A stretch of 64,000 bases of DNA from Planifilum fulgidum. Lineage in GTDB: Bacteria > Bacillota > Bacilli > Thermoactinomycetales > DSM-44946. Where the stretch lies: NCBI RefSeq assembly GCF_900113175.1, contig NZ_FOOK01000009.1, forward strand, positions 1-64,000. The letters are read 5' to 3'. Numbering within the stretch: the stretch's first letter is position 1; every line of letters starts with the position of its first letter. Below are positions 1 through 64,000 of the stretch, piece after piece. The position numbers and the translations under genes are program-made. The notes below the pieces were generated by a model. That model was not told the origin of the DNA. It did no database searches and saw nothing but the letters and a program-made list of their open reading frames with translations.

Positions 1-2
1 GC

Positions 3-170
3 TTCTTCTCCCACTTAAAGACAGAAGCTCTCCAACACCATCATATCCAAGATACTGAGCAGGCTCAAATCCTAATTCAAAGGTATATTCGTTTTTACAA
101 CGAGGAGCGGCTTCAACTGAAATTAAACAAGCTGACGCCTGTAGAATACAGGCGTCAGCACGCCGCATAA
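3..170 (+). CDS. IS3-family transposase OrfB, C-terminal fragment
   Basis: Frame 3 is open from the window edge to TAA at 168-170 and gives 55 residues. It begins FFSHLKTEAL and contains YIRFYNEERLQLKLN followed by TPVEYR. This is the typical end of the IS3/IS150 DDE integrase: helix after the catalytic Glu, then the FYNxxR and L-TPxEYR signature. In full-length members it catalyses cut-and-copy transposition. The catalytic DDE residues lie upstream of the window. It is 5'-truncated only by the window edge as far as can be seen. Confidence 0.8.
   Translation, partial: FFSHLKTEALQHHHIQDTEQAQILIQRYIRFYNEERLQLKLNKLTPVEYRRQHAA
131..159 (+). other. Perfect 12-bp hairpin inside the transposase 3' end
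   Basis: Arms GCTGACGCCTGT (131-142) and ACAGGCGTCAGC (148-159) are perfectly complementary around a 5-nt loop. The hairpin lies inside codons for the conserved KLTPVEYRRQ segment, so the stem is encoded within protein sequence. It is followed about 25 nt later by TTTTTA rather than an immediate T-run, so termination is possible but not clear. Confidence 0.6.
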
Positions 171-186
171 GCCGGGTGTTTTTACG

Positions 187-211
187 TGTCTACATTTTTG
201 GGGCTTGACCA
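187..211 (+). repeat. Right terminal inverted repeat of the IS element
   Basis: A 25-nt segment starting TGTCTACATTTTTGGGG and ending TTGACCA resembles the right ends of IS150-type elements, which usually end in CA. The left partner is not in the window. The boundary to host DNA is placed at 211 with a few bases of uncertainty. Confidence 0.5.
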
Positions 212-246
212 TTTGCCGCCGGGTCCGTCCTTTGGATCGCCTGCGG

Positions 247-765
247 TCAACGCTTTCCGGCAGGACGGAATTTCGCGGCGCAACCGGAGGATGCAAAATC
301 CGCATCCCTTCCCACGTCCCGCACCTGCTCCCAAAAGGCGACGACGCAGTCGAGGGGGCGGGACACCGCCTTCTCCCCGGCAAAGAAGAAGGTCTCCTCT
401 TCTTCGTCTTCCCCTTCAAATGTCACATAATAGACCGAATAACGGACGGTTCCCCGATCGGAATCCTCAATGTCAAAATGCGCTTCGTGGCTGATCGAAA
501 GCCGCGAAAAGGAGCGCACCGCTTCCCGGTCGGCTGCGTCTTCCATGTCCCGGAAGCGGATGGCAAACCGGTCCGCCTGCTCATCGATGACGACCTCGCG
601 AACGCGGCCGTACAGCAGAAGCTTCCCCTCATCCGCGTCGATCGTTCCCGTCAGTGCCGACGCCCCTTTGACCGCGCGATTGAGCAGGCGCTCCAGATCG
701 GCGGCAACCATCTCACGGACAGAAGCTTGAAAATTGACCACGTTGCCGTGGGGAAACACTCGCAT
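247..765 (-). CDS. Hypothetical protein, 172 residues
   Basis: I do not recognise this family. The protein starts MRVFPHGNVVNFQASV and is rich in charged residues, with an acidic run EGEDEEEE near residues 113-120. It has no signal peptide or membrane segment. A GGAAGGGG sequence lies about 10 nt before the ATG. The gene starts 48 nt after the acyl-CoA synthetase stop and is probably its operon partner. Its stop lies only 36 nt from the IS end, so it is unclear whether the natural C-terminus is preserved. Confidence 0.6.
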   Translation of the reverse strand: MRVFPHGNVVNFQASVREMVAADLERLLNRAVKGASALTGTIDADEGKLLLYGRVREVVIDEQADRFAIRFRDMEDAADREAVRSFSRLSISHEAHFDIEDSDRGTVRYSVYYVTFEGEDEEEETFFFAGEKAVSRPLDCVVAFWEQVRDVGRDADFASSGCAAKFRPAGKR

Positions 766-813
766 GATGACCGACCCCTTCCGCCCCGATTATACCGGAG
801 GGGGTCCGCCGAT

Positions 814-2394
814 TCAAGAAAGGTTTTGCTTCCTCTGTTTCTCCAGCATGCGAAGCTCCACCCGGCGGATCTTTCCGCTGGTGGTCTTGGGCAGCTCCGT
901 GACAAATTCGATTTCCCGCGGATATTTGTAGGGGGCGGTCACGCTTTTGACATGTTCCTGGAGCCGCTTCACCAGTTCTTCCGACGCCTCCTCGGGCCGT
1001 TTCAGCACGACGAAGGCCTTGACGATCGATCCCCGCACCGGATCGGGGCTGGCCACCACGGCGCATTCCCGCACGGACGGATGTTTCACCAATGCATCCT
1101 CCACCTCGAAGGGGCCGATGGTGTAGCCGGAGCTGATGATGATGTCGTCGGCACGACCCTCGAACCAGAAATATCCGTCCTCATCCATCCTCGCCTGATC
1201 CCCGGTGATGTACCAATCCCCCCGGAAGGCCTTGGCGGTCCGCTCGGGATCCCGGAAATACCCCTTGAACAGGGCCGGGGCATCCTTGTGGACCGCAATG
1301 TCCCCCACTTGTCCCGGCGGCAACTCTTGACCGTTTTCATCGATGATCGCCACCCGGTTGCCCGGGGTCGGTTTCCCCATCGATCCGGGCTTGATGGCCA
1401 TCCCCAGAAGGTTGCCCACCAGCAGGGTGTTCTCCGTCTGCCCGTATCCATCCCTCACCTCCACGCCGAAATGCTTGCGGAAGGTGTCGATGACCTCCCG
1501 GTTGAGGGGTTCGCCGGCGCTCACCGCGCTGCGCAGGGATGAAAGATCAAACCGGTCCAGTTGGTCCACCTTGGCCATCATCCGGTACTCGGTGGGCGTG
1601 CAGCAAAGGACATTGACCCGGTAACGTTCCATCAGGGAAAGGTATTTCTCCGGATCAAACCGGCCATGGTAAACCAATCCCGTCGCCCCCGAGCCCAAAG
1701 TGGAGATGAAGGGGCTCCACACCCATTTGGCCCATCCCGGACCGGCCGTCGCCCAGACCGTGTCCGTCTCCCGGATGCCCAGCCAATTTTTGGCCGCCAC
1801 CGCCTGGTGTGCAATCGCCCAGCTGTGGTGATGGATGACGCCTTTGGGACCGCCCGTCGTTCCCGAAGTGTAGGAGATGAAAGCGATATCATCGCTGCGC
1901 ACGCGAGGCAAAGCAACCGAATCATCCGATACGGCGAGACTTTCCATCGGTTCCCAATTCCCTTTTTTCTCACCGCGGACAACGCGCAGCGCCAATCCGG
2001 CATATTCTTTCGCCGCTTCGTCGACCCGTCCGGTGAGCGCCCCGTCGGCAATCACTCCCTTCACTTCCGCATGCGTCATCCGGTAACGGATGTCGGAGGG
2101 CATGAGCATCTCCGAGCAGGGAAGCACGATCAGACCCGCCTTCAACGCCGCCATATAGGCGATGTAGGCCTCCGGAACGCGCGGCAAAAGGATCATGATC
2201 CGGTCGCCTTTGTTCATCCCCGACTTGAGCAGCCCCCTCGCCAGGGCATCGGAGCGCTCCTTCAATTCGGAGTAGGTCAGCGTCCGCTGTTCCCCCCCTT
2301 CATTCTCCCAGCGGATCGCCACCTTGTCCCGGTCCGCCGCATGGCGGTCGATGTCCTGGGTCATGTTGTAATATTCCGGAATTCTTATTTCCAA
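814..2394 (-). CDS. Acyl-CoA synthetase (AMP-forming, medium/branched-chain type)
   Basis: A member of the ANL adenylating superfamily, about 526 residues. It would activate a carboxylic acid with ATP and join it to CoA in the cytoplasm. The P-loop-like motif YTSGTTGGPKG, GYGQTE, YITGDQARMDEDGYFWFEGR and the C-terminal lysine motif KTTSGKIRR (catalytic Lys) are all present. The sequence is closest to the MACS/acetyl-CoA-synthetase branch such as Bacillus YtcI (MbcS). The start is a TTG at 2394, seven bases after AAGGAGGG. An upstream in-frame ATG at 2436 lacks a comparable site. The substrate cannot be read from the sequence. Confidence 0.88.
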   Translation of the reverse strand: MEIRIPEYYNMTQDIDRHAADRDKVAIRWENEGGEQRTLTYSELKERSDALARGLLKSGMNKGDRIMILLPRVPEAYIAYMAALKAGLIVLPCSEMLMPSDIRYRMTHAEVKGVIADGALTGRVDEAAKEYAGLALRVVRGEKKGNWEPMESLAVSDDSVALPRVRSDDIAFISYTSGTTGGPKGVIHHHSWAIAHQAVAAKNWLGIRETDTVWATAGPGWAKWVWSPFISTLGSGATGLVYHGRFDPEKYLSLMERYRVNVLCCTPTEYRMMAKVDQLDRFDLSSLRSAVSAGEPLNREVIDTFRKHFGVEVRDGYGQTENTLLVGNLLGMAIKPGSMGKPTPGNRVAIIDENGQELPPGQVGDIAVHKDAPALFKGYFRDPERTAKAFRGDWYITGDQARMDEDGYFWFEGRADDIIISSGYTIGPFEVEDALVKHPSVRECAVVASPDPVRGSIVKAFVVLKRPEEASEELVKRLQEHVKSVTAPYKYPREIEFVTELPKTTSGKIRRVELRMLEKQRKQNLS

Positions 2395-2496
2395 TAGAAT
2401 TCCCTCCTTTGCGAAAATGCCCTTTACATGTTTCATTCTACATCTTCACAAAAGGATCCTGTCCTTTTTGCAAACCGATTTTTTCCTTTTATACCC

Positions 2497-2526
2497 AACA
2501 AAAAGGAGGCGGATTTTCCCGCCTCC
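2497..2526 (-). terminator. Intrinsic terminator after the SASP gene
   Basis: Stem GGAGGCGG (2505-2512) pairs with CCGCCTCC (2519-2526). On the minus strand it is followed by CTTTTTG. It lies 18 nt past the SASP stop codon. Confidence 0.8.
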
Positions 2527-2544
2527 AAAACGGATTATTTTTGG

Positions 2545-2769
2545 TTACCGAACAGCGCCTCCACCCAGTTGCTGCTGAGCCAGAGCGACGAGACGCTTCG
2601 TGATTTCTCCACCCACAGATCCGTTGGCCCGGGAAGTGGTGTCCGGACCGAGGTTCACACCGAATTCCTGAGCGATTTCATACTTCAGCTGGTTCAAGGC
2701 CTGGGAAGCCCCCGGAACCAGCAGCTGGTTGTTGTTGCGCCGGCGTTCTTGCTGTTGTTGTTGGGCCAT
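2545..2769 (-). CDS. Alpha/beta-type small acid-soluble spore protein
   Basis: A 74-residue spore DNA-binding protein that coats and protects the chromosome in the forespore and is degraded at germination. The germination-protease region YEIAQEFGV and the second conserved block [19 protein letters not shown] are both clear. The N-terminus is Gln-rich. The start is the ATG at 2769, eight nt after AAGGAGGTG; an in-frame GTG three codons upstream overlaps that site. In known systems such genes are made under sigma-G. The gene is monocistronic, with its own terminator. Confidence 0.95.
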
Positions 2770-2881
2770 CTTTTTCACCTCCTTGGTAGATGGTACTCTT
2801 ATCTTGTGAAGTTCTCAGGGTATGATACGAGTGAAATTTTGGTTACACATCGTTCTTTTCGCGTCGAAAGGCACGCTCCTT

Positions 2882-3250
2882 TCACAGACGCCCTCCCGCC
2901 CATTCCAGGAGGGAGCGGGCCTCCTCTTCCCTGTCCTCTTCGGTGACCACCGTCACAATCACATTCTCAGGCGATTCCATCCCATCGGCTCCGGCCATCC
3001 CGCTCGCATCGGGATGGGCCGCGGCCAACACGCCCGCATCCCGGCTGCTGATCGCCGCTCCCATCGTGATGCTTGCCAGGGAAGAGGGGGATTCGGAAAT
3101 GGAATTATCCAGATCGACCACATTCTCTCCCGGAAATTGGGAAAAATGATCCATCCGGACCGTGTCGAATCCCCTCTCCTTAAGCTCCCGCACCGCCTTT
3201 TGAGCGTTTTTTTCCGTCCGGAAATAGGCGATGATGCTTTTTTCTCCCAT
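2882..3250 (-). CDS. Hypothetical protein, 122 residues
   Basis: Not recognised with certainty. The N-terminal part (MGEKSIIAYFRTEKNAQKAV) looks like a small alpha/beta domain that tracks a residue-pair motif, as in YflT-like stress proteins. A variable middle (about residues 45-90) is rich in Ser, Ala and Gly. The last third (ENVIVTVVTEEDREEEARSL) returns to a beta-alpha pattern. The start is ATG 3250 after AAAGGAGGTG; an in-frame GTG nine bases upstream sits in the site. No membrane segment. Function unknown. Confidence 0.65.
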   Translation of the reverse strand: MGEKSIIAYFRTEKNAQKAVRELKERGFDTVRMDHFSQFPGENVVDLDNSISESPSSLASITMGAAISSRDAGVLAAAHPDASGMAGADGMESPENVIVTVVTEEDREEEARSLLEWAGGRL

Positions 3251-3593
3251 CTTGAACACCTCCTTTGGCGCGCATCAAGCATAATATGGTGAAATCCGCT
3301 CCCTCCCTATGCGTTTTCAAGCGCATTTTCTTCGTCGGTAACCCGATGGGAATGAAACGCCTTCCGATGGATACCTTATAAAGTGAAGAAAGCCGCAGGC
3401 TGCCCCCAAAGGGAAGGGGCCGCCGGCATCCGGCCGGCGGCCCCTATCCGAGAAGAAATCCCATAAGTGCCTTCATCAAAGAATCCGTTTATGCGCAACC
3501 CTTGCCCCGGTCTTCCCTCGACCGGGGCGAGGAAGTAACCTTTTCACAACCGGTCTCACTGAAACCCGAAGGTTTTTTTCGAAATCGGCGGGG
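3251..3593. other. Intergenic region with two strong hairpins
   Basis: No gene is supported here. GGGGCCGCCGG (3416-3426) pairs with CCGGCGGCCCC (3434-3444), and GCCCCGGTC (3504-3512) pairs with GACCGGGGC (3520-3528). Neither has a T-run immediately after it, so they are not clear terminators. Confidence 0.5.
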
Positions 3594-3758
3594 TTAGCTG
3601 GCTCCCTTCATCCTCAGCTGGCGACGAAGTTTTTTCAGCCGTTCGATCTCCTCACGCAGATCATGCTGGTACAGGAACTCGTGGCGAAGAACGGCCAATC
3701 GAAACTCCCTCTCCATACTGCGCAACTTTTCTTCGATTTCGCGCAATTCTTCCACCAT
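3594..3758 (-). CDS. Small hypothetical helical protein, 54 residues
   Basis: The protein starts MVEELREIEEKLRSMERE and is almost entirely charged helix, probably a short coiled coil. A GGGGTGG stretch lies 6-12 nt before the ATG at 3758. A longer in-frame reading begins at 3911 but has no ribosome binding site and a very different composition, so I chose the short form. Function unknown; reality moderately likely. Confidence 0.45.
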   Translation of the reverse strand: MVEELREIEEKLRSMEREFRLAVLRHEFLYQHDLREEIERLKKLRRQLRMKGAS

Positions 3759-3916
3759 GAGGAACCACCCCGTTCGCAGAAGATGAAAACCATGAGTCTC
3801 GTCCATGGTTTTCCCACTGTGTTTATACCCCCTTTCCAAACAAATAAACCTCAAAAAACGGGAAAAATCCTGATCGATTCCATTCCCTGCGACAAATTCC
3901 TTCCTTTTCAAACAAT

Positions 3917-3936
3917 GGGGAGGCCAGCGCCTCCCC
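3917..3936 (-). terminator. Probable terminator hairpin
   Basis: GGGGAGGC (3917-3924) pairs with GCCTCCCC (3929-3936). It lies 20 nt downstream of the minus-strand gene ending at 3957. The following minus sequence ATTGTTTG is only weakly T-rich. Confidence 0.5.
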
Positions 3937-3956
3937 GCGGATTCGACGATGATTCG

Positions 3957-4394
3957 TCAATCTTCGCTTGTGTGCGTCGACAGCTGGTTTAAACGCCGCA
4001 CCAGCACCGACGTCCGGTACACCTTATACATTTTGGCCGCGTCCACCGTGGTCAGCAACCTCGTTCCCGCCGTCAGCTTGTCCCCGTCCAAATAGCGGAT
4101 ATAGTCGTATTGCTTCAGTTTATCCAGGATTTCCTCCCACTTTTCCCGGCTTCCGATATGTTCATGGAAGTGTTCATAGACGACATTGCGGTCGGCGATC
4201 GGTTCCTCTCCCCTTTTTCTCATGTCGGGATCCAGTCGCGGGTACACCAAAAGTCCCCACAGGATCACCAGCGCCGAACGCGTCACCGGGTCCCAATTTT
4301 TATGTACGGGAGAATCCTCTTTATCCACATTAACCCTTCTTTTGGGTATTTCTGGAATCAATGAACTGATCTCTCCGACGGACAATTTGCCCAT
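3957..4394 (-). CDS. Hypothetical protein, 145 residues
   Basis: Not recognised. It is a soluble protein beginning MGKLSVGEISSLIPEIP. The central part (DPVTRSALVILWGLLVYP) could be a buried helix. The C-terminal half (EKWEEILDKLKQYDYIRYLDGDKL) looks like a small helical or winged-helix-type fold. AAGGAGGGG precedes the ATG by nine nt. It is transcribed alone, divergent from the Myb-like gene. Confidence 0.65.
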   Translation of the reverse strand: MGKLSVGEISSLIPEIPKRRVNVDKEDSPVHKNWDPVTRSALVILWGLLVYPRLDPDMRKRGEEPIADRNVVYEHFHEHIGSREKWEEILDKLKQYDYIRYLDGDKLTAGTRLLTTVDAAKMYKVYRTSVLVRRLNQLSTHTSED

Positions 4395-4721
4395 TCACAA
4401 ACCCCTCCTTCTCTGTCCCACCGGTGGTCGGATCACGCGAAATGGGCTTTTCTGGGGATGATCATGCAGCAGAATCGAAGATTTTGACACAGACTAAAAG
4501 GTTGTGATGAATATAAGTTAAGGTCTATAATACCTTTATGGGCGAAATCAGGCACAATTATACTTTTGAATGGGAAAACCCCCGGAAAAAATAATGGATT
4601 GATAGCCTTTTTCTGCAATGTATTCACATTACAATGAATTTTTACAAGTATTGCCCTGGAAAATTAGATTAAATTTCTGTTATATTGAAAAAAAGTGAAG
4701 TGTATACGGGGGGAATCCGCC
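4395..4721. other. AT-rich intergenic region between divergent genes
   Basis: Between the two divergent genes the sequence becomes markedly AT-rich compared with its surroundings. It contains a good promoter candidate at 4502-4531. I see no additional gene. Confidence 0.5.
4502..4531 (+). promoter_or_regulatory. Candidate sigma-A-type promoter
   Basis: TTGTGA at 4502-4507 and a perfect TATAAT at 4526-4531 are spaced by 18 nt. The start of transcription would be near 4538, about 185 nt before the Myb-like gene. The long leader leaves room for a second promoter. Confidence 0.4.
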
Positions 4722-5522
4722 ATGTTTGATACAAAAAAAGGGAAATATTCCGAAGAGGAAAACGAACGGATCATCACCGCATTAAACGAAGAATTGGCGA
4801 AGGGAAGGCCGGAAAGGGAAGTCATCCGTGAACTGGCAAACGAACTGAACCGGGGATATGCCGGGATCATCGCCCATGTCCGAAAATTGCGGGCAGAACG
4901 CCCCGAACGTTTCACGGCCGTTTCCGCCGGCAACACCAAACCCCGTCTGAACAGCTGGTCCGAAGAGGAAGAAGAGATTCTCGTTCAAACGGTCAACCAA
5001 TTCGCCAAAGAGGGAAAACCCATCTCCGCCGCCATCGAAGCGTTGAAAGAAAAGCTTTCCCGCACCCCCGGGGCCATTTATCAGCGCATATACACACTCC
5101 GAAACAAATACCCGGACAAATTCACCCACCTGCCGAAACAGCGGCCGCGCAGGCGAAAGCAACCCAGCTGGGCCGTGCAGAAACCGGTCATCCGCAAACT
5201 GGACGCGCCGAAAGGGGAGGAGGAGCGGTGGAATCCCGCTCAGGGTCACAAGGAGGTCTCCGCAACGGCGGAAGCGGATCTGGCCGAAAAAAGTCCCGAG
5301 ATCGAGATGAACGGCGAGGAAGCGATGTTGCTCAAGGCCTTTGAAGAACGATACGGCCGGCTCAACCTGCAGGCGAAGCAACAGATGCTCAGGCTGATGC
5401 GGCGCTACGGCTGCACCCGCGTCTCCATCGCCTTGTTCACCTTGACTGAAAACAAAGATTTCCCCATGATGGTCGTCGACTTTTTGGAAAAGCACTTGAC
5501 GGATAAGGACAAACGGGTATGA
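4722..5522 (+). CDS. Tandem Myb/SANT-like DNA-binding protein
   Basis: 266 residues with two related repeats. The first starts KGKYSEEENERIITALNEEL (about residues 6-58) and the second NSWSEEEEEILVQTVNQF (about 80-135). Both end in an R/L-rich helix followed by PERF or PDKF. This spacing resembles the Myb-like regulators of spore formers (RsfA-like family), but I cannot assign an ortholog. A basic linker (RPRRRK) and a C-terminal helical domain (about 205-266) follow. ATG at 4722 is seven nt after GGGGGGA; the upstream GTG frame start overlaps this. Likely a transcription factor; target genes unknown. Confidence 0.7.
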   Translation: MFDTKKGKYSEEENERIITALNEELAKGRPEREVIRELANELNRGYAGIIAHVRKLRAERPERFTAVSAGNTKPRLNSWSEEEEEILVQTVNQFAKEGKPISAAIEALKEKLSRTPGAIYQRIYTLRNKYPDKFTHLPKQRPRRRKQPSWAVQKPVIRKLDAPKGEEERWNPAQGHKEVSATAEADLAEKSPEIEMNGEEAMLLKAFEERYGRLNLQAKQQMLRLMRRYGCTRVSIALFTLTENKDFPMMVVDFLEKHLTDKDKRV

Positions 5523-5524
5523 CG

Positions 5525-5554
5525 AAAAAGGGCACGGGCGTCAAACCCGTGCCC
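5525..5554 (-). terminator. Terminator between convergent genes
   Basis: GGGCACGGG (5530-5538) pairs with CCCGTGCCC (5546-5554). On the minus strand CTTTTTC follows, so it fits as terminator for minE; it lies directly after the plus-strand stop and may serve both genes. Confidence 0.7.
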
Positions 5555-5630
5555 GGGGGCATTAAAGAAATCGATCCGCTTTATCAAGGGTGTAACGGTT
5601 AACCAGCGGTATTTTTCCGTCCCGAGACGT

Positions 5631-5900
5631 TCAGAGGGATTCCCGAACGGTATCCCGACGCCGGACGGGTATGCTGGCACAGATCACCGTCGTCCGGTCC
5701 CGGCCGGTCTGCGGACGGATCTCCACCTGTCCGACGACATCGTAACCGAACTCATCGCACAGCTCAATCAGGCGAGCCCGAAACTGTTTCAACTTCCTCT
5801 CGTCGATTTCCGTGCGTTGGTAGCTGAGAACCAAAGACAGCCGGTCGTCGGCGGTATCCGCCGTGGGGCGATCCCTGTCCCTGCCGAACAGATTGATCAT
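5631..5900 (-). CDS. minE: Cell division topological specificity factor MinE
   Basis: 89 residues with the MinE layout: a short amphipathic membrane-targeting N-terminus (MINLFGR), a basic/DTAxDRL segment (TADTADDRLSLVL) matching the TAxxAKERL region of E. coli MinE, the helix KLKQFRARLIELCDEFG that contacts MinD, and a final beta strand (TTVICASIPV). MinE stimulates MinD ATPase at the membrane and places the division site. ATG 5900 is preceded by GAGGTG at nine nt; an in-frame TTG at 5936 abuts the minD stop. Co-transcribed with minD. Confidence 0.85.
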   Translation of the reverse strand: MINLFGRDRDRPTADTADDRLSLVLSYQRTEIDERKLKQFRARLIELCDEFGYDVVGQVEIRPQTGRDRTTVICASIPVRRRDTVRESL

Positions 5901-5936
5901 GTCGAATTTCACCTCAGTCCTGGATCGGGCAATCAA

Positions 5937-6737
5937 TCAGGCGATGGGAAACAACCGCTTGAGCCGGGTGATGAATCCGTTGTCCTCCAGGTCCATGAAG
6001 GGAACGGACTCCCCGTTTATCCGGCGGGAAATGTTGCTGAAGGCTCGTCCGGCCAAGGATTTTGCGTCCAGGATCACCGGTTCTCCCGTGTTGGAGGAAC
6101 GAATGATCCGCTTGTCCTCCGGAACGATCCCCAACAGATTGATCGCCAGGTGATTTTGAATCCGTTCGACGCTCAACATGTCGCCGGCCTTCACCATCCC
6201 CGGCTGCACCCGGTTGACGATCAGATCGATCTCCCGGAGATCCGCCGCCTCCAGAAGTCCGATCACCCGGTCCGAATCCCGTACGGAGGGAATCTCCGGA
6301 TTGACGACCAGAATCGCCCGGTCCGCCGCGGCGATCGCATTCCGAAATCCACCCTCGATTCCGGCCGGGGAATCGATCAGGATGAACTCGAATTCGTTTT
6401 TGAGCTCCTCCACCACCTGTTTCACCTGCGACGGCGTCACTTCCTCCTTGTACCGGGTCTGGGCCGCCGGAAGCAGGGCCAGATTGGGAAACTCCTTGTG
6501 ACGAACCAGGGACTGGCGAAGCTTGCACACCCCTTCGATCACGTCCACCAGGTCATACACGATCCGGTTCTCCAGGCCCAGCATCAAATCCAGTTTGCGA
6601 AGGCCGATGTCGGTGTCGAGCAGACACACCTTCCGGCCCAGCTGAGCCAGTCCGATCCCCACCGATGCGACAGTCGTCGTTTTTCCCACGCCGCCTTTTC
6701 CGCTGGTCACCGTAATCGCCACGGGTTCATGACTCAT
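5937..6737 (-). CDS. minD: Septum site-determining ATPase MinD
   Basis: 266-residue deviant Walker-A ATPase. SGKGGVGKTTTVAS lies near residues 11-24, the switch region DTDIGLRKLDLMLG near 43-56, and Walker B FILIDSPAG. The C-terminus FITRLKRLFPIA is a typical amphipathic membrane-targeting helix. MinD recruits MinC to inhibit FtsZ and is cycled by MinE. The start is ATG 6737 after AAAGGAG; eleven upstream in-frame codons have no better site. minE follows 36 nt later. No minC is adjacent, so MinC must be encoded elsewhere if present. Confidence 0.93.
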   Translation of the reverse strand: MSHEPVAITVTSGKGGVGKTTTVASVGIGLAQLGRKVCLLDTDIGLRKLDLMLGLENRIVYDLVDVIEGVCKLRQSLVRHKEFPNLALLPAAQTRYKEEVTPSQVKQVVEELKNEFEFILIDSPAGIEGGFRNAIAAADRAILVVNPEIPSVRDSDRVIGLLEAADLREIDLIVNRVQPGMVKAGDMLSVERIQNHLAINLLGIVPEDKRIIRSSNTGEPVILDAKSLAGRAFSNISRRINGESVPFMDLEDNGFITRLKRLFPIA

Positions 6738-7003
6738 TTTCGCTACTCCTTTCTCAAGCCCTCTTATCATCCATTCTCACGGGTCGACGGTCCGGTGGCG
6801 CCCAAAGCCAAAGGCCACCGATCAATCTCCTCTTCTCCAACGCTTCTTCGCCCTTCAACTGGATACTTTTCGGAGCTTTGACAACAGATTACAAGTTTCA
6901 TCAATATTGTAACAAACATGGAAAGAGAAAAAAAGCAATTGGCTGGGAAAGAAGCCGAAAAAGAGGCGAAAAGGGCGCCACGATCCCGAAGCGGCATCAT
7001 CGG

Positions 7004-7294
7004 TCAGTCCGAATCTTTCGGTTTCCCGTTCTGTTTTTCAAAATCCTCCAGTTCCTTGGAAAACAGGTGCCAGATGACCATCGCCAGGGTGGCGTCATCC
7101 AAATAGCCGAAAAGGGGGACGAGGTCCGGGATGAAATCCGCCGGCAGAAAGAGATACAAAAAGCCGAATCCCACCATGAGTTTTTTGGCGAGGCTCGTCT
7201 TGGGATGCCGAAAATAGTCAACCATCAGCTTCAATTTGCGCAACACCTGTCCAATCCCGCCCGCCCGCCGGATGTTCCGGCCCAGCTTCCCCAT
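7004..7294 (-). CDS. DUF1232 (YkvA-like) membrane-associated protein
   Basis: 96 residues. The central block PADFIPDLVPLFGYLDDATL is the hallmark of DUF1232, with a hydrophobic stretch before it (KKLMVGFGFLYLFL). The basic N-terminus and single hydrophobic hairpin suggest peripheral membrane location. GGGAGGGAG precedes the ATG. It lies 60 nt after the zinc-ribbon gene and is probably its operon partner. Biochemical role of the family is not known. Confidence 0.85.
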   Translation of the reverse strand: MGKLGRNIRRAGGIGQVLRKLKLMVDYFRHPKTSLAKKLMVGFGFLYLFLPADFIPDLVPLFGYLDDATLAMVIWHLFSKELEDFEKQNGKPKDSD

Positions 7295-7354
7295 GAAACT
7301 CTCCCTCCCAGAAGCAACTTGCGCCGATGTCCTGTGCGGCCCGGCACAGGCGGC

Positions 7355-8053
7355 TCACTGCAAAAACTTTTCTCCGCAGTGGGGACAGGTATCCACCAGC
7401 TTTTTCAGCTGGTTTCCACACTCCGGACAGACGAAAATGGCCTCCCCGACCGCTGTTTGGAACTCGGCCAGGGCACGGGGGCTGTCCGGCACAACGGTCG
7501 GCCGCCGCTCTTCGTCGGCCGCCTCGATTTGCTTTTTCTCGTTCCCGCTTGCTTCGCTGCGATGGTCGCCGCCAGACCCGGTTGGCGAGACGGAGGGATC
7601 GGATGGACGTTGCTGAGAGGAGGCGTCGGATGCCTGGGGCTCCGCCGCGGTGTCGCGATCATCGGAAGAGGAGGACGCGGCATGGGGATTCGGCGCTTGA
7701 CAGACGGGGCATATTTTGGCCCCCCGGTCGAAAACGGCACCGCATTCGGGGCAGTCCACCTTTCCCCGCACGGAAAGCAGTTCCTTTTCCAAAGCGGTGA
7801 CTTCCGCCTGAAACTGCCGAATCAGATGGAGGATTTCCTTCATATTTTCGCTGAGGACAAGGCTTTCCCCCTCGTCCCCGTTCCACGATTCATACACAAG
7901 GATGCCCAGACGGCGATACAATCGGTTGATATCTTCTTTTTTCCCCCGGATCCGCAGGTTTAATCGGCTGATTTCGACCATTTGCTGAGATTTTTGACTG
8001 GCAGTCTCCACACCCTTCTCCACGCGGTGCTTCAGTTCCTTCCAAATGCTCAC
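7355..8053 (-). CDS. Zinc-ribbon protein with N-terminal coiled coil
   Basis: 232 residues. The N-terminal 90 residues are helical and likely coiled coil (ELKHRVEKGVETASQKSQQ and following). Two zinc-ribbon motifs follow: CPECGAVFDRGAKICPVC (about residues 101-118) and CPECGNQLKKLVDTCPHC near the C-terminus. The roughly 70-residue linker between them is low-complexity Ser/Asp/Glu-rich. The start is GTG 8053 after GGAGGGGG. The family is common in Bacillales without a defined function; a scaffold or sensor role is inference. Confidence 0.75.
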   Translation of the reverse strand: MSIWKELKHRVEKGVETASQKSQQMVEISRLNLRIRGKKEDINRLYRRLGILVYESWNGDEGESLVLSENMKEILHLIRQFQAEVTALEKELLSVRGKVDCPECGAVFDRGAKICPVCQAPNPHAASSSSDDRDTAAEPQASDASSQQRPSDPSVSPTGSGGDHRSEASGNEKKQIEAADEERRPTVVPDSPRALAEFQTAVGEAIFVCPECGNQLKKLVDTCPHCGEKFLQ

Positions 8054-8132
8054 CCGGAACCCCCTCCATAACCACAAATCCCTTCAACCATAGACAATAT
8101 CAGAACAAATTCCGGTTCACAAGAAGGGTGCA

Positions 8133-8160
8133 CAAAAAGATCCCCCAAATCCGGGGGATC
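8133..8160 (-). terminator. Intrinsic terminator
   Basis: GATCCCCC (8139-8146) pairs with GGGGGATC (8153-8160), followed on the minus strand by TTTTTG. It lies 23 nt past the stop of the Gly/Pro-rich gene. Confidence 0.8.
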
Positions 8161-8182
8161 GGAATCTTTCTCTCCTGACCCG

Positions 8183-8458
8183 TCAAAAATCGTCATCCCA
8201 TCCGGGACCGCCCCAGGGAACGGGCCCCAACAGGCCGGGGGGCACCTCCCATGGCTCCCCCTCCCAGGGACCCGGGGGACCCAGCCATTCCGGATCGGGT
8301 CCGCCCCACGGTGAGCCGGGGGGAAACCCGTCCATCAGCGGCACGCCTCCGCCGGCAAAGGGTGGACGCCTGCCAAACCGCGGAGGACCCCATTTCCCTT
8401 TCCCCTTTCCAAAGGGACCGAGGGGACCGGGGGCCCCTTTGAACAACCGAATGGGCAT
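8183..8458 (-). CDS. Pro/Gly/Trp-rich small protein
   Basis: 91 residues, dominated by Pro, Gly and Trp with repeated PWGGP and PGPxG elements. It starts MPIRLFKGAPGPLGPFGKG. AAGGAGTG lies eight nt before ATG 8458. Low-complexity proteins of this type occur in spore coats and in cell surfaces of thermophilic spore formers, but no family is recognised and the function is unknown. It has its own terminator. Confidence 0.6.
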   Translation of the reverse strand: MPIRLFKGAPGPLGPFGKGKGKWGPPRFGRRPPFAGGGVPLMDGFPPGSPWGGPDPEWLGPPGPWEGEPWEVPPGLLGPVPWGGPGWDDDF

Positions 8459-8592
8459 GCTGGTCACTCCTTGCGGAAAAGTGAAGTAAAGTGGAAGGAT
8501 CCTGATATCCATATGCACCGGGGGACGGATGGGTATGGCCACGCGACGAGGCGGGGGAAAATCCGCATCCGTCCACCGGGGCCCCGGCGCGG

Positions 8593-11244
8593 CTATTTTT
8601 TCTCGTCCTCCAAAATTTCCACGTATCCGCCGGTCCCGTCGACGCGGACGTATTGGCCGTCTCTCAGCTTACGGGTCGCATCCCTCACGCTGACCACGGC
8701 AGGGATGCCGTATTCACGGGCGACGACGGAACCATGGGTCATCATCCCCCCAACTTCCGTCACGAGGGCTTTGGCCGAATGAAACAGGGGCGTCCACCCG
8801 GGATCCGTGTAGGGAGCAACCAGAATCTCCCCTTTGTTCAGCCTTCCCTCCTCCAACCGGCGAACGACTTTGACGTAACCCTCCGCGACCCCCGGAGAGG
8901 CGGGAATGCCGGTCAGAGCGCCGGGAGGCGCCTGATCGCCGCCGATATCCGCCGAAAAGGTTTCCCCCTCGCTGGTGATGACCAGAGGAGGCTCCAGCTT
9001 CCGGTAAACCGCCTCCTCAGCCCTGCGGGAGCGGATGCGCCCTTGGACTTCCTCCCTGTCCAGGCGGTTTTCCAGAAGGGAAATCAACTCCTCCAGCGTC
9101 AAATAATAGACATCCTCCGTCTGATTGAGAACTCCTTTTACAACAAGGGCTTTAGCTTCCTGCAGAAGGGTTTCCCTGTAAAGCCCCAAGTATCGGATGA
9201 TGATGTATTTGGGCAGTTCCCGGATGCCCACGGTGTTTCGGTACAGGGCGATGAGCCGGGCCAACTGCTTGGCTTTCCGGGTTCCGCCCCGCGTCGCCTT
9301 CACCCGCTGAAGCAGGGACCGGATCGCCTCCTGGGCCTGCTTCTCTCCACGTTTGAATTTCTCCCGGTGCTCCCCGGGGGCATTGCTTTTCAGGTGGCTC
9401 AAAATGGAAGGGACGAGCATGGTGGGCGCTTCCCTGTAGCGGACCCGGGTGACATCAATCTCTCCCGGCGCCCGCATCCCGAATTTCTCCATGAAGGCGT
9501 CCAATTTTTCCCGAAACGCGCCGCCGCCCTCCACTTCGCCCAATCCCTCGTAAAAGGTGCGGTCCTCCGCCCGCTCCAGATAGCGGACCACTTCGGGATA
9601 AGGTCTGGCCGCGTCGGCCAAATCCCCGATCACAAGCCCCATCTCGCCGGTGATGTTGCCGGGAGGGGATTTATCCAAGGAGGGGTCCCATTCTTCTCCC
9701 AGCCATTTTTTCATTTTCCTTTTGATGATCCACCTGGCGATGAATCCGGCATAGGTTAAGGCGATCGGATCGATCATCGCATCAAAAATGTTGTGACGCC
9801 GGATCAACCGAATCCGTTCCGCGCCGCAACGCGCAAGCAGCTCCTTTTGAACCCGGTCCAATTCCTGCTCAAAGGCGGTCAAGGCTCTCTTTGCGGCACG
9901 TTCCGGCTCTTCCCAGTACCAGACTCGGATCAGCCGCAGGATCGCTTTTCGGTAGATGGACAAAATGTCTTTCAAGGTGGCAAGCGCTTCCCGCCACACG
10001 CCCCGCTTCGGCGCGAGCCGCCTGAAATCTTCGCTTTGCACCACTTTTTTCAGCGCCAGCAGATTGTCGTCCGCTATCGTGCTTTTGAGAATCCTGCGCT
10101 GGACGGGTTTCAGGAACAGAAGGCTGGAACAATCCCAAAAAGGCCTTCCCCCCGCCTCCGTCAACCGGAACATGGTAATGTCTTCGGGGGCGAGCGACCG
10201 AAAAACGGAGATTCCGAGGGGCTTCATATAATCGGTCATCATTTGGGAGTGACCGACCGAAAGATAGACCCGGTATTCGCCCTTCTTGCCGGAAGGGACG
10301 GGATAGAGGGACGTGACGGGCCGGCTTTGGAGGATGTAGAAGGCATTCCCTTCCAAACACCATTCCACATCCTGTTCGGAACCGTAATGCTTTTCGATCC
10401 GTCGTCCCAAGGCCGCCAGCTCATAAATCTTCGGGTCCGGAAGCGCCTGTTTTTGCCGAAGTTCGGAGGGCAGGTCCCGGACTTCCGTGCCTCCACCCGC
10501 AGCGGGGAATATCCCCTTCTCCTTTTTCGCAATTTGCTTCAGGACGATTTCATCGTCCCGCACCTTGTAAAGATCGGCGGTCACCCTGCCCGAAACCATC
10601 CCTTCCCCCAGTCCGAACCCGGCTTCGATGGAAACGGTGCGCCGATGTCCCGTGACGGGATCCGCCGTAAACAGAATGCCGGACACATCGGGAAAAACCA
10701 TCCGCTGCACCACGACGGCCATCGATGCAGCCCTGTGATCGAACCCGTTCTTGATGCGGTACGTGACGGCCCGATCCGTAAACAGGGAGGCCCAGCATTT
10801 TTTGACCGCTTCCAGGAGCTGCTCTTCCCCCTGGACGTTCAGATAGGTTTCCTGTTGACCCGCGAAGGAAGCGGCCGGCAAATCTTCGGCGGTGGCGCTG
10901 GAACGGACCGCGAAGGAATGATCCGCGCCCAACCGGGTCCAGGCCTTAAGGATCGCCTCCCGAATCGGGGCCGGAAGCGCGGCGGACAGAATGCCTCCAC
11001 GGATCTTTTGCGCCAAAGCGCGAATCTCATCCAGCTGATCCGGCTTCAACCGGTTCAGCTCGTCCAGCCATCCTTCCATTTCCTGCAATTCGTCCGTTAT
11101 GCGGCGGTAAGCCGCTGTCGTGACGCAAAAACCGGGAGGCACCGGCAGACCCGCCCTGTACATTTCTCCCAAATTGGCACCCTTCCCTCCGACAAGCGGC
11201 AGGCTTTGGCGGTCGATTTCCTCAAATGGCAGAACATCCTTCAT
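8593..11244 (-). CDS. PEP-utilising dikinase of the rifamycin phosphotransferase / PEP synthase type
   Basis: 883 residues. The N-terminal ATP-grasp domain (about 1-315) has LVGGKGANLGEM, AVRSSATAEDLPAASFAGQ, GILFTADPVTG and DVEWCLEGNAFYILQSRP. A long helical middle domain (about 320-750) corresponds to the rifamycin-binding region of Rph. The C-terminal swivelling domain carries the phosphohistidine in GGMMTHGSVVAREYGIPAV (His837). Length and layout match Rph (about 867 residues) and Bacillus Pps rather than classical PpsA. It could phosphorylate rifamycins or pyruvate; sequence alone does not decide. Expression appears controlled by the ydaO-type riboswitch and terminator upstream. Confidence 0.85.
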   Translation of the reverse strand: MKDVLPFEEIDRQSLPLVGGKGANLGEMYRAGLPVPPGFCVTTAAYRRITDELQEMEGWLDELNRLKPDQLDEIRALAQKIRGGILSAALPAPIREAILKAWTRLGADHSFAVRSSATAEDLPAASFAGQQETYLNVQGEEQLLEAVKKCWASLFTDRAVTYRIKNGFDHRAASMAVVVQRMVFPDVSGILFTADPVTGHRRTVSIEAGFGLGEGMVSGRVTADLYKVRDDEIVLKQIAKKEKGIFPAAGGGTEVRDLPSELRQKQALPDPKIYELAALGRRIEKHYGSEQDVEWCLEGNAFYILQSRPVTSLYPVPSGKKGEYRVYLSVGHSQMMTDYMKPLGISVFRSLAPEDITMFRLTEAGGRPFWDCSSLLFLKPVQRRILKSTIADDNLLALKKVVQSEDFRRLAPKRGVWREALATLKDILSIYRKAILRLIRVWYWEEPERAAKRALTAFEQELDRVQKELLARCGAERIRLIRRHNIFDAMIDPIALTYAGFIARWIIKRKMKKWLGEEWDPSLDKSPPGNITGEMGLVIGDLADAARPYPEVVRYLERAEDRTFYEGLGEVEGGGAFREKLDAFMEKFGMRAPGEIDVTRVRYREAPTMLVPSILSHLKSNAPGEHREKFKRGEKQAQEAIRSLLQRVKATRGGTRKAKQLARLIALYRNTVGIRELPKYIIIRYLGLYRETLLQEAKALVVKGVLNQTEDVYYLTLEELISLLENRLDREEVQGRIRSRRAEEAVYRKLEPPLVITSEGETFSADIGGDQAPPGALTGIPASPGVAEGYVKVVRRLEEGRLNKGEILVAPYTDPGWTPLFHSAKALVTEVGGMMTHGSVVAREYGIPAVVSVRDATRKLRDGQYVRVDGTGGYVEILEDEKK

Positions 11245-11340
11245 TTTTCCACGTTCCTTTCCGAAAAAATGAAGTCATGCTTGCCGAGATTGAGCTTCGC
11301 GAAGGACAAAAGCTCCGCCGACCGCCACCCTGCCGGATCG

Positions 11341-11377
11341 AAAAAGCCGCGGGAAGGAAGGCTTCCCGCGGCTTTTT
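11341..11377 (-). terminator. Leader terminator in front of the dikinase gene
   Basis: AAAAAGCCGCGGGAAG (11341-11356) pairs with CTTCCCGCGGCTTTTT (11362-11377), giving a very strong hairpin with a T-run on the minus strand. It sits between the riboswitch aptamer and the start codon, where an expression platform is expected. A second small hairpin (CCACG...CGTGG, 11382-11400) lies between aptamer and terminator. Confidence 0.85.
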
Positions 11378-11430
11378 GAACACCACGAATCAAACCGTGG
11401 CACGGCACGACGATCCCCTCCCTCTCAAAA

Positions 11431-11570
11431 CGCTTACGAGGTTAGCTGACGGGTTCGGGTGCTGAGAGTCACCCTACCTGGACGAATCCAGGATTCACCC
11501 CGTGCGGCTTGCAGGCAAGGCCATGAAGCCGCGAGTGGTTCCCCCGCTCCCAGAGTGGGATTCAGCGATT
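11431..11570 (-). promoter_or_regulatory. ydaO/yuaA-type (cyclic di-AMP) riboswitch
   Basis: Read on the minus strand, the leader starts AATCGCTGAATCCCAC, then GAGCGGGGGAACC, a variable hairpin, CGGGGTGAATCCTGG, CCAGGTAGGGTGACTCT, CAGCACCCGAACCCGTC and CAGCTAACCTCGTAAGCG. These blocks and their order match the ydaO aptamer as I remember it, including the GGGGTGAATCC core and the closing GCTAACCTCGTAAGCG. Known members bind cyclic di-AMP and mostly switch transcription off. A strong terminator follows 54 nt downstream, before the dikinase gene. Confidence 0.9.
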
Positions 11571-11601
11571 GAAATGGAAATGATTATTCGGTTGTGGTCT
11601 C

Positions 11602-11631
11602 ATCTTACCCCCCGTGCCCCTTGGATGTCAA
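11602..11631 (-). promoter_or_regulatory. Promoter for the riboswitch-dikinase transcript
   Basis: On the minus strand TTGACA (11626-11631) and TAAGAT (11602-11607) are separated by 18 nt. Transcription would start near 11595, about 25 nt before the aptamer. The promoter lies directly beyond the end of the convergently oriented neighbour's coding region on the same strand (stop at 11659). Confidence 0.7.
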
Positions 11632-11658
11632 TCATCGGAAAAGGCTGTCGCACCCGCC

Positions 11659-12897
11659 TTAATGGGCCGAGCTGACCCTTTTCTGAGGGACCGTTTGCTC
11701 CCGCTTGGGGGTGGTCGGCCGGTTCAGGCCCGTCTTGATCCACCAGGCCCCCAACAAGAGGAGGCCCGCAGTCACCAGGAAGAGCCCCCGGATATCGATC
11801 CACACCGTCAAAAAGCCGCCCACGATCGGCCCCATCATGTTGCCCAGAAATATGGCGCTGGAATTGTAACCGTAGACGGTGCTTTCTTTCCCCGCCGGGG
11901 CATGATGCCTGACCAGCGCATGGAGGGACGGCAAAAGGCCTCCCATGCACAACCCCAGGAGGAAGCGAAGGACCAAGAGTTGCCAGACGTTCGTGACGAA
12001 GGCGTGGGGGATAAAGAAGAGGGCCGCGGCGATCATCGCGTAAACCATGACCCGATCCGACCCGATCCGGTCCCCCAGCCGTCCCAGGAAGGGAGAAGCC
12101 ATCATGTTGGCCATGCCGGTCACCGCCGTCACCAATCCGGCGAAAAAGGCGATATATCCCCCCGGCGCCCCCAACCGCTCAACATAAAGGGGCATCTGGG
12201 GCTGCGGCCCCAGCATGGCGAACTGAAGCAGAAAACCTGCGGCAAACAGGATGAGCAGGGTGCGCTGATGCAAAATAAAGGAGCCGTCGGCGAAAAAGCC
12301 GGCGGATTGGCTCTTTTCTTCCTCCGGCAATTTCTCCTCTTTGACGAAAAACAGCACCACCAGGGATGCGATGCCCAGCAACGCCCCCGTCAGGTAAAAA
12401 ATCATGCGAAAACCGATCAATTCGGCGAGGGCCCCTCCGATAAAGGGGCCCATGATCGACCCGGCGACGCCTCCCGACTGGAGCATTCCCAGGGCGTAGC
12501 CGACGCGCTCCCGCGGAGTGTTGGTGGCCACCAGGGAAATGGATGCCGGAACAAAACCGGAAATGGTTCCGTTGAGCAGGCGCAAAAGCATGAGCTGCAG
12601 CGGGGATGTGGCCAATCCGGTCAAGATCATCACCACGGACATGCCGAAGCCGGAGCGCAACACCATGATTTTTCTTCCCTTTTTATCCGCCAAGCTGCCC
12701 CATACGGGCGCCATCACAAAGGCGGACAGGAAATTGATACCAAAAATCACCCCCGCCCACATCTGGTTCTTTTCCGGGTCGGTGACGCCCATCTCCTGCA
12801 AGTAAAGCGGCAAAAAAGGGATGATCATCGTCATGGCGCCCATGACGAGGAATTGGGATCCCATCAAAATGTACAGGTTCCGACGCCACAGTTCCAT
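11659..12897 (-). CDS. MFS transporter, DHA1 drug-efflux type
   Basis: 412 residues with twelve predicted hydrophobic segments. The loop 2-3 motif is GSLADKKGRKIMV, with a second copy GRLGDRIGSDRVMV in the C-terminal half. The motif-C-like glycine segment SIMGPFIGGALAE in helix 5 is typical of antiporters that export drugs. ATG 12897 follows GAGGGAG. The substrate is unknown. It is located just upstream of the riboswitch-controlled gene, but a separate promoter lies in between, so no operon is implied. Confidence 0.85.
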   Translation of the reverse strand: MELWRRNLYILMGSQFLVMGAMTMIIPFLPLYLQEMGVTDPEKNQMWAGVIFGINFLSAFVMAPVWGSLADKKGRKIMVLRSGFGMSVVMILTGLATSPLQLMLLRLLNGTISGFVPASISLVATNTPRERVGYALGMLQSGGVAGSIMGPFIGGALAELIGFRMIFYLTGALLGIASLVVLFFVKEEKLPEEEKSQSAGFFADGSFILHQRTLLILFAAGFLLQFAMLGPQPQMPLYVERLGAPGGYIAFFAGLVTAVTGMANMMASPFLGRLGDRIGSDRVMVYAMIAAALFFIPHAFVTNVWQLLVLRFLLGLCMGGLLPSLHALVRHHAPAGKESTVYGYNSSAIFLGNMMGPIVGGFLTVWIDIRGLFLVTAGLLLLGAWWIKTGLNRPTTPKREQTVPQKRVSSAH

Positions 12898-12961
12898 AAC
12901 CGCTCCCTCACTCCTCCCCCTGTCTCTCTTTTCGCGGTTATTTCGCAAAACGAAATATCAA

Positions 12962-12994
12962 AAGAAAAAAGTTGCCCGCTTTTAACCGGGCAAC
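12962..12994 (-). terminator. Terminator of ylbG
   Basis: GTTGCCCG (12971-12978) pairs with CGGGCAAC (12987-12994), followed on the minus strand by TTTTTTCTTT. It lies 25 nt past the ylbG stop codon. Confidence 0.8.
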
Positions 12995-13018
12995 CGGGTG
13001 ATGAGAATCCGGCATCTA

Positions 13019-13279
13019 TTAAGCTCGGCGATGCAATCCCAACGGTTTGGAGGCGATTTCCATCGCCAACTCCCGCCGGAGAGAACGTTCCACCCGAGTG
13101 ACAAAAGGCATCCGTTTGATCCGCTCAATCGTTTGATCCGCTTTGCTTCCGTCAATATACAGATAAACGTATTTCAGACGCTTCGAGATATAGTGAATGT
13201 TCCCCAGACGTCCCAAGGAGCGAGCTGCCTTCAGATCCTTCACCCAAACAGCCAAACCCAGCCGTTCTGTGATTTTCAT
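13019..13279 (-). CDS. ylbG: YlbG family protein (DUF2129)
   Basis: 86 residues, matching Bacillus YlbG over its length: ITERLGLAVWVKDLKAARSL, LGNIHYISKRLKYVYLYID and a V-x-x-VERS segment. The family is small, cytoplasmic and of unknown biochemical function; it is usually next to ylbF. ATG 13279 is ten nt after AAAGGAG. Here a plus-strand gene is placed between ylbF and ylbG. Confidence 0.9.
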   Translation of the reverse strand: MKITERLGLAVWVKDLKAARSLGRLGNIHYISKRLKYVYLYIDGSKADQTIERIKRMPFVTRVERSLRRELAMEIASKPLGLHRRA

Positions 13280-13427
13280 TCTTCGCAGCTCCTTTAACCC
13301 ATTTGCATGTCCATGCATGTCAAGGATCGGATCGCGGATTCCCTTCCCGGAGAAACGAGAAGAACAATCCATAATCTATAATATCATTCATGGATTTCCA
13401 TATCAACCGCGGGGCCAAAGCTTCCGG

Positions 13428-13457
13428 TTCAACGGGCGGATCAAAATATGGTAAAAT
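13428..13457 (+). promoter_or_regulatory. Candidate promoter for the cysteine-motif gene
   Basis: TTCAAC (13428-13433) and TAAAAT (13452-13457) with 18-nt spacing; the -10 is part of ATATGGTAAAAT and has an extended TGG. The -35 is weak. Confidence 0.35.
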
Positions 13458-13533
13458 GTGTGCAATTCCGGTCAAGAAAGCTGCGAAGAAGGGAGTGAAG
13501 GGCGGATCAAACGCCCGCGTAGTGCTGGAGAAG

Positions 13534-13845
13534 ATGTTGTTCTCATTGATCGAGCGGGTTCAGCGCCTGTGCCCGGAGCTCTCCATCGAACACCGCAGGT
13601 ATGTCGGAATCGATTTTCTGTACATAAGACCGCCGACACCGGCGGCCAGGGCGATCTTCGAGGCGAAAGTCCGCGAACAGGCGGACAAGATGGTGCGTGG
13701 AACTTCTTTGTTTTACGAATGCCATTTCGTCCGCAAGGCAACCGACCGGTGGGTCTACCGGTTCCGGTTTCGGGTTCCCGACCGGAAGAGTTTCTGCTGT
13801 GGAAACCGGTGTCCCGACTGCATCCTGCTCCGGCCGAAGGGGTGA
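13534..13845 (+). CDS. Hypothetical protein with C-terminal CC-x4-CPxC motif
   Basis: About 103 residues, ending FCCGNRCPDCILLRPKG, which looks like a metal- or redox-active cysteine cluster. The middle carries a basic beta-rich segment (VYRFRFRVPDRKSF). The start is uncertain: the reading frame is open from 13390; ATG 13534 or TTG 13537 follow GGAG closely, while GTG 13495 is another option. The stop is three bases from the ylbF stop on the opposite strand. Not recognised; the conserved-looking C-terminus makes it likely real. Confidence 0.6.
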   Translation: MLFSLIERVQRLCPELSIEHRRYVGIDFLYIRPPTPAARAIFEAKVREQADKMVRGTSLFYECHFVRKATDRWVYRFRFRVPDRKSFCCGNRCPDCILLRPKG

Positions 13846-13848
13846 TCT

Positions 13849-14268
13849 TCAGCCCGGGCAGTTCCGCCCTTTGATCGGACGCGGATCGTTGACCGGGACC
13901 CGGACCGATTCGGAGACCGCGCGTGCGATGGTTCGGCTCACCTCGGCAAGCAGCCGGTCCAGCTTCTCCTCCGCCTCCAGGAATTCCGCAACCAGCGGGT
14001 GACGGGCCATTTTTTCCTGGAAGGATTCGGCATCCTCCTTGGCCGCATGGTAATCCGGGTGAAAATGGCCGAACCGCTGGGCCTCTTCAAACTTTTCCTT
14101 TTTCCGCCGAAATTCCCCGATGAGCCGCTGGACTTCCGGATCCGAGTCCAGTCGCTCCTTCAACCGGAGATACCGCTTCACTTCCTCCGAATCGTTGATT
14201 CGGTCAGCCAGCTGGTAGGCCTCCATCAAGATTTCGGCCATGTCGAGCGATTTCGTCTGTTCCCCCAT
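13849..14268 (-). CDS. ylbF: YlbF / RicF family protein
   Basis: 139 residues. The first 110 residues are helical and match the Com_YlbF family (AEILMEAYQLADRINDSEEV, RLKERLDSDPEVQRLIGEF, HPDYHAAKEDAESFQEKMARHPLVAEFL). In Bacillus YlbF (RicF) joins YmcA and YaaT in the Y-complex that affects RNase Y mRNA maturation, competence and sporulation. The C-terminus ends NCPG, with one cysteine. AGGAGG precedes the ATG. Confidence 0.88.
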   Translation of the reverse strand: MGEQTKSLDMAEILMEAYQLADRINDSEEVKRYLRLKERLDSDPEVQRLIGEFRRKKEKFEEAQRFGHFHPDYHAAKEDAESFQEKMARHPLVAEFLEAEEKLDRLLAEVSRTIARAVSESVRVPVNDPRPIKGRNCPG

Positions 14269-14371
14269 GATGCCGACCTCCTAACCGCATTGTATCACAA
14301 AATGAAAGGACCCGGCCGCCCGCGCAAAACGAAGGAGGTCGGCCGCAGGAAGGGGAGCGTTCCCGGCAGGG

Positions 14372-16246
14372 CTATTCAGGCAACCGGATCTGCAATCCCC
14401 GGATCCGGTCCAGTTCGATTCGGACCCTGCGTCCGCCGTTTTCCCCCTCCATCGTCCAGGCGCCTGCCCGGTTTTCCAGCTGCCGCGGCGTGAGCCGACG
14501 GACGGTTCCGTTCTTCTCCTGCACCCGGAGTTCCAGGCGCAACTGAATCGCCTTGCGCACCATATCCTGCACCGTGGCCGGATGGTAGGACCGGATTCCC
14601 GACGTCCACATCCGGGGAAGGTTGCGCGCCCCGGGCACGGCTTCGGTCAGGTCCGGATAACGGTTTTCCACCACGAAATCCTCCGGAACCGCATCCCCCT
14701 CGCCTTCCTCCGCGGGATCGGCCCCGGTCGCCTGCGGCGTCACTTCCTCACTTCGCGGCGGATACCCCATCTTTTTCAGCCGATCGCGGAGTTCTTTCTC
14801 CCGGCTCTGATCGGCGATCAGCACCCGGGAACCGACCCGTTCCACGATCAAATCCCGGAGCTCGGGGATGCGCTCCAATTCATCGATCAGCTCCCCGTCT
14901 TCCGCTTCCACCAGGAGCGCTTGGCGAAGGGCGATCCGCCCGACCCGCCGGCACCACTGACGGATTCCGGCCGCCACGTTGGCGGGAACCCTACCCCCGG
15001 CGATCTGTTCCAGGAGGGCGAGCATCTCCTCCTCCTTCATCCCCCTTTCTCTGGCCCGAGCCACGGAATCCGCGTGAATCCGGTACACCAAAAGGTGATC
15101 CCCTCCGGCGTAGTCGGCGAAACAGGCCAGCTGCCACCGGCGGTCCAGCGGGAAAAAGGGAGGGATCAGCACCTCGAAATCGGGCTGGACCATCCCGGTC
15201 TCCTCCTCCGCCGCGCGGCAGACCGCCGGCGCAAAGGGGGTCCATCGCCAGAGAATTCCCCGGGAGGAAGAGGCCAGTTCGATCCAACCCAACCGGCACA
15301 GCGGTTTCAGCCAGTGCCTCACCACCGCCTCCCTCTGGATCCGCCCCCCGCCCCGTCCGGCCAGCGACGCCCATTCCTCCAACAGGGTGGAAACCGCGAC
15401 CCATTCTTCGCTGCGATGCGCTTCCATCAGGCGCGCCATCGCATCCCAATCCGGACGGCTTTCCAGCAGGCGAAACCGGGTCAGATCGTACAACCGCCGG
15501 AATCTCTCTTTCCAGGAACGGGACAGCCAGGAATCGAGGCGAGCGGAATCCACCTCCAGGACTCCCCCCCGTTCCCGAACCAACCCTTCCAGGCGGGCGA
15601 GGTCCCGCACCAGCCGCACCGAAGCCGGCTCCTGCCGTCCCGCCCAGGGGGTGTCTTCAAAATCCCCTTCCCACTCTTCCAATTCGACCTCCAACTTTTT
15701 CCGCCAGCGGCGGTGTATCTCTCCTTCCCGGGTCAGGGGAATCGGCTGACGATCGCACAACACCAAAAAATGAAAAAGAGCGTGCCACACCCCGCGACCG
15801 CCCGTCTCCCGGCAGCGGATGCGACCCGTCGCCGGCGGGAGCAAAGGGGGGCCCTTTCTGCTTACATCCAGCCAGGCGGTGCGCACCTCGGGCGGACACC
15901 AGTACACCGTCTCCCCCCACTTCCGGCGAAGACCGTAGAGAAAGCCCCATTGGCGGAGGCGGATCAGCGCCATCCGGAACCGGGCCGGGGGAAGGGAAAG
16001 GGCGTTTTCCCGTTCCCGCAGCCCGCTTTCCGCACACACCCCTTCTCCCACGTGGAACAGGAAGAAACGCATCCCTTCCCTCTCCGCCGAATCCATCCGC
16101 TCAAGGAAATAGCGAAGGTGAACGGGGTCGGTCAAACGCCTGGCAAGCGTTTCCGGTTCCGCCTCCTTGAGCCCGTGATGGGCGGCGATGCGGCGGCGAA
16201 CCTCCGGGGATAGGGATGTCAGGCAGCTAATCAGCCCAGGATACAT
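14372..16246 (-). CDS. Helicase-associated protein (XPB/Ssl2 N-terminal-like domain), XPB partner
   Basis: 624 residues. Residues about 352-500 carry the domain also found at the N-terminus of the neighbouring XPB: MVQPDFEVLIPP, LLVYRIHADSVARARERGM, REKELRDRLKKMGYP. The last 90 residues (ATVQDMVRKAIQLRLELRV to LDRIRGLQIRL) look like a WYL-type ligand or nucleic-acid sensing module. The N-terminal 340 residues are helical with winged-helix character. ATG 16246 follows GGGAGGG and lies inside the end of the XPB gene, a 20-nt overlap indicating translational coupling. No helicase motifs are present. A dedicated XPB partner is inference. Confidence 0.75.
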   Translation of the reverse strand: MYPGLISCLTSLSPEVRRRIAAHHGLKEAEPETLARRLTDPVHLRYFLERMDSAEREGMRFFLFHVGEGVCAESGLRERENALSLPPARFRMALIRLRQWGFLYGLRRKWGETVYWCPPEVRTAWLDVSRKGPPLLPPATGRIRCRETGGRGVWHALFHFLVLCDRQPIPLTREGEIHRRWRKKLEVELEEWEGDFEDTPWAGRQEPASVRLVRDLARLEGLVRERGGVLEVDSARLDSWLSRSWKERFRRLYDLTRFRLLESRPDWDAMARLMEAHRSEEWVAVSTLLEEWASLAGRGGGRIQREAVVRHWLKPLCRLGWIELASSSRGILWRWTPFAPAVCRAAEEETGMVQPDFEVLIPPFFPLDRRWQLACFADYAGGDHLLVYRIHADSVARARERGMKEEEMLALLEQIAGGRVPANVAAGIRQWCRRVGRIALRQALLVEAEDGELIDELERIPELRDLIVERVGSRVLIADQSREKELRDRLKKMGYPPRSEEVTPQATGADPAEEGEGDAVPEDFVVENRYPDLTEAVPGARNLPRMWTSGIRSYHPATVQDMVRKAIQLRLELRVQEKNGTVRRLTPRQLENRAGAWTMEGENGGRRVRIELDRIRGLQIRLPE

Positions 16247-17927
16247 GATTTCCCTCCCATCCTCCCACCTCCCTGACTTCGTAATGGTAGCCCTGCTCCA
16301 CGAGAAACAGCTGGCGATGCAGGGCGTATTCCTGATCCAGGGAGTCCCGGGTGACGAGATTGTAAAAATAGGCGCGGTTCTCCCCCGCCTTGGGGCGCAG
16401 GATCCGTCCGAGCCGCTGCGCCTCCTCCTGCCGCGACCCGAAGGTGCCCGACACCTGGATGGCCACATTGGCGTCCGGCAGGTCGACGGCAAAGTTGGCC
16501 ACCTTGGAGACCACCAGCACCGGAATCTCCCCCCGCCGAAACCGGTCAAAGAGCAGATCCCGGCTCGCCTGCCTCATCTGTCCGGTGATCAGGGGGGCCG
16601 AAAGGCGCGCGGCGATTTCCCGCAGTTGGGAAAGATACTGGCCGATGACCAGCACCCGGTCCCGGCGATGCCTGTCCAGAAGCTCCTCCAGAACCGGGAT
16701 TTTCCCGGGGTTTTCCGCCGCGATCCGGTATTTCCGGCGCTTGGCGGCATGCATGTAGCGCCGGCGCAGCTCGGAGGTCATGGGCACCCGGATCTCGATG
16801 CATTCGGCCCTTGCGATCCACCCCTGATCCTCCAGTTCCTTCCACGGAACCTCGTACCTTTTGGGGCCGATCAAGGAGAATACATCCCCTTCCCTCCCGT
16901 CCTCCCGAATCAGGGTGGCCGTAAGTCCCAGCCGGCGCTTGGCCTGTAGATCGGCGGTGGCCCGGAAGATCGGCGCCGGCAACAGATGCACTTCGTCATA
17001 AATGATCAATCCCCAGTTTCGCTGCTGAAACAATTGCATGTGCTCAAAGGCGCCGTCCTTTTTTCCGCGATGGGTCAGGATCTGATATGTGGCCACCGTC
17101 ACGGGGCGCACTTCCTTTCGGTCCCCGGTATACTCCCCGACCCACTCCGGGGGAAGATCGGTCTTGTCCAGGATCTCTCCGATCCATTGGCGGACCGAGG
17201 TGGCGTTGGTCGTCAAAATCAGCGTCGCCTGTCCCACCCGTTCCATCACGGCGAGGCCGACCACCGTCTTGCCCGCCCCGCAGGGAAGAACAAAAACACC
17301 GCTGCCTCCGGAGGCGGCGCCCCCCTGATGAAACGCCTCCACCGCCCGAACCTGATAATCCCGGAGGCGAAACGGGCGGCCCGACCGGCACACCCGGCGG
17401 AGACGGACGGGAAGCGGTTCTCCTTCGCTGTACCCCGCCACATCCTCCACAGGATATCCCAGACGCAGCAGCTCCCGTTTCAACTGGCCCCGCCGCTCCG
17501 GCGGCACCAAAAGTCCCTCCCCCTCCCGTCCTTCCCGCAAAAATTTCAGGGAAGACAGGCTGAGCACCTCGTCCCTCGCTTCCGAATCCCTGAAGGTGAG
17601 GACCAACTTCCCTTCCCGGTTTTCCAGCCGGACCCGCCCGTACCGGGAAACCGTGTCCGCAATCTCCCGCTCCACCGCCGGGGGAAGCGGAAATTTCCCG
17701 TACCGGGTGAGCAGCTCCAGCATCTCCGCCGCCTTCATCCCCTTTGCCGCCGCATTCCAAAGGGAAAGGGGAGTAATGCGGTAAACATGGACGTATTCCG
17801 GACTTTTCACCAGCTCGGCAAAGGCGGACAGGCGATCGCGGATCTCCGCAAACCGGGGGTGGTTCACCTCGAGGAGAACCGTCCGGTCGCTCTGCACCAC
17901 CAGGGGATTTTCCGGTCGATAGGACAT
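16227..17927 (-). CDS. XPB-type superfamily 2 DNA helicase
   Basis: 566 residues. The N-terminal helicase-associated domain (PLVVQSDRTVLLEVNHPRF to LLRLGYPVEDV, residues about 8-160) is followed by motor domain 1 with Q-motif-like FRLRDYQVRAVE, Walker A LPCGAGKTVVG, DEVH in YDEVHLLPAP, and LTATLIREDGR. Motor domain 2 has VSKVANFAVDLPDANVAIQ and QRLGRILRPK. This is the full set for a 3'-5' helicase or translocase related to archaeal and eukaryotic XPB, used in nucleotide excision repair. ATG follows GGGGAGGGG. First gene of a two-gene operon. Confidence 0.92.
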   Translation of the reverse strand: MSYRPENPLVVQSDRTVLLEVNHPRFAEIRDRLSAFAELVKSPEYVHVYRITPLSLWNAAAKGMKAAEMLELLTRYGKFPLPPAVEREIADTVSRYGRVRLENREGKLVLTFRDSEARDEVLSLSSLKFLREGREGEGLLVPPERRGQLKRELLRLGYPVEDVAGYSEGEPLPVRLRRVCRSGRPFRLRDYQVRAVEAFHQGGAASGGSGVFVLPCGAGKTVVGLAVMERVGQATLILTTNATSVRQWIGEILDKTDLPPEWVGEYTGDRKEVRPVTVATYQILTHRGKKDGAFEHMQLFQQRNWGLIIYDEVHLLPAPIFRATADLQAKRRLGLTATLIREDGREGDVFSLIGPKRYEVPWKELEDQGWIARAECIEIRVPMTSELRRRYMHAAKRRKYRIAAENPGKIPVLEELLDRHRRDRVLVIGQYLSQLREIAARLSAPLITGQMRQASRDLLFDRFRRGEIPVLVVSKVANFAVDLPDANVAIQVSGTFGSRQEEAQRLGRILRPKAGENRAYFYNLVTRDSLDQEYALHRQLFLVEQGYHYEVREVGGWEGNHVSWAD

Positions 17928-17977
17928 GGGGGCACCCCTCCCCGTTTTTCTTTAGTTTGAACCACCCGAAGGGAAAA

Positions 17978-18008
17978 CATGACCGGTCATGCCACCTTGT
18001 GGTAAAAT
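17978..18008 (+). promoter_or_regulatory. 14-bp palindrome next to a -10 element
   Basis: CATGACCGGTCATG (17978-17991) is a perfect palindrome. Eleven nt later TGTGGTAAAAT gives an extended -10 (TAAAAT 18003-18008). The palindrome occupies the -35 position, so it could be a binding site for an activator or repressor of the lipoprotein gene at 18118. Confidence 0.45.
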
Positions 18009-18117
18009 AACCGAGACAGCGGATTTCAAAATTTTTGGCAACAATCCGTCCAATCCCTCGTCAGTAAAGTGATGAGCTTCCGCGAAGCTGCAACCGACCT
18101 GCACAGGAGGGAAAGCG

Positions 18118-18609
18118 ATGGCTATAAGGCAGGTGATGCTCATGGGTTGTTTCGCCCTGATTCTCGCCTTCACCGGCTGCGGTTCGGAACCCGACGGGAA
18201 TCACAATCCCCCCGGCAGCGAAGCTTCCGCAAAGACGGATTCCCCGAAGACGCGGGTGGATTTTCAAGTGGAGCCGGTCGATCAACTGCCCGAGGATGTC
18301 AGGAAACACTTCGACCGACTGACGGCCTCTCCCCAGGGAGGTCATGCCGCCATCCCCCACGGCTCGCGGATCTTTTTGATCATCTCCGCCGGACAGCGCC
18401 CCACGGGGGGATACCAGGTCAAGATCACCGAGATCCTCAAGAAAGGGGAAACCGTTCACATCTACGCGGAGGAAACGGCTCCTGCCAAAGATTCGATGGT
18501 GACCCAGGCCATCACGCACCCGGCGGCCGTCGTCTCCATCCCGCAGAAAGATGAGGCAAATTACGAATTTCACCTGAAAAAGGCCACCCCCCCTTCCAAG
18601 GATCCATAA
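18118..18609 (+). CDS. Lipoprotein with PrcB-type protease-inhibitor domain
   Basis: 163 residues. A lipoprotein signal peptide ends in the lipobox FTGC (Cys20), then a charged flexible linker. The C-terminal half (TGGYQVKITEILKKGETV, HIYAEETAP, ITHPAAVVSIP) matches the protease-complex-inhibitor PrcB C-terminal domain. The mature protein would be anchored outside the cell membrane. GGAGGG precedes the ATG by six nt. The gene is alone, with a terminator after it. The partner protease is not evident. Confidence 0.8.
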   Translation: MAIRQVMLMGCFALILAFTGCGSEPDGNHNPPGSEASAKTDSPKTRVDFQVEPVDQLPEDVRKHFDRLTASPQGGHAAIPHGSRIFLIISAGQRPTGGYQVKITEILKKGETVHIYAEETAPAKDSMVTQAITHPAAVVSIPQKDEANYEFHLKKATPPSKDP

Positions 18610-18650
18610 GCACGGCGCCGCTTTTCATCTCTTGGGCAATGGCAAAAACG

Positions 18651-18679
18651 GACGCCCCGGTCCATCCGGGGCGTCTTTT
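18651..18679 (+). terminator. Intrinsic terminator
   Basis: GACGCCCCGG (18651-18660) pairs with CCGGGGCGTC (18666-18675), followed by TTTT. It lies 42 nt after the lipoprotein stop. Confidence 0.85.
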
Positions 18680-18707
18680 CCTGGCGCCTCTCTCCGCTTC
18701 GTGCGGG

Positions 18708-18869
18708 TCAACGCCGCTCCGGCTCGCGCCGATTCGGCTCCGATTCCGGTTCCGGATCCCGGGGCGAGGCGATCTCCGTCTCTCCCGGCGAAGCGATTTC
18801 CGGTTCCCGGGGGGTGTGGATTTCGGGATCTTCCGGCGAACCAACATCGGGGATGCGCAGTTCAGGCAA
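18708..18869 (-). CDS. Small acidic PEI-repeat protein
   Basis: 53 residues, TTG start at 18869 nine nt after AAAGGAGGTC. The sequence consists of short repeats built on (D/E)PEI(H/A)(T/S)P: SPEDPEIHTP, REPEIASP, GETEIASP, RDPEPESEP, ending in a basic EPERR. It is not recognised. The strong ribosome binding site and repeat structure argue that it is real. It follows the Pro/Cys-rich gene by 47 nt on the same strand, so both may be co-expressed, perhaps as spore surface proteins (inference). Confidence 0.5.
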   Translation of the reverse strand: MPELRIPDVGSPEDPEIHTPREPEIASPGETEIASPRDPEPESEPNRREPERR

Positions 18870-18916
18870 TGGACGACCTCCTTTCTTTTCCCCTATTATG
18901 CCCGGCGAAAATCCGG

Positions 18917-19261
18917 TCATGAATCGGGCTCCCGCCGGATCCAGGGAACTTCCGGGGAAGAAGGGGATGTCCACTGCCTTTTCCATTTTTTCCGCCGTCC
19001 TTTGACGAAACGGATCCCCGGCGACCAAGGGGGCATGCCCGCCGTCGAGGCCGGATGCGCCGGCGTGACCACCCAGGGCACGGGCGGCATGCAGGCGGAA
19101 AACGCCGGACAATAGGGCCATCCCCCGGGACATCCGCAGGGAGGCACCGCCGGAATCGCCCACGGCGCCGGGACCGTCCACGGCCCCAACGGAGAGGGGG
19201 CCGCGGAAGCCCGGGGAACCATGCCCCCCGGGGCAAATCCCCTTCCGACTGAATCCGTCAT
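18917..19261 (-). CDS. Pro/Gly/Cys-rich hypothetical protein
   Basis: 114 residues, ATG 19261 six nt after GGGGAG. The middle is rich in Pro, Gly, Trp and Cys (PPCGCPGGWPYCPAFSAC), a composition seen in spore coat or surface proteins of this bacterial group. The C-terminus is basic (KGRRKKWKRQW). No family recognised. An overlapping open frame on the same strand (start near 18993) is a weaker alternative, so the exact frame usage at the 3' end is uncertain. Confidence 0.45.
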   Translation of the reverse strand: MTDSVGRGFAPGGMVPRASAAPSPLGPWTVPAPWAIPAVPPCGCPGGWPYCPAFSACMPPVPWVVTPAHPASTAGMPPWSPGIRFVKGRRKKWKRQWTSPSSPEVPWIRREPDS

Positions 19262-19664
19262 TTCCATCTCCCCGCTTGATGATGATTGCCTGCCGGCAGC
19301 TCCTTTCCCCTATCAGGACTATGTCGGAAAATCCCCGTCCATGCCGGGATGTGCATCCGGCCCTTGATCTGGCCTTTGCAGCGCGGTGCAGCCGTGCCGT
19401 CCTTTTTCTTTCCCGCAAAAAAGGGACGCCAGGCGATATCGCGCAGCCGGGGACGATTCCTTTCTGCGATCGGCCGACGCAAGAGAACACGGTTTTCCGC
19501 TTCCTGCCTTTATCTCCCTCGAAAAAAGGGGAGACTGCGATATGAACGAGGAGGCGGCGACCCACCTGTGCGGCGGAAAAACCCGTGAAAGTTCTGGATG
19601 AGAACAGGGGCCATCTGTTATGATGGGGAGGGTTTGAAGGTTGAAGGAAAGGAGGGTGAAAGGC
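19262..19664. other. Intergenic region upstream of mgtE
   Basis: 400 nt without a supported gene. I looked for an M-box (ykoK) magnesium riboswitch because mgtE follows, and did not find its conserved blocks. A TATGAT at 19619-19624 could be a -10, without a good -35. Confidence 0.4.
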
Positions 19665-21032
19665 GTGGAAACATCGGAACATCAAACGGTGGCACTGCCG
19701 ATGGACGCCATCAAACTGGCCATTCAAAAGGGAAACAAGGCGGCGATGCGCCAGCTCCTCGAGGAGTTGCAACCCTACGATCTGGGGCAAATCTTTTTCC
19801 GGCTGAACGGCGTGTATCGGCGCCAATTGCTGGATTTTCTCTCTCCCGAAAAAATCGCCGAACTGGTTGAAGAAGTGGAAAAGACCGAGCAACTGGAAAT
19901 CCTGTCCGCGCTGCCGCCGGAAAAGCTGTCCCGGGTGCTGAACCGGGTTCCCTCCGACGAAATGGCGGACCTGTTGGAGGGGCTGGAGGAGCAGAAGGTG
20001 CAGACCCTGCTGAAAAAGATGGAACAGGCCGAGGCGGACAAGGTGCGTGCCCTCCTCGACTATCCCGGGGACACCGCCGGGGGGAAGATGACGACGGAGT
20101 ACATCAGCGTCTACGACCATTACACGGTGGAAGAAGCGATCCAGTATCTCCGTCAAGAGGCCCCGACGGCGGAAACGGTGTACTACATTTATGTGATCGA
20201 CGGGGACGACCGCCTGGTGGGCGTCGTCTCCCTGAGGGAACTTTTGATTGCCCAACCGGATGTTCCCGTACGGGAAATCATGTATGAGCGGGTGATTTCC
20301 GTACCGGCCGACATGGACCAGGAAGAGGTGGCGGCCATTCTGGGACGGTACGATTTTCTGGCCATCCCCGTGGTGGACGATGAAAACCGGCTCCTGGGCA
20401 TCATCACGGTGGACGACATCCTGGATGTCTTGATCGAAGAGGCCCAGGAGGACATCGCCAAACTGTCGGCGGTGAGCCGGGCGGAAAAAGAGGTGCTGGC
20501 CTCCCCCCTGGCTTCCGCCCGGAGGCGGATTCCCTGGCTGATGCTTCTGCTGTTCATCGGCGTGTTGACCTCCAAGCTGGTGGGCTTTTTTGAAGACACG
20601 ATCTCCCGGTTGACCGCCCTGGCCTTTTTCATGCCGATGGTTGCCGGGATGACCGGCAATACCGGAACCCAATCCCTCGCCCTGGTGATTCGCGGGATCG
20701 CTTCGGGGGAACTGACGCGGGACAAGTACGGCCGATTCATCCTGCAGCAGGCGTCCGTCGGTCTGATCATCGGGACGGTTTGCAGCCTGCTGATCGTCGG
20801 CGTGCTCTACGGCATGGAAAACGATCTGCGGCTGGGCATCGTGGTGGGCTTTTCCCTCCTGCTCACCCTGCTCATCGGCACGATCGCCGGCACGGTGATT
20901 CCGCTTCTCCTGCATTTTTTGAAGGTGGATCCCGCCGTCGCCTCCGGACCGCTGATCACCACCCTGAGCGACGTCTTTTCCCTGGTGGTCTATTTCGGCA
21001 TCGCCACTCTCTGCCTCAATTTCCTCCTGTAA
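19665..21032 (+). CDS. mgtE: Magnesium transporter MgtE
   Basis: 455 residues. The cytosolic N-domain (superhelix, about 1-125: LPPEKLSRVLNRVPSDEMADLLEGL) leads to two CBS domains (about 130-255: KMTTEYISVYDHYTVEEAI and VVDDENRLLGIITVDDIL), a plug helix and five membrane helices with the pore motif PMVAGMTGNTGTQS. It imports magnesium and is gated by magnesium bound between the N and CBS domains. GTG 19665 follows AAAGGAGGG; an in-frame TTG at 19641 lies before that site. A CorC-like gene follows after 110 nt. Confidence 0.93.
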   Translation: METSEHQTVALPMDAIKLAIQKGNKAAMRQLLEELQPYDLGQIFFRLNGVYRRQLLDFLSPEKIAELVEEVEKTEQLEILSALPPEKLSRVLNRVPSDEMADLLEGLEEQKVQTLLKKMEQAEADKVRALLDYPGDTAGGKMTTEYISVYDHYTVEEAIQYLRQEAPTAETVYYIYVIDGDDRLVGVVSLRELLIAQPDVPVREIMYERVISVPADMDQEEVAAILGRYDFLAIPVVDDENRLLGIITVDDILDVLIEEAQEDIAKLSAVSRAEKEVLASPLASARRRIPWLMLLLFIGVLTSKLVGFFEDTISRLTALAFFMPMVAGMTGNTGTQSLALVIRGIASGELTRDKYGRFILQQASVGLIIGTVCSLLIVGVLYGMENDLRLGIVVGFSLLLTLLIGTIAGTVIPLLLHFLKVDPAVASGPLITTLSDVFSLVVYFGIATLCLNFLL

Positions 21033-21086
21033 CCCGGAATTTTTATCGGATCGCCGAACGGGGGAAACTCATAACGAGCTCCGTCA

Positions 21087-21135
21087 CCCTTCGGTCGAAG
21101 CGGGCAAGCGGCGCTTGAACGCTTCGAGCGAAGGG
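21087..21135 (+). repeat. 49-nt extended hairpin between mgtE and the CorC-like gene
   Basis: CCCTTCGGTCGAAGCG (21087-21102) and CGCTTCGAGCGAAGGG (21120-21135) are complementary at 15 of 16 positions. The 17-nt loop itself contains CAAGC/GCTTG. The structure ends seven nt before the ATG of the next gene, so it could influence its translation or stabilise the mRNA. No T-run follows. Confidence 0.7.
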
Positions 21136-21142
21136 ACGCCCT

Positions 21143-22492
21143 ATGCAGGAGGTACCTCCATTGCAAGCCTTTGTCGCCACCGTCTTCAATCTGCTGCTGG
21201 TCCTGATACTGGTTCTTCTGAACGGTTTTTTTGTCGCCGCCGAATTTGCCATCGTCAAGGTCCGCTCCACCCGGATCGCCGTGCTGAGGGAAAAGGGGCA
21301 CCGAAGGGCCCGCATCGCGGAAAGGGTGCTGGCCAATCTGGACGCCTACCTCTCGGCCACCCAGTTGGGCATCACCCTGGCCTCCCTGGGTTTGGGGTGG
21401 ATCGGGGAGCCGGCCGTCGCCCGGCTGATCGAACCGGCCCTGGCGCCCCTGGGCATCCCCGAATGGGCGGTCCACACCGCCAGCTTTGTCATCGCCTTTT
21501 CCTTCATCACCTTTTTGCACATCGTCCTCGGGGAGATGGCCCCCAAATCCCTGGCCATCCGCCGGGCGGAGCAGACGACGCTGTGGACGGCCGCGCCCCT
21601 CCACTGGTTTTACAAACTGTTTTACCCTTTCATATACCTGCTTAACGGAGCGGCCAACCTCATCCTGCGCTGGCTGGGGGTGGAAATGGTCCCGGAACAT
21701 CAGCAGGTGCACAACGAGGAAGAGATCCGCATGTTGGTCGCCCAAAGTCACAAAAGCGGCATCATCGACCAAACGGAATTGGCCCTGTTCGACAAAATCT
21801 TCGAGTTTGCCGACCGGGTCGCCCGCGAGGTGATGATCCCCCGGGTGGACATGGTCTGCCTGTATGCCCACAACCGCTTTGAACAAAATCTGAACATCAT
21901 CAAGGAGAGCCAGTACACCCGCTATCCCCTGTGCGGAAAGGACAAGGACGACATCCGGGGGATCGTCCATGTCCGCGAGGTGTTCGAACATCTCTTGGAG
22001 GGGGAGAGTCCCGACTTGATCCGCTTGGCGCGCCCCGCCATCCTGATCCCGGAAACGATGGAGATCAAGGACGCCCTGCGCATTCTGCAAAAAAACCGGG
22101 CCGGAATGGCGATCGTGGTCGATGAATACGGGGGAACCGCCGGCCTGCTCACCACGGAGGACATTGTCGAGGAGATTGTGGGGGAAATCCAGGACGAATT
22201 TGACGATGAGCGCCCCTTTTTCCAGAGCGTCGAAGGCGGCACATCCATCGACGCCCGCCTGTTGATCGAGGAAGTGAACGATTATTTCGGAACGGACATC
22301 GAGGATCCCGACAACGACACCATCGGCGGGTGGGTGTTTTCCCGGCTGAAGGAGGTGCCCCGAATCGGCGACGAAGTGAGGCACAACGGCTGGATATTCA
22401 CCGTTCAGGAGATCGATCAGCGCAGCGTCACCCGGCTCCTGGTGAAACCGGAAAAAAAAGCGGCCGAGGGCAACCTCGACCGAACAAACTAG
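21143..22492 (+). CDS. CorC/HlyC family (CNNM-type) membrane protein
   Basis: 449 residues: DUF21/CNNM membrane domain (about 1-195, helices such as [20 protein letters not shown] and [17 protein letters not shown]), a CBS pair ([13 protein letters not shown] and [19 protein letters not shown]) and the C-terminal CorC_HlyC domain ([20 protein letters not shown]). Relatives such as Bacillus YhdP/MpfA export magnesium. It follows the importer gene mgtE. ATG 21143 has only AAGGGA upstream; a TTG at 21161 has the better AGGAGG at eight nt and could be the true start. Confidence 0.9.
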
Positions 22493-22668
22493 GACTCGTC
22501 CTTTGTGCTTTTATCGCGCCCCTTCCACCGCCCGGCCCTGACCGCCGCGGATTTGAGAAGAAATTCGATCTGCGCATTGACGCTTCGCAGTTCATCCGCC
22601 GCCCACTTCTCCAGCACGGCGTAAAGTTCGGGATCGAGGCGCAGCAAAAATCGCTTTTTTCCGCTCAT
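22489..22668 (-). CDS. Small Arc/CopG-like ribbon-helix-helix protein
   Basis: 59 residues: beta strand [20 protein letters not shown], then helix [16 protein letters not shown], the pattern of ribbon-helix-helix DNA-binding proteins. The start ATG overlaps the SPFH stop (ATGA), and the stop overlaps the end of the CorC-like gene on the other strand by four bases. Downstream of SPFH-domain genes similar Arc-like proteins are frequent in Bacilli. Likely translated by coupling to the SPFH gene. Role: DNA-binding or regulatory, unproven. Confidence 0.75.
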
Positions 22669-23519
22669 GAGTACAGCGTGCCGGTATTAATCACCGGCTG
22701 GACATCTCCTTCCGCCACCAGCGCGACAAGGAGGTTGTTCACCATCGCCGCTTTCCGCTCTTCATCCAGCTGCAGGAGGTTTTCCCCCTCGATCCGAGCA
22801 AGGGCCGATTCCACCATGCCCACGGCCCCCTCCACAATTTTCCTCCGGGCGGCGATGATCGCCTCCGCCTGCTGGCGGCGAAGCATCGCCTGGGCGATTT
22901 CCGGAGCGTATGCGAGATGGCTGATGCGCGCCTCGATCACTTCCACACCGGCCACTTCGAGACGCTCCTCGACTTCCCGCTTCAGGGTTTCGGCCACTTC
23001 ATCGATGCCCCGGAGAGAAGGCACATCGTCCGCATGGCTGTCGTAGGGATAACGGCTGGCCAGGGAACGGATGGCGGTTTCGCTCTGGATGGCCACAAAT
23101 TCCTCGTAGTTGTCGACATCAAACAGGGCTTTGGCCGAATCCACCACTTTCCACACCACCACCGCCCCGATGATGATGGGGTTGCCGGCGGCATCGTTCA
23201 CCTTCAACTTCTCGCTGTTGAAGTTGCGCACCCGGAGGGAAACCCGTTTCTTGAGCGTCAAGGGATTGACCCAGAAAAACCCCGACTCGCGGACACTTCC
23301 CGCATATTTTCCGAAAAAGATCAGGGCCCGCGCCTCATTGGGCTGCACCATGACGAAACCGGGGCCGATCAGCCCGGTGACGACAAAAAATACAACTCCG
23401 AGAAAGTACAACTCCGACAGGAGAAACAAAAAGCCCAACAAGAAGGTTGCCGCTGCGACCCCCAGCATCCCGAAACCGTTCATTTTCCACGCTTGTCTTT
23501 CCTGAATGGCCTGCTGCAT
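22665..23519 (-). CDS. SPFH/Band 7 (prohibitin-like) membrane protein
   Basis: 284 residues. Two adjacent hydrophobic helices near the N-terminus ([20 protein letters not shown] and [20 protein letters not shown]) anchor it, followed by the SPFH domain ([49 protein letters not shown]) and a helical tail with the [21 protein letters not shown] segment. These proteins form membrane microdomain scaffolds. AAGGAGGGG precedes the ATG. The next gene downstream, in a 4-nt overlap, encodes the ribbon-helix-helix protein. Confidence 0.9.
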
Positions 23520-23542
23520 GACGTCCCCTCCTTTTTATCATT

Positions 23543-23571
23543 ATGATATCACAATTATATTGAATTGAAAA
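23543..23571 (-). promoter_or_regulatory. Promoter of the SPFH operon
   Basis: On the minus strand TTTTCA (23566-23571) and TATCAT (23543-23548) with 17-nt spacing in an AT-rich stretch, about 25 nt before the SPFH start codon. Confidence 0.5.
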
Positions 23572-23646
23572 CACGTTCCCATTTCGGACAAGACCTTCCG
23601 TCGGGGAAGAAGTACAATGGAATAAAATAATACCCTGGCGAAGGAG

Positions 23647-24426
23647 ATGATGATCCTGACGTCCTTCATCCTGTCCTTCGATCTGGATCACACCCTGATG
23701 ATCAACCCCTTTCGGCGCTGGGTGTTTCCGGAAATCGAAACCTGGTTCCATTCCCGAGCCCCCAGGGAACAATTCCCCTTTTACGACGTGCTGGGCCGGG
23801 AGCACAGCCGGCGACTCCGGGAGGGACGATTGCGGGACGCCTACGATTGGGACGACATCGTGAGAACGGTCGCCCGGGAGGCGATCGGAGCGGATCCTCC
23901 CTTCACGGTGGAGGAATTGGTGAAAAAACACGCGGTTCCCGGCAAAGTGTGGCGCTTTCCCGACGTTCTTCCGGCGCTGAAGGCCCTCCGGAAGGCCAAT
24001 GTCCCCATGGTCGTCGCCTCCAACGGCTTCGAATGTTACCAGCGCCCCGTCACCGATTGCCTTCAGCTTACGCCCTTCTTTTCCGCCTTTCACACCCCGG
24101 ACCGCCTGCAGACCGCCAAGCCCAACCCCGAATTTTTCCGCTTCGCGGAGCCCGGCCGCATCATCCACGTGGGTGACCGGATCGATCAGGATGTCGTCGG
24201 GGCCAACCGGGCCGGCGCCGTCTCCGTCTGGATCAGCCGGGATCTGCCGCCCGAAATGCGCCGGATGCCCCTTCCCCGGCGGAAAAGTCACCCCGATTTT
24301 CCCCGCTGGCTCTCCATGCGGCTCAAGTGGGAAGGTCATTCGGGACGCGTCACCGAAGAACACCTGCCCGATTACGCACTGGCGTCCCTGGAAGAACTTC
24401 TCCAGGTGTGGGAAAGCGCAAAATAA
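23647..24426 (+). CDS. HAD-superfamily hydrolase
   Basis: 259 residues. Motif 1 SFDLDHTLM (nucleophile Asp11, general acid Asp13), motif 2 VVASNGF, motif 3 lysine in QTAKPNPEFF, motif 4 IIHVGDRIDQDVVGANRAG. The alpha-helical cap (about 20-100) is of the C1 type as in phosphoglycolate-type phosphatases. A hydrolase of small phosphate esters in the cytoplasm; the substrate is unknown. AAGGAG directly abuts the ATG, so the second ATG at 23650 is also possible. Confidence 0.85.
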   Translation: MMILTSFILSFDLDHTLMINPFRRWVFPEIETWFHSRAPREQFPFYDVLGREHSRRLREGRLRDAYDWDDIVRTVAREAIGADPPFTVEELVKKHAVPGKVWRFPDVLPALKALRKANVPMVVASNGFECYQRPVTDCLQLTPFFSAFHTPDRLQTAKPNPEFFRFAEPGRIIHVGDRIDQDVVGANRAGAVSVWISRDLPPEMRRMPLPRRKSHPDFPRWLSMRLKWEGHSGRVTEEHLPDYALASLEELLQVWESAK

Positions 24427-24428
24427 AC

Positions 24429-24452
24429 GCCCGGGGATCATCGCCCCCGGGC
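24429..24452 (-). terminator. Hairpin between convergent genes
   Basis: GCCCGGGG (24429-24436) pairs with CCCCGGGC (24445-24452), followed on the minus strand by GTTTATTTT. It probably terminates the AtoE-type gene and may serve both strands. Confidence 0.6.
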
Positions 24453-24479
24453 CTCGATCATCCCGCCGGCTTTCGCCGC

Positions 24480-25796
24480 CTACAACAGCAGGAAGCTGAG
24501 CCCGATCACAAGACCGGAATAGAGGAGAACCACCACACAGTAACCCATGATGTCCCGGGCCTTCAGCCGGGCGATGGCCAAGAGGGGAAGCGCCCAGAAG
24601 GGCTGAATCATGTTGGTCCAGGCATCACCCCAGGCCACCGCCATCGCCGTCTTCGCCGGGTCGACCCCCAGGGCCTCCCCCGCGGCCAACATGATCGGCC
24701 CCTGAACCGCCCACTGGCCGCCGCCTGAAGGGACGAACAGATTGACCAGCCCGGCGCTCAAAAAGGTGAACAGGGGAAAGGTGGTTTCATTGGAGATGCT
24801 CACGAACAGCTCCGAAATCTTCTCCCCCAGACCGGACGAAGCCATCATGCCCATGATCCCCGCATAGAAGGGAAACTGGAGGACGATGCCCCCCGCTTTC
24901 CTGACCGCCTCCGAAATGGCCGCCAGATACCGCCGGGGGGTGCGGTGCAGCGCGATTCCGGCCATCAGGAAAATGAAATTGATGATGTTGAGATCCAGCT
25001 GAAAGCCCTTTTCGACGAAAAACCACAGGATAAAGATCAGGCCCATCGCCGCCGTCACCAGAGAGATGGCCGCGCTGGTCTCCAGCCGCTCCGCCGGCGT
25101 CTCCGCCGAATCATCCGCCCCGGAAAGCCCGGAGGCATCTTCCTGCAACAGTTCGGGGCGGACCGTCACCCGCTCCGGACGGGGCGGCTGCATCCATCGG
25201 ATCAAAAAGGGCAGGGTCACCGCCAGCACGATCACCGGAACCAGGTTGAAGGCGGCAAACAGGGTGTCCGAGGTGGGCACCATCACGCCGAACTGATCAT
25301 CCGTCGCCAACTTGAGGGGAACGGAACCGGACAACCCCCCGTGCCAGACGAGAAATCCCGAGTAAGCCCCGGCCACCAGGAGCCGGTAATCCACATCGGG
25401 GACCCTTTTGGACACTTCCCGGGCGAACAGGGCGCCGACCACCAGTCCAAACCCCCAACTGATCCAGCTGGCGACGGTGGCCACGAAGGTGGTGAGCATC
25501 AGCGCCTTGCCGGGATCCCGGGTCAGCCCGGCCACCGCCTTCAATGCCCTCTCCACCGACGGGGCCCGGGCCAACGCGTGCCCCAGAACGAGAATCAGCA
25601 CCATCTGCATCGTAAAATCCAGCAGTCCCCAAAAGCCGTTTCCCCAATGGCGAATCATCTCCAGCGGCCCCGAAGGCGTCCAGATGAGGCCCATGATGAA
25701 GACGACAAAGGTGAGCAGCACGGCAAACAAAAACGGATCGGGAAGATAGCGTTCCACCAGACGGACGCACAAGCGGGTGAATCGTCTCAGCAACAC
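24480..25796 (-). CDS. AtoE-family short-chain fatty acid transporter
   Basis: About 438 residues, with roughly a dozen hydrophobic segments. WISWGFGLVVGALFAREVS, AYSGFLVWHGGLSGSVPL, LFVPSGGGQWAVQGPI and AWGDAWTNMIQPFWALPLLAI are characteristic of the SCFA_trans (AtoE) family, which moves short-chain fatty acids such as acetoacetate or butyrate. A hydrophilic loop with acidic residues (GLSGADDSAETPAER) lies in the middle. AAAGGGGG precedes GTG 25796 and TTG 25793; either may be used. The gene is monocistronic. Confidence 0.87.
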   Translation of the reverse strand: MLLRRFTRLCVRLVERYLPDPFLFAVLLTFVVFIMGLIWTPSGPLEMIRHWGNGFWGLLDFTMQMVLILVLGHALARAPSVERALKAVAGLTRDPGKALMLTTFVATVASWISWGFGLVVGALFAREVSKRVPDVDYRLLVAGAYSGFLVWHGGLSGSVPLKLATDDQFGVMVPTSDTLFAAFNLVPVIVLAVTLPFLIRWMQPPRPERVTVRPELLQEDASGLSGADDSAETPAERLETSAAISLVTAAMGLIFILWFFVEKGFQLDLNIINFIFLMAGIALHRTPRRYLAAISEAVRKAGGIVLQFPFYAGIMGMMASSGLGEKISELFVSISNETTFPLFTFLSAGLVNLFVPSGGGQWAVQGPIMLAAGEALGVDPAKTAMAVAWGDAWTNMIQPFWALPLLAIARLKARDIMGYCVVVLLYSGLVIGLSFLLL

Positions 25797-25948
25797 AAGA
25801 CCCCCTTTAAGAATCAATCACCGATAAAATAAATCTATTTGAAATAATCAGGATAATGCCGCCAAAAGAAAGGTCCAAACCGATTCCGCTTGGACCTCAT
25901 CGGAGAGAAACCCATGAAAGCCCTTTCATTCCATCAGTTCAAAAAGCC

Positions 25949-26293
25949 TCAGGATGTTTTCAGAGACTTTTGCTTCTCACCCGTTTCCAATCCCCGGGCG
26001 GAGGTGATGAGGAGGCTGCAGCCCTCTTCCGTCTCCGCCGGATGGCTCACCCCCGGCGGCAAATAGTAATAATCCCCCTGCCGGAGTTCCTCCGTTCCCA
26101 ATCTCACGGACCCTTCCAGGACGAAGATCTCTTCCCCGCCGACATGATCATGCCCCGGAAAGCGGCCTCCGGCATCCATCTCCAGGAGGATGCTGTATTC
26201 CTCCCCGTATCTCCGCAAATAGCTGAACCGGACGCCGTCGCCCATGGGAATCCAGTTACCGTCGCCCTTGCGAATCACATAGGGCCCTTCCAT
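25949..26293 (-). CDS. Cupin-domain protein (ChrR-like)
   Basis: 114 residues forming a single beta barrel. Metal-binding motif 1 is GHDHVGGEEIFVLEG and motif 2 GDYYYLPPGVSHPAET, giving His, His, Glu and His ligands. Such proteins bind a metal and act as sensors, sequestration proteins or small enzymes. ATG 26293 follows GAGGGGG. The next upstream gene on the same strand ends 18 nt away, so the two are probably co-transcribed. Exact role unknown. Confidence 0.8.
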   Translation of the reverse strand: MEGPYVIRKGDGNWIPMGDGVRFSYLRRYGEEYSILLEMDAGGRFPGHDHVGGEEIFVLEGSVRLGTEELRQGDYYYLPPGVSHPAETEEGCSLLITSARGLETGEKQKSLKTS

Positions 26294-26311
26294 CGATAAA
26301 AACCCCCTCAC

Positions 26312-26743
26312 TCATTTGGATTCATTGTACTCCATCCGTCGAGAGGGTTCAACAGGCCCCGCCGCGGAAATCGAACAAAAATTCCGGTTGGACAACAGGC
26401 GGAGAAACGTCTCTTCGCACTCGCTGCGCAACCATTCGTTGACATACCGCTGGCTGTGCAGAAATCCGCGGAAACGGGCCTTCACCTCGCGGGCATCGGA
26501 CAGCTGCTTCACTTCGATGATCTCTCCCCCGATCCGGCGCAACTTTCTTCGGGCGTCCAGGGCTTCCCGGGCGACGCGCTTCCGGGCTTCCTCCAGCATT
26601 TTTCCGATGGGCCGGCCCATCTTTACGGGCGCGTTCGCGAGGGTCCGGCAATCCCGCTCCAAGACCCGTTCCAGCACATCCAGCAGAACAACCCGTTTCA
26701 CCAGGTCGGCAAAAAGCCGATATTCTTCCGGAGCGATCAACAT
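26312..26743 (-). CDS. Hypothetical helical protein, 143 residues
   Basis: Not recognised. The sequence is strongly helical and basic (EEARKRVAREALDARRKLRR), with alternating Arg-rich segments and two cysteines (SECEET, NFCSI). No signal peptide or membrane helix. ATG 26743 is directly after GGGGG, with TTG next to it, so the start is uncertain. It lies 18 nt upstream of the cupin gene. A 32-bp AT-rich palindrome lies about 90 nt before its start and may regulate it. Confidence 0.6.
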   Translation of the reverse strand: MLIAPEEYRLFADLVKRVVLLDVLERVLERDCRTLANAPVKMGRPIGKMLEEARKRVAREALDARRKLRRIGGEIIEVKQLSDAREVKARFRGFLHSQRYVNEWLRSECEETFLRLLSNRNFCSISAAGPVEPSRRMEYNESK

Positions 26744-26832
26744 CCCCCACCACACCCCAGTGAAAGGCGCTTTACCTCCATTATATGCAAACATATGTTC
26801 CTGTTTCGTTGGTATTTTCTTCTGCTGTTTTT

Positions 26833-26864
26833 ATATATAATAAACTATATTGTTTATTATATAT
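26833..26864. promoter_or_regulatory. 32-bp AT-rich perfect inverted repeat, operator-like
   Basis: ATATATAATAAAC (26833-26845) and GTTTATTATATAT (26852-26864) are perfect complements around TATATT. It lies between a minus-strand gene (start 26743) and a plus-strand ribosome binding site (26904). The size and symmetry fit a repressor dimer site, and the AT content lets it contain a -10 element. No regulator gene is next to it. Confidence 0.55.
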
Positions 26865-26916
26865 GTAAATAGGGTACAGAAAAGAGGAACCACACTTCGG
26901 ACAAGGAGGCCAAGGG

Positions 26917-27093
26917 ATGCGCAGTCCTTACGAGATGGAAAGGATGGCCGAAGAAAGGATGAAAGAAATGGAGAAAGAGATCCTCAGAAGAACGCGGCGG
27001 GCAAATTCCCCCCTTTTCGGAGGAAAAGCGCTCGCGCTGCTTCTCGGCGCATCCGGCGCAGAAAATGAAAAAGAGAGAGGCGGCGTCCGCCTC
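26917..27093 (+). other. Possible small coding start without its own stop
   Basis: AAGGAGGCCAAGGG precedes ATG 26917, an excellent site. The first about 50 codons (MRSPYEMERMAEERMKEMEK onwards) are helical and charged like a genuine small protein. However, the frame stays open through the CBS-gene terminator and across the antisense CBS gene to 27759. Either the stop was lost by a frameshift near the terminator, or this is a leader. I do not call a full gene. Confidence 0.35.
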
Positions 27094-27096
27094 TCT
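27068..27096 (-). terminator. Terminator of the CBS gene
   Basis: AGAGAGGCGG (27074-27083) pairs with CCGCCTCTCT (27087-27096) around CGT, followed on the minus strand by CTTTTTC. It lies four bases past the CBS stop codon. Confidence 0.85.
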
Positions 27097-27099
27097 TTC

Positions 27100-27528
27100 T
27101 CACATGACGGGACGGCTCGGTTCGGAAATGCTGCTCAGCGCCTGTCCCGCTTCATCGGAGAAGGGTTGACGGACAGCCAGATCGCCGATGGAAACGACTC
27201 CCACCAGTCGCCCGTTTTCCACCACGGGGAGCCGGCGGATCTGGTGCTGGGCCATCAGCCGGGCCGCTTCATCGACGGACATGTCCGGCGAGCCGGTCAC
27301 CGGGGCGCCGGTCATCACATCGCCCACCCGCTGGGAATTGGGCTTCTTATCAGCAATGCCCCGGATCACCAGATCCCGGTCGGTGATGACTCCCTGCAGC
27401 TGTCCGTTTTCGACCACGGGAATCATGCCGACATTGTGCTGTTTCATCAGGCTGGCCGCCTGATACACATTGTCCTGGGGCGACACCGTGGCAACCTGGG
27501 TGGTCATGATGTCTCTCAGCTGAGCCAT
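27100..27528 (-). CDS. Tandem CBS-domain protein
   Basis: 142 residues made of two CBS domains: DIMTTQVATVSPQDNVYQAA with PVVENGQLQGVITDRDLVIR, and DVMTGAPVTGSPDMSVDEAA with PVVENGRLVGVVSIGDLA. It resembles Bacillus YhcV. CBS pairs bind adenine nucleotides and act as energy or ligand sensors. ATG 27528 follows AAAGGAGGG. The C-terminal tail (about 15 residues, SSISEPSRPVM) is flexible. The ligand is unknown. Confidence 0.9.
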   Translation of the reverse strand: MAQLRDIMTTQVATVSPQDNVYQAASLMKQHNVGMIPVVENGQLQGVITDRDLVIRGIADKKPNSQRVGDVMTGAPVTGSPDMSVDEAARLMAQHQIRRLPVVENGRLVGVVSIGDLAVRQPFSDEAGQALSSISEPSRPVM

Positions 27529-27607
27529 TGTCGGGTTCCCTCCTTTTCTGGGGTTAGGTTGCTCCGTCCCGGAAAATTGCATTCCTTCCGGCCGCGGACA
27601 GTATTTG

Positions 27608-28294
27608 TCAAAAGTCCCGGCGCCTGTCCACATACAGGGTGCCGTCGCTTTCCAGGGAAACGTAAAACACGTCCCGCAGCGACGTCACTTGCCGCTTTTT
27701 CAGCTCCTCCATCAACCACCGGCCGGTTTTCCCCATTTTCCGCAGATTTTCGTAGATGATCTGCCCGTCGACCACCAATTCCATCGGCACTTGGGGATGA
27801 TTTTTTGGAGGCTGCGAGAGGCTTTTCGGCGTCAACTGCTGATGCTCCGGCTTTCGCATCACCGAAAGGCTTCCGTCGTTTTCGAGGATGGCGAACTGAA
27901 CCTGGGAGACGTCAAATACGTCCTTCTCCCGGAGGAGCTGCAGGATTTGGTCGACGTTAAATCGGCTTTTGCGCAGGTTGTTCTCCAGAATCTTCCCGTC
28001 CCGGATGACGATGACCGGGTCCCCTTCCAACAGCTTTTTTGCCCAGCGGCTTTTCAGGGTGAGGAAGGACATCAAAAAGGTGAGTCCGCCGAACAGAACC
28101 AACCCGAAGAAATGAAGGCCGGTTTCGGAATCGATGTCGGTGGCCAGAGCGGCGGCGATGGATCCGAAGGTGATGCCGTTGATGTATTCAAAGTAAGTCA
28201 GTTCCGAGATCTGCTGTTTTCCCAAAATGATGGTCAGCACCAGAATGGTTCCGAAGGCAAGCAGCGTTTGAAACAGAACATGAAGGTAAGCCAA
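27608..28294 (-). CDS. DUF421 / YetF-like membrane protein
   Basis: About 228 residues. Three membrane segments at the N-terminus (LFQTLLAFGTILVLTIILG; EYINGITFGSIAAALATDI; FFGLVLFGGLTFLMSFLTL), then the soluble YetF C-terminal region (GDPVIVIRDGKILENNLRKS, DVFDVSQVQFAILENDGSLSV and a second repeat). Homologs sit with spoVA genes and in spore inner membranes in some Bacilli. TTG 28294 follows GGGGAG at five nt; no ATG fits. The next upstream gene on this strand, the ProP-like transporter, ends 106 nt away, so co-transcription is possible. Confidence 0.85.
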   Translation of the reverse strand: MAYLHVLFQTLLAFGTILVLTIILGKQQISELTYFEYINGITFGSIAAALATDIDSETGLHFFGLVLFGGLTFLMSFLTLKSRWAKKLLEGDPVIVIRDGKILENNLRKSRFNVDQILQLLREKDVFDVSQVQFAILENDGSLSVMRKPEHQQLTPKSLSQPPKNHPQVPMELVVDGQIIYENLRKMGKTGRWLMEELKKRQVTSLRDVFYVSLESDGTLYVDRRRDF

Positions 28295-28400
28295 CGGCTC
28301 TCCCCACCTTCCTTGATTCCTGTTGTCTAGCCTCCCCAGATAAAAGCGGGATATGAATGCGCGTCGTCGGAGCGGGGAAAGCCGGTCCCATCCTTCAGAA

Positions 28401-29870
28401 TCACTCGCGCTCCCTTTCCCTTTGTTCCTTTTCTTCCTGCCACCACAGGGCTTCCTCCGGATTCTGCAAAACCTCCTTGATCTCGCGCTTTTTTTCGACG
28501 GCCGGAGGCGATCCCCGCAGCGACTTGCCGGAGGGATCCTTGACAAACTTGGTTACGACCATGAGACCGATCACCGACACGGCGACGAGGTAATAGGCGG
28601 GGATCAGGCGGTCTCCCGTCCAGTTGATCAGCCAGGAAACCACGAGGGGCGTGGTGCCGCCGAACACCGAGGCGGAGATGTTGTAGGTGATGGCCAAGGC
28701 GCCGTACCTCACCTCGGTGTAGAAGAGGGAGGGAAGCAGGGAGGGCATCGTCCCCTGAAAGCTGGCGGAAAAGACCCCCAGCAGCACCAGCCCCAGAAGC
28801 ACCCACCACGCCTTTCCGCTTCCGATCAGCAGGAAAGAGGGGATGGACAACAGCACCAGCCCGGCCAATCCGCCCTGAACCACCCGTTTGGAACCGACGC
28901 GATCGCTGAAATAGCCCATCAACAGCACAATCGGAATCATGATCGCCATCACGACGACGATCAGCAGAAGGCCCCTCGTTTCCCCGTAGCCGAGGACGGC
29001 GGACAGGTGCGAGGGCATGTAGGACAAAACCGTGTAATTGACGACGTTATAAAAAAAAACCATGACCATCCCGATCAACAGGGTTCTCCAATAGGAGGCC
29101 AGAATGTCCCGGACCGACAGATAGGATTCCCGATCCCGCGCCTCCTCCATCGCTTCGAAGGCGGGAGTCTCTTCGAGGCGCTCCCGCAGATAATAGCCGA
29201 TCAGCCCCATCGGGCCGGCGACCAGAAAGGGGATGCGCCATCCCCATCGGACCATGGTGTCGGAGCCCAGGGCCAAGGTGAGCAGCGTGACAAAGCCGGC
29301 TCCGGCGATATATCCGATCAGTGTCCCCACTTCCAGCCCGCTGGACATCACGCCCCGCTTCTTGTCCGGCGTCGATTCGGCAATGAAAGTCATCGCGCCG
29401 GCGTACTCGCCGCCGGTGGAAAAGCCTTGCACCAACCGGGCCAGCAGCAACAAAACCGTCGCCGTCGAACCAATCGACTCATAGCCGGGGATCAAACCGA
29501 TGCTCAGCGTCGAGACGGCCATCAGGATGAGCGTGGTCGCAAGCACCCTTTTTCGTCCCCACCGGTCGCCCAACATCCCGAAAACGAACCCTCCCAGCGG
29601 CCGGGCGAGAAAGGCGACGGCGAAGGTGGCGAAGGCATAAATGAGCTGAACTCCTTCCTTCATTTCGGGAAAGAAGACTTTCCCGATCGTCACCGCCAGG
29701 TAGGAGTAGATGCCGAAATCGAACCATTCCATGGCGTTGCCGACGCTGGTGGCCAAAACCGCCCTTCTGGCCGAGTCCATGTCCACAACCGTGATGTCCT
29801 CTTTCTTCAGGCGGAATTTTTTCCGCCGGCCTTTGAAAAACCGCTTTTTCTCCATTTCCCGTTCAGCCAA
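28401..29870 (-). CDS. ProP-like MFS transporter (metabolite:H+ symporter family)
   Basis: 489 residues. SVGNAMEWFDFGIYSYLAV and the MHS signature GMLGDRWGRKRVLATTLI, RLVQGFSTGGEYAGAMTFIAE place it with ProP/KgtP-type symporters that take up osmolytes such as proline or betaine or organic acids. The C-terminal tail (EKKREIKEVLQNPEEALWWQEEKEQR) is a charged helix, as in ProP where it forms a coiled coil sensing osmolality. The TTG start at 29870 follows GGAGGG at seven nt. Substrate not proven. Confidence 0.85.
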   Translation of the reverse strand: MAEREMEKKRFFKGRRKKFRLKKEDITVVDMDSARRAVLATSVGNAMEWFDFGIYSYLAVTIGKVFFPEMKEGVQLIYAFATFAVAFLARPLGGFVFGMLGDRWGRKRVLATTLILMAVSTLSIGLIPGYESIGSTATVLLLLARLVQGFSTGGEYAGAMTFIAESTPDKKRGVMSSGLEVGTLIGYIAGAGFVTLLTLALGSDTMVRWGWRIPFLVAGPMGLIGYYLRERLEETPAFEAMEEARDRESYLSVRDILASYWRTLLIGMVMVFFYNVVNYTVLSYMPSHLSAVLGYGETRGLLLIVVVMAIMIPIVLLMGYFSDRVGSKRVVQGGLAGLVLLSIPSFLLIGSGKAWWVLLGLVLLGVFSASFQGTMPSLLPSLFYTEVRYGALAITYNISASVFGGTTPLVVSWLINWTGDRLIPAYYLVAVSVIGLMVVTKFVKDPSGKSLRGSPPAVEKKREIKEVLQNPEEALWWQEEKEQRERERE

Positions 29871-29937
29871 TCCGCTGCCCTCCCTGCCGGCAACTGCTTT
29901 CCCGGGTTAGTATGAAGGCAAAAAATTTTTTTCATGC

Positions 29938-29971
29938 AAAAAAGCGGACTCCGCAAGAAGTCCGCTTTTTT
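29938..29971 (-). terminator. Strong bidirectional terminator
   Basis: AAAAGCGGACT pairs with AGTCCGCTTTT around CCGCAAGA, with A- and T-runs on both sides (29938-29971). It lies between the gene ending at 29983 and the ProP start. Confidence 0.85.
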
Positions 29972-29982
29972 GCGGGACAGGA

Positions 29983-30534
29983 TCAGCCGGCCCGGTTTCC
30001 TCCCTTCGCCGGAAGGTCCTGCTTTCTTTTCCTTCTCCCGATCTTGCCGAAGGGTTTGAAATAGGTGATCAGGGTCATGAAAAGCAGCGCCGCCAGATTG
30101 ACCGCCCCGCCCAGCATGTTTGACATCCAGACCGACCGGAAGGCATCCTGACGATAAGCGGCGTAGCCCCATTGTTCCGCCGCGCTCAGGAGAAAGGAAA
30201 ACCACCGGCTGACAAAAAATATGGCAAACAGGATGATCCCCACGGTCAATACCAGTTTGATGAGAACCCAGTAATACCTGGTGAGCCCCCAATGGGTCCA
30301 AACCGAGAGGAGAACACCGGTGACCAGGGCCACCAGAGCCGGGTACTTCAGCAGCGCCTCGTCGACGAGGTGCATGCTGGACAGCGTGTAGAAGAGTTGC
30401 TCCCCGTTTTCGGCGCTCCTCAGGTACCATCCCAAAAGCAGCATGCAGCAGGTTCCGCCGAACCAGGCCATGACGGAAAGGACGTGGATCGCCACCAGCA
30501 GCTGTTTTTTTCGCAAACTCAAGCGATAAGCCAT
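29983..30534 (-). CDS. DUF2269-like integral membrane protein
   Basis: 183 residues with four hydrophobic segments: LLVAIHVLSVMAWFGGTCCM, ALVALVTGVLLSVWTHWG, WVLIKLVLTVGIILFAIFFV and LGGAVNLAALLFMTLITYF. The histidine in the first helix (AIHVLSVMAWFGGT) is like the DUF2269/CopD group, which may bind heme or metals. The basic tail RRKRKQDLPAKGG is cytoplasmic. ATG 30534 follows AAGGAG. It is divergent from a two-component system. Confidence 0.75.
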   Translation of the reverse strand: MAYRLSLRKKQLLVAIHVLSVMAWFGGTCCMLLLGWYLRSAENGEQLFYTLSSMHLVDEALLKYPALVALVTGVLLSVWTHWGLTRYYWVLIKLVLTVGIILFAIFFVSRWFSFLLSAAEQWGYAAYRQDAFRSVWMSNMLGGAVNLAALLFMTLITYFKPFGKIGRRKRKQDLPAKGGNRAG

Positions 30535-30989
30535 CAGACCAGCTCCTTGCGCGTCGAATTTTTCGGCGAGAGGGACGCAGCCAGAAGGCTTCCCGGACTT
30601 GCTCCGCCCCCTGTATGAGGCGACGCCGCGGTTCCCATGCAGACGCGATCGCGTTTCGCACAAGTTCCGGGAGATGCCTGACCGGTTGCGTCCGGATTTC
30701 TCAAAACCGATCGAAGCTCCCAGTTTCCCCCGGCTTCACTGAATGCCCGGGACCAAGGGATCCTTCCAATCAACGGGAGCCGGATGAAAATCCCGGGACA
30801 GCGTCCTTCGCCGGATAAAAATTTTCCCGCGGCATGGGCTGTGAATGGCTTGACATCCCGCTTTCCCCATCCTAACGGGAGAATGTTGTGATCTTATGAC
30901 AATCTTCTTCGGTTACGATGAAATTTTGCGGAATCAGGGGATCCAGCCGTTATCATAAAAGGAGAGTCGATGTGAGGGGGAATGAGAGG
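30535..30989. other. Divergent intergenic region upstream of the two-component system
   Basis: 455 nt without a supported gene. On the plus strand TTGACA at 30850-30855 has a poor -10 (TAACGG) at 17-nt spacing. A weaker site follows around 30895-30925. This probably holds promoters for the divergent regulator operon and membrane protein. Confidence 0.4.
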
Positions 30990-31673
30990 ATGGCCCACAC
31001 TCTGCTGCTGGTGGATGATGAGGAAAAAGTGCTCGAATTCATGGAGCCCTTTTTGCGGCAGGAGGGATTCCACACGGCAACCGCCAAAACGGGCCTGGAG
31101 GCCCTGCGGAAGGCCGAGGAGTTAAAACCCTCCCTCGTCGTCCTGGACTGGATGCTTCCGGAGATGAGCGGCATCGACGTGTGCCGGGAGCTGCGCAAAA
31201 AGGGCCGGATGGGCATCATCATGGTGACGGCCCGGACCGAGGAAACGGACAAAATCATCGGGCTGGAAGTGGGGGCCGACGATTACATCACCAAACCCTT
31301 TTCCCTGCGGGAGCTGGCAGCCCGCATCCGCGCCGTGCTGCGCCGGATCGAGGGGGACAGAGACGACGGGGAGGCGCTGCGGCGCGGCGACCTGTTGATA
31401 TCCGAACCCCGGCGCCGCGTTTGGAAAAGAGGAAAAGAAATCCCCCTGACGCCCATGGAGTTCAAACTGCTCCTCACCTTGGCCGCCAGGCCGGGAATCG
31501 TATACAGCCGCATGCAGCTGTTGGAGTCACTGGATGACGCGCTGTGGAACGACGAGCGGACGGTGGACGCCCATATCAGCCGACTCCGCAAAAAAATCGA
31601 AGACGACCCGGCAAACCCCGTCTACATCCAAACGGTCTACGGATTCGGCTACCGGTTCGGTGACCCCGCATGA
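30990..31673 (+). CDS. OmpR/PhoB-family response regulator
   Basis: 227 residues. The receiver domain (1-118) has acidic pocket DD at 9-10, phosphoacceptor Asp53 (VLDWMLPEMSG), Thr80 and Lys102 (YITKPFS). The winged-helix effector domain (about 130-227) has EIPLTPMEFKLLLTL and RTVDAHISRLRKKI, with the end VYGFGYRF. It binds promoter DNA when phosphorylated. GAGAGG/GAGGGGG precede ATG 30990. The kinase gene overlaps by 4 nt (ATGA), so the pair is translationally coupled. Target genes are unknown. Confidence 0.93.
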   Translation: MAHTLLLVDDEEKVLEFMEPFLRQEGFHTATAKTGLEALRKAEELKPSLVVLDWMLPEMSGIDVCRELRKKGRMGIIMVTARTEETDKIIGLEVGADDYITKPFSLRELAARIRAVLRRIEGDRDDGEALRRGDLLISEPRRRVWKRGKEIPLTPMEFKLLLTLAARPGIVYSRMQLLESLDDALWNDERTVDAHISRLRKKIEDDPANPVYIQTVYGFGYRFGDPA

Positions 31674-33034
31674 GCGTCAGCCGCAAGCTGTTTGTCGCCA
31701 TGGCGGCGTTCATCGTGGGAATGGGCCTGGTCTTCGCCTTTGTCACCCAAATCGTGTTGCGGGACGCCCTCGAGGTGATGGTGGCGGCGCCCCGGAAGGA
31801 GAAGATCGATGAACTGTCCCGCCTTTTCGCCGAGCACTATGAAAAAAACGGAAACTCCTGGAAACATGTGCACACCCTCGATGTCGAAAACAAACTGCGG
31901 ACGGAAACCGGTCAAAGGGCCAGCATCGTCCTTCAGGCGCGAAACCGACAGATCCTGCTTTCCGCGGGAGAAGCCGAACCGTCCACCGTGCTCCGGTTCG
32001 GAGTCCGAAGCTTGGTGCGGCTGAAGGGTGACACGATCGGATTTTTGCATTATCACGATCCGGCCGTCGATTTCATGTCCCGTCTGCGGATCGGCATACT
32101 GGACTCCACAACGTTTCTCCTCATCCTGGGCACCCTTTTCCTCGTCGCCCTCTCCCTGCTGGTTGCGTACGGGTTGGCCAAATGGTTGACTGCGCCCCTT
32201 CGGCGGCTGATTCCCGCGATCGACCGGCTGGGAAAAGGGGAACTCGGGATTCAGGCGCCGGTCACCACCGGCGATGAATACGGAAAAGTGGCCAAAGCGT
32301 TCAATGAAATGTCCAACCAGCTGAAGAAGGCAGAGGAGATCCGGAAACATCTGGTGGCCGACGTCGCCCACGAACTGCGAACACCGCTCACCATCATCCG
32401 GGGCAGGTTGGATTTCCTGCAGCAGAGCGGCCGGCCGATCCCGCCGGAAAACCTTCTGCCCCTGCAGGACGAACTGATCCGTCTCACCCGCCTCGTCGAG
32501 GATCTTCATCAGCTGACCCTGGCGGAGGCGAAGCAGCTGCCTCTGGAACGGAAACCGACGCACATTCCCTCCCTTTTGCGGAGAATTTTGGAGCGCGTCG
32601 GTCCCGAGGCCGCCAAAAAGGGAATTCATCTCTCGCTCGACGACTTTTCCGGCGAAGCGACCCTTTCCGTCGACCCGAACCGGATCACGCAAGTGTTTCT
32701 CAACCTGCTGGTCAACGCGCTTCGCTACACCCCCGAGGGAGGATCGGTGCACATCCGCATTGACCGGGAAGAAAGACCGGAGGAAAAGCAGAACATGTTG
32801 CGGGTGAGCGTTTCGGACACGGGCATCGGCATCGAACCGGAACATCTCCCCCATCTCTTCGACCGGTTCTACCGGACCGACCCGGCCCGCACGCGAAGCA
32901 GGGGAGGATCGGGATTGGGGCTCGCCATCGCCAAGGAATTTGTGGCGGCCCACGGCGGAACGATCGAGGTGGAAAGCAAGCCCTGCCGCGGCACCACCTT
33001 CATCGTCCGGCTGCCTTATCCCGGAAAGCGTTAA
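31670..33034 (+). CDS. Sensor histidine kinase
   Basis: 454 residues. TM1 (about 8-29), an extracellular sensor region of about 115 residues, TM2 (about 147-168), HAMP (LAKWLTAPLRRLIPAIDRL), phosphoacceptor His234 in DVAHELRTPLT, then the ATPase domain with N box NLLVNALRYTP, G1 VSDTGIGIEPEHLPHLFDRFYR and G2 GGSGLGLAIAKEFV. It phosphorylates the upstream regulator. The extracellular region is not recognised, so the signal is unknown. Bacillus relatives include YvrG- and BaeS-type kinases. Confidence 0.92.
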   Translation: MSVSRKLFVAMAAFIVGMGLVFAFVTQIVLRDALEVMVAAPRKEKIDELSRLFAEHYEKNGNSWKHVHTLDVENKLRTETGQRASIVLQARNRQILLSAGEAEPSTVLRFGVRSLVRLKGDTIGFLHYHDPAVDFMSRLRIGILDSTTFLLILGTLFLVALSLLVAYGLAKWLTAPLRRLIPAIDRLGKGELGIQAPVTTGDEYGKVAKAFNEMSNQLKKAEEIRKHLVADVAHELRTPLTIIRGRLDFLQQSGRPIPPENLLPLQDELIRLTRLVEDLHQLTLAEAKQLPLERKPTHIPSLLRRILERVGPEAAKKGIHLSLDDFSGEATLSVDPNRITQVFLNLLVNALRYTPEGGSVHIRIDREERPEEKQNMLRVSVSDTGIGIEPEHLPHLFDRFYRTDPARTRSRGGSGLGLAIAKEFVAAHGGTIEVESKPCRGTTFIVRLPYPGKR

Positions 33035-33397
33035 AAACATCCCGCCGATCCCTCCGCAGGCAAAAATCGCCGGCTTCCAAGCAGTCGACCATGGCAGCGC
33101 GTTGGGAGGACATCCGCCGAGCGCCTCGTCCTCGTCCCAACCGCCGGAGCGCTGTGTGGCCCCGTCCGATGCCCAAAGAGGGGCTTCCGCTTCGCTTGAC
33201 CGCATGGCAAAGGGCGTCAGTGCCACACCCTTTCTTCCGGCCTCGTTTACCCGGCACGGAGTTTGTCAAAGTCTCAACGGCTTTTTCCGGTCCGGGCCAT
33301 CCTGAGGCGGTGAAAAAAATGAGAATCTGTCAGGCTTCGCGTCAGGATCATGCAAGCATCATGATATGGTATCTGCAATGCGGGCAAGGGTGAGAGG
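33035..33397. other. Intergenic region after the sensor kinase
   Basis: No gene is supported. Plus-strand readings here (33091-33393) have unnatural composition. A TATGGTATCT at 33365-33374 may be the -10 for the small lipoprotein gene that follows. Confidence 0.4.
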
Positions 33398-33523
33398 ATG
33401 AAAAAACTTACGCTGCTGATCTGCCTTGCCGCCTGTGTCTTCCCGCCCTGCACATCCCTTTCGGGCAATCTCAATCATCAGTTTCCCGCCGGGAAAACAC
33501 TGCAGGATGTCGCAAGGCGATGA
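33398..33523 (+). CDS. Candidate 41-residue lipoprotein
   Basis: ATG 33398 directly follows GTGAGAGG. The product has a signal peptide: MKKLTLLICLAACVFPPC, with LAAC or FPPC as possible lipobox, then a short mature part (TSLSGNLNHQFPAGKTLQDV). It is too short for family assignment. Small lipoproteins of this kind are often surface-linked or toxin-like, but nothing here decides. The gene is followed by a convergent membrane protein. Confidence 0.4.
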   Translation: MKKLTLLICLAACVFPPCTSLSGNLNHQFPAGKTLQDVARR

Positions 33524-33610
33524 CGCTTCCGATGCAGCGCAAAGGGGACCAAACGAAACGGCCCCTGCAAAAGCAGAGGCCGCGGCACGGACCTTCATTT
33601 CCCCCGACCT

Positions 33611-34039
33611 TTATGCGTTCTCAGCCCGCCTCCGGTCCAGGTGTTTTTTGTACAGGAAAATGGCGAAAAGCCCCGCCGCCCCGAGCAATATGGAGGAGAC
33701 GGAGAACAGGCTGTACACGAAAATGGTGGACGGCTTTCCCGCAAGCAACGCCAGCAGATTCGCAAAGGTCAAGCCAACGATGCCAAGCGCAAAATTGGGC
33801 AAAAACCCGACCAGGGTCGACCGGATCAGCACCTCTTCCGCCCGCCGCTCATAAACCCACTTGGCATAGTAATACCAGCACGCGAGATACACGAAGAAAA
33901 ACAGCCCCACGATGGAGTAAAAGATCAGAGGCTGGCCGGGCATGATGAGGGCGCAAGACACAACCAGCAGCCCCAGGACGAAAGCGATCAGCACATTCAG
34001 GCAAAACAGCCGAAAACCGAATGCCCAGACGGTTTTCAT
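33611..34039 (-). CDS. Hypothetical integral membrane protein
   Basis: 142 residues from ATG 34039 (MKTVWAFGFRLFCLNVLIAF), with four hydrophobic helices: LNVLIAFVLGLLVVSCALIM, FYSIVGLFFFVYLACWYYYA, LPNFALGIVGLTFANLLALL and VSSILLGAAGLFAIFLYKK. No signature of a known transporter. An alternative start at ATG 34108 overlaps the amidohydrolase stop by 17 nt and adds a basic N-terminus. It is likely co-transcribed with the amidohydrolase. Confidence 0.6.
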   Translation of the reverse strand: MKTVWAFGFRLFCLNVLIAFVLGLLVVSCALIMPGQPLIFYSIVGLFFFVYLACWYYYAKWVYERRAEEVLIRSTLVGFLPNFALGIVGLTFANLLALLAGKPSTIFVYSLFSVSSILLGAAGLFAIFLYKKHLDRRRAENA

Positions 34040-34091
34040 CTTCCTGCCCCCCCGACTGGATTCCCCAAAGGGATACGCGCTATCCAATTTT

Positions 34092-35309
34092 TCAAGAGGC
34101 CGGTTCATCCGCCTTCTCCCGCCGCCCTTCATCCCGCAGATAGGTGAGCGCCGACGAGAGCAGCAATTGGGCGGCCACCTTCATCGCCCGCTCATCGAAA
34201 TCGAAGCGGGGATGGTGATGGGGAAAATCGCAATTCTTTTCCGGATTGCCCGCCCCGACAAAGCAGAAGGCCCCCGGCACCTTGCCAAGATAATAGGCAA
34301 AATCCTCCGCGGCCATCACCGGCTGAATCTCCCAGACCCGGTCGTCGCCGACAATGCGCCGGGCCACGCCGGCCATCCGGTGGGCCTCGACGGTGTCATT
34401 GATCACCGCGGGATATCCCCACTGGTACTCCACCCGGCACGTGGCTCCGTAAAGAGAACAGGTTTTCTCCGCGATTTCCCGGATCCGCCGATGCAGCTCA
34501 TCACGAAGGACCGGATCAAAGGTCCGCACCGTCCCCGTCAACGTGCACCGTTCGGCGATCACGTTGAAGCCCTGACCGCCCTGGATGGTTCCGACGGAAA
34601 TCACCGCGGACTTGAGCGGATCGACTTGGCGGCTGATCAGGGTTTGCAGATGAAGGATGAGATGGGAGGCGATCACGATGGCATCCACCGATTCATGGGG
34701 AAGCCCTCCGTGTCCCCCTTTTCCGAAAACGTCGATTTGGAAGAAATCGGCGGCTGCCATGAGGGGGCCGGCCTTGATCCCGACCACTCCGACCGGGAGC
34801 GGAGTCCAGAGATGAACCCCGTACACGGCGTCCACGCCCTCCAGGGCCCCGTCCTCAATCATCTGCCGGGCGCCGCCGGGAATAACCTCTTCGGCATGCT
34901 GAAAGAGAAAACGGACCCGTCCGGGGATTTCCTCCCGCATCTCGGAGAAGAGGCGGGCAACCCCGAGAAGAACGGCCATGTGACCGTCATGTCCGCAGGC
35001 ATGCATCACCCCGGGAACCCGCGACCGGTATTCGCAGCTTTTCTCATCCTGGATGGGAAGGGCATCCATATCCGCCCGCAGGGCGACGGTTTTCCCGGGC
35101 CGTCCGCCGGTCAGGGTTCCCACCACCCCGCGTCCCCCGACCCCTGTGCGCACATCGATGCCCCATTCCCTGAGAATTTCCGCGACCCGCGCCGGCGTCC
35201 GCTCTTCCCGGAAGGAAAGCTCGGGCTCCATGTGAAACCTTCTCCGCCACTCGACCATCTGGGAAAAGATTTTCTCGACCCGTTCGCTCAGCCGGTTCAA
35301 ACGTTCCAT
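34092..35309 (-). CDS. M20-family amidohydrolase (amino-acid N-acyl hydrolase)
   Basis: 405 residues. Metal-ligand motifs of M20D peptidases are present: ADMDALPIQDE, MHACGHDGHMAVLLG, FQHAEEVIPGG and MAAEDFAYYL. The dimerisation insertion (about residues 185-300) is intact. Such enzymes remove acyl groups from N-acyl amino acids (hippurate hydrolase, AmaA). GGAAGGAG abuts ATG 35309; TTG nine bases later would give optimal spacing. The product is cytoplasmic. Followed by a membrane protein gene. Confidence 0.87.
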   Translation of the reverse strand: MERLNRLSERVEKIFSQMVEWRRRFHMEPELSFREERTPARVAEILREWGIDVRTGVGGRGVVGTLTGGRPGKTVALRADMDALPIQDEKSCEYRSRVPGVMHACGHDGHMAVLLGVARLFSEMREEIPGRVRFLFQHAEEVIPGGARQMIEDGALEGVDAVYGVHLWTPLPVGVVGIKAGPLMAAADFFQIDVFGKGGHGGLPHESVDAIVIASHLILHLQTLISRQVDPLKSAVISVGTIQGGQGFNVIAERCTLTGTVRTFDPVLRDELHRRIREIAEKTCSLYGATCRVEYQWGYPAVINDTVEAHRMAGVARRIVGDDRVWEIQPVMAAEDFAYYLGKVPGAFCFVGAGNPEKNCDFPHHHPRFDFDERAMKVAAQLLLSSALTYLRDEGRREKADEPAS

Positions 35310-35447
35310 CTCCTTCCCCGTGGAAATGCCTCAAAATGCTTCCCTTTCTTTAAGTATCGGATAAAATGGGGGCGGGCGCCACCCGGCTTCGGATTCCCGC
35401 ACACCCGCCAATCCCCGGCAACGGGCCCAATTGTCATCGCCTCGCCA

Positions 35448-35476
35448 TTGCATCCCGGTGCGGAACATACTATCAT
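35448..35476 (+). promoter_or_regulatory. Promoter of the yugN-like gene
   Basis: TTGCAT (35448-35453) and TATCAT (35471-35476) with exactly 17-nt spacing, about 40 nt before the start codon. Confidence 0.6.
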
Positions 35477-35517
35477 GGATGAGATAAAACTGTTCGCGCT
35501 GCAAGGAGGGAGTTGCC

Positions 35518-35856
35518 ATGGTTCTCGAAGATTCCGGCCTGAACGGCATCCGCAAGGATTTCGGCACCGTGGACAAGGTGGTTCGCGGTCTCGGCTTTGA
35601 TCGTTGGGCCTGGGACTACAACAAGGCGGTCTACGACTTGAAACTGGAAGACCAGGGAACCGTTTATTACCTGCGGGTGCCCGCCGAAGCGATCCAAGGG
35701 CGACTGGAAAGCCCCAAGGCGACGGTGGAATTGGGAGACCCGGTGTTCGGCCGTCATCTTCATCCTCACGGAATTGACTATGAAGTGACCATTCCCGAAT
35801 CCCTGGAAAAGACCGTGAAAGAAAAGGTGGAGGCCCTGAAAGAGGCCCTTTCCTGA
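35518..35856 (+). CDS. yugN: YugN-like family protein
   Basis: 112 residues. The sequence matches the YugN-like family: FGTVDKVVRGLGFDRWAWDY, YYLRVPAEAIQGRLESP, LGDPVFGRHLHPHGIDYEV. The family is small, soluble and of unknown function, widespread in Bacillales. AAGGAGGG precedes the ATG by eight nt. It has its own promoter and terminator. Confidence 0.88.
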   Translation: MVLEDSGLNGIRKDFGTVDKVVRGLGFDRWAWDYNKAVYDLKLEDQGTVYYLRVPAEAIQGRLESPKATVELGDPVFGRHLHPHGIDYEVTIPESLEKTVKEKVEALKEALS

Positions 35857-35874
35857 CAATAACGGGGAAAACAG

Positions 35875-35902
35875 CGGACACCCCGCCCGATCGGGGTGTC
35901 CG
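35875..35902 (+). terminator. Terminator after yugN
   Basis: CGGACACCCCG (35875-35885) pairs with CGGGGTGTCCG (35892-35902), followed by TTCG and then GGTTTAG, so the T-run is imperfect. It separates convergent genes. Confidence 0.65.
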
Positions 35903-35918
35903 TTCGCGGTTTAGCGGT

Positions 35919-36290
35919 TTATTTGACCCGCTCCTCTTCTTCCTCCTCCTGGAACTCGACTCCTTCCACCTTCACGTTGACCTCCACCACGCGCAGGCCG
36001 GTCATCGTCTCCACGGCCTCCTTGACGTTTTGCTGCAACTGGCGGGCCACTTCGTGAATCTTTTCCCCGTAATTGATGATCACGCGGAGGTCGATGGCGG
36101 CCTCCACCTGTCCCACTTCCACCGAAACGCCGCGGGTCACGTTTTTCCCTCCGACCCGTTTCGCCCATCCCTCCGTGATGCCGCCCGACATGCCGGCAAC
36201 GCCCTTTGTTTTGGTGGCCGCCAGGCTGGCGATGACGGCCACCACATCATCGGCGATCTGTATGGTGCCTTGTGAACCGTTTTCCGTCAT
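35919..36290 (-). CDS. Asp23/Gls24 family envelope stress protein
   Basis: 123 residues. The signature IQIADDVVAVIASLAATKTKGVAGMSGG is followed by VEVGQVEAAIDLRVIINYGEKIHEVARQ and VVEVNVKVEGV, with a Glu-rich tail (EFQEEEEEERVK). Members are membrane-associated via partners such as AmaP or act in alkaline shock response. GAGGGGG lies before the ATG. The gene lies immediately downstream of an SDR gene on the same strand (44 nt). Confidence 0.9.
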   Translation of the reverse strand: MTENGSQGTIQIADDVVAVIASLAATKTKGVAGMSGGITEGWAKRVGGKNVTRGVSVEVGQVEAAIDLRVIINYGEKIHEVARQLQQNVKEAVETMTGLRVVEVNVKVEGVEFQEEEEEERVK

Positions 36291-36333
36291 GCCTCAAGCC
36301 CCCTCAACGCGGATTCCTGGTTCGTTTTCCTCA

Positions 36334-37116
36334 TCAGAGCGATTTTACCATACCTCCGTCGATCAGAAGTGTCGATCCGGTGACATAGGTGTTGGCTTCG
36401 GACGCCAGGAAGGCCACAACCCGGGCGAATTCCTCCGGACGACCGTAACGGCCCAACGGGATCGCCGCCTCGAAGGAACGGCGCACCTCCTCCACCGGGA
36501 CCCCTTCCATGCCCGCCTTGGCCTGATCCAATTCCCTCACCCGGTCGGTGTCGATCCGTCCGGGGCAGACCGTGTTGACCAGGATGCCCCGGGGACCCAG
36601 TTCTTCGGCCAAGGTTTTCATCAACCCGGCCACCCCCGCGCGCATGGTGTTGGAAAGGATCAAGCCGGGAATGGGTTGCTTCACCGAAGAGGAAGCGATG
36701 GCCAGAATGCGCCCTCCCCGGGGCATGTGAGGCAACGCGGCGCGAATCAGCCGAACGACGCTCAGCAGGTTGGTCTCGAAGGCTTTTTGCCACGCCGCGT
36801 CATCGAAGGATTCCAGGGTTCCCCCCGGCGGTCCTCCGGCATTGCACAGCAGAATGTCGATCCTCCCCCAGCGATCCGCCGTTTCCCGGACCACCCGATT
36901 AATATCCTCGGGCTTCGAAACGTCCGCCTCAAACGCGGCCACATCCGCTCCGGTTTTCCCGGCGATTTCCGCCGCGGCCAGCCGGATTCTGTTCTCGTCC
37001 CGGCTGCACATGGCCACATGGGCTCCCTCTTCCGCCAGCTTTTCGGCGATGGCGCGTCCCAGGCCGCGGCTGGCCGCCGTCACCAGCGCGACTTTCCCCT
37101 TGAGTCCGAGATCCAT
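36334..37116 (-). CDS. Short-chain dehydrogenase/reductase with altered catalytic residues
   Basis: 260 residues with the Rossmann signature TAASRGLG (residues 13-20), NAGG (92-95) and the SDR active-site serine region ASSS (141-144). In place of the usual YxxxK the sequence has SNTMR (155-159), so Tyr is Ser and Lys is Arg. The C-terminal ending INGG-type motif LLIDGGMVK is normal. It probably binds NAD(P); whether it reduces 3-oxoacyl substrates as annotated relatives do is not clear. AAGGGAGG precedes the ATG. Possibly co-transcribed with the Asp23 gene. Confidence 0.85.
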   Translation of the reverse strand: MDLGLKGKVALVTAASRGLGRAIAEKLAEEGAHVAMCSRDENRIRLAAAEIAGKTGADVAAFEADVSKPEDINRVVRETADRWGRIDILLCNAGGPPGGTLESFDDAAWQKAFETNLLSVVRLIRAALPHMPRGGRILAIASSSVKQPIPGLILSNTMRAGVAGLMKTLAEELGPRGILVNTVCPGRIDTDRVRELDQAKAGMEGVPVEEVRRSFEAAIPLGRYGRPEEFARVVAFLASEANTYVTGSTLLIDGGMVKSL

Positions 37117-37164
37117 TGGGCATCCTCCCTTCGATCAAAAGCTGTGATCCGTCGCGGCAAAAGT

Positions 37165-37980
37165 TCAGCTCACCATGTATCCCGCAATTTTTACGATTTT
37201 GCGCACCTGCGGATTTTCGAGATTCACTTGGTATCCATAATAAATGTTTCCGTCCACCACGATTTCATATGGTTCCAGATAGCGACCCCGGATCATCTTG
37301 CCGAACAACTGGTTGACTTCCGCTTCATCGATGTGAAATCTGCGCATCAGGTCCTTTTTGATCCAGTTGCTTCCGTAACTTTTTCCCGCATTGTTGGGAT
37401 CCTGATACCATTCGTAAATCTGGATCACCGCATTTTGGAGCATCCGGTCCAGCCGGGACAAATTTTGCATCTGGGGAATATTGAGGAATTCGAACAAATT
37501 GTGCACCTGATCGCAAAACTCGGGCATCGGGGAAGACTTGGACAGGCTTTCGTCAAAGAGGCAAAACAGCTCGACGCGCTTGCCCCGCGACCACAAGCGG
37601 TCCAACAGCGGAACCATGTCCTGATCGGCGCTGACGATCACAAAGGTGGTGACGTCGGGAACCCGGTATAAAACCTCCATCGCATCCAGACACAATTGGA
37701 TATCGGCGGCATTTTTCCGCTCATCCCCTCCCCTCCCGTTGCCGTACACCTGATGGACGTGCACCCGTTTCCGCTGCAGGCTTGTCATCGACAGATCAAG
37801 CCGTTCAAAATCCGCATAGGCTTCGATCATCCGGATGGCCCGTTTCCCGTAATGCTCCTGAAGGCGCAAAAAAAGATTGTGGCTCGGTTCGGGATGATCG
37901 GGATCGAGATGATACTTTTTAAGTCCATAATAAACATTCTCTAAATCAATGAAAATGGCAATATGCTTGTCTGCTTCCAT
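37165..37980 (-). CDS. NYN-domain protein (putative RNase)
   Basis: 271 residues. The NYN/PIN-like domain (about 1-160) has IAIFIDLENVYYG, the acidic residues ADIQLCLDAME and VIVSADQDMVPLLDRL (catalytic Asp set), typical of the LabA/DUF88 group. The C-terminal 100 residues (WIKKDLMRRFHIDEAEVNQLF) look like a winged-helix RNA- or DNA-binding module. ATG 37980 follows GGAGG. Proteins of this family degrade or process RNA. Divergent from the CAX gene. Confidence 0.85.
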   Translation of the reverse strand: MEADKHIAIFIDLENVYYGLKKYHLDPDHPEPSHNLFLRLQEHYGKRAIRMIEAYADFERLDLSMTSLQRKRVHVHQVYGNGRGGDERKNAADIQLCLDAMEVLYRVPDVTTFVIVSADQDMVPLLDRLWSRGKRVELFCLFDESLSKSSPMPEFCDQVHNLFEFLNIPQMQNLSRLDRMLQNAVIQIYEWYQDPNNAGKSYGSNWIKKDLMRRFHIDEAEVNQLFGKMIRGRYLEPYEIVVDGNIYYGYQVNLENPQVRKIVKIAGYMVS

Positions 37981-38121
37981 GTAATCAATCCTCCATCCCC
38001 CTCTTTCATCATAATGCATGTTTACTTCTACATATCAAATGGGGAATCCTTTTTATATCCGGACGGCTTCCGGGGAATCCCGCAAGATGCCCCGGCAGCT
38101 GTGAAGGGGTGGAAAACACGC

Positions 38122-39201
38122 GTGAAAAAGCGATGGTTGTACGGGCTGATCGCCGTCACTCTGCTCAGCGCCGGCGCGCATTATCTCAGCGAAAACGAAT
38201 TGATCCGCTTCGCCTGCTCCGGCCTGTCGCTCCTGCTTTGGGCCGCCCTGATGGGAAAGGCCACGGAAAACGTCGCCCACTACGCCGGCGAACGCCTCGG
38301 CGGCTTTCTCAACGCCACCTTCGGCAACGCGGCCGAGCTGATCATCGCCGTCTTTCTGGTCAAAGAGGGACTCTTCGACATGGTGAAGGCCAGCATCACC
38401 GGTTCCATCATCGGCAACATGCTGCTGGTGCTGGGGCTGAGCCTGCTGTTCGGAGGACTCAGGTACAAGACCCAGAGCTTCAACCCCATGTTGGCGGGCC
38501 ACAACGCCTCCCTGATGCTGCTTTCCGTCATCGCCCTGTTCATCCCCGCGGCCTTTTTGAACGAATTGGAATCGGGGGAAATCCAACTTCTCAGCCTCAT
38601 CATCGCCGGCGTTCTCATCCTCTGCTATTTTCTCTGGCTGCTGTTCTCCCTGGGAACCCACCGGAAGGAATTGGGGGACTCCCTGGACGGCCTGCCCGAT
38701 TCCGGGGAAGGCGACCCACCCCGGAAAGAAGCATCTCCCGACTGGTCCCCGGGCGTTTCCCTCTTTCTTCTGATCCTCTCCACCGCCCTGGTGGCGATTC
38801 AGAGCGAATGGCTGGTGGGCAGCGTGGAGGGCGTCGCCCACGCCTTGGGCTGGTCGGATCTGTTCATCGGGGCCTTCGTCATCGCGGTGATCGGAAATGC
38901 CGCGGAACACAGCGCCGCCGTTTTTCTCGCCATGAAAAACCGGATCGGAGCGGCCGTGGAAATCGCCATCGGCAGCAGCCTGCAAGTGGCCCTCTTCGTC
39001 TCCCCTGCGCTGATTTTCATCAGCCTCCTCTTCGGCAAGCCGATGGATCTCGTCTTCACCGGCTACGAGCTGGCGGCGGTCGCCGTCGCCGCCTTCATCG
39101 CCAAATCGATCTCCCGGGACGGCTCCACCAACTGGTACGAAGGCGTCCTGCTCCTGTCGGTGTACGTCATCCTGGGAACCGCCTTTTTTGCGGTGGACTG
39201 A
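38122..39201 (+). CDS. Calcium/proton antiporter (CAX family)
   Basis: 359 residues with about eleven helices. The two CaCA repeats carry GNAAELIIAVFLV and GNAAEHSAAVFLAMKN, the conserved E-rich ion-binding motifs. A hydrophilic loop (residues about 185-215, GDSLDGLPDSGEGDPPRKE) separates them. Bacillus YfkE (ChaA) is the closest known type and exports calcium. The start is GTG 38122, nine nt after AAGGGGTGG; an in-frame GTG at 38101 lacks a site. Confidence 0.9.
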   Translation: MKKRWLYGLIAVTLLSAGAHYLSENELIRFACSGLSLLLWAALMGKATENVAHYAGERLGGFLNATFGNAAELIIAVFLVKEGLFDMVKASITGSIIGNMLLVLGLSLLFGGLRYKTQSFNPMLAGHNASLMLLSVIALFIPAAFLNELESGEIQLLSLIIAGVLILCYFLWLLFSLGTHRKELGDSLDGLPDSGEGDPPRKEASPDWSPGVSLFLLILSTALVAIQSEWLVGSVEGVAHALGWSDLFIGAFVIAVIGNAAEHSAAVFLAMKNRIGAAVEIAIGSSLQVALFVSPALIFISLLFGKPMDLVFTGYELAAVAVAAFIAKSISRDGSTNWYEGVLLLSVYVILGTAFFAVD

Positions 39202-39258
39202 AGAAATCGAGCAGCCGGCCGGGGCGGAAGGCTCTTCCGATCCCCGCCGACAAATTCG

Positions 39259-39282
39259 AAAAACCGCCAAGGGGCGGTTTTT
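39259..39282 (+). terminator. Bidirectional terminator
   Basis: AAAAACCGCC (39259-39268) pairs with GGCGGTTTTT (39273-39282). It ends the CAX gene on the plus strand and the small EVI-repeat gene on the minus strand. Confidence 0.85.
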
Positions 39283-39288
39283 CGCTGC

Positions 39289-39459
39289 TCAGGAGGTTTC
39301 CTCTGATGGCGCGGGCTCGCCGTGGATCACTTCGTCGATGGCCCGGGCTTCTTTCCCTTCACCCAAAGGGTCCCTTTCGTAAATCACCTCGTCGGCGGCA
39401 AAGGGGGCTTCACCCCCATCGCGACGAATCACTTCGGGAAAGCTTCGGTCGCGACCCAT
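39289..39459 (-). CDS. Small EVI-repeat protein, 56 residues
   Basis: ATG 39459 follows GGAGGTGAAAGGGA. Three short repeats are visible: FPEVIRRDGGE, ADEVIYERDPLGE and IDEVIHGEPAP. The protein is acidic and without hydrophobic core, probably disordered. It is not recognised. The ideal ribosome binding site and the terminator directly after its stop support a real gene. Its size keeps it below usual ORF cut-offs. Confidence 0.65.
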   Translation of the reverse strand: MGRDRSFPEVIRRDGGEAPFAADEVIYERDPLGEGKEARAIDEVIHGEPAPSEETS

Positions 39460-39555
39460 TCCCTTTCACCTCCGGCGGATTCGGCAAAGCGTGATGCTAT
39501 CCTTAATATGCATCCGCCCCCCGAATCTAAACGCCGGGTTCGGAATCCGCCCGGT

Positions 39556-40647
39556 TCAGTCGGGCAGCGGCCCGATATAGACGGCATCGGGGCGTATCAA
39601 ACGGTTGTGCTCCGCCTGTTCCATGGCGTGGGCCGCCCACCCGACAATTCGGCTGCAGATGAAGGTAGGGGTGAACAGTTCCCTCGGCAGGCCGACGGCG
39701 CGAAAAAGGGCGGCGGCGTAATATTCCACATTGGTGCGGATGCGCCTGCCCGGCTTATACTCTTCCAACAGGCGCAGGGCTTCCTCCTCCACCCGCACCG
39801 CCAGGCTGAGCCAAGGCTCCCCGGCGGCCAGGCGGACGGCGATTTCCCTCAGGGCCGCCGCCCGCGGATCCTCCGTCCTGTAGATCCGATGGCCAAACCC
39901 CATCAGCCGTTCGTTCCGCTCCAGCCGCTCGCGGATCCACGGCTTGATCCGCTCTTCCGTGCCGATTTCATCCAGCATGCTCTCCACCCCCGCGGGCGCC
40001 CCGCCGTGTAGAGGTCCCTTCAGCGCCCCGATCGCCGCCACGACGGCGGAAATGAGATCGGAACGGGTGGAGGTGACCACCCTTGCGGCGAAGGTGGAGG
40101 CGTTCATGCCGTGTTCCGCCGTCAGAACGAAGTAAGCCTCCAGGGCCCGGACATGGGCGGGGGAAGGGACCTCGCCCCGCAGAAGATACAGGTAGTGGGC
40201 CACATGGGACAGATCGGGCCGGGGCGCCGGCGGCTCGGTGCCGGCAAGGTGGTGACGGCGAAAGGCGATGATCGAAGGCAGAAGGGCCGCGATGCGGATC
40301 GCCTGCTCCGGGGTGGGCGGTCCTTCGAAGGACGCATCCCCCATCGCGGACACCGCCGTCCGGAGAACGTCCGTCATCTGCACCTCCCGGGGGATGGCGG
40401 CGATCAAACCCTTGAGGTATCCCGGCAAAACGCGCGCACCCGCCCACTGCCGGCGAACCGCCTCCCTTTCGTCGGGATCGGGCAGGGTGCCGTTCCACAA
40501 AAGAAAAGCCACCTCTTCCGGAGAGCGGGTGCGGGCCAAATCCTCCGCCCGGTGACCCCGGTAGATCAGCCGCCCCCTTTCCCCATCCACAAGGGAAATC
40601 TTTGTTTCCGCCGCCGCGACGCCTTCCAATCCCGGTTTCATGTCCAT
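39556..40647 (-). CDS. citA: Citrate synthase CitA
   Basis: 363 residues. Catalytic histidines lie in LHGGAPAGVESML and MGFGHRIYRTEDPRA; the third catalytic position is in NVEYYAAALF, where the acid is Glu as in CitA-type enzymes I recall, rather than NVD. It condenses oxaloacetate and acetyl-CoA (or propionyl-CoA in methylcitrate members). ATG 40647 follows GGAGG. It is divergent from a LysR gene exactly as citA and citR in Bacillus, where CitR represses citA. The operator candidate lies between them. Confidence 0.92.
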   Translation of the reverse strand: MDMKPGLEGVAAAETKISLVDGERGRLIYRGHRAEDLARTRSPEEVAFLLWNGTLPDPDEREAVRRQWAGARVLPGYLKGLIAAIPREVQMTDVLRTAVSAMGDASFEGPPTPEQAIRIAALLPSIIAFRRHHLAGTEPPAPRPDLSHVAHYLYLLRGEVPSPAHVRALEAYFVLTAEHGMNASTFAARVVTSTRSDLISAVVAAIGALKGPLHGGAPAGVESMLDEIGTEERIKPWIRERLERNERLMGFGHRIYRTEDPRAAALREIAVRLAAGEPWLSLAVRVEEEALRLLEEYKPGRRIRTNVEYYAAALFRAVGLPRELFTPTFICSRIVGWAAHAMEQAEHNRLIRPDAVYIGPLPD

Positions 40648-40720
40648 TTCTTCCACCTCCAATATCGTCAATCCAATTCCAACATACCGAAAGGATTGTA
40701 AAAATACAATTTTATTGTTA

Positions 40721-40735
40721 TTATCAATTTGATAA
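40721..40735. promoter_or_regulatory. LysR-type T-N11-A palindrome between citA and citR
   Basis: TTATCAATTTGATAA is a 15-bp perfect inverted repeat (TTATCA/TGATAA around ATT) with the T-N11-A pattern of LysR boxes. It lies 28 nt before the citR start codon and 74 nt before the citA start codon, in an AT-rich stretch that also suits promoters of both genes. Confidence 0.65.
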
Positions 40736-40762
40736 ATTATATTTATTGAAAGGGCAATCCCC

Positions 40763-41653
40763 ATGAATTTCCAGCAACTGATCACCTTTTTGGAAGTGGC
40801 CAAGAGGCGGCATTTTCGGAAAGCGGCCGAACACCTGCGGCTCACCCAGCCGGCCGTGAGCGCCCAAATCCGGGGATTGGAGGAGGAGTTGGGAGTCCCC
40901 CTTATCCAGCGGAACCCCTTCGCCCTCACTCCCGCGGGCAAGGCGTTCATCCCCTATGCCAAGCAGATTCTCGCCCTGACGGAAGAAGGGAAGCGGGCCG
41001 CCCTCGATTCCGGCAACAGCCTTCCGGAGGAGGTGACCGTGGCCATCTCCTCCGGCGTCGCTCTGCCCATCCTGTCCCGGCTCCTCAAATATTTTCGCCA
41101 GGAACATCCGCGGGCCCGCATCACCATCCGCACCAAAAAACGAAGCGAATTGATCCGGGGATTGCGGGAGGGGGAAGTGGATGTCGGCATCGTATGCGGC
41201 ATCCCGGAAAGCCGGCACATCCGCTCGCGGGTGATTCACTACGACACCCTCACTTTGGTTGCTCCGGCGGATCACCCGGTCGCGCGCGTCCCGTATTTTC
41301 CCCTGGAGCGGCTCGCCGACATTCCGCTTCTGTCCCTCTCCGCGGACACGGAGGAACAGCAGTTGATCAGCCGCCTGTTGGGAGCCCGGGGGATCGATCC
41401 TCCCGTCGCCGTCGAACTAAGGAGCGTGGAAGAGATCCTGCGCATGGTGACCCTGGGATTCGGCCCGGCGCTGGTTCCGAAGCTCGCCCTGCAGGGGGCG
41501 GAGAATTCGGGAATCCGGGAGGTGCGAATTGCGGGTCTGGAAGTCCAGTGGCCCGTCACGCTGGTGGTCCCCTTGCAGCGGATTCTCTCCCCGGGGTTCC
41601 GCCAGCTGATGGACGATATTTGCGGCATTTATCCCTCGGAGCCGGAGGAATAA
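40763..41653 (+). CDS. citR: LysR-family transcriptional regulator CitR
   Basis: 296 residues. The N-terminal winged helix-turn-helix (MNFQQLITFLEVAKRRHFRKAAEHLRLTQPAVSAQIRGLEEELG) is followed by a periplasmic-binding-type effector domain (about 90-295; GEVDVGIVCGIPESRHI, VEEILRMVTLGFGPALVPK). Divergent arrangement with citA is the same as Bacillus citR/citA, where CitR negatively controls citA. AAAGGG precedes the ATG. The inducer is unknown. Confidence 0.88.
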   Translation: MNFQQLITFLEVAKRRHFRKAAEHLRLTQPAVSAQIRGLEEELGVPLIQRNPFALTPAGKAFIPYAKQILALTEEGKRAALDSGNSLPEEVTVAISSGVALPILSRLLKYFRQEHPRARITIRTKKRSELIRGLREGEVDVGIVCGIPESRHIRSRVIHYDTLTLVAPADHPVARVPYFPLERLADIPLLSLSADTEEQQLISRLLGARGIDPPVAVELRSVEEILRMVTLGFGPALVPKLALQGAENSGIREVRIAGLEVQWPVTLVVPLQRILSPGFRQLMDDICGIYPSEPEE

Positions 41654-42219
41654 ACGGGCAATCGACAAACCTCGAAGAAGGGAGAGGTGCCTTGATCTTT
41701 TCGCCCGGGGAAGCGCAAACCGGGCAAGTGACGCGGATGGAAAAAATCGTTCAGGTCGATCTGCCGAAAAAGGCCTGCCCCTAGAGGATACTTATGAGTG
41801 CAGGAAAACATCCATCGCGAAGAGACTTCCGCAAAACTGCTCACGGATCGTCCCGTCCGCCCCTTGATCACTCCTTCCGGCACGGCATACTGAAGGCCCC
41901 GAAAGAAGCCAATGATCCGGGTGTCCCGCTCCCCGCCCAACCGTTTCCATCGCGGTCTCACCCGTTCACCCCTTCCGCGGCGCGCGCCGCAGCAACGGGA
42001 GCCATCCCGACAGGCAGACCACAACCCCCAAGCGAACGCAAGGATTCCAAAAGCGGCGGCCGAAATGACTTTGGTTCCCATCGATCGCTATGCGACCCGT
42101 GATCGGGAAAACGGGAAAAACCCACGTTGGCTCGCCACGAGAGAGGCCATTGCGGCCGGTGAGGTCACGATAACCGCGCCACGCCGGACGATCCAGTCGA
42201 CATCGCGTCCGGCGACACG

Positions 42220-42620
42220 TCAAACAGCCCATACGGCGCCGCATATAATGCCCGTCGTCAGAATCCCGGGCTGCCGCATCGAATCGACGACAAACATCAT
42301 CCATCCCGCTTCTTCCCCCGCCGCGCCGATCAAGAATATGGCGAAAAAGAAAAAAGGACCGGGCAGACGGCAAACAACCCCGCCGGCATGAGAAAGGCGC
42401 CTGCAGGGACTTTGCTCCGGACCGGCCGAAAGCGATCAACCGTTTTCTTTTTTCCAAAAGTGAAGAGGCACATAAGCAAAACACATGAGACAACTCAGGA
42501 GGCGGCCAGATCGCCAGGGACTCCTTCCAGGCCACAGGCCGAGGAAAAAAACAAGCGAAAAAAAAATAGGGATGCCTTTCGAGGCGCAGACATCCGCACG
42601 GAACGCAACTTCCTCTCGCA
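42220..42620 (-). pseudogene. Decayed CPBP-type intramembrane protease gene
   Basis: On the minus strand one frame reads FFFFAIFLIGAAGEEAGW followed by an RQPGILTTGIICGAVWAV segment ending in a stop at 42220. This fits the EE-containing motif and the next helix of the CPBP (CAAX/Abi) family, where GEEIGWRGF and GxxWGxWH are usual. Upstream hydrophobic pieces continue in two other frames: RSKVPAGAFLMPAGLFAVCP, and LLSCLMCFAYVPLHFWKK. The frame changes fall in an A-run near 42445 and a T-run near 42350 (minus-strand reading). The arginine after GW is Met. Decay or homopolymer sequencing error. Confidence 0.5.
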
Positions 42621-42860
42621 TCGCCGCGGGTTCAATCCCCGGCAAACCTTCCCCGGTTTCCGAAAACCTCTTCAAGCCCGAAAGACAGCCGAATCCATCG
42701 CGTCCCCGGACGGAAAATCCTTCGCACGGCTGGGCGGATATCCGGTCCGAAACCGGTCTGTAGGGGTCGGCAGGAAGCCGCGGAGGCCTGGAAAACCGGG
42801 GCGATCCTCTTTCAAATTTTTCCCGGGCGCCGGAGAAGGGACGGGATCATTCAAAAATAA

Positions 42861-42888
42861 AAAAGACTCCCGGCACTCGTTCGGAGTC
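42861..42888 (-). terminator. Terminator, probably for ylaN
   Basis: GACTCC (42865-42870) pairs with GGAGTC (42883-42888), followed on the minus strand by TTTTTTA. It lies about 100 nt past the ylaN stop. Confidence 0.65.
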
Positions 42889-42986
42889 TTCAGTCCGCAC
42901 AACATGCACCGAAAAATCATCCCCGCTCCGGCAACAAGGATTCCGACCGGCGGGGGAAAAGGCGCTGCCCGACTTGTCTCGCCAAT

Positions 42987-43280
42987 CTATCTCTCACCAG
43001 GGGAGGGAAGGACTTTCGTGTAAAGGTCGGCCAGTTTCTGTTCGAGTTCGTGGATGATTTCCCGTCCGTCCTCCCTCGTGATCAATCCCGCGCGAACGGC
43101 AAAATCGATTTCGCGGGAGAGACCGAACATCTGGGTGTCCAACACTTCTTCGTAAAGCGGACATTTGGGCGCTGTCAGGTTTTCCAGCTGAACAGCGATC
43201 AATTGCTGGATCTTTTGGGCGTCCTCCCGCAGCAACTGCAAGGCGCGCTGACTTAAATCAACCTGAGTCGGCGTCCGCAA
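42987..43280 (-). CDS. ylaN: YlaN family protein (DUF1507)
   Basis: 97 residues. The block [28 protein letters not shown] is nearly identical to Bacillus YlaN, and the helix [24 protein letters not shown] also matches. In Bacillus YlaN is small, cytoplasmic and conditionally essential, linked to iron homeostasis. TTG 43280 is seven nt after GGGGGG, giving a length near the 91 residues of the Bacillus protein; a longer in-frame ATG start (43382) lacks support. A promoter with 17-nt spacing lies at 43409-43437. Confidence 0.9.
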
Positions 43281-43408
43281 ACCAGATCCCCCCATCCACC
43301 GCTGATCAACGGTTTGGAGAACGATGCACCGGCTGTTGACGTCGTTCCCTTCACCGCTTGCCATTCGTGTCCCCTCTGTCAACAGCCTCAGAGGATTCGC
43401 TTTTTTTC

Positions 43409-43437
43409 AGTTTAACACGTTCCTGTAAGCTTTGCAA
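43409..43437 (-). promoter_or_regulatory. Promoter of ylaN
   Basis: On the minus strand TTGCAA (43432-43437) and TAAACT (43409-43414) with 17-nt spacing. Transcription would begin near 43402, leaving a leader of about 120 nt. Confidence 0.6.
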
Positions 43438-43529
43438 AGAAAGGGGGAAAAGTATCGTTTGGTTTCCATCCGCCCCGAAAGGGCTTTTTCCGCTCCCTCA
43501 CCGTTCGGACGCTCCCTCCCGTCGCTTCC

Positions 43530-44441
43530 CTAAAAAATGCTCAGCCCCAATTTTTTTGAGAAATCCTCCAGCAGCCGGGTGCCGGTGATGCTGTTTCCCT
43601 TTTTGTCCAGGGCGGGACCGAAAACCCCGATTCCCATCCGCCCCGGAACCAGAGCCAGGATTCCCCCCGATACGCCGCTTTTGGCTGGAATTCCCACGCG
43701 GATGGCAAACTCCCCCGACGCATTGTACATCCCGCACGTCACCATAAAGGTTTTGGCCAGCCGGGCGATGTCTTCGGGGATCACCCGCTTCCCCCGCAGG
43801 GTCACCCCGTTTTGGGCGAGACACAGCCCCATGCGGGCCAGGTCGATGCAATCCACGCAAATGGAGCATTGCCGGAAATAGATATCCAGCGTCTCCTCCA
43901 CCTCATCGATGACCCCGCACCCTTTGAGAAAATACGCCAACGCCCGGTTGCGGTCGGCGGTGTCCCTCTCGGACCGGTAGACGGCCCGGTTCATGTCGAT
44001 GTCCGGATTGTCCGCCATCTCCCGAACCAGATGAATCACGCGCTCCGCCCGTTCTTCGACGGTTCTTCCCCGGATCAGCGAACTGACGACGATGGCGCCG
44101 GCATTGATCATCGGATTGAGGGGTTTGGCTTCATCGGCAATCTCCAATTTATACAGGGAGTGAAAGGGATCCCCGGTGGGCTCCATGCCCACCTTCGAAA
44201 AAACCCCCTCTTCCCCGTGGTCCATCAGGGCCACCATCAGGGATACCAGTTTGGAAATGCTCTGCAGGGTGAAGCGGGTGCGATAGTCCCCGGCGGCATG
44301 CACCTCCCCCGCCGGGTCGACCACGGCCACCCCCAGCTGCCGGGGATCCTGTTTGGCCAGTTCCGGTATGTATTCCGCCACTTTTCCCTCCCGCGCGGCG
44401 GGACGGTGTTTCTCCACCAGGGATTCCAACATCGTTTGCAT
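43530..44441 (-). CDS. glsA: Glutaminase GlsA
   Basis: 303 residues. The beta-lactamase-like fold carries the catalytic Ser-x-x-Lys in TLQSISKLVSLM, with GVAVVDPAGEVHAAGDYRTRF, NPMINAGAIVVSSLIRG and the C-terminal GRMGIGVFGPALDKKGNS. It hydrolyses glutamine to glutamate and ammonia. ATG 44441 follows AAGGGGGG. Length is as expected (about 308). With the glutamate dehydrogenase at 59157 and AlsT, it gives a capacity to use amino acids. Confidence 0.93.
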   Translation of the reverse strand: MQTMLESLVEKHRPAAREGKVAEYIPELAKQDPRQLGVAVVDPAGEVHAAGDYRTRFTLQSISKLVSLMVALMDHGEEGVFSKVGMEPTGDPFHSLYKLEIADEAKPLNPMINAGAIVVSSLIRGRTVEERAERVIHLVREMADNPDIDMNRAVYRSERDTADRNRALAYFLKGCGVIDEVEETLDIYFRQCSICVDCIDLARMGLCLAQNGVTLRGKRVIPEDIARLAKTFMVTCGMYNASGEFAIRVGIPAKSGVSGGILALVPGRMGIGVFGPALDKKGNSITGTRLLEDFSKKLGLSIF

Positions 44442-44501
44442 GATTTCCCCCCTTCGTCTCGCTGCTTCGCCCCTTTTATTCTTCTCCGCCCGCCGGTCAG
44501 G

Positions 44502-44507
44502 TATAAT
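44502..44507 (+). promoter_or_regulatory. -10 element for the 44548 gene
   Basis: TATAAT preceded by CAGG, 40 nt before ATG 44548. A suitable -35 at 17 nt is not evident. Confidence 0.4.
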
Positions 44508-44547
44508 GGAGAATGGTTGAAAAACGGAAAGGTGGAGGAATCCAGCG

Positions 44548-44943
44548 ATGAATGACGTCATTCTGATTACCGGAGCCGTCACCTATCAGATCAACCTCGA
44601 TCCCACGGTCTGGATTTTCGATGACCGGAAACGGGAGATGAGCCAGTGGTTTCCCGGCGTGGAGGGGTGGGGAATGCAGCTCGGCCCCTTCCTGGAAAAC
44701 GCCCAGCCGGATCCGAAAGCCACCCACGTCATCTGTCACCAATCCACGGGGAACAAGGTGACGATCTCCATGGATCAAGCCCGCAGCGCCATCCTTCGGT
44801 TCAGCCGCGACGGCAAGCCGATCCGGCCCGACGGACCGGCCCTCCTTTACCTGGCCGACGGCAGCAACGTGGATCAACCGATCGGCTATTTGACCCGGCT
44901 GGAGGTGATTTGCGCGGAAAAGCCCCTTGACGATCCCAAATGA
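44548..44943 (+). CDS. Conserved hypothetical protein, 131 residues
   Basis: Not recognised by function. The N-terminal segment ITYQINLDPTVWIFDDRKREM (starting near residue 11) has a pattern I recall in short, uncharacterised Bacillales proteins. The remainder is mixed alpha/beta without membrane helix or signal peptide. GGTGGAGGAA precedes the ATG. A promoter -10 lies 40 nt upstream. The gene is convergent with a thioesterase gene. Confidence 0.7.
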   Translation: MNDVILITGAVTYQINLDPTVWIFDDRKREMSQWFPGVEGWGMQLGPFLENAQPDPKATHVICHQSTGNKVTISMDQARSAILRFSRDGKPIRPDGPALLYLADGSNVDQPIGYLTRLEVICAEKPLDDPK

Positions 44944-44987
44944 GATCGGCCAAGGGGCACTGGTGCCGGCGAATTTCCGGTCATTTG

Positions 44988-45461
44988 TCAATCGAGGATG
45001 TAAAAGGTGGCGGTGGAAAGGGCGATCCGCCTTCCCCCGCCGTCAAAAATCTCACACTCCCCGACCGCCAGGCGCCGGCCCCGGTGGATCAAGCGGGCCC
45101 GGGAAACCAGCTCCCCGCCCTTTCCGGGCCGGAGATAATTGACCTTCATCTCGGCGGTGACGGCCCGTTTCCCCCCAGGGAGGCTCTTGTTGATCAGCGA
45201 GCCGATCGTGGAATCCGCCAGGGAAGCGATGATTCCCCCGTGGACGCTTCCTCCCCGGTTCAGCATGAACGGCGTGACCGGCAACCGGAACTGATACACG
45301 CCCTCTTCGACGAACTCGCCGGAAAGGCCCAAAAAGCCGGAAAGATAGGCGCTTCCCCGCTCCCGCTTCTGCCGGATCGCCTGCAGCGTCAGCCGGAGGA
45401 GGGTCCGTTCCTCTTCCGTTCCCGCCTCAGCCACCCGCCTCAGCTCATCCCAAAGCTCCAA
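44988..45461 (-). CDS. PaaI-type hotdog thioesterase
   Basis: 157 residues. The C-terminal hotdog domain (about 45-157) has RGGSVHGGIIASLADSTIG, the HGG motif of PaaI-like thioesterases, and AVTAEMKVNYLRPGKGG. It probably hydrolyses acyl-CoA thioesters. TTG 45461 is seven nt after GGGAGGG. The abrB terminator lies just upstream (45489-45513), so longer starts would reach into it. A second PaaI-like gene lies at 50502. Confidence 0.8.
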   Translation of the reverse strand: MELWDELRRVAEAGTEEERTLLRLTLQAIRQKRERGSAYLSGFLGLSGEFVEEGVYQFRLPVTPFMLNRGGSVHGGIIASLADSTIGSLINKSLPGGKRAVTAEMKVNYLRPGKGGELVSRARLIHRGRRLAVGECEIFDGGGRRIALSTATFYILD

Positions 45462-45481
45462 CCGCCATCCCTCCCGGACAT

Positions 45482-45513
45482 AAAAAGAGAAGCCCTGTCG
45501 CCCGCGGGGCTTC
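45482..45513 (-). terminator. Terminator of abrB
   Basis: GAAGCCC (45489-45495) pairs with GGGCTTC (45507-45513), followed on the minus strand by TCTTTTTA. It lies 28 nt after the abrB stop codon. Confidence 0.75.
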
Positions 45514-45540
45514 CCTTCCCTCCTCAAGTGCTTTTATTCT

Positions 45541-45801
45541 TCAGAGTTCCTTTTCCGCAGCCGCCGCCAGCTCCGTCAGGCAGTTTCGGCAGATGTTCTT
45601 GTTGCGGAACACGATCATATCCTTCGATTGACCGCAAAAAAGGCAAGACGGGCTGTATTTCTTGAGCACGATGCTGCTCCCGTCCACATAAATTTCCAAC
45701 GGATCCCGGACGTCGATGCCCAGGGTTCGCCGCAATTCCACCGGGAGCACGACCCGGCCCAGCTCGTCCACTTTTCTTACGATCCCCGTCGCCTTCATCA
45801 T
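45541..45801 (-). CDS. abrB: AbrB-type transition-state regulator with zinc-knuckle C-terminus
   Basis: 86 residues. The N-terminal swapped-hairpin DNA-binding domain MKATGIVRKVDELGRVVLPV is nearly identical to Bacillus AbrB. The C-terminal part has CLFCGQSKDMIVF and ICRNC, two CxxC pairs likely binding zinc, in place of the Bacillus AbrB oligomerisation domain. It would repress post-exponential genes in growth. AGGAGG lies five nt before the ATG. Divergent from alsT. Confidence 0.85.
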   Translation of the reverse strand: MMKATGIVRKVDELGRVVLPVELRRTLGIDVRDPLEIYVDGSSIVLKKYSPSCLFCGQSKDMIVFRNKNICRNCLTELAAAAEKEL

Positions 45802-45907
45802 TGAAACCTCCTAGCAGCCGAATAGTTCTCTGTTGATATTTACCATCCCTAACTGATATACCACTCTTAGCTTAAGGGTTAACCCGCCGCACTTCCAGCG
45901 GAAATGT

Positions 45908-45925
45908 TTTACATTGGTATGTAAA
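45908..45925. promoter_or_regulatory. Inverted repeat between abrB and alsT
   Basis: TTTACAT (45908-45914) and ATGTAAA (45919-45925) around TGGT form a perfect 7-bp inverted repeat in an AT-rich divergent promoter region. It could be an operator for either gene. Confidence 0.45.
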
Positions 45926-46039
45926 TTATTTCCTATTTAAAATTAGGGGAGGATTTTGCAGAAATCGATTAGAATATAACCATCAGGCAATTTTGCTTCT
46001 TATCCGATTTCAACCAATTGTTGAAGCGAGGTGAACCGC

Positions 46040-47407
46040 TTGCTGGACATCATCAACAAGATCAACGAATATGTATGGGGATGGCCGACCCTTGTCCTGT
46101 TGGTCGGAACGGGCGTTTTCCTTTCCTTCCGGCTTGGTTTCCTTCAATTTTCCCAGCTTCCCTACGCCCTGAAACTGGCCTTCAGCCGGCACCAGGACAA
46201 GAAATCAAAGGGGGACATCTCCCATTTTTCCGCCCTGATGACCGCCTTGTCGGCGACCGTCGGCACCGGTAACATCGCCGGGGTGGCCACCGCCGTCACC
46301 ATCGGGGGACCGGGTGCCCTGGTCTGGATGTGGATCACGGCCATTTTCGGAATGGCCACCAAATACGCCGAGGCGATCCTCGCCGTCAAATACCGGGTGA
46401 CCAACGAGCGGGGGGAAATGTCCGGCGGTCCGATGTATTACATCGAGCGGGGCCTGGGCATGAAATGGCTGGCGGTCCTGTTCGCCCTGTTCGGGTCCGT
46501 GGCCGCCTTCGGCATCGGCAACATGGTGCAGTCCCACTCCGTCGCCTCCGCTTTTGAGGAGACCTTCGGCATCGCGCCCTGGATCACCGGCCTGATCCTG
46601 ACCGTCTGCACCGCCCTGGTGCTCATCGGGGGCATCCAGTCGATCGGCCGCGTCTCCAACTATCTGGTCCCCTTCATGGCGCTGTTCTACATCGCCGGAG
46701 GAATGGTCGTCATTCTGCTCAATCTGGACAAACTGCCGTCGGCCTTTGCCCTCATCTTCTCCGACGCCTTCACCGGGCAGGCCATGGCGGGCGGCGCGAT
46801 CGGCACCGTCATCAAGATGGGCGTGGCCCGCGGACTCTTCTCCAACGAGGCGGGTCTCGGTTCCGCCCCCATCGCGGCCGCGGCCGCCAAGACCGACTAT
46901 CCGGGCCGGCAAGCCCTGGTCTCCATGACGGGAACCTTCCTGGACACGATCGTCGTCTGCACCTTTACGGGGCTGACCATCGTGATGACCGGCGCCTATC
47001 TGGATTACAAACCGGGAGTCCTCGAAGGGGCCCAGGTGACGGTGGCCGCCTTCGACAGCGCCCTGCCGGTGGCGGGAGGGCTGATCGTCACGCTGTCGCT
47101 GATTTTGTTCGCCTACTCGACGGTGCTCGGTTGGTCCTATTACGGGGAAAAATGCTTCACCTACCTGTTCGGCGACCGCATGACCATGCCTTACCGCTCC
47201 GTCTTCGTCCTCTTCGTCTTCATCGGTTCCCTGTTGAAGATCGACTTGGTATGGGCGGCCGCCGACATGATGAACGGCCTGATGGCGGTGCCCAACCTGA
47301 TTGGTCTGCTCTTCCTCTCCGGCGTCGTCGTCTCCGAAACCCGTTCCTTCCGCGAGCAACTCAAGAAGGAACGCCTGGAAGCGGAAAAGGCCTCTTCCAC
47401 CGGTTGA
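46040..47407 (+). CDS. alsT: AlsT-type sodium:alanine symporter (AGCS family)
   Basis: About 455 residues, eleven to twelve helices. The AGCS signature [53 protein letters not shown] and [15 protein letters not shown] are clear. It imports alanine or glycine with sodium or protons. TTG 46040 follows GAGGTG at six nt; GTG 46031 is part of that site and in frame. A strong terminator follows at once. Confidence 0.93.
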
Positions 47408-47419
47408 AGCGGCTTTTGC

Positions 47420-47454
47420 AAAACACCCTCTCCGGAGACCGGAGAGGGTGTTTT
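47420..47454 (+). terminator. Strong intrinsic terminator
   Basis: AAAACACCCTCTCC (47420-47433) pairs with GGAGAGGGTGTTTT (47441-47454). It ends the alsT transcript and can act on the other strand too. Confidence 0.9.
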
Positions 47455-47471
47455 GTTTGTACCGGTTCCTT

Positions 47472-47810
47472 TCACCGGGTTGCCCCGTCCCCCGCCGTCC
47501 ATCTTAAGAAAAGACGGAGGCCGCCCAAACCCAGGAGGGAAAATCCGCCCAAAGCGGCAAACCATCCGATGAAGCCGACAACCCTCAACCAGTAGGGATC
47601 ATCGGTGTGGGAAATCAACCGGATCAGCGGCCCCTCCTCTCCATGGACCAGAGAAATGTGAGCCGGGCTCAGCGAAAAACTGAGGAGCAAGGCGAGGAAA
47701 AGGGAAAAAAGCACCCCCGCCAAAATCATCGCACACCACGGACGACGGATGTCCCTCACTCCCTTGACAATTTTTTCAAGAATCAGCCGAAAAACCGGCC
47801 GCTCTCCCAT
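47472..47810 (-). CDS. Hypothetical two-helix membrane protein
   Basis: 112 residues with membrane helices MILAGVLFSLFLALLLSFSL and VVGFIGWFAALGGFSLLGLGG. The N-terminus is basic (RDIRRPW). GGAAG lies eleven nt before ATG 47810, a weak site. No family recognised. The following 350 nt hold no gene. Confidence 0.5.
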   Translation of the reverse strand: MGERPVFRLILEKIVKGVRDIRRPWCAMILAGVLFSLFLALLLSFSLSPAHISLVHGEEGPLIRLISHTDDPYWLRVVGFIGWFAALGGFSLLGLGGLRLFLRWTAGDGATR

Positions 47811-48158
47811 ATATATTCAATCTTCCGCCAAATTCCACGGTCCTTGCGGCATATGACAAATCGCCGCCCATATCCCCAAGGCGGCGCCGAAATCCAGCGA
47901 AGAGCCAGCCCCCGCCGGGGCGGCCGTCGCCCCATCCCCCTCCGGCCCCGGGAAGATCTGGCGCAAACCATGTGCACGCTCCTCTTCAAGCGGATTTTTC
48001 CGGAGCACGCCGCCGGCAAGGACCCTTCCGGATGACGACGGCCGATAACGCAAAGGGCACGGGATGAACATCCCGTGCCCGCAAAAGACCTTTTCAGGGT
48101 GCGGGAAGGTATGTACCGCGCGATTTCTTTCCGCATCCCTTTTTGGTAGTCCGCCGTC
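47811..48158. other. Gene-free region with 12-bp perfect hairpin
   Basis: No reading frame with support. GGGCACGGGATG (48055-48066) pairs with CATCCCGTGCCC (48069-48080); on the minus strand CTTTGCG follows, so it is probably a weak terminator for the aminopeptidase gene. Confidence 0.5.
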
Positions 48159-49277
48159 TCACCCCTTCAGATTTTCCGGGTTCAGCGGCTCCAGTTCCGG
48201 CACCACGAACCGGCCGTCCTTGCGGATCAGTTTCCCGTCGAACCAGATTTCTCCCCCGCCGTATTCCGGGCGCTGAATCGACACGAGATCCCAATGGATG
48301 GCCGAAGAGTTGCCGTTGTTGCACTCCTCGTAGGCGGAACCGGGAGTGAAGTGGAAGCTGCCGTCGATTTTCTCGTCAAACAAAGTGTCCTTCATCGGGT
48401 GAAGAATGTAGGGGTTGAAGCCCAGGCTGAACTCCCCGATGTAGCGGGCACCCTCGTCGGTGTCCAAAATTTTGTTCAGCCGTTCGGTGTCGTTGGCCGT
48501 CGCGCTTACGATCTTCCCATCGCGGAATTCGAAACGGATGTTTTCAAAGGTGAATCCCTGGTAAACGCTGGCCGTGTTGAAGGTGATCACCCCGTTGACC
48601 GAATCGCGGACGGGCGCCGTAAACACCTCGCCGTCGGGAATGTTGTACTGTCCGGAGCACTTGATGGCGGGCATCCCCTTGATGGAGAAAGTGAGGTCGG
48701 TTCCCGGACCGACGATCCGCACCTGATCCGTACGCTCCATCAGCTCCACCAGCGGATCCATCGCCCGGTCCATCTTGGCATAGTCCAGGGTGCACACGTC
48801 GAAATAAAAATCCTCGAAGGCCTCCTGGCTCATCTGGGCCAACTGCGCCATCGAAGCGTTGGGGTAGCGCAGGACCACCCAGCGGGTGTGCTTGACCCGC
48901 TGTTCCTTGTGAACGGGCTTGTTGTACAGCTCCATCTGCAACTGCATTTTGTCCGCCGGCACGTCGGCGGTTTCGTTGATGTTGTTGCTGCCCCGGATCC
49001 CGATGTAGCAATCCATCTCCTTCATCCGCACCAGATCGAACCGGGCCATCTGGTTCATATGCTCCTCGCTGGTTCCCAGAAGCAGCGCCCGGGACAGCGT
49101 TTGATCGCGCAGTTCCACGTGGGGATATCCCCCCGCCGCATAAACTTCCGACACCAAGGCCCTGGCCAGCTCGTGGCCGGCATCGAACACCTCGATCAAC
49201 ACCTTGTCGCCCTTTTTGACCCGGCAGGAATAATTCACCAACAAATGCGCCAATTTTGCTATTCTGGGATCTCGCAT
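48159..49277 (-). CDS. M29-family aminopeptidase (AmpS/AmpT type)
   Basis: 372 residues. Metal-ligand and signature regions of peptidase M29 are present: SGQYNIPDGEVFTAPVRDSV, ENIRFEFRDGKIV, LNKILDTDEGARYIGEFSLG, SAIHWDLVSI. The enzyme is a thermostable-type metallo-aminopeptidase that removes N-terminal residues from peptides in the cytoplasm. ATG 49277 follows AAGGGGG at seven nt; an upstream in-frame TTG is within the site. Confidence 0.92.
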   Translation of the reverse strand: MRDPRIAKLAHLLVNYSCRVKKGDKVLIEVFDAGHELARALVSEVYAAGGYPHVELRDQTLSRALLLGTSEEHMNQMARFDLVRMKEMDCYIGIRGSNNINETADVPADKMQLQMELYNKPVHKEQRVKHTRWVVLRYPNASMAQLAQMSQEAFEDFYFDVCTLDYAKMDRAMDPLVELMERTDQVRIVGPGTDLTFSIKGMPAIKCSGQYNIPDGEVFTAPVRDSVNGVITFNTASVYQGFTFENIRFEFRDGKIVSATANDTERLNKILDTDEGARYIGEFSLGFNPYILHPMKDTLFDEKIDGSFHFTPGSAYEECNNGNSSAIHWDLVSIQRPEYGGGEIWFDGKLIRKDGRFVVPELEPLNPENLKG

Positions 49278-49415
49278 AAACAAACCCCCTTGTGATGAAT
49301 TCCGCTGACTATTTTATCACTGAAAGGGGATGATTTACATCCGGGACCGACGGATTGGAAAATGTGATATGCTTACCCTGTGGGAGAATCTCCGGGGAAA
49401 AAAGGAGGGAAAGCC

Positions 49416-49913
49416 GTGTTCGTGCTGCAAAAGGCGGAAGGAAGCCGGGAAGAACGTTATGAACACCTGCTGAAGCAGGCGGAAAGCCTCCTGGAAGGGG
49501 AACGGGACTGGGTGGCCAATTTGGCCAACGCCGCGTCCCTTTTGTACTTCTCCCTCGAACAGGTAAACTGGTGCGGCTTTTACCTGCTCAGGGGCGGAGA
49601 GCTCCTTCTGGGACCGTTCATGGGAAAACCCGCCTGTGTCCGCATTCCCCTGGGGAAGGGAGTCTGCGGAACCGCCGCCGCCCGGCGTGAAACCCAGGTG
49701 GTGCCCGACGTGTTTCAATTTCCCGGCCACATCGCCTGCGACGCCGACTCCCGTTCCGAAATCGTCGTGCCGATGATGCCGGAAGGCCGCCTCGTGGGCG
49801 TGCTGGACATCGACAGCCCGGTGAAAAACCGGTTTGACGCCCTGGACCAGAAATACCTGGAACAATTTGTGGAGAAGCTCATCCGGCACATCGACTGGAG
49901 CCCCGTGAAGTAA
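49416..49913 (+). CDS. Free methionine-R-sulfoxide reductase (GAF domain, fRMsr)
   Basis: 165 residues forming one GAF domain. Cysteines Cys74 (KPACVRI), Cys84 (KGVCGTAA) and Cys108 (HIACDADSRSEIV) have the spacing of the catalytic triplet of fRMsr. It reduces free methionine-R-sulfoxide using thioredoxin. A fourth cysteine lies in NWCGFYL. GTG 49416 follows AAAGGAGGG. The Bacillus counterpart is YtsP. Monocistronic, with a terminator. Confidence 0.9.
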   Translation: MFVLQKAEGSREERYEHLLKQAESLLEGERDWVANLANAASLLYFSLEQVNWCGFYLLRGGELLLGPFMGKPACVRIPLGKGVCGTAAARRETQVVPDVFQFPGHIACDADSRSEIVVPMMPEGRLVGVLDIDSPVKNRFDALDQKYLEQFVEKLIRHIDWSPVK

Positions 49914-49916
49914 ACA

Positions 49917-49946
49917 AAAGCCCCTCCGCAATCCCGGAGGGGCTTT
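49917..49946 (+). terminator. Terminator of the fRMsr gene
   Basis: AAAGCCCCTCC (49918-49928) pairs with GGAGGGGCTTT (49936-49946). It lies four bases after the stop codon. Confidence 0.85.
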
Positions 49947-50004
49947 CGTGCGAAGGCCACCTGAGAAGGCGAAAACGACCCCGGGCGGCTTTCGGCGCCG
50001 GCCG

Positions 50005-50436
50005 TCAATGGCCGCCGCCCGTCGCCTCCTCATAAATCCGGTAGGCCCGACGGATCTCCTCCTTCATCCATTCCGGAAAGGGGGCATCGGACAAGCGGTC
50101 CATCGAGACCCAGTGGTAACTGATGTGTTCCTTGCTCAGCTGGAGGGATCCGGTCGGTTGATGGCAGGCAAATTTGATGATGATCAAATGTTTCTCCTCT
50201 TGAATCTCGTCGTAAATGTATGCCGGACCGATCACCTTGACCTCCAGTCCGGTCTCCTCCCAAACTTCACGGGCCAGTGCATCCATCAGCGGTTCGGCGG
50301 GTTCCAAGCCCCCGCCGGGAAAATCCCAGCCGTGATTGTCCCGGGCGCTCCGCTCAGCGGGGGATTTCCGGAGCACCAGGACGCGGTCACCGTCGAAAAT
50401 GATCGCTTTCGCAGCGATTTTATAAGGTTTTTGCAT
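50005..50436 (-). CDS. Nudix hydrolase
   Basis: 143 residues from ATG 50436. The Nudix box GGGLEPAEPLMDALAREVWEETGLEV has the full G-x5-E-x7-REUxEExGU pattern. A typical Nudix fold surrounds it (KIAAKAIIFDGDRVLVLRK, KEHISYHWVSMDRL). It hydrolyses a nucleoside diphosphate linked to some moiety; the substrate is not evident. The start is uncertain: GGGGGG lies 21 nt before the ATG, so spacing is long. The thioesterase gene precedes it by 65 nt. Confidence 0.85.
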   Translation of the reverse strand: MQKPYKIAAKAIIFDGDRVLVLRKSPAERSARDNHGWDFPGGGLEPAEPLMDALAREVWEETGLEVKVIGPAYIYDEIQEEKHLIIIKFACHQPTGSLQLSKEHISYHWVSMDRLSDAPFPEWMKEEIRRAYRIYEEATGGGH

Positions 50437-50501
50437 GGGTTTTATGACGGCGGATCCCCCCTTTCGGGGAAGAGGCGAATCCTTCCTCCTCTCCGGTTTT
50501 C

Positions 50502-51005
50502 CTATTTTTTCAGCCGATAGAAGGTGCCCGACGCGGAGGCAATCAATCGGCTTTCCTCGTCCGTCACTTTGGTCTCCAGCACCACAATCGTTTTCCCCTT
50601 TTTGATGATGTGGGATTTGGCCGTCAGCCAACCTTCCCGAGCCGGAGACAGAAAATGGATGTTCAGGTCCAGGGTAACCGCCCCCCGCTCGATTCCCATG
50701 TCCTGAAACACCGTGGACCCCATGGCCGTGTCGATAAAGGTGGCAGTCACCCCCCCGTGCAGTATTCCCAGCCGGTTCCGCAGTTCATCCGTCACCATCA
50801 TGCGGTGGATGTAGGCGCCGGACTCCTGGTCCAGCCCGAGGGATTGAAAATGCATCATCTCCTCGATGTAGGCCAGAGGGCTTTCCCGCGTCCGTTTCAA
50901 CGCCTGAACCAGCTTGTGAATGGTGTAAATCTCGTTCTCGTTCAAGTCCTGAAGTTCTCTCCACAACCCATCCAGTGTCATTTCTCTTCCCATCCATTGA
51001 GACAA
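50502..51005 (-). CDS. PaaI-like hotdog thioesterase
   Basis: About 160 residues. The hotdog domain includes LGILHGGVTATFIDTAMGST and ITLDLNIHF-type strand TLDLNIHFLSPAREGWL; the HGG motif is present. It likely hydrolyses acyl-CoA esters. The N-terminal 60 residues are helical. The start is not settled: three in-frame ATG codons (51005, 50993, 50981) occur, none with a perfect site. It is upstream of the Nudix gene on the same strand. Confidence 0.78.
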   Translation of the reverse strand: MSQWMGREMTLDGLWRELQDLNENEIYTIHKLVQALKRTRESPLAYIEEMMHFQSLGLDQESGAYIHRMMVTDELRNRLGILHGGVTATFIDTAMGSTVFQDMGIERGAVTLDLNIHFLSPAREGWLTAKSHIIKKGKTIVVLETKVTDEESRLIASASGTFYRLKK

Positions 51006-51713
51006 TTTTTTTACCCTATTATCTTACCCGAAATCTCCCGGGGAAAAAAGACGCCGCGGAACCATCCGGCCCGATCTCCAATCCCCGCCGGATCGCCTCC
51101 GCCACCGATTTGGCCGGCGAACGAAGAAGGACGCACGACCGGACAAGCACAGAAAGCCCCATGATCTCTTCCCCCTCCGTCGCTTCCCTTCCGCCGGGCG
51201 AACCCGAAGGGAAGAAGCCGTCCGGCCGTCAGAGGCGGCATCGCCGCTCCCCACGACGGGACCGCCTGCTGGATCATCGAAAAAAACGGGTCCGCCGGCA
51301 TGAGGGATTCGATAATTTCTGCATCGCCGGCCCGAAAAAAGCGGCCCCTTCGAAACCGCCCCGGCCCGGTTGACGGGACCCTCGATAACCCGGCCCGCCG
51401 GAACCCGCCCGATCGGCGCCCGCGCCGGATCTTCCTTCGCGTCGGCGTCACATGGCCCCAAGCCCCCATGGCCCGGCCCCGAACGGGGAGACTTCCCGGA
51501 GAAATCCCGGCGGCCCAACCGCCCGGGCCGGTGCGCGGGGAGCTTCTCTTCCATCAGATTCCATACAAACTCTGCTCCCCCTCCTCCGGAAAAATCCCCT
51601 ATCCGGCACTCTGGCCCCGCGTTCTCTTCTTTGCGTCCCCGCCGACCGTCTTGCCCAACTCCGGGGATACGGACTAAGATAGAAATATGTTGCCCTCAAG
51701 AGGTGAGAACCAT
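51006..51713. other. 700-nt GC-rich region without a convincing gene
   Basis: One small frame on the minus strand (51019-51162, 47 residues, MGLSVLVRSCVLLRSPAKSV at the start) has a good GGAGGGGG site six nt before its ATG and could be real. The other long frames are compositional shadows. A promoter for the next transporter lies at 51651-51680. Confidence 0.4.
51651..51680 (+). promoter_or_regulatory. Promoter of the DHA2 transporter gene
   Basis: TTGCCC (51651-51656) and TAAGAT (51675-51680) with 18-nt spacing, 33 nt before the ATG. Confidence 0.5.
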
Positions 51714-53282
51714 ATGCCGTCCACCCACGAAAACCGTTCCCTCTCCGCTGCGGATCGAAGCAGCCTGAGCGCGACGCGCCGGATCATCATAACAGCCGCC
51801 CTCATGGTGGCCATGTTTCTGGCGGCGGTGGAAGCCACCATCGTCAACGCGGCCATGCCCACGGTCGTCTCCGCCCTGGGCGGACTCTCCCTGTACAGCT
51901 GGGTCTTTTCCGCGTTCATGTTGGCCAACACGACGACGGTGCCCATCTATGGCAAGTTGGCCGACCTGTACGGGCGCAAGCGGGTGTTCATCGTCGCCGT
52001 CGCCCTGTTTGTGGGAGGTTCCGCCCTGTGCGGGCTGGCCGGATCGATGGAACAACTGGTCCTTTTCCGGATCATTCAGGGACTGGGGGCCGGCGGGGTT
52101 CTCCCCGTCGCCCTGACCATCGTCGGAGATATTTATCCCTTTGAACAGCGCGCCCGCATCCAGGGGTGGTTTTCTTCCATGTGGGGACTGGCGGCGCTGA
52201 TCGGTCCCTTTGCCGGCGGCTGGACGATCGACCATTTCTCCTGGCGCTGGATCTTCTGGTTCAATCTTCCCTTCGGCCTGCTCGTCATCACCATCGTTGC
52301 CGCCTTCCTTCCGAACCGGAAGTCGGACAAACGGCTCCGGATCGATATCGTGGGCGCCCTGCTGCTGATGCTGTCCGTCTTTGCCTTTCTGTTCGCCACC
52401 CAGCAGATGGGCAGCCTCGGGTGGCAGGCCCCGGCGGTGTGGCTTCTGATGATCCTGGCCGCCCTGCTTCTTTTGGCCTTCGTCCTGTGGGAACGGCGGG
52501 AGAGCCAGCCCTTTCTTCCGGTGGAACTGTTCAAAAACCGAATCATCTATTCCAGCAACCTGACGGCGTTTCTGACGGGGATCGGCATGTTCGGGGCCAT
52601 CTCCTTCGTTCCCTTGTTCGTCCAAAGCGTCCTGGGAAAAAGCGCCACCCTGGCCGGGCTGGCCATCACGCCCCAGGTGCTGGGTTGGAGCACCGCTTCC
52701 GTCGTGGCCGGGCGGTGGATGCTGAAAAGCGGCTACCGCCCTCCCATTCTGACCGGAGTGACGCTGATCAGCGCGGCGGCAGCCCTCTTCATCTTTATGA
52801 ATGCCCAAACCCCCTACGCGCTGGTGCTGGGTTCCATGTTCATCCTGGGGCTGGGTCTGGGACTGTCGATGACCAGCTATATCGTGGCGGTGCAGAACGC
52901 CGTGGATGCGGATCGGCGGGGAGCGGCCACCTCCTCCCAAATGTTTGCCCGCACCCTGGGGGGAGCCGTCGGGGTCACGATCCTGGGGGCCGTGATGATC
53001 ACGCGCCTTCGGGCGCAAATCGACTCCTTCCTCTCCTCCCGGCAGGGAAGCCTCGATCCGGAGACCATCCGGCAGCTTCGGGAAGCGCAGGGGATCACCC
53101 ATCCCGAGGGGCTGGCCTCCCTGCCCGAACAGGTGGCCGGCCAGGTGAGCCAGTTTCTGTCCCAAGCCCTGGACTCCACCTTCTTCACCGCCGCCGCCCT
53201 CAGCCTGCTGGCCCTGGCCTCCGCCTATTTCCTGGTCCCGGGTGGAAACGCCAAGTCCCTGGCCGCCGGGAAAGGGGACTGA
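51714..53282 (+). CDS. DHA2-family multidrug MFS transporter (EmrB/QacA type)
   Basis: 522 residues with fourteen predicted helices. Motifs: FLAAVEATIVNAAMPTVV (helix 1, motif D1), GKLADLYGRKRVFIVAV (motif A) and IQGLGAGGVLPVALTIVGDI (motif B/C region). Exports hydrophobic drugs in exchange for protons. ATG 51714 follows AGAGGTGAG. The C-terminal periplasmic part (about 430-500) is rich in Gln/Ser as in QacA-type proteins. The YdjM-type gene starts 33 nt later on the same strand. Confidence 0.9.
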   Translation: MPSTHENRSLSAADRSSLSATRRIIITAALMVAMFLAAVEATIVNAAMPTVVSALGGLSLYSWVFSAFMLANTTTVPIYGKLADLYGRKRVFIVAVALFVGGSALCGLAGSMEQLVLFRIIQGLGAGGVLPVALTIVGDIYPFEQRARIQGWFSSMWGLAALIGPFAGGWTIDHFSWRWIFWFNLPFGLLVITIVAAFLPNRKSDKRLRIDIVGALLLMLSVFAFLFATQQMGSLGWQAPAVWLLMILAALLLLAFVLWERRESQPFLPVELFKNRIIYSSNLTAFLTGIGMFGAISFVPLFVQSVLGKSATLAGLAITPQVLGWSTASVVAGRWMLKSGYRPPILTGVTLISAAAALFIFMNAQTPYALVLGSMFILGLGLGLSMTSYIVAVQNAVDADRRGAATSSQMFARTLGGAVGVTILGAVMITRLRAQIDSFLSSRQGSLDPETIRQLREAQGITHPEGLASLPEQVAGQVSQFLSQALDSTFFTAAALSLLALASAYFLVPGGNAKSLAAGKGD

Positions 53283-53314
53283 ACGCCGCATCCTCGCAAA
53301 GGGGGGATGAAGAA

Positions 53315-54193
53315 ATGGACAACCTCACCCACGGACTTCTGGGCTACGCCCTGTATGCCGCCACAGACACAAGGGACCTGAGCCGGAAGGAGCGGGCCGG
53401 ATATGCCGCCGCCGCCGTCATCGGCGCGGAAATCCCCGACATCGAATCCTTCACCACCTTTTTCGGGGATGAGGCCTATCTCACCTGGCACCGCGGCTTC
53501 ACCCACTCGTTCCTGTTCTCGCCGGCCATGGCGCTGCTGGCCTTGGGCATCGTCGCGCTGTTCAACCGATCCGTCCGCTGGAAAAAGGCATACCTGCTGG
53601 CGCTGGGCGGAGTGATCGTTCACATATTGTCCGATCTTTCCAACAGTTGGGGAACGGGCATCTGGGAGCCCCTCGACCACGGAAGGTATTCGCTCGGCAT
53701 CCTGCCGATCGTCGACGCCGTGATCCTCCTGATTTTGCTCTTCGCCTGGCTGGCCCGTCGCTTTGCATCCCGCGCCAGGGCTTTTCGGTGGGGCTTGGCG
53801 GCCATCGCCTGTTACACGGCATTGCAGGGAATCCTGGCGTCGGCGGCGGTGGAGCGGATTCCCGACGGCTACGACCGGATTGCCACCTCCGCCCAATTCG
53901 TCCCCACCCAGTTTCAGATCATCGTAAAGCGGGGAGACCGGTTCGAATACTGGCGAACCACGGCCCTCTCCCGGCCGGTCAAGGAAAAAACGATCGTCGA
54001 TGACCGGCATCATCCCGCCGTCCCGCGGGCCCTCGAAGACCCGGATGCGAAGGCCATCGCCCGCTTCGCTCCTTTCTACGGAGCCGCGGTGACGGAAAAA
54101 GCCGACGCCTACCGGGTGACCATCTACGATCCGCGTTTCCGCCTCGTCCGCCCCTCCCTTCTCAGCAAAACAGTGGCGGTTCCGAAGCAATAG
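53315..54193 (+). CDS. YdjM/YbcI-family membrane-bound metal-dependent hydrolase
   Basis: 292 residues. The N-terminal signature MDNLTHGLLGYALYA and the motif HRGFTHSFLFSPAMALLALG with VIVHILSDLSNSWGTGIW carry the conserved His/Asp residues of the LexA-binding YdjM/DUF457 family. Five to six membrane helices are visible; the C-terminal 100 residues are soluble. GGGGGGATGAAGAA precedes ATG 53315. Its function is not established. It is in the same direction as the DHA2 transporter and probably co-transcribed. Confidence 0.85.
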   Translation: MDNLTHGLLGYALYAATDTRDLSRKERAGYAAAAVIGAEIPDIESFTTFFGDEAYLTWHRGFTHSFLFSPAMALLALGIVALFNRSVRWKKAYLLALGGVIVHILSDLSNSWGTGIWEPLDHGRYSLGILPIVDAVILLILLFAWLARRFASRARAFRWGLAAIACYTALQGILASAAVERIPDGYDRIATSAQFVPTQFQIIVKRGDRFEYWRTTALSRPVKEKTIVDDRHHPAVPRALEDPDAKAIARFAPFYGAAVTEKADAYRVTIYDPRFRLVRPSLLSKTVAVPKQ

Positions 54194-54198
54194 GGCGC

Positions 54199-54225
54199 AA
54201 AAAGGGGCCGCCTCCCCGGGCGGCC
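54199..54225 (-). terminator. Terminator of the histidine phosphatase gene
   Basis: GGCCGCC (54206-54212) pairs with GGCGGCC (54219-54225), followed on the minus strand by CCTTTTTGC. It directly follows the stop codon. Confidence 0.8.
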
Positions 54226-54825
54226 TCAAACGGCCAAATGCTCGGTGATGTTCACCTTTTCCACACGCCAGTCCTCCTCCCGGTGATCATACACCAGGTG
54301 TGTCAGGCTGGCATTTTCCAGACGGGTCACACCGGGGCCGTAACGTCCCCGGCTCACCTTGGCCAACGCGGCGTTGATGCTCCCCCCGTGGCTGACCGCC
54401 AAAATGCGGCCGCCCCGGTGAAGGCCGACCAAATGCTCCAACTGGTTCATCATGCGCTCCTGCAACGCGGATAGGGATTCGATTCCGTTCTTCCCCTCGA
54501 CGATCCGCCCGGGCCAGTCGGGAAAACGGGCAGCCACTTCCTCCTGGGTCAGGCCTTCCCACTCCCCCATGAATCGCTCCCTCAGTCCCTTCAGCGTCAC
54601 GACGGGAAGGGCCAGCTCCCGGGCGACGATTTCCGCCGTTTGAACGGCCCGCTTCAGGTCGCTGGAATAGACGGCGTCAAACGTTTCGGACTTCAGGCGT
54701 TGGGCCAGCCGCTCCGCCTGGAAAAGGCCCGCGGGACTCAAGGGCACGTCTTGATGGCCCTGAAATCGACGTTCCCGGTTCCAGGCCGTTTCCCCGTGTC
54801 GGACCAGATAGACGTGCGTCTCCAC
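54226..54825 (-). CDS. Histidine phosphatase (phosphoglycerate mutase-like)
   Basis: 199 residues. The phosphohistidine motif VYLVRHGETAWNRERRFQG lies near the N-terminus, with second active-site residues ILAVSHGGSINAAL. This is the cofactor-dependent phosphatase branch (PhoE/CobC/GpmB-like) that dephosphorylates small metabolites; the substrate is not evident. GTG 54825 follows AAAGGAGGGG at eight to ten nt; the longer open frame upstream lacks support. It is monocistronic. Confidence 0.87.
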   Translation of the reverse strand: METHVYLVRHGETAWNRERRFQGHQDVPLSPAGLFQAERLAQRLKSETFDAVYSSDLKRAVQTAEIVARELALPVVTLKGLRERFMGEWEGLTQEEVAARFPDWPGRIVEGKNGIESLSALQERMMNQLEHLVGLHRGGRILAVSHGGSINAALAKVSRGRYGPGVTRLENASLTHLVYDHREEDWRVEKVNITEHLAV

Positions 54826-55948
54826 CCTTCTCTCCCCTCCTTTTTTCTCCTCCCCGCACCCCATTTTACCACGCGGGTTTTCCCGTTCCTTTCTTTTCAT
54901 ATGCTTCAAACCGGCGCATTCTTTCCCTTTTTCAACGCTTCTTCATATAAGGGGAGGAAGCGGATGAGAAGGCACGAACCGGCGGGGAGGCCGGATGCCG
55001 ACCTTTCGGGAAAATGTGTTTGCAGAGAAGATGCGTCCCCAAGGGGGCACTCGGCGGGCTTTCCGAATTGCGGGTCCCTAGCGCGGCTTTCGCCGGGCAC
55101 TCGTTCATCGCCGCCCCTTTTCCCATCCGCCGCCGCAAATCCCGCGCCGCAGGCACCCGGAAAACTTAAGCCGGCTTTTGCAGGGAAAGCCATGCCTCAA
55201 AATGTTCCTTTTCGCCCATGGCCCCGTCCGCGGGCAACCTCCCGGAATCCCGGGGCGGAGCGTCCCGGAGCCCGCGGCGGAGGGTGCTGCCCCATCGCCC
55301 GCCAAAGGCCGCCGCAAAAAACCAAAAAATGCGAAGAAAATGCGCATTTCCGTGTCGCTCCCCGCTTGGCACGGGAATTCAAGGGGATTTTCATCCCCGG
55401 AAAGAAGCGTCAAAAAAGGACGGTTTCCCGGGAGTATTATGCATTCTCCGTCCGTCCGCGAACCTTCGCCAAGCAAGGATGAGAAGAGGCGGCCAAGCCG
55501 CCCTCGAAGACGGAAACCCCGCCGCATCGTGAAACCGCCCGAAACCGCCCGGAAGGCGATCCCCGGATGTACGGAGGGGAGAAAAGAGGCTTCGCGTCCT
55601 TTCGTCACGCCGGCGTCCCCGCCGGCTGAGAAACTGCATTTCTCCGCCGCTCCCCGGTCAAACGGGATGCCCCTTCACCGGATCTTGAGACGGCCGGCAA
55701 ATGGCCCGAGACAAAAACCCGGCCGGGGCGGAGCCGAAGGAGGCCGTCGCCGCGCCGCCTGTCTTTTTCGCCGCTCCCCAATCCCCCTTGGGAAAGCAAT
55801 GCCCGCCTTGTCCCGGAGGAGGCGCGTCCCCCCTCAACCCGGCCTTCATCCCAGACCCATCCCGGGATTTGCCTGTCGTCCGACCGTCCGTCACATCCGG
55901 ATCAGCTTGCCGCTCCGGTTTCCCAACTGACAGGGCCTCTTTGTTTCC
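54826..55948. other. 1.1-kb region without a supported gene
   Basis: Open frames occur on all strands because of high GC, but none starts after a proper ribosome binding site or has a plausible protein composition. No repeat, tRNA or riboswitch was recognised. It could be the remnant of a lost gene or a non-coding RNA region. Confidence 0.5.
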
Positions 55949-56383
55949 TCATCCCTTCATATCCTCATGAATCTTGTACAGCTTCCGCCTCAAATCCTCC
56001 CGGTCCATCCCCCACGGATCTTTGCGAACCCGGCCCTCCAGCCGGGACAGCTCGTCAAACACCTTGCTGTCCGTGGTCACATGGACTTTTCGTCCCGGGA
56101 ACCGATCCTTCAACCTTTCGTGCACATCCTTGCGGATGCTCCGCAAAAAGAAACGATTGAAGTTGGTCACCTTCAATCCCACATAAAGTTCATCCTTCAG
56201 CGCCACCGCCACCGCCTCATCCACCCGGCGGTTTTCCTTCGCGATTTGTTTCGTCTCCTCCAAGGCCGGCCGGTCGATGACCGGCAACTGGGCAAGTTGT
56301 CGATCATCCCCGGGCTTTTCCGCCACTTGGCATCCCGTCAGGAGAAGGGCCAGGATGAGACAGGTCGGCAAAAACCCTTTCAA
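55949..56383 (-). CDS. YhcN/YlaJ-family spore lipoprotein
   Basis: 144 residues. The lipoprotein signal ends LLLTGC; the mature part has AVAVALKDELYVGLKVTNFN and VHVTTDSKVFDEL typical of the YhcN/YlaJ sporulation lipoproteins of the spore inner membrane. TTG 56383 lies seven nt after AAAGGAGGTAC. It is divergent from spoVAC. Homologs of this lipoprotein accompany spoVA genes in mobile heat-resistance operons of Bacillus; here it probably belongs functionally to the spore membrane complex. Confidence 0.88.
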   Translation of the reverse strand: MKGFLPTCLILALLLTGCQVAEKPGDDRQLAQLPVIDRPALEETKQIAKENRRVDEAVAVALKDELYVGLKVTNFNRFFLRSIRKDVHERLKDRFPGRKVHVTTDSKVFDELSRLEGRVRKDPWGMDREDLRRKLYKIHEDMKG

Positions 56384-56736
56384 CCCTTGTACCTCCTTTC
56401 TTCCCTGCAAGATATTATGGACACTTCCTCTGCATAAAAACCGGCCGGATTCCTCATCATGTTATACGTAGGAAGCGGCCGCAAAATGGGAGGTGCCGCG
56501 GCCGTAAGGAACCGCGGGTTCCAGGGATGGGATCGAAAGCGGGGGCCGGGATGAAGGTGGATCCCTTTGATGCAGCCGGCCTCCGCCCTGATGAAACAGC
56601 TCTCCGACCTGAGGGCAGTCGAACGAAGGCGCGCGGACGGATCTTCAGGCTCTCCTTCTCCGTCCGCAGCCCGGCGGCCAAGTGTCCGCGCGGTCCAAGT
56701 CAATTCCCTTCCTTCGTGAAGCTGAGGTGAACACAC
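56384..56736. other. Divergent regulatory region between the lipoprotein and spoVAC
   Basis: 350 nt without a gene. Hairpin GCGGACGGA (56633-56641) with TCCGTCCGC (56659-56667) lies about 70 nt before spoVAC. A sigma-G promoter is expected for both genes, but I could not pick a convincing GNATA/CATNNTA pair by eye. Confidence 0.4.
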
Positions 56737-57213
56737 ATGTCCGACACAAACCAAAACAACACCCCCGCTCAACAGGAATACCAGGACTTCGCCAAAAAAA
56801 GGGATCCGGGCCGTCCCGTGTTAAAAAATTGCATCCTGGCCTTTTTGTCGGGGGGAACGATTTGTCTCCTCGGCCAACTGATCTCCACCTTCTACATGCG
56901 TTTTTTCGATTTCACCGAAAAAACCGCGGGAGATCCCACTGTCGCCACGCTCATTTTTCTCTCCTCCCTGCTGACCGGTCTCGGCGTCTACGACCACATC
57001 GCCCAATGGGCCGGCGCGGGGACGATCATCCCGGTGACCGGCTTTGCCAACGCCCTCACTTCGTCGGCCATTGAACACCGGTCCGAAGGCTTTGTCCTCG
57101 GGGTGGGGGGCAACATGTTCAAACTGGCCGGATCGGTCATCGTCTTCGGGGTCTTTTCCGCCTTCATCATCGCGACCGTCAAGGTGATCCTCCGCGGATT
57201 GGGGGGGATGTGA
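56737..57213 (+). CDS. spoVAC: Stage V sporulation protein AC
   Basis: 158 residues. SpoVAC signature: AFLSGGTICLLGQLISTFY, LSSLLTGLGVYDHIAQWAG, TIIPVTGFANALTSSAIEH, followed by a hydrophobic C-terminal helix (LAGSVIVFGVFSAFIIATVKV). In Bacillus it is a mechanosensitive membrane protein of the SpoVA channel that moves dipicolinate. GAGGTG precedes the ATG. The spoVAD GTG begins right after the stop. Confidence 0.95.
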   Translation: MSDTNQNNTPAQQEYQDFAKKRDPGRPVLKNCILAFLSGGTICLLGQLISTFYMRFFDFTEKTAGDPTVATLIFLSSLLTGLGVYDHIAQWAGAGTIIPVTGFANALTSSAIEHRSEGFVLGVGGNMFKLAGSVIVFGVFSAFIIATVKVILRGLGGM

Positions 57214-58215
57214 GTGCTTCAGGGGCAAACGTGGATTTTCGACAACCCCCCGACGATCACATCTTCCGCCGCCGTGGGCGGTCCCTTTGAGGCGCAGGGC
57301 CCCCTGGCCGCGGATTTCGATCTCCTCTTTGACGACATGTGGCTCGGCCAAGACAGCTTTGAAAAGGCGGAGAAAAAACTGATGGAACAGGCCTGCGACA
57401 AGGCCATCCAAAAGGCGGGCTTGCAAAAGGAAGACATCCAGTTTTACCTGGCCGGCGACCTCCTGAACCAGATCATCACCAGCAGCTTCTCCGCCCGGAC
57501 CCTGGCCATTCCCTATCTCGGCCTGTTCGGGGCTTGCTCCACCTCGATGGAGGGGCTCGCTCTGGCCGCTCTGATGGTATCCGCGGGCTATGCCGACCGG
57601 GTGCTGACGGCCACCGCCAGCCACAACGGCGCCGCCGAAAAGCAATTCCGCTATCCGACGGAATACGGCTCCCAAAAGCCGCCCACGGCCCAATGGACGG
57701 TGACCGGAGCCGGCGCCGCCGTGGTCGTTTCCGGGGGAAACGGGCCCCGGGTGACGGCGGCGACCATCGGCCGGGTGGTCGACATGGGCATCACCGACCC
57801 CTTCAACATGGGAGCGGCGATGGCCCCCGCGGCGGCGGACACCATCGAGGCCCACTTCCGCGATTTGCGCATCTCCCCTGCGGAATACGACCTGATCCTG
57901 ACCGGGGACCTGGGACGGATCGGCCATCCCCTTGCGGCCGAGTTGCTGGCCAAACAGGGGCTGGAGCTTCCCCCGGACCGTTTCGGTGATTGCGGATTGA
58001 TGATCTACCGGGAGGACCAACCCGTTCAGGCCGGTGCCAGCGGTTGCGCCAGTTCCGCCTGTGTCACCTACGGGCATGTGCTCAACCGGATGCGCCGGGG
58101 AGAACTGAACAAGGTCCTGATCGTGGCCACGGGCGCCCTTCTTTCCCCCTTGAGCTACCAACAGAAGGAAAGCATTCCCTGCATCGCCCACGCGGTGGCG
58201 ATCCAATCCGGTTAG
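57214..58215 (+). CDS. spoVAD: Stage V sporulation protein AD
   Basis: 333 residues with a thiolase-like fold: QTWIFDNPPTITSSAAVGGP, LAGDLLNQIITSSFSARTL, FGACSTSMEGLALAALMVSA, ILTGDLGRIGHPL, SGCASSACVTYGHVLNRM. SpoVAD binds dipicolinic acid and is part of the spore inner-membrane complex. GTG 57214 immediately follows the spoVAC stop, with GGGGGG nine nt upstream. spoVAE follows after 12 nt. Confidence 0.95.
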   Translation: MLQGQTWIFDNPPTITSSAAVGGPFEAQGPLAADFDLLFDDMWLGQDSFEKAEKKLMEQACDKAIQKAGLQKEDIQFYLAGDLLNQIITSSFSARTLAIPYLGLFGACSTSMEGLALAALMVSAGYADRVLTATASHNGAAEKQFRYPTEYGSQKPPTAQWTVTGAGAAVVVSGGNGPRVTAATIGRVVDMGITDPFNMGAAMAPAAADTIEAHFRDLRISPAEYDLILTGDLGRIGHPLAAELLAKQGLELPPDRFGDCGLMIYREDQPVQAGASGCASSACVTYGHVLNRMRRGELNKVLIVATGALLSPLSYQQKESIPCIAHAVAIQSG

Positions 58216-58227
58216 GAGGGAACAGGC

Positions 58228-58578
58228 ATGATTTTTTTCTGGGCCTTTGTGGTCGGGGGATTGATCTGTGTCATCGGACAGCTTCTGATCGACGTGTTCA
58301 AACTGACGCCTGCCCACACCACCAGCACCCTGGTCGTCGTGGGAGCCCTGCTGGACGGCTTCAATCTGTATGAGCCGCTGATCGATTTCGCGGGAGCCGG
58401 TGCCACCGTGCCCATCACCAGCTTCGGCAACGCCCTCGTCCACGGCGCGATGGCCGAAGCGGAGAGGCACGGGCTGATCGGAGTGATCACCGGGATATTC
58501 GAAGTGACCAGCGCCGGTATCTCCTCTGCCATCATCTTCGGTTTCCTGGCGGCGTTGATCTTCCGGCCGAAAGGCTGA
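58228..58578 (+). CDS. spoVAE: Stage V sporulation protein AE (AEb type)
   Basis: 116 residues. [60 protein letters not shown] and [20 protein letters not shown] match the hydrophobic SpoVAE (AEb) protein of the SpoVA complex. AGGAGGGAA precedes the ATG. The operon stops here: spoVAA, AB, AEa and AF do not follow. Confidence 0.93.
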
Positions 58579-59156
58579 TCTCTCGATCGGAAGCTTTCCA
58601 CGCCCCGCTTTTCTCCCCCTGCTGATCATCCATCCCGGCCGCCTCCAATAGAGAGGCGGCCCGCATTCCGTGGACAAGCACCCTCGCAGACGCCGGAACC
58701 CTCCCTCCTCCCTCCCCCTGCCGTCCCGGGATCCTCCGGCCGCGCATGGGACGGATTCAGGGCCATTTACGGAAAACGGGAGACGGTCACATATTTTTTA
58801 TTTTTAAAAAACCCTGCCATGAAAGCGGAATCATTATTCATGTAAGTGCATTTTTCTTCACTTCCGCAACTCCCCCCGAACGCAGGATCGGGGTGGAGCA
58901 GCCGAATCATCAACGATATAATATCCCTATGAAATCTTTGTGAATCCCGACCCCCGCCTCCCGCCAAGGCCCTGCGGGACGGCCGGAGGCGTGCGGAACG
59001 GCAATATGCGCTTTTTGTTTGTGAATATCTCTCTTTTCTCAATCTTGTCATGTTAAATAAAAAAATTTCATGAAGGACAAAGACCGGAAAGCTGTCGCAG
59101 GTTGCAAGTTCCCCGAAGTTTACATAAATCAAATAAGAATGAATGGAGGTCGATCT
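58579..59156. other. Intergenic region after spoVAE with one hairpin
   Basis: Stem GGCCGCCTC (58637-58645) with GAGGCGGCC (58653-58661), likely acting as terminator of the spoVA operon although no T-run follows. The rest, up to gudB-like gene start at 59157, becomes AT-rich (59000-59150) and probably contains its promoter, which I could not define. Confidence 0.5.
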
Positions 59157-60437
59157 ATGCACAATCCCTTTGAAATGGCTCAACAACAGGTCGCCCACGC
59201 AGCCAACCTGCTCGGGCTGGATCGCAACGTCACGGAAATCCTCCTGCATCCGACGCGCGTTCTCTGCGTTTCCTTCCCCGTGACCATGGACGACGGCAGC
59301 ACCCGGATCTTTCACGGGTACCGGTCGCAGCACAACGACGCCATCGGGCCGACCAAGGGAGGCATCCGTTTTCACCCCGATGTGACCATGGACGAAGTCA
59401 AGGCCCTCTCGATGTGGATGACCTTTAAATGCGGCGTGGTCGGCCTGCCCTACGGAGGAGCGAAGGGGGGCGTCGTCTGCAATCCGAAACAGTTGTCCAA
59501 AGGGGAACTGGAACGGGTGAGCCGGGGCTTCATCCAGGCGATCGCTTCCATCATCGGACCGGAAAAGGACATTCCGGCGCCGGACGTGTACACCAATGCC
59601 GAAATCATGGGCTGGATGATGGATGAGTTCAGCCGCATGCGCCAATCCTTCACCCCCGGCGTCATCACCGGCAAGGATCCGATTATCGGCGGTTCCCTGG
59701 GACGGGATAAAGCGACCGCCCTCGGCTGCGTCTTCACCATCCGGGAAGCGGCGGAGAAACTGGGGATTCCCCTGGAAGGAGCCACCGTCGCCGTTCAAGG
59801 CTTTGGCAACGCGGGCCGCTACAGCGCTCTTCTTCTGCAGGAATTGGGCTGCCGGATCGTGGCCATCAGCGACTCGCAGGGAGGCATCTTCAACCCCGGC
59901 GGGATTGATCCGAAGGAAGCCGTCAACATCAAGGAGAAGACCGGATCGGTCATCCATTTCACCGACTATTTCAGCGATCACACCCGGCAAATCACCAACC
60001 GGGAACTTCTGGAACTCGAGGTGGACATCCTGATTCCCGCCGCCTTGGAGGATCAGATCCACGAAGAAAATGCGGACCGCATCCGCGCCAAAATCGTGGC
60101 GGAGGCGGCCAACGGCCCCACCACGCCGGAGGCGGACCGGATCCTCTACAACAAGGGCATTCACGTGATCCCGGATATCCTGGCCAACGCCGGCGGCGTC
60201 ACCGTCTCCTACTTCGAATGGGTTCAAAACCTCATGAACTATCACTGGCCGGAAGAGGAAGTGAACAGCAAACTGGAACAAAAAATGGTGGAGGCTTACC
60301 ACAACGTTTACCGGATGCATCAGGAGAAAAAGGTGGACATGCGGACCGCCGCCTATATGGTGTCCATCGCCCGGATCGTCAAGGCGATGGTGGCCCGGGG
60401 CTGGATCAAGGAGCACCAGGCCGTTCTCCAGCGGTGA
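59157..60437 (+). CDS. Glutamate dehydrogenase (Glu/Leu/Phe/Val family)
   Basis: 426 residues. Active-site signature LPYGGAKGGVVCNP (catalytic Lys), the dinucleotide motif VAVQGFGNAGRYSA and substrate-domain residues GYRSQHNDAIGPTKGGIRFH. It is closest to the NAD-type catabolic enzymes GudB/RocG, deaminating glutamate to 2-oxoglutarate. ATG 59157 follows GGAGG. An upstream in-frame ATG (59070) lacks a site. A strong terminator follows. Confidence 0.93.
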   Translation: MHNPFEMAQQQVAHAANLLGLDRNVTEILLHPTRVLCVSFPVTMDDGSTRIFHGYRSQHNDAIGPTKGGIRFHPDVTMDEVKALSMWMTFKCGVVGLPYGGAKGGVVCNPKQLSKGELERVSRGFIQAIASIIGPEKDIPAPDVYTNAEIMGWMMDEFSRMRQSFTPGVITGKDPIIGGSLGRDKATALGCVFTIREAAEKLGIPLEGATVAVQGFGNAGRYSALLLQELGCRIVAISDSQGGIFNPGGIDPKEAVNIKEKTGSVIHFTDYFSDHTRQITNRELLELEVDILIPAALEDQIHEENADRIRAKIVAEAANGPTTPEADRILYNKGIHVIPDILANAGGVTVSYFEWVQNLMNYHWPEEEVNSKLEQKMVEAYHNVYRMHQEKKVDMRTAAYMVSIARIVKAMVARGWIKEHQAVLQR

Positions 60438-60450
60438 CTCCGTCAATCGG

Positions 60451-60482
60451 GCGCTTGCCGGCGAAGGCAGGCGCTTTTTTTT
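60451..60482 (+). terminator. Terminator of the glutamate dehydrogenase gene
   Basis: GCGCTTGCC (60451-60459) pairs with GGCAGGCGC (60466-60474) with one T/G mismatch, followed by eight T. Confidence 0.9.
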
Positions 60483-60621
60483 CGAGGCGACATCCATCTC
60501 GGGAAACCGGATTGACCCCTCTCGATTCTTCCTTCGGTTTCCGCCGCCGGGCGCCGATGATTGCCCCGGGGATTGCGCATACTGAAGGAGCGAAGCTTGC
60601 TGGCTGCAAGGGGGATGGGAC

Positions 60622-61230
60622 GTGCTCACCATTCCGGTCGACCGTTGCACTCAGCTCCGCCTGTTGGAGATGAGCCACGCGCAGGCAATGTTTCGGCTGG
60701 TGGCGTCCAATCGCGATCATTTGCGACCGTGGCTTCCCTGGGTGGATCGGATGCGGGTGGAATCCGACGCGGAAAACTACATCCTCCGGTCCCTGGGCCG
60801 CTTTTCCGCCGGCACGGAGGCCCACTTCGGCATATGGTTCCGGGAGATGCTAGCAGGGTCCATCACCGTTGAGCGGATCGACGCCTGGAACCGGGTGGCG
60901 GAAATCGGATACTGGCTGGGAAAAGAATTCGTGGGGAAGGGAATCATGCGCCGGTCGGCCGCCGCCCTGATCGATTACCTGATCGAAAAGCGGGCGATCA
61001 ACCGGATCGAAATCCGCTGCACCCCCGCCAACATATCCAGCCAGGCGATACCGCTTAGCCTCGGATTCCGGATGGAGGGAACGCTTCGGGAAGCGGCATA
61101 CCTTAAGGGAAGGTTTCACGACCACCTTCTCTTCGCCATCACCGCCGAGGAATGGAAGAGGCGGAAACAAGGCGAGGAGGAGACGCAATGTCTCCCGGCC
61201 GGCGGCCCGTCGGAACTCCCCGGAAGATAA
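60622..61230 (+). CDS. GNAT-family N-acetyltransferase (RimJ/RimL type)
   Basis: 202 residues. LRLLEMSHAQAMFRLVASNR, AEIGYWLGKEFVGKGIMRRSAAAL (acetyl-CoA pyrophosphate-binding region) and NRIEIRCTPANISSQAIPLS are characteristic of the RimJ/RimL/YdaF group that acetylates ribosomal-protein N-termini or other amines. GTG 60622 follows AAGGGGG. The final 15 residues after the domain look unstructured. Substrate unknown. Confidence 0.87.
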   Translation: MLTIPVDRCTQLRLLEMSHAQAMFRLVASNRDHLRPWLPWVDRMRVESDAENYILRSLGRFSAGTEAHFGIWFREMLAGSITVERIDAWNRVAEIGYWLGKEFVGKGIMRRSAAALIDYLIEKRAINRIEIRCTPANISSQAIPLSLGFRMEGTLREAAYLKGRFHDHLLFAITAEEWKRRKQGEEETQCLPAGGPSELPGR

Positions 61231-61252
61231 AAAAGGCCACCTAGCGGTGGCC
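61229..61252 (-). terminator. Terminator of the sugar ABC-transporter operon
   Basis: GGCCACC (61235-61241) pairs with GGTGGCC (61246-61252), followed on the minus strand by TTTTTT. It lies 105 nt past the permease stop. Confidence 0.75.
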
Positions 61253-61357
61253 TCAAATCGCCGCAAACCCCAAAGCCCGGGAATCGGAGGCGTTTTTTCG
61301 CCCCGGCTCCGCGCGGCGAAACATCGCTTTCTCCGACGCTAAGCCGAGACCGCCAAT

Positions 61358-62185
61358 TCACTCCTTGACGGCACCGGCCGTAATCCCCGAAATAATCCGG
61401 CGTTGAAAGATCAAAACCATGATCACCAGAGGGATCGTCACGATGACGGAGGCGGCGGAAATCTCACCCCAGGGAATCGTGTAGCGGCCCTGGAACAGGG
61501 CGATGCCCACCGGCACCGTCTTCATCGTCTCCTCGGTGTTGATGGTCAGGGCGAAGAAAAACTCGTTCCAGGCGGCGATGAAGACGAGGATCGCCGTGGT
61601 GAAGGTACCGGGAACCGCCAGGGGGAAGATCACCTTCCAGAAGGTTTGCATCACGGTCGCTCCGTCCACCCGGGCGGCCTCCTCCAGGTCATAGGGAATT
61701 TGCCGGTAAAAGGCGGTCAGGTTCCAAACCGCCAGGGGCAAGGCAAAGGTGGTATAGGGAATCACCAGCCCCAGGTAGGAGTTGGTGAGATTGACCGATT
61801 TCACGAAAAGGTAAATGGGGGCAATGGTGGCGATTTGCGGGAACATCGACACCATGAGGAACAGACCCAGCACCAGGGTCTTCCCGCGAAAGTGCAGGCG
61901 GGCGATCGCATAGGCGGCGATGGCCGCCACGAACACGCAGTAGATGGTGGTCAGGGATGCCACGACAAAGCTGTTCCACAGATAGGAACCGAAGGGACGC
62001 TGCGTAAAGACCCGCACATAGTTGTCCAGCGTCGGATTGGACGCGAACAGCTTAAAGGCGCTTTCCCCGAACAGCTCGCCGGGGGGCTTCAGGGATGCCA
62101 GAAACTGCCACAAAAAGGGGAAGAGGATGACAAAGACGAAGCCGACCAAAAATACGTAAAATCCTGGACCTGCTTTTTTCCGCAT
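61358..62185 (-). CDS. Sugar ABC transporter permease, MalG type
   Basis: 275 residues with six helices. The EAA motif EEAARVDGATVMQTFWKVI is normal and lies between helices 4 and 5. It forms the membrane channel with the MalF-type partner. GAGGGGGG precedes the ATG. The MalF-like gene precedes it by 13 nt, indicating one operon. The sugar is unknown. Confidence 0.93.
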   Translation of the reverse strand: MRKKAGPGFYVFLVGFVFVILFPFLWQFLASLKPPGELFGESAFKLFASNPTLDNYVRVFTQRPFGSYLWNSFVVASLTTIYCVFVAAIAAYAIARLHFRGKTLVLGLFLMVSMFPQIATIAPIYLFVKSVNLTNSYLGLVIPYTTFALPLAVWNLTAFYRQIPYDLEEAARVDGATVMQTFWKVIFPLAVPGTFTTAILVFIAAWNEFFFALTINTEETMKTVPVGIALFQGRYTIPWGEISAASVIVTIPLVIMVLIFQRRIISGITAGAVKE

Positions 62186-62198
62186 CCAATCACCCCCC

Positions 62199-63518
62199 TC
62201 ACCGTTTGCGCCCGTCGCTGATGAGATCGGAACCGAGCAGTTTGACGAAGATCATGCTGATCAACGCCACGCAGATGAAAACGATGACGGACAGGGCGGA
62301 ACCGGCTCCGAAGTTCAGCTGGGCGAACATGGTTTTGTAGGCGAAAACGGAGATCGTTTCCGTCGAATTGGCAGGTCCTCCGCCGGTCAACACATAGATC
62401 AGGTCGAACACCCGGAAGGCATCCAGGGTCCTGAACAGGAGGGCCACCAGGATGGTCGATTTCAGCATCGGCAGCGTAATTTTGAAAAACTGCTGCGTTT
62501 TGGAGGCGCCGTCCACTTCCGCCGCCTCATAGAGGGATTGGGGAATCGTCTGCAGGCCCGCCAAAAGGAGCAGGGCCATGAAGGGCGTCGTTTTCCAGAC
62601 ATCGGCGAAGATGACGGCAAACATCGACCAGAACTTGGTGGTCAAAAGGACGCCCATGTTGGGAATCAGCCCGATCTCCGTGAAAATCTTAGCCATCACG
62701 CCGTTTTGACCGTCAAAGAGGAACCTCCACATCAAGGCGGCGATGACCGTGGGCAGAGCCCAGGGAACCAACACCGCGGCCCGGACAATCCCCCGCCCCC
62801 TGAACTGTTTGTTGATCAGGACGGCGATCCAAAGTCCCAACACCAGTTCCAGGAAGACGGAGATCACCGTAAACACCGTCGTGTTGGCGAGGGCGTTCCA
62901 CAACCGGGGGCTGTTGGCAAACTCCAGATAATATTTGAAACCGACAAAGTTGGGCTCGATGATGGTTTCCCGCCAGCCGTTCACCAGTCCGAGAAGATCG
63001 CTCTGTTTCTGCAATTTGTCCGAGTCGATCTCCTTGATTTCGGCATGGATCTTTTCCAGCTTCTGTCGGGTTTCCAAGGCGAGCTCCTCATCCACCTTGG
63101 CGTATTTCAGCTTTTCCGGAACGGGTTGGAAATTGTTCAGCAATTCATTCACTTGATCCAGCCGCTCGGACACCTGGCGATGGCCCTCGACGGCGTTTTT
63201 CAGCTCTTCCAGGTCTCTCTTGATGCGCTGGAGCTGATCCTTGACATCCTCCGGCGCCTGCCGGATTTCGCCATCCAGGGCGTTCATCAGGTAAGGAACC
63301 GTGTCGGCGTAGCGCTCCACGTCGATCCCGTAGCCGCTTTGGATCTGGAGCTTTGTCGGATCGTTCAGCCGAATGTCGTAAAGACTCATCCAAAAGGAGC
63401 GAAGCACCGGCCAAATCGCGATCACGAGGATGATAGCGAGTGCCGGCAGAACCAACAGGTATCCGATATGTTTTTCGGACAAACTTCTCCGCTTTTTTTC
63501 CATGAATTCTTTCACCAA
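62199..63518 (-). CDS. Sugar ABC transporter permease, MalF type, with coiled-coil insertion
   Basis: 439 residues instead of the usual about 300. After TM1 (HIGYLLVLPALAIILVIAIW) there is an insert of about 140 residues (55-195) dominated by heptad-like helices (DQLQRIKRDLEELKNAVEGH; RLDQVNELLNNF; TRQKLEKIHAEIKEIDSDK). The remaining permease has the EAA loop YEAAEVDGASKTQQFFKI and normal helices. The insert would be outside the membrane. TTG 63518 or ATG 63503 are possible starts; neither has a strong site. Confidence 0.88.
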   Translation of the reverse strand: MVKEFMEKKRRSLSEKHIGYLLVLPALAIILVIAIWPVLRSFWMSLYDIRLNDPTKLQIQSGYGIDVERYADTVPYLMNALDGEIRQAPEDVKDQLQRIKRDLEELKNAVEGHRQVSERLDQVNELLNNFQPVPEKLKYAKVDEELALETRQKLEKIHAEIKEIDSDKLQKQSDLLGLVNGWRETIIEPNFVGFKYYLEFANSPRLWNALANTTVFTVISVFLELVLGLWIAVLINKQFRGRGIVRAAVLVPWALPTVIAALMWRFLFDGQNGVMAKIFTEIGLIPNMGVLLTTKFWSMFAVIFADVWKTTPFMALLLLAGLQTIPQSLYEAAEVDGASKTQQFFKITLPMLKSTILVALLFRTLDAFRVFDLIYVLTGGGPANSTETISVFAYKTMFAQLNFGAGSALSVIVFICVALISMIFVKLLGSDLISDGRKR

Positions 63519-63595
63519 CTTTGACTGTTCCTCAAGATCAAGGGCGGAGTCGCAATGTCCCCGCGCCTGGGCGCGCGAGGCAGGGAAAGAGGGTG

Positions 63596-63627
63596 GAAGC
63601 CGCCCCCTTCAAAGGGGATGCGGCTTC
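63596..63627 (-). other. Intergenic hairpin in the ABC operon
   Basis: GAAGCCGC (63596-63603) pairs with GCGGCTTC (63620-63627) and an inner CCCC/GGGG continues the stem. It is followed on the minus strand by CCACCCTC, not a T-run. Such hairpins between binding-protein and permease genes often stabilise the upstream mRNA and give unequal expression. Confidence 0.6.
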
Positions 63628-63648
63628 CTCCTCCCGCAGAGGAAAACC

Positions 63649-64000
63649 TTATTTCACCACTTCCTTCAGCTGCTTCTCCATGTTCTTCACGGCTTCCTTC
63701 GCGGATTGCTTCCCGGCCAGCGCCTTGGAAACTTCGACCTGGATGATTTCGGAGATCTTCGGATATTCCGGGGACACCGGACGGGGAATCGCCGCGCTTA
63801 CCCCCTTGACAAAGTTCTCATCGGCATAGAGGGGGTTGGCCTTTTGCACTTCCGGATCGTCATAGGTCGGAAGGTACGTCGGGGAGTGGCTGTGAAGAGC
63901 GGAAATCTTCTGCCCCTCCGGTCCCGAGAGGAACTTCACCAGCTCCCAGGCCTCCTCCTTGTGCTTGGAATACTTGTTGATTCCGATCATCCAACCGCCC
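63649..64000 (-). CDS. Sugar ABC transporter substrate-binding protein (C-terminal part)
   Basis: The last about 117 residues are present, starting in GGWMIGINKYSKHKEEAWEL and continuing FLSGPEGQKISALHSHSPTY. This is the C-terminal lobe of a family-1 extracellular solute-binding protein. The 5' part with the lipoprotein signal is outside the window. It is upstream of the two permeases and thus the first visible gene of the operon. The ATPase subunit is not visible in the window. Sugar specificity cannot be inferred. Confidence 0.88.
   Translation of the reverse strand, partial: GGWMIGINKYSKHKEEAWELVKFLSGPEGQKISALHSHSPTYLPTYDDPEVQKANPLYADENFVKGVSAAIPRPVSPEYPKISEIIQVEVSKALAGKQSAKEAVKNMEKQLKEVVK

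Follow-up and report, generated by a model that had tools for sequence, protein, structure and literature searches.

A c-di-AMP-class riboswitch precedes an RPH-like phosphotransferase gene in Planifilum fulgidum and related Thermoactinomycetales

What does a c-di-AMP riboswitch control when the gene behind it encodes an ATP-dependent dikinase? The question is raised by a leader and gene on Planifilum fulgidum contig NZ_FOOK01000009.1, within a window of 64,000 nucleotides, the whole stretch of DNA that was analysed. An earlier note had placed a ydaO aptamer at 11570-11431 of the minus strand, with a promoter upstream and a strong terminator at 11341-11377, in front of a gene at 11244 of the RPH/PEP-synthase superfamily. 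It had offered two physiological readings, a link of c-di-AMP to the PEP/pyruvate node or to rifamycin inactivation, and had recommended a check against the Rfam model RF00379 and a comparison of the leaders of orthologs. The features of the locus are as follows.

11602 to 11631, minus strand: promoter, TTGACA (11631-11626), 18-bp spacer and TAAGAT (11607-11602), from a consensus scan
11417 to 11577, minus strand: aptamer of the c-di-AMP (ydaO/yuaA) riboswitch class, full-length RF00379 match of 105 bits
11382 to 11401, minus strand: hairpin between aptamer and terminator, GCCACGG / TCGTGGT, with a conserved 7-bp stem
11341 to 11377, minus strand: intrinsic terminator with a 16-bp stem, a 5-nt loop and a U tract, from the inverted repeat and folding
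11255 to 11259, minus strand: likely ribosome-binding site AAGGA, 10 nt 5' of the ATG, read from the sequence
8593 to 11244, minus strand: gene of an RPH-like ATP-dependent phosphotransferase (dikinase) of 883 aa, ATG at 11244, from RPH alignment, Pfam and NCBIfam

The covariance model RF00379 matched the minus strand from 11577 to 11417 over model positions 1-134 of 134, with a score of 105 bits (E 6.2e-24) against a gathering score of 38 bits, and the aptamer proposed earlier lies inside this match. It was the sole Rfam match within the 64-kb window, and a whole-genome search returned no second RF00379 match; in at least three genomes (its own, G001 and G037) the riboswitch is the only one of its class that was found. 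The aptamer stands in a 5' leader on the same strand as the gene, together with an expression platform formed by the terminator and the gene start. The promoter is conserved in homologous loci, TTKACA-17/18-TAAGAT or TATGAT being kept in 10 of the 10 cassettes checked. The 7-bp stem of the hairpin between aptamer and terminator is present in all five window-type sequences; most of the six other cassettes have a 7-bp stem whose register is shifted. This hairpin is possibly part of the switching platform. The arrangement of aptamer, promoter, terminator and gene is far beyond chance. By its match to the model the leader is a well-formed, ordinary member of the c-di-AMP riboswitch class, and its class predicts a response to that ligand. 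The genome encodes two DAC-domain proteins, and c-di-AMP can therefore be made.

An open frame in the leader (11408-11242, minus strand) has a GTG start after the purine-rich, Shine-Dalgarno-like tail of the aptamer and passes through the terminator; in G000 and G001 its stop codon overlaps the start codon of the gene (ATGA). Outside these two genomes the frame is broken or has no consistent start, and no small coding sequence is claimed for this part of the leader.

The terminator was recovered at exactly the coordinates first given for it. Its 16-nt inverted repeat is 100% complementary, its 3' arm ends in TTTTT, and its predicted folding energy is -28 kcal/mol (z = -6.5), with none of 200 shuffled sequences equally stable. 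Across 11 homologous cassettes its pairs are kept in 96.6% of cells, and three pairs are altered on both sides, compared with a mean of 0.4 for shuffled data. A conserved and covarying antiterminator was also sought in the leader and none was found; the best candidate was kept in 87% of cells, which is not above shuffles. The pairings rejected as not both conserved and covarying were the variable arm of the aptamer with the terminator 5' arm, the 3' strand of P1 with the A tract, the UCGUG 5' of the hairpin with the terminator 5' arm, and the purine tail with the terminator 3' arm. When the aptamer was enforced during folding, the predicted occupancy of the terminator arm barely altered, with no consistent change. 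The failure to find a covarying antiterminator, and a terminator far more stable than any predicted alternative, would fit a decayed or repurposed switch, in which an intact aptamer stands before a terminator that works constitutively or under other regulation, so that c-di-AMP exerts no control. However, stable terminators are normal in OFF switches, and promoter, aptamer, hairpin and terminator have been kept together across three families. We consider a loss of c-di-AMP control to be quite improbable.

The linkage between riboswitch and gene is kept in related heat-loving bacteria; it was surveyed in 42 genomes of the order. Five of these (G000, G001, G026, G036 and G037) have the cassette immediately 5' of the ortholog, with terminators at matching places. 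Locus comparison identified G026 as Lihuaxuella thermophila, G036 as Thermoactinomyces mirandus and G037 as T. vulgaris. In a sixth genome (G016), the same cassette heads an operon of an ABC ATPase, an ABC-2 permease and the ortholog. For the ATPase of the operon type seen in G016, the best NCBIfam match was DrrA, below its cut-off. The cassette is also followed by genes for an ABC ATPase and an ABC-2 permease in G014 and G015. Behind these exporter genes, G014 retains only a short piece of the dikinase gene (L231, 2223-2606), and no dikinase ortholog was found at this third place in G015. In the phylogenetic tree, the six linked orthologs and two without the switch (Paenactinomyces and T. daqus) fall into one clade with support of 100/99, so that six of its eight members have the switch, and the linkage label requires at least two changes on the tree. 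No RPH-like gene followed the riboswitch in any of 100 others sampled across the phylum, each with about 2.5 kb downstream, and RF00379 was not found near homologs of other groups taken from named genomes.

The gene behind the switch belongs to the superfamily expected for it. Pfam placed PPDK_N at residues 16-312 of the 883-aa protein and the PEP-utilizers mobile (phosphohistidine) domain at 803-873, at the C-terminal end. Residues 4-879 aligned over the full length with the RPH structures of Listeria monocytogenes (5FBS/5HV1; E about 1e-205) at 43% identity, and this collinear alignment gives the three-domain order of RPH, with an ATP-grasp domain, a substrate domain and a C-terminal swivel His. 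Of the catalytic and ATP-site residues named for RPH (K22, R117, T136, T523, R666, E667, K670 and H825; PMC4844700), 8/8 are conserved. The corresponding catalytic and phosphate-network residues in the 883-aa protein are K21, R114, T133, T532, R675, E676, K679 and H837, so that the catalytic His and the phosphate-binding Arg/Glu/Lys are common to both enzymes. AlphaFold2 run on an 8-row alignment gave a pLDDT of 45.8, and the model was set aside. Judged from its sequence, the protein is an RPH-like phosphotransferase and not a PEP synthase. A close homolog, with about 53% identity to the Thermoactinomycetales enzyme, occurs in Methanosarcina genomes (L072-L076), which suggests transfer between domains.

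The NCBIfam subfamily of the protein (PRK06241.1-3) is named 'phosphoenolpyruvate synthase', and its superfamily is shared with PEP synthase and PPDK, whose ATP-grasp and phosphohistidine swivel domains it also has. If the gene encoded a true PEP synthase, c-di-AMP would control the PEP/pyruvate node. However, a Pfam search found the pyruvate/PEP-binding domain PF02896 to be absent from the protein, and its domain order differs from that of PEP synthase and PPDK; the catalytic His sits C-terminally, like that of RPH. The PEP_synth equivalog TIGR01418, which has a cut-off of 740, reached 416 bits. At another place the genome encodes a second, PPDK-sized protein that does contain PF02896, and RPH does not act on pyruvate (PMC4844700). 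The absence of PF02896 and the collinearity with RPH from end to end make a link to the PEP/pyruvate node unlikely, and this part of the earlier note did not hold; a true PEP synthase appears highly improbable.

The 43% identity and the complete set of catalytic residues would also fit a strict rifamycin-inactivating RPH, with c-di-AMP gating rifamycin resistance, and the rifamycin-phosphotransferase equivalog RIF_Ptrans_rph is among the best NCBIfam matches of the protein. Its score of 944 bits is nevertheless below the cut-off of 999, whereas L062, from a separate paralog group within the order, passes with 1274 bits. The protein also departs from Listeria RPH in the central domain, where identity is 35% and only 3 of 12 rifamycin-contact residues are identical (P353, M358 and Q334), the alignment being less certain in this domain. 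With few contacts kept and an equivalog score under the cut-off, the rifamycin inactivation proposed earlier is doubtful, although the catalytic residues are in place. We regard a strict RPH as rather unlikely.

Taken with these results, the reading we find probable is an OFF riboswitch that opens the gene of an RPH-like, detoxification-type phosphotransferase as c-di-AMP falls. RNA polymerase would start near 11595 and make the ydaO-class aptamer. At high c-di-AMP the bound aptamer would be stable; the hairpin that follows it would form, as would the 16-bp terminator, and transcription would stop at about 11341. At low c-di-AMP, for example under low K+, an alternative pairing would block the terminator and the phosphotransferase would be transcribed. 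By the chemistry of RPH, the beta-phosphate of ATP would pass to His837 on the swivel domain and on to a hydroxyl group of the small-molecule substrate. That substrate would most likely be xenobiotic or antibiotic-like, not pyruvate. It should be noted that we infer both the ligand response and the antiterminator. The OFF direction is assumed by analogy with kdp of B. thuringiensis, for which in vitro termination rises from 27 to 63% with c-di-AMP (PMC6488665).

An MFS efflux-type gene adjoins the phosphotransferase gene in the window, and ORFs judged by eye to be of TetR type adjoin switch-less homologs. Together with the ABC exporter operon, this context suggests small-molecule detoxification. 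In a speculative extension, to which we give very little weight, the cassette would have spread in part of the Thermoactinomycetales to detoxification genes, those of the RPH-like phosphotransferase, the DrrA-like ABC exporter and the ICMT-like and PNPOx-like enzymes, and would form a circuit of antibiotic defence. If a compound drained K+ from the cell, for instance a K+ ionophore made by compost actinomycetes, c-di-AMP would fall, and this fall would induce the enzymes that phosphorylate and export that compound.

Other genes were found behind this riboswitch class. The cassette of promoter, aptamer, hairpin and terminator also stands before an ICMT-like methyltransferase gene in G014 (L232) and G040 (L248) and a PNPOx-like flavoprotein gene in G015 (L236), loci that give the impression of a cassette copied to further targets. 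At other loci of the order, riboswitches of the class lie before genes that, judged by eye, seem to encode K+ transporters and hydrolases of the cell wall or spore. A search for a KimA relative gave none in G000, G001 or G037 and one in the control, G016. Riboswitches of the class also precede a CBS-domain gene resembling the c-di-AMP receptor CbpB/DarB at L241 (G026:C35), L247 (G012:C153), L249 (G027:C44) and L023 (G022:C1); the CBS-domain protein of L241 scored 104.6 bits against NF041630, which has a cut-off of 125. If this likeness is true, a c-di-AMP riboswitch would control a c-di-AMP receptor. Many riboswitches of the phylum (L128-L227) precede ORFs resembling lysine 2,3-aminomutase or an opine-type dehydrogenase.

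This locus shares with the ydaO/yuaA riboswitches of B. subtilis kimA and B. thuringiensis kdpFABC the full-length aptamer and the order in which promoter, aptamer, intrinsic terminator and gene follow one another. Whereas the known targets of that class are K+/osmolyte transport or cell-wall genes, the target here is an RPH-like phosphotransferase, accompanied in one genus by an ABC exporter. Riboswitch control of RPH itself is not described in the literature covered, and here a riboswitch is present upstream of an RPH-like gene. Full-text searches returned no paper tying c-di-AMP riboswitches to a PEP synthase or RPH-like enzyme; an earlier listing is possible in Block 2010 or Nelson 2013, which reportedly contain lists of riboswitch-associated genes. 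The gene groups named for c-di-AMP riboswitches in reviews (PMC7266159, PMC3766115) are without an RPH-like target. The gene would be a new regulon member for a known riboswitch class; the aptamer is ordinary and the target gene unusual. With a conserved switch before an antibiotic-kinase-like enzyme, the c-di-AMP regulon would reach as far as small-molecule modification. The switch would also help to approach the physiological trigger and the substrate of an enzyme family that is large, mostly uncharacterised and listed in databases as 'phosphoenolpyruvate synthase'.
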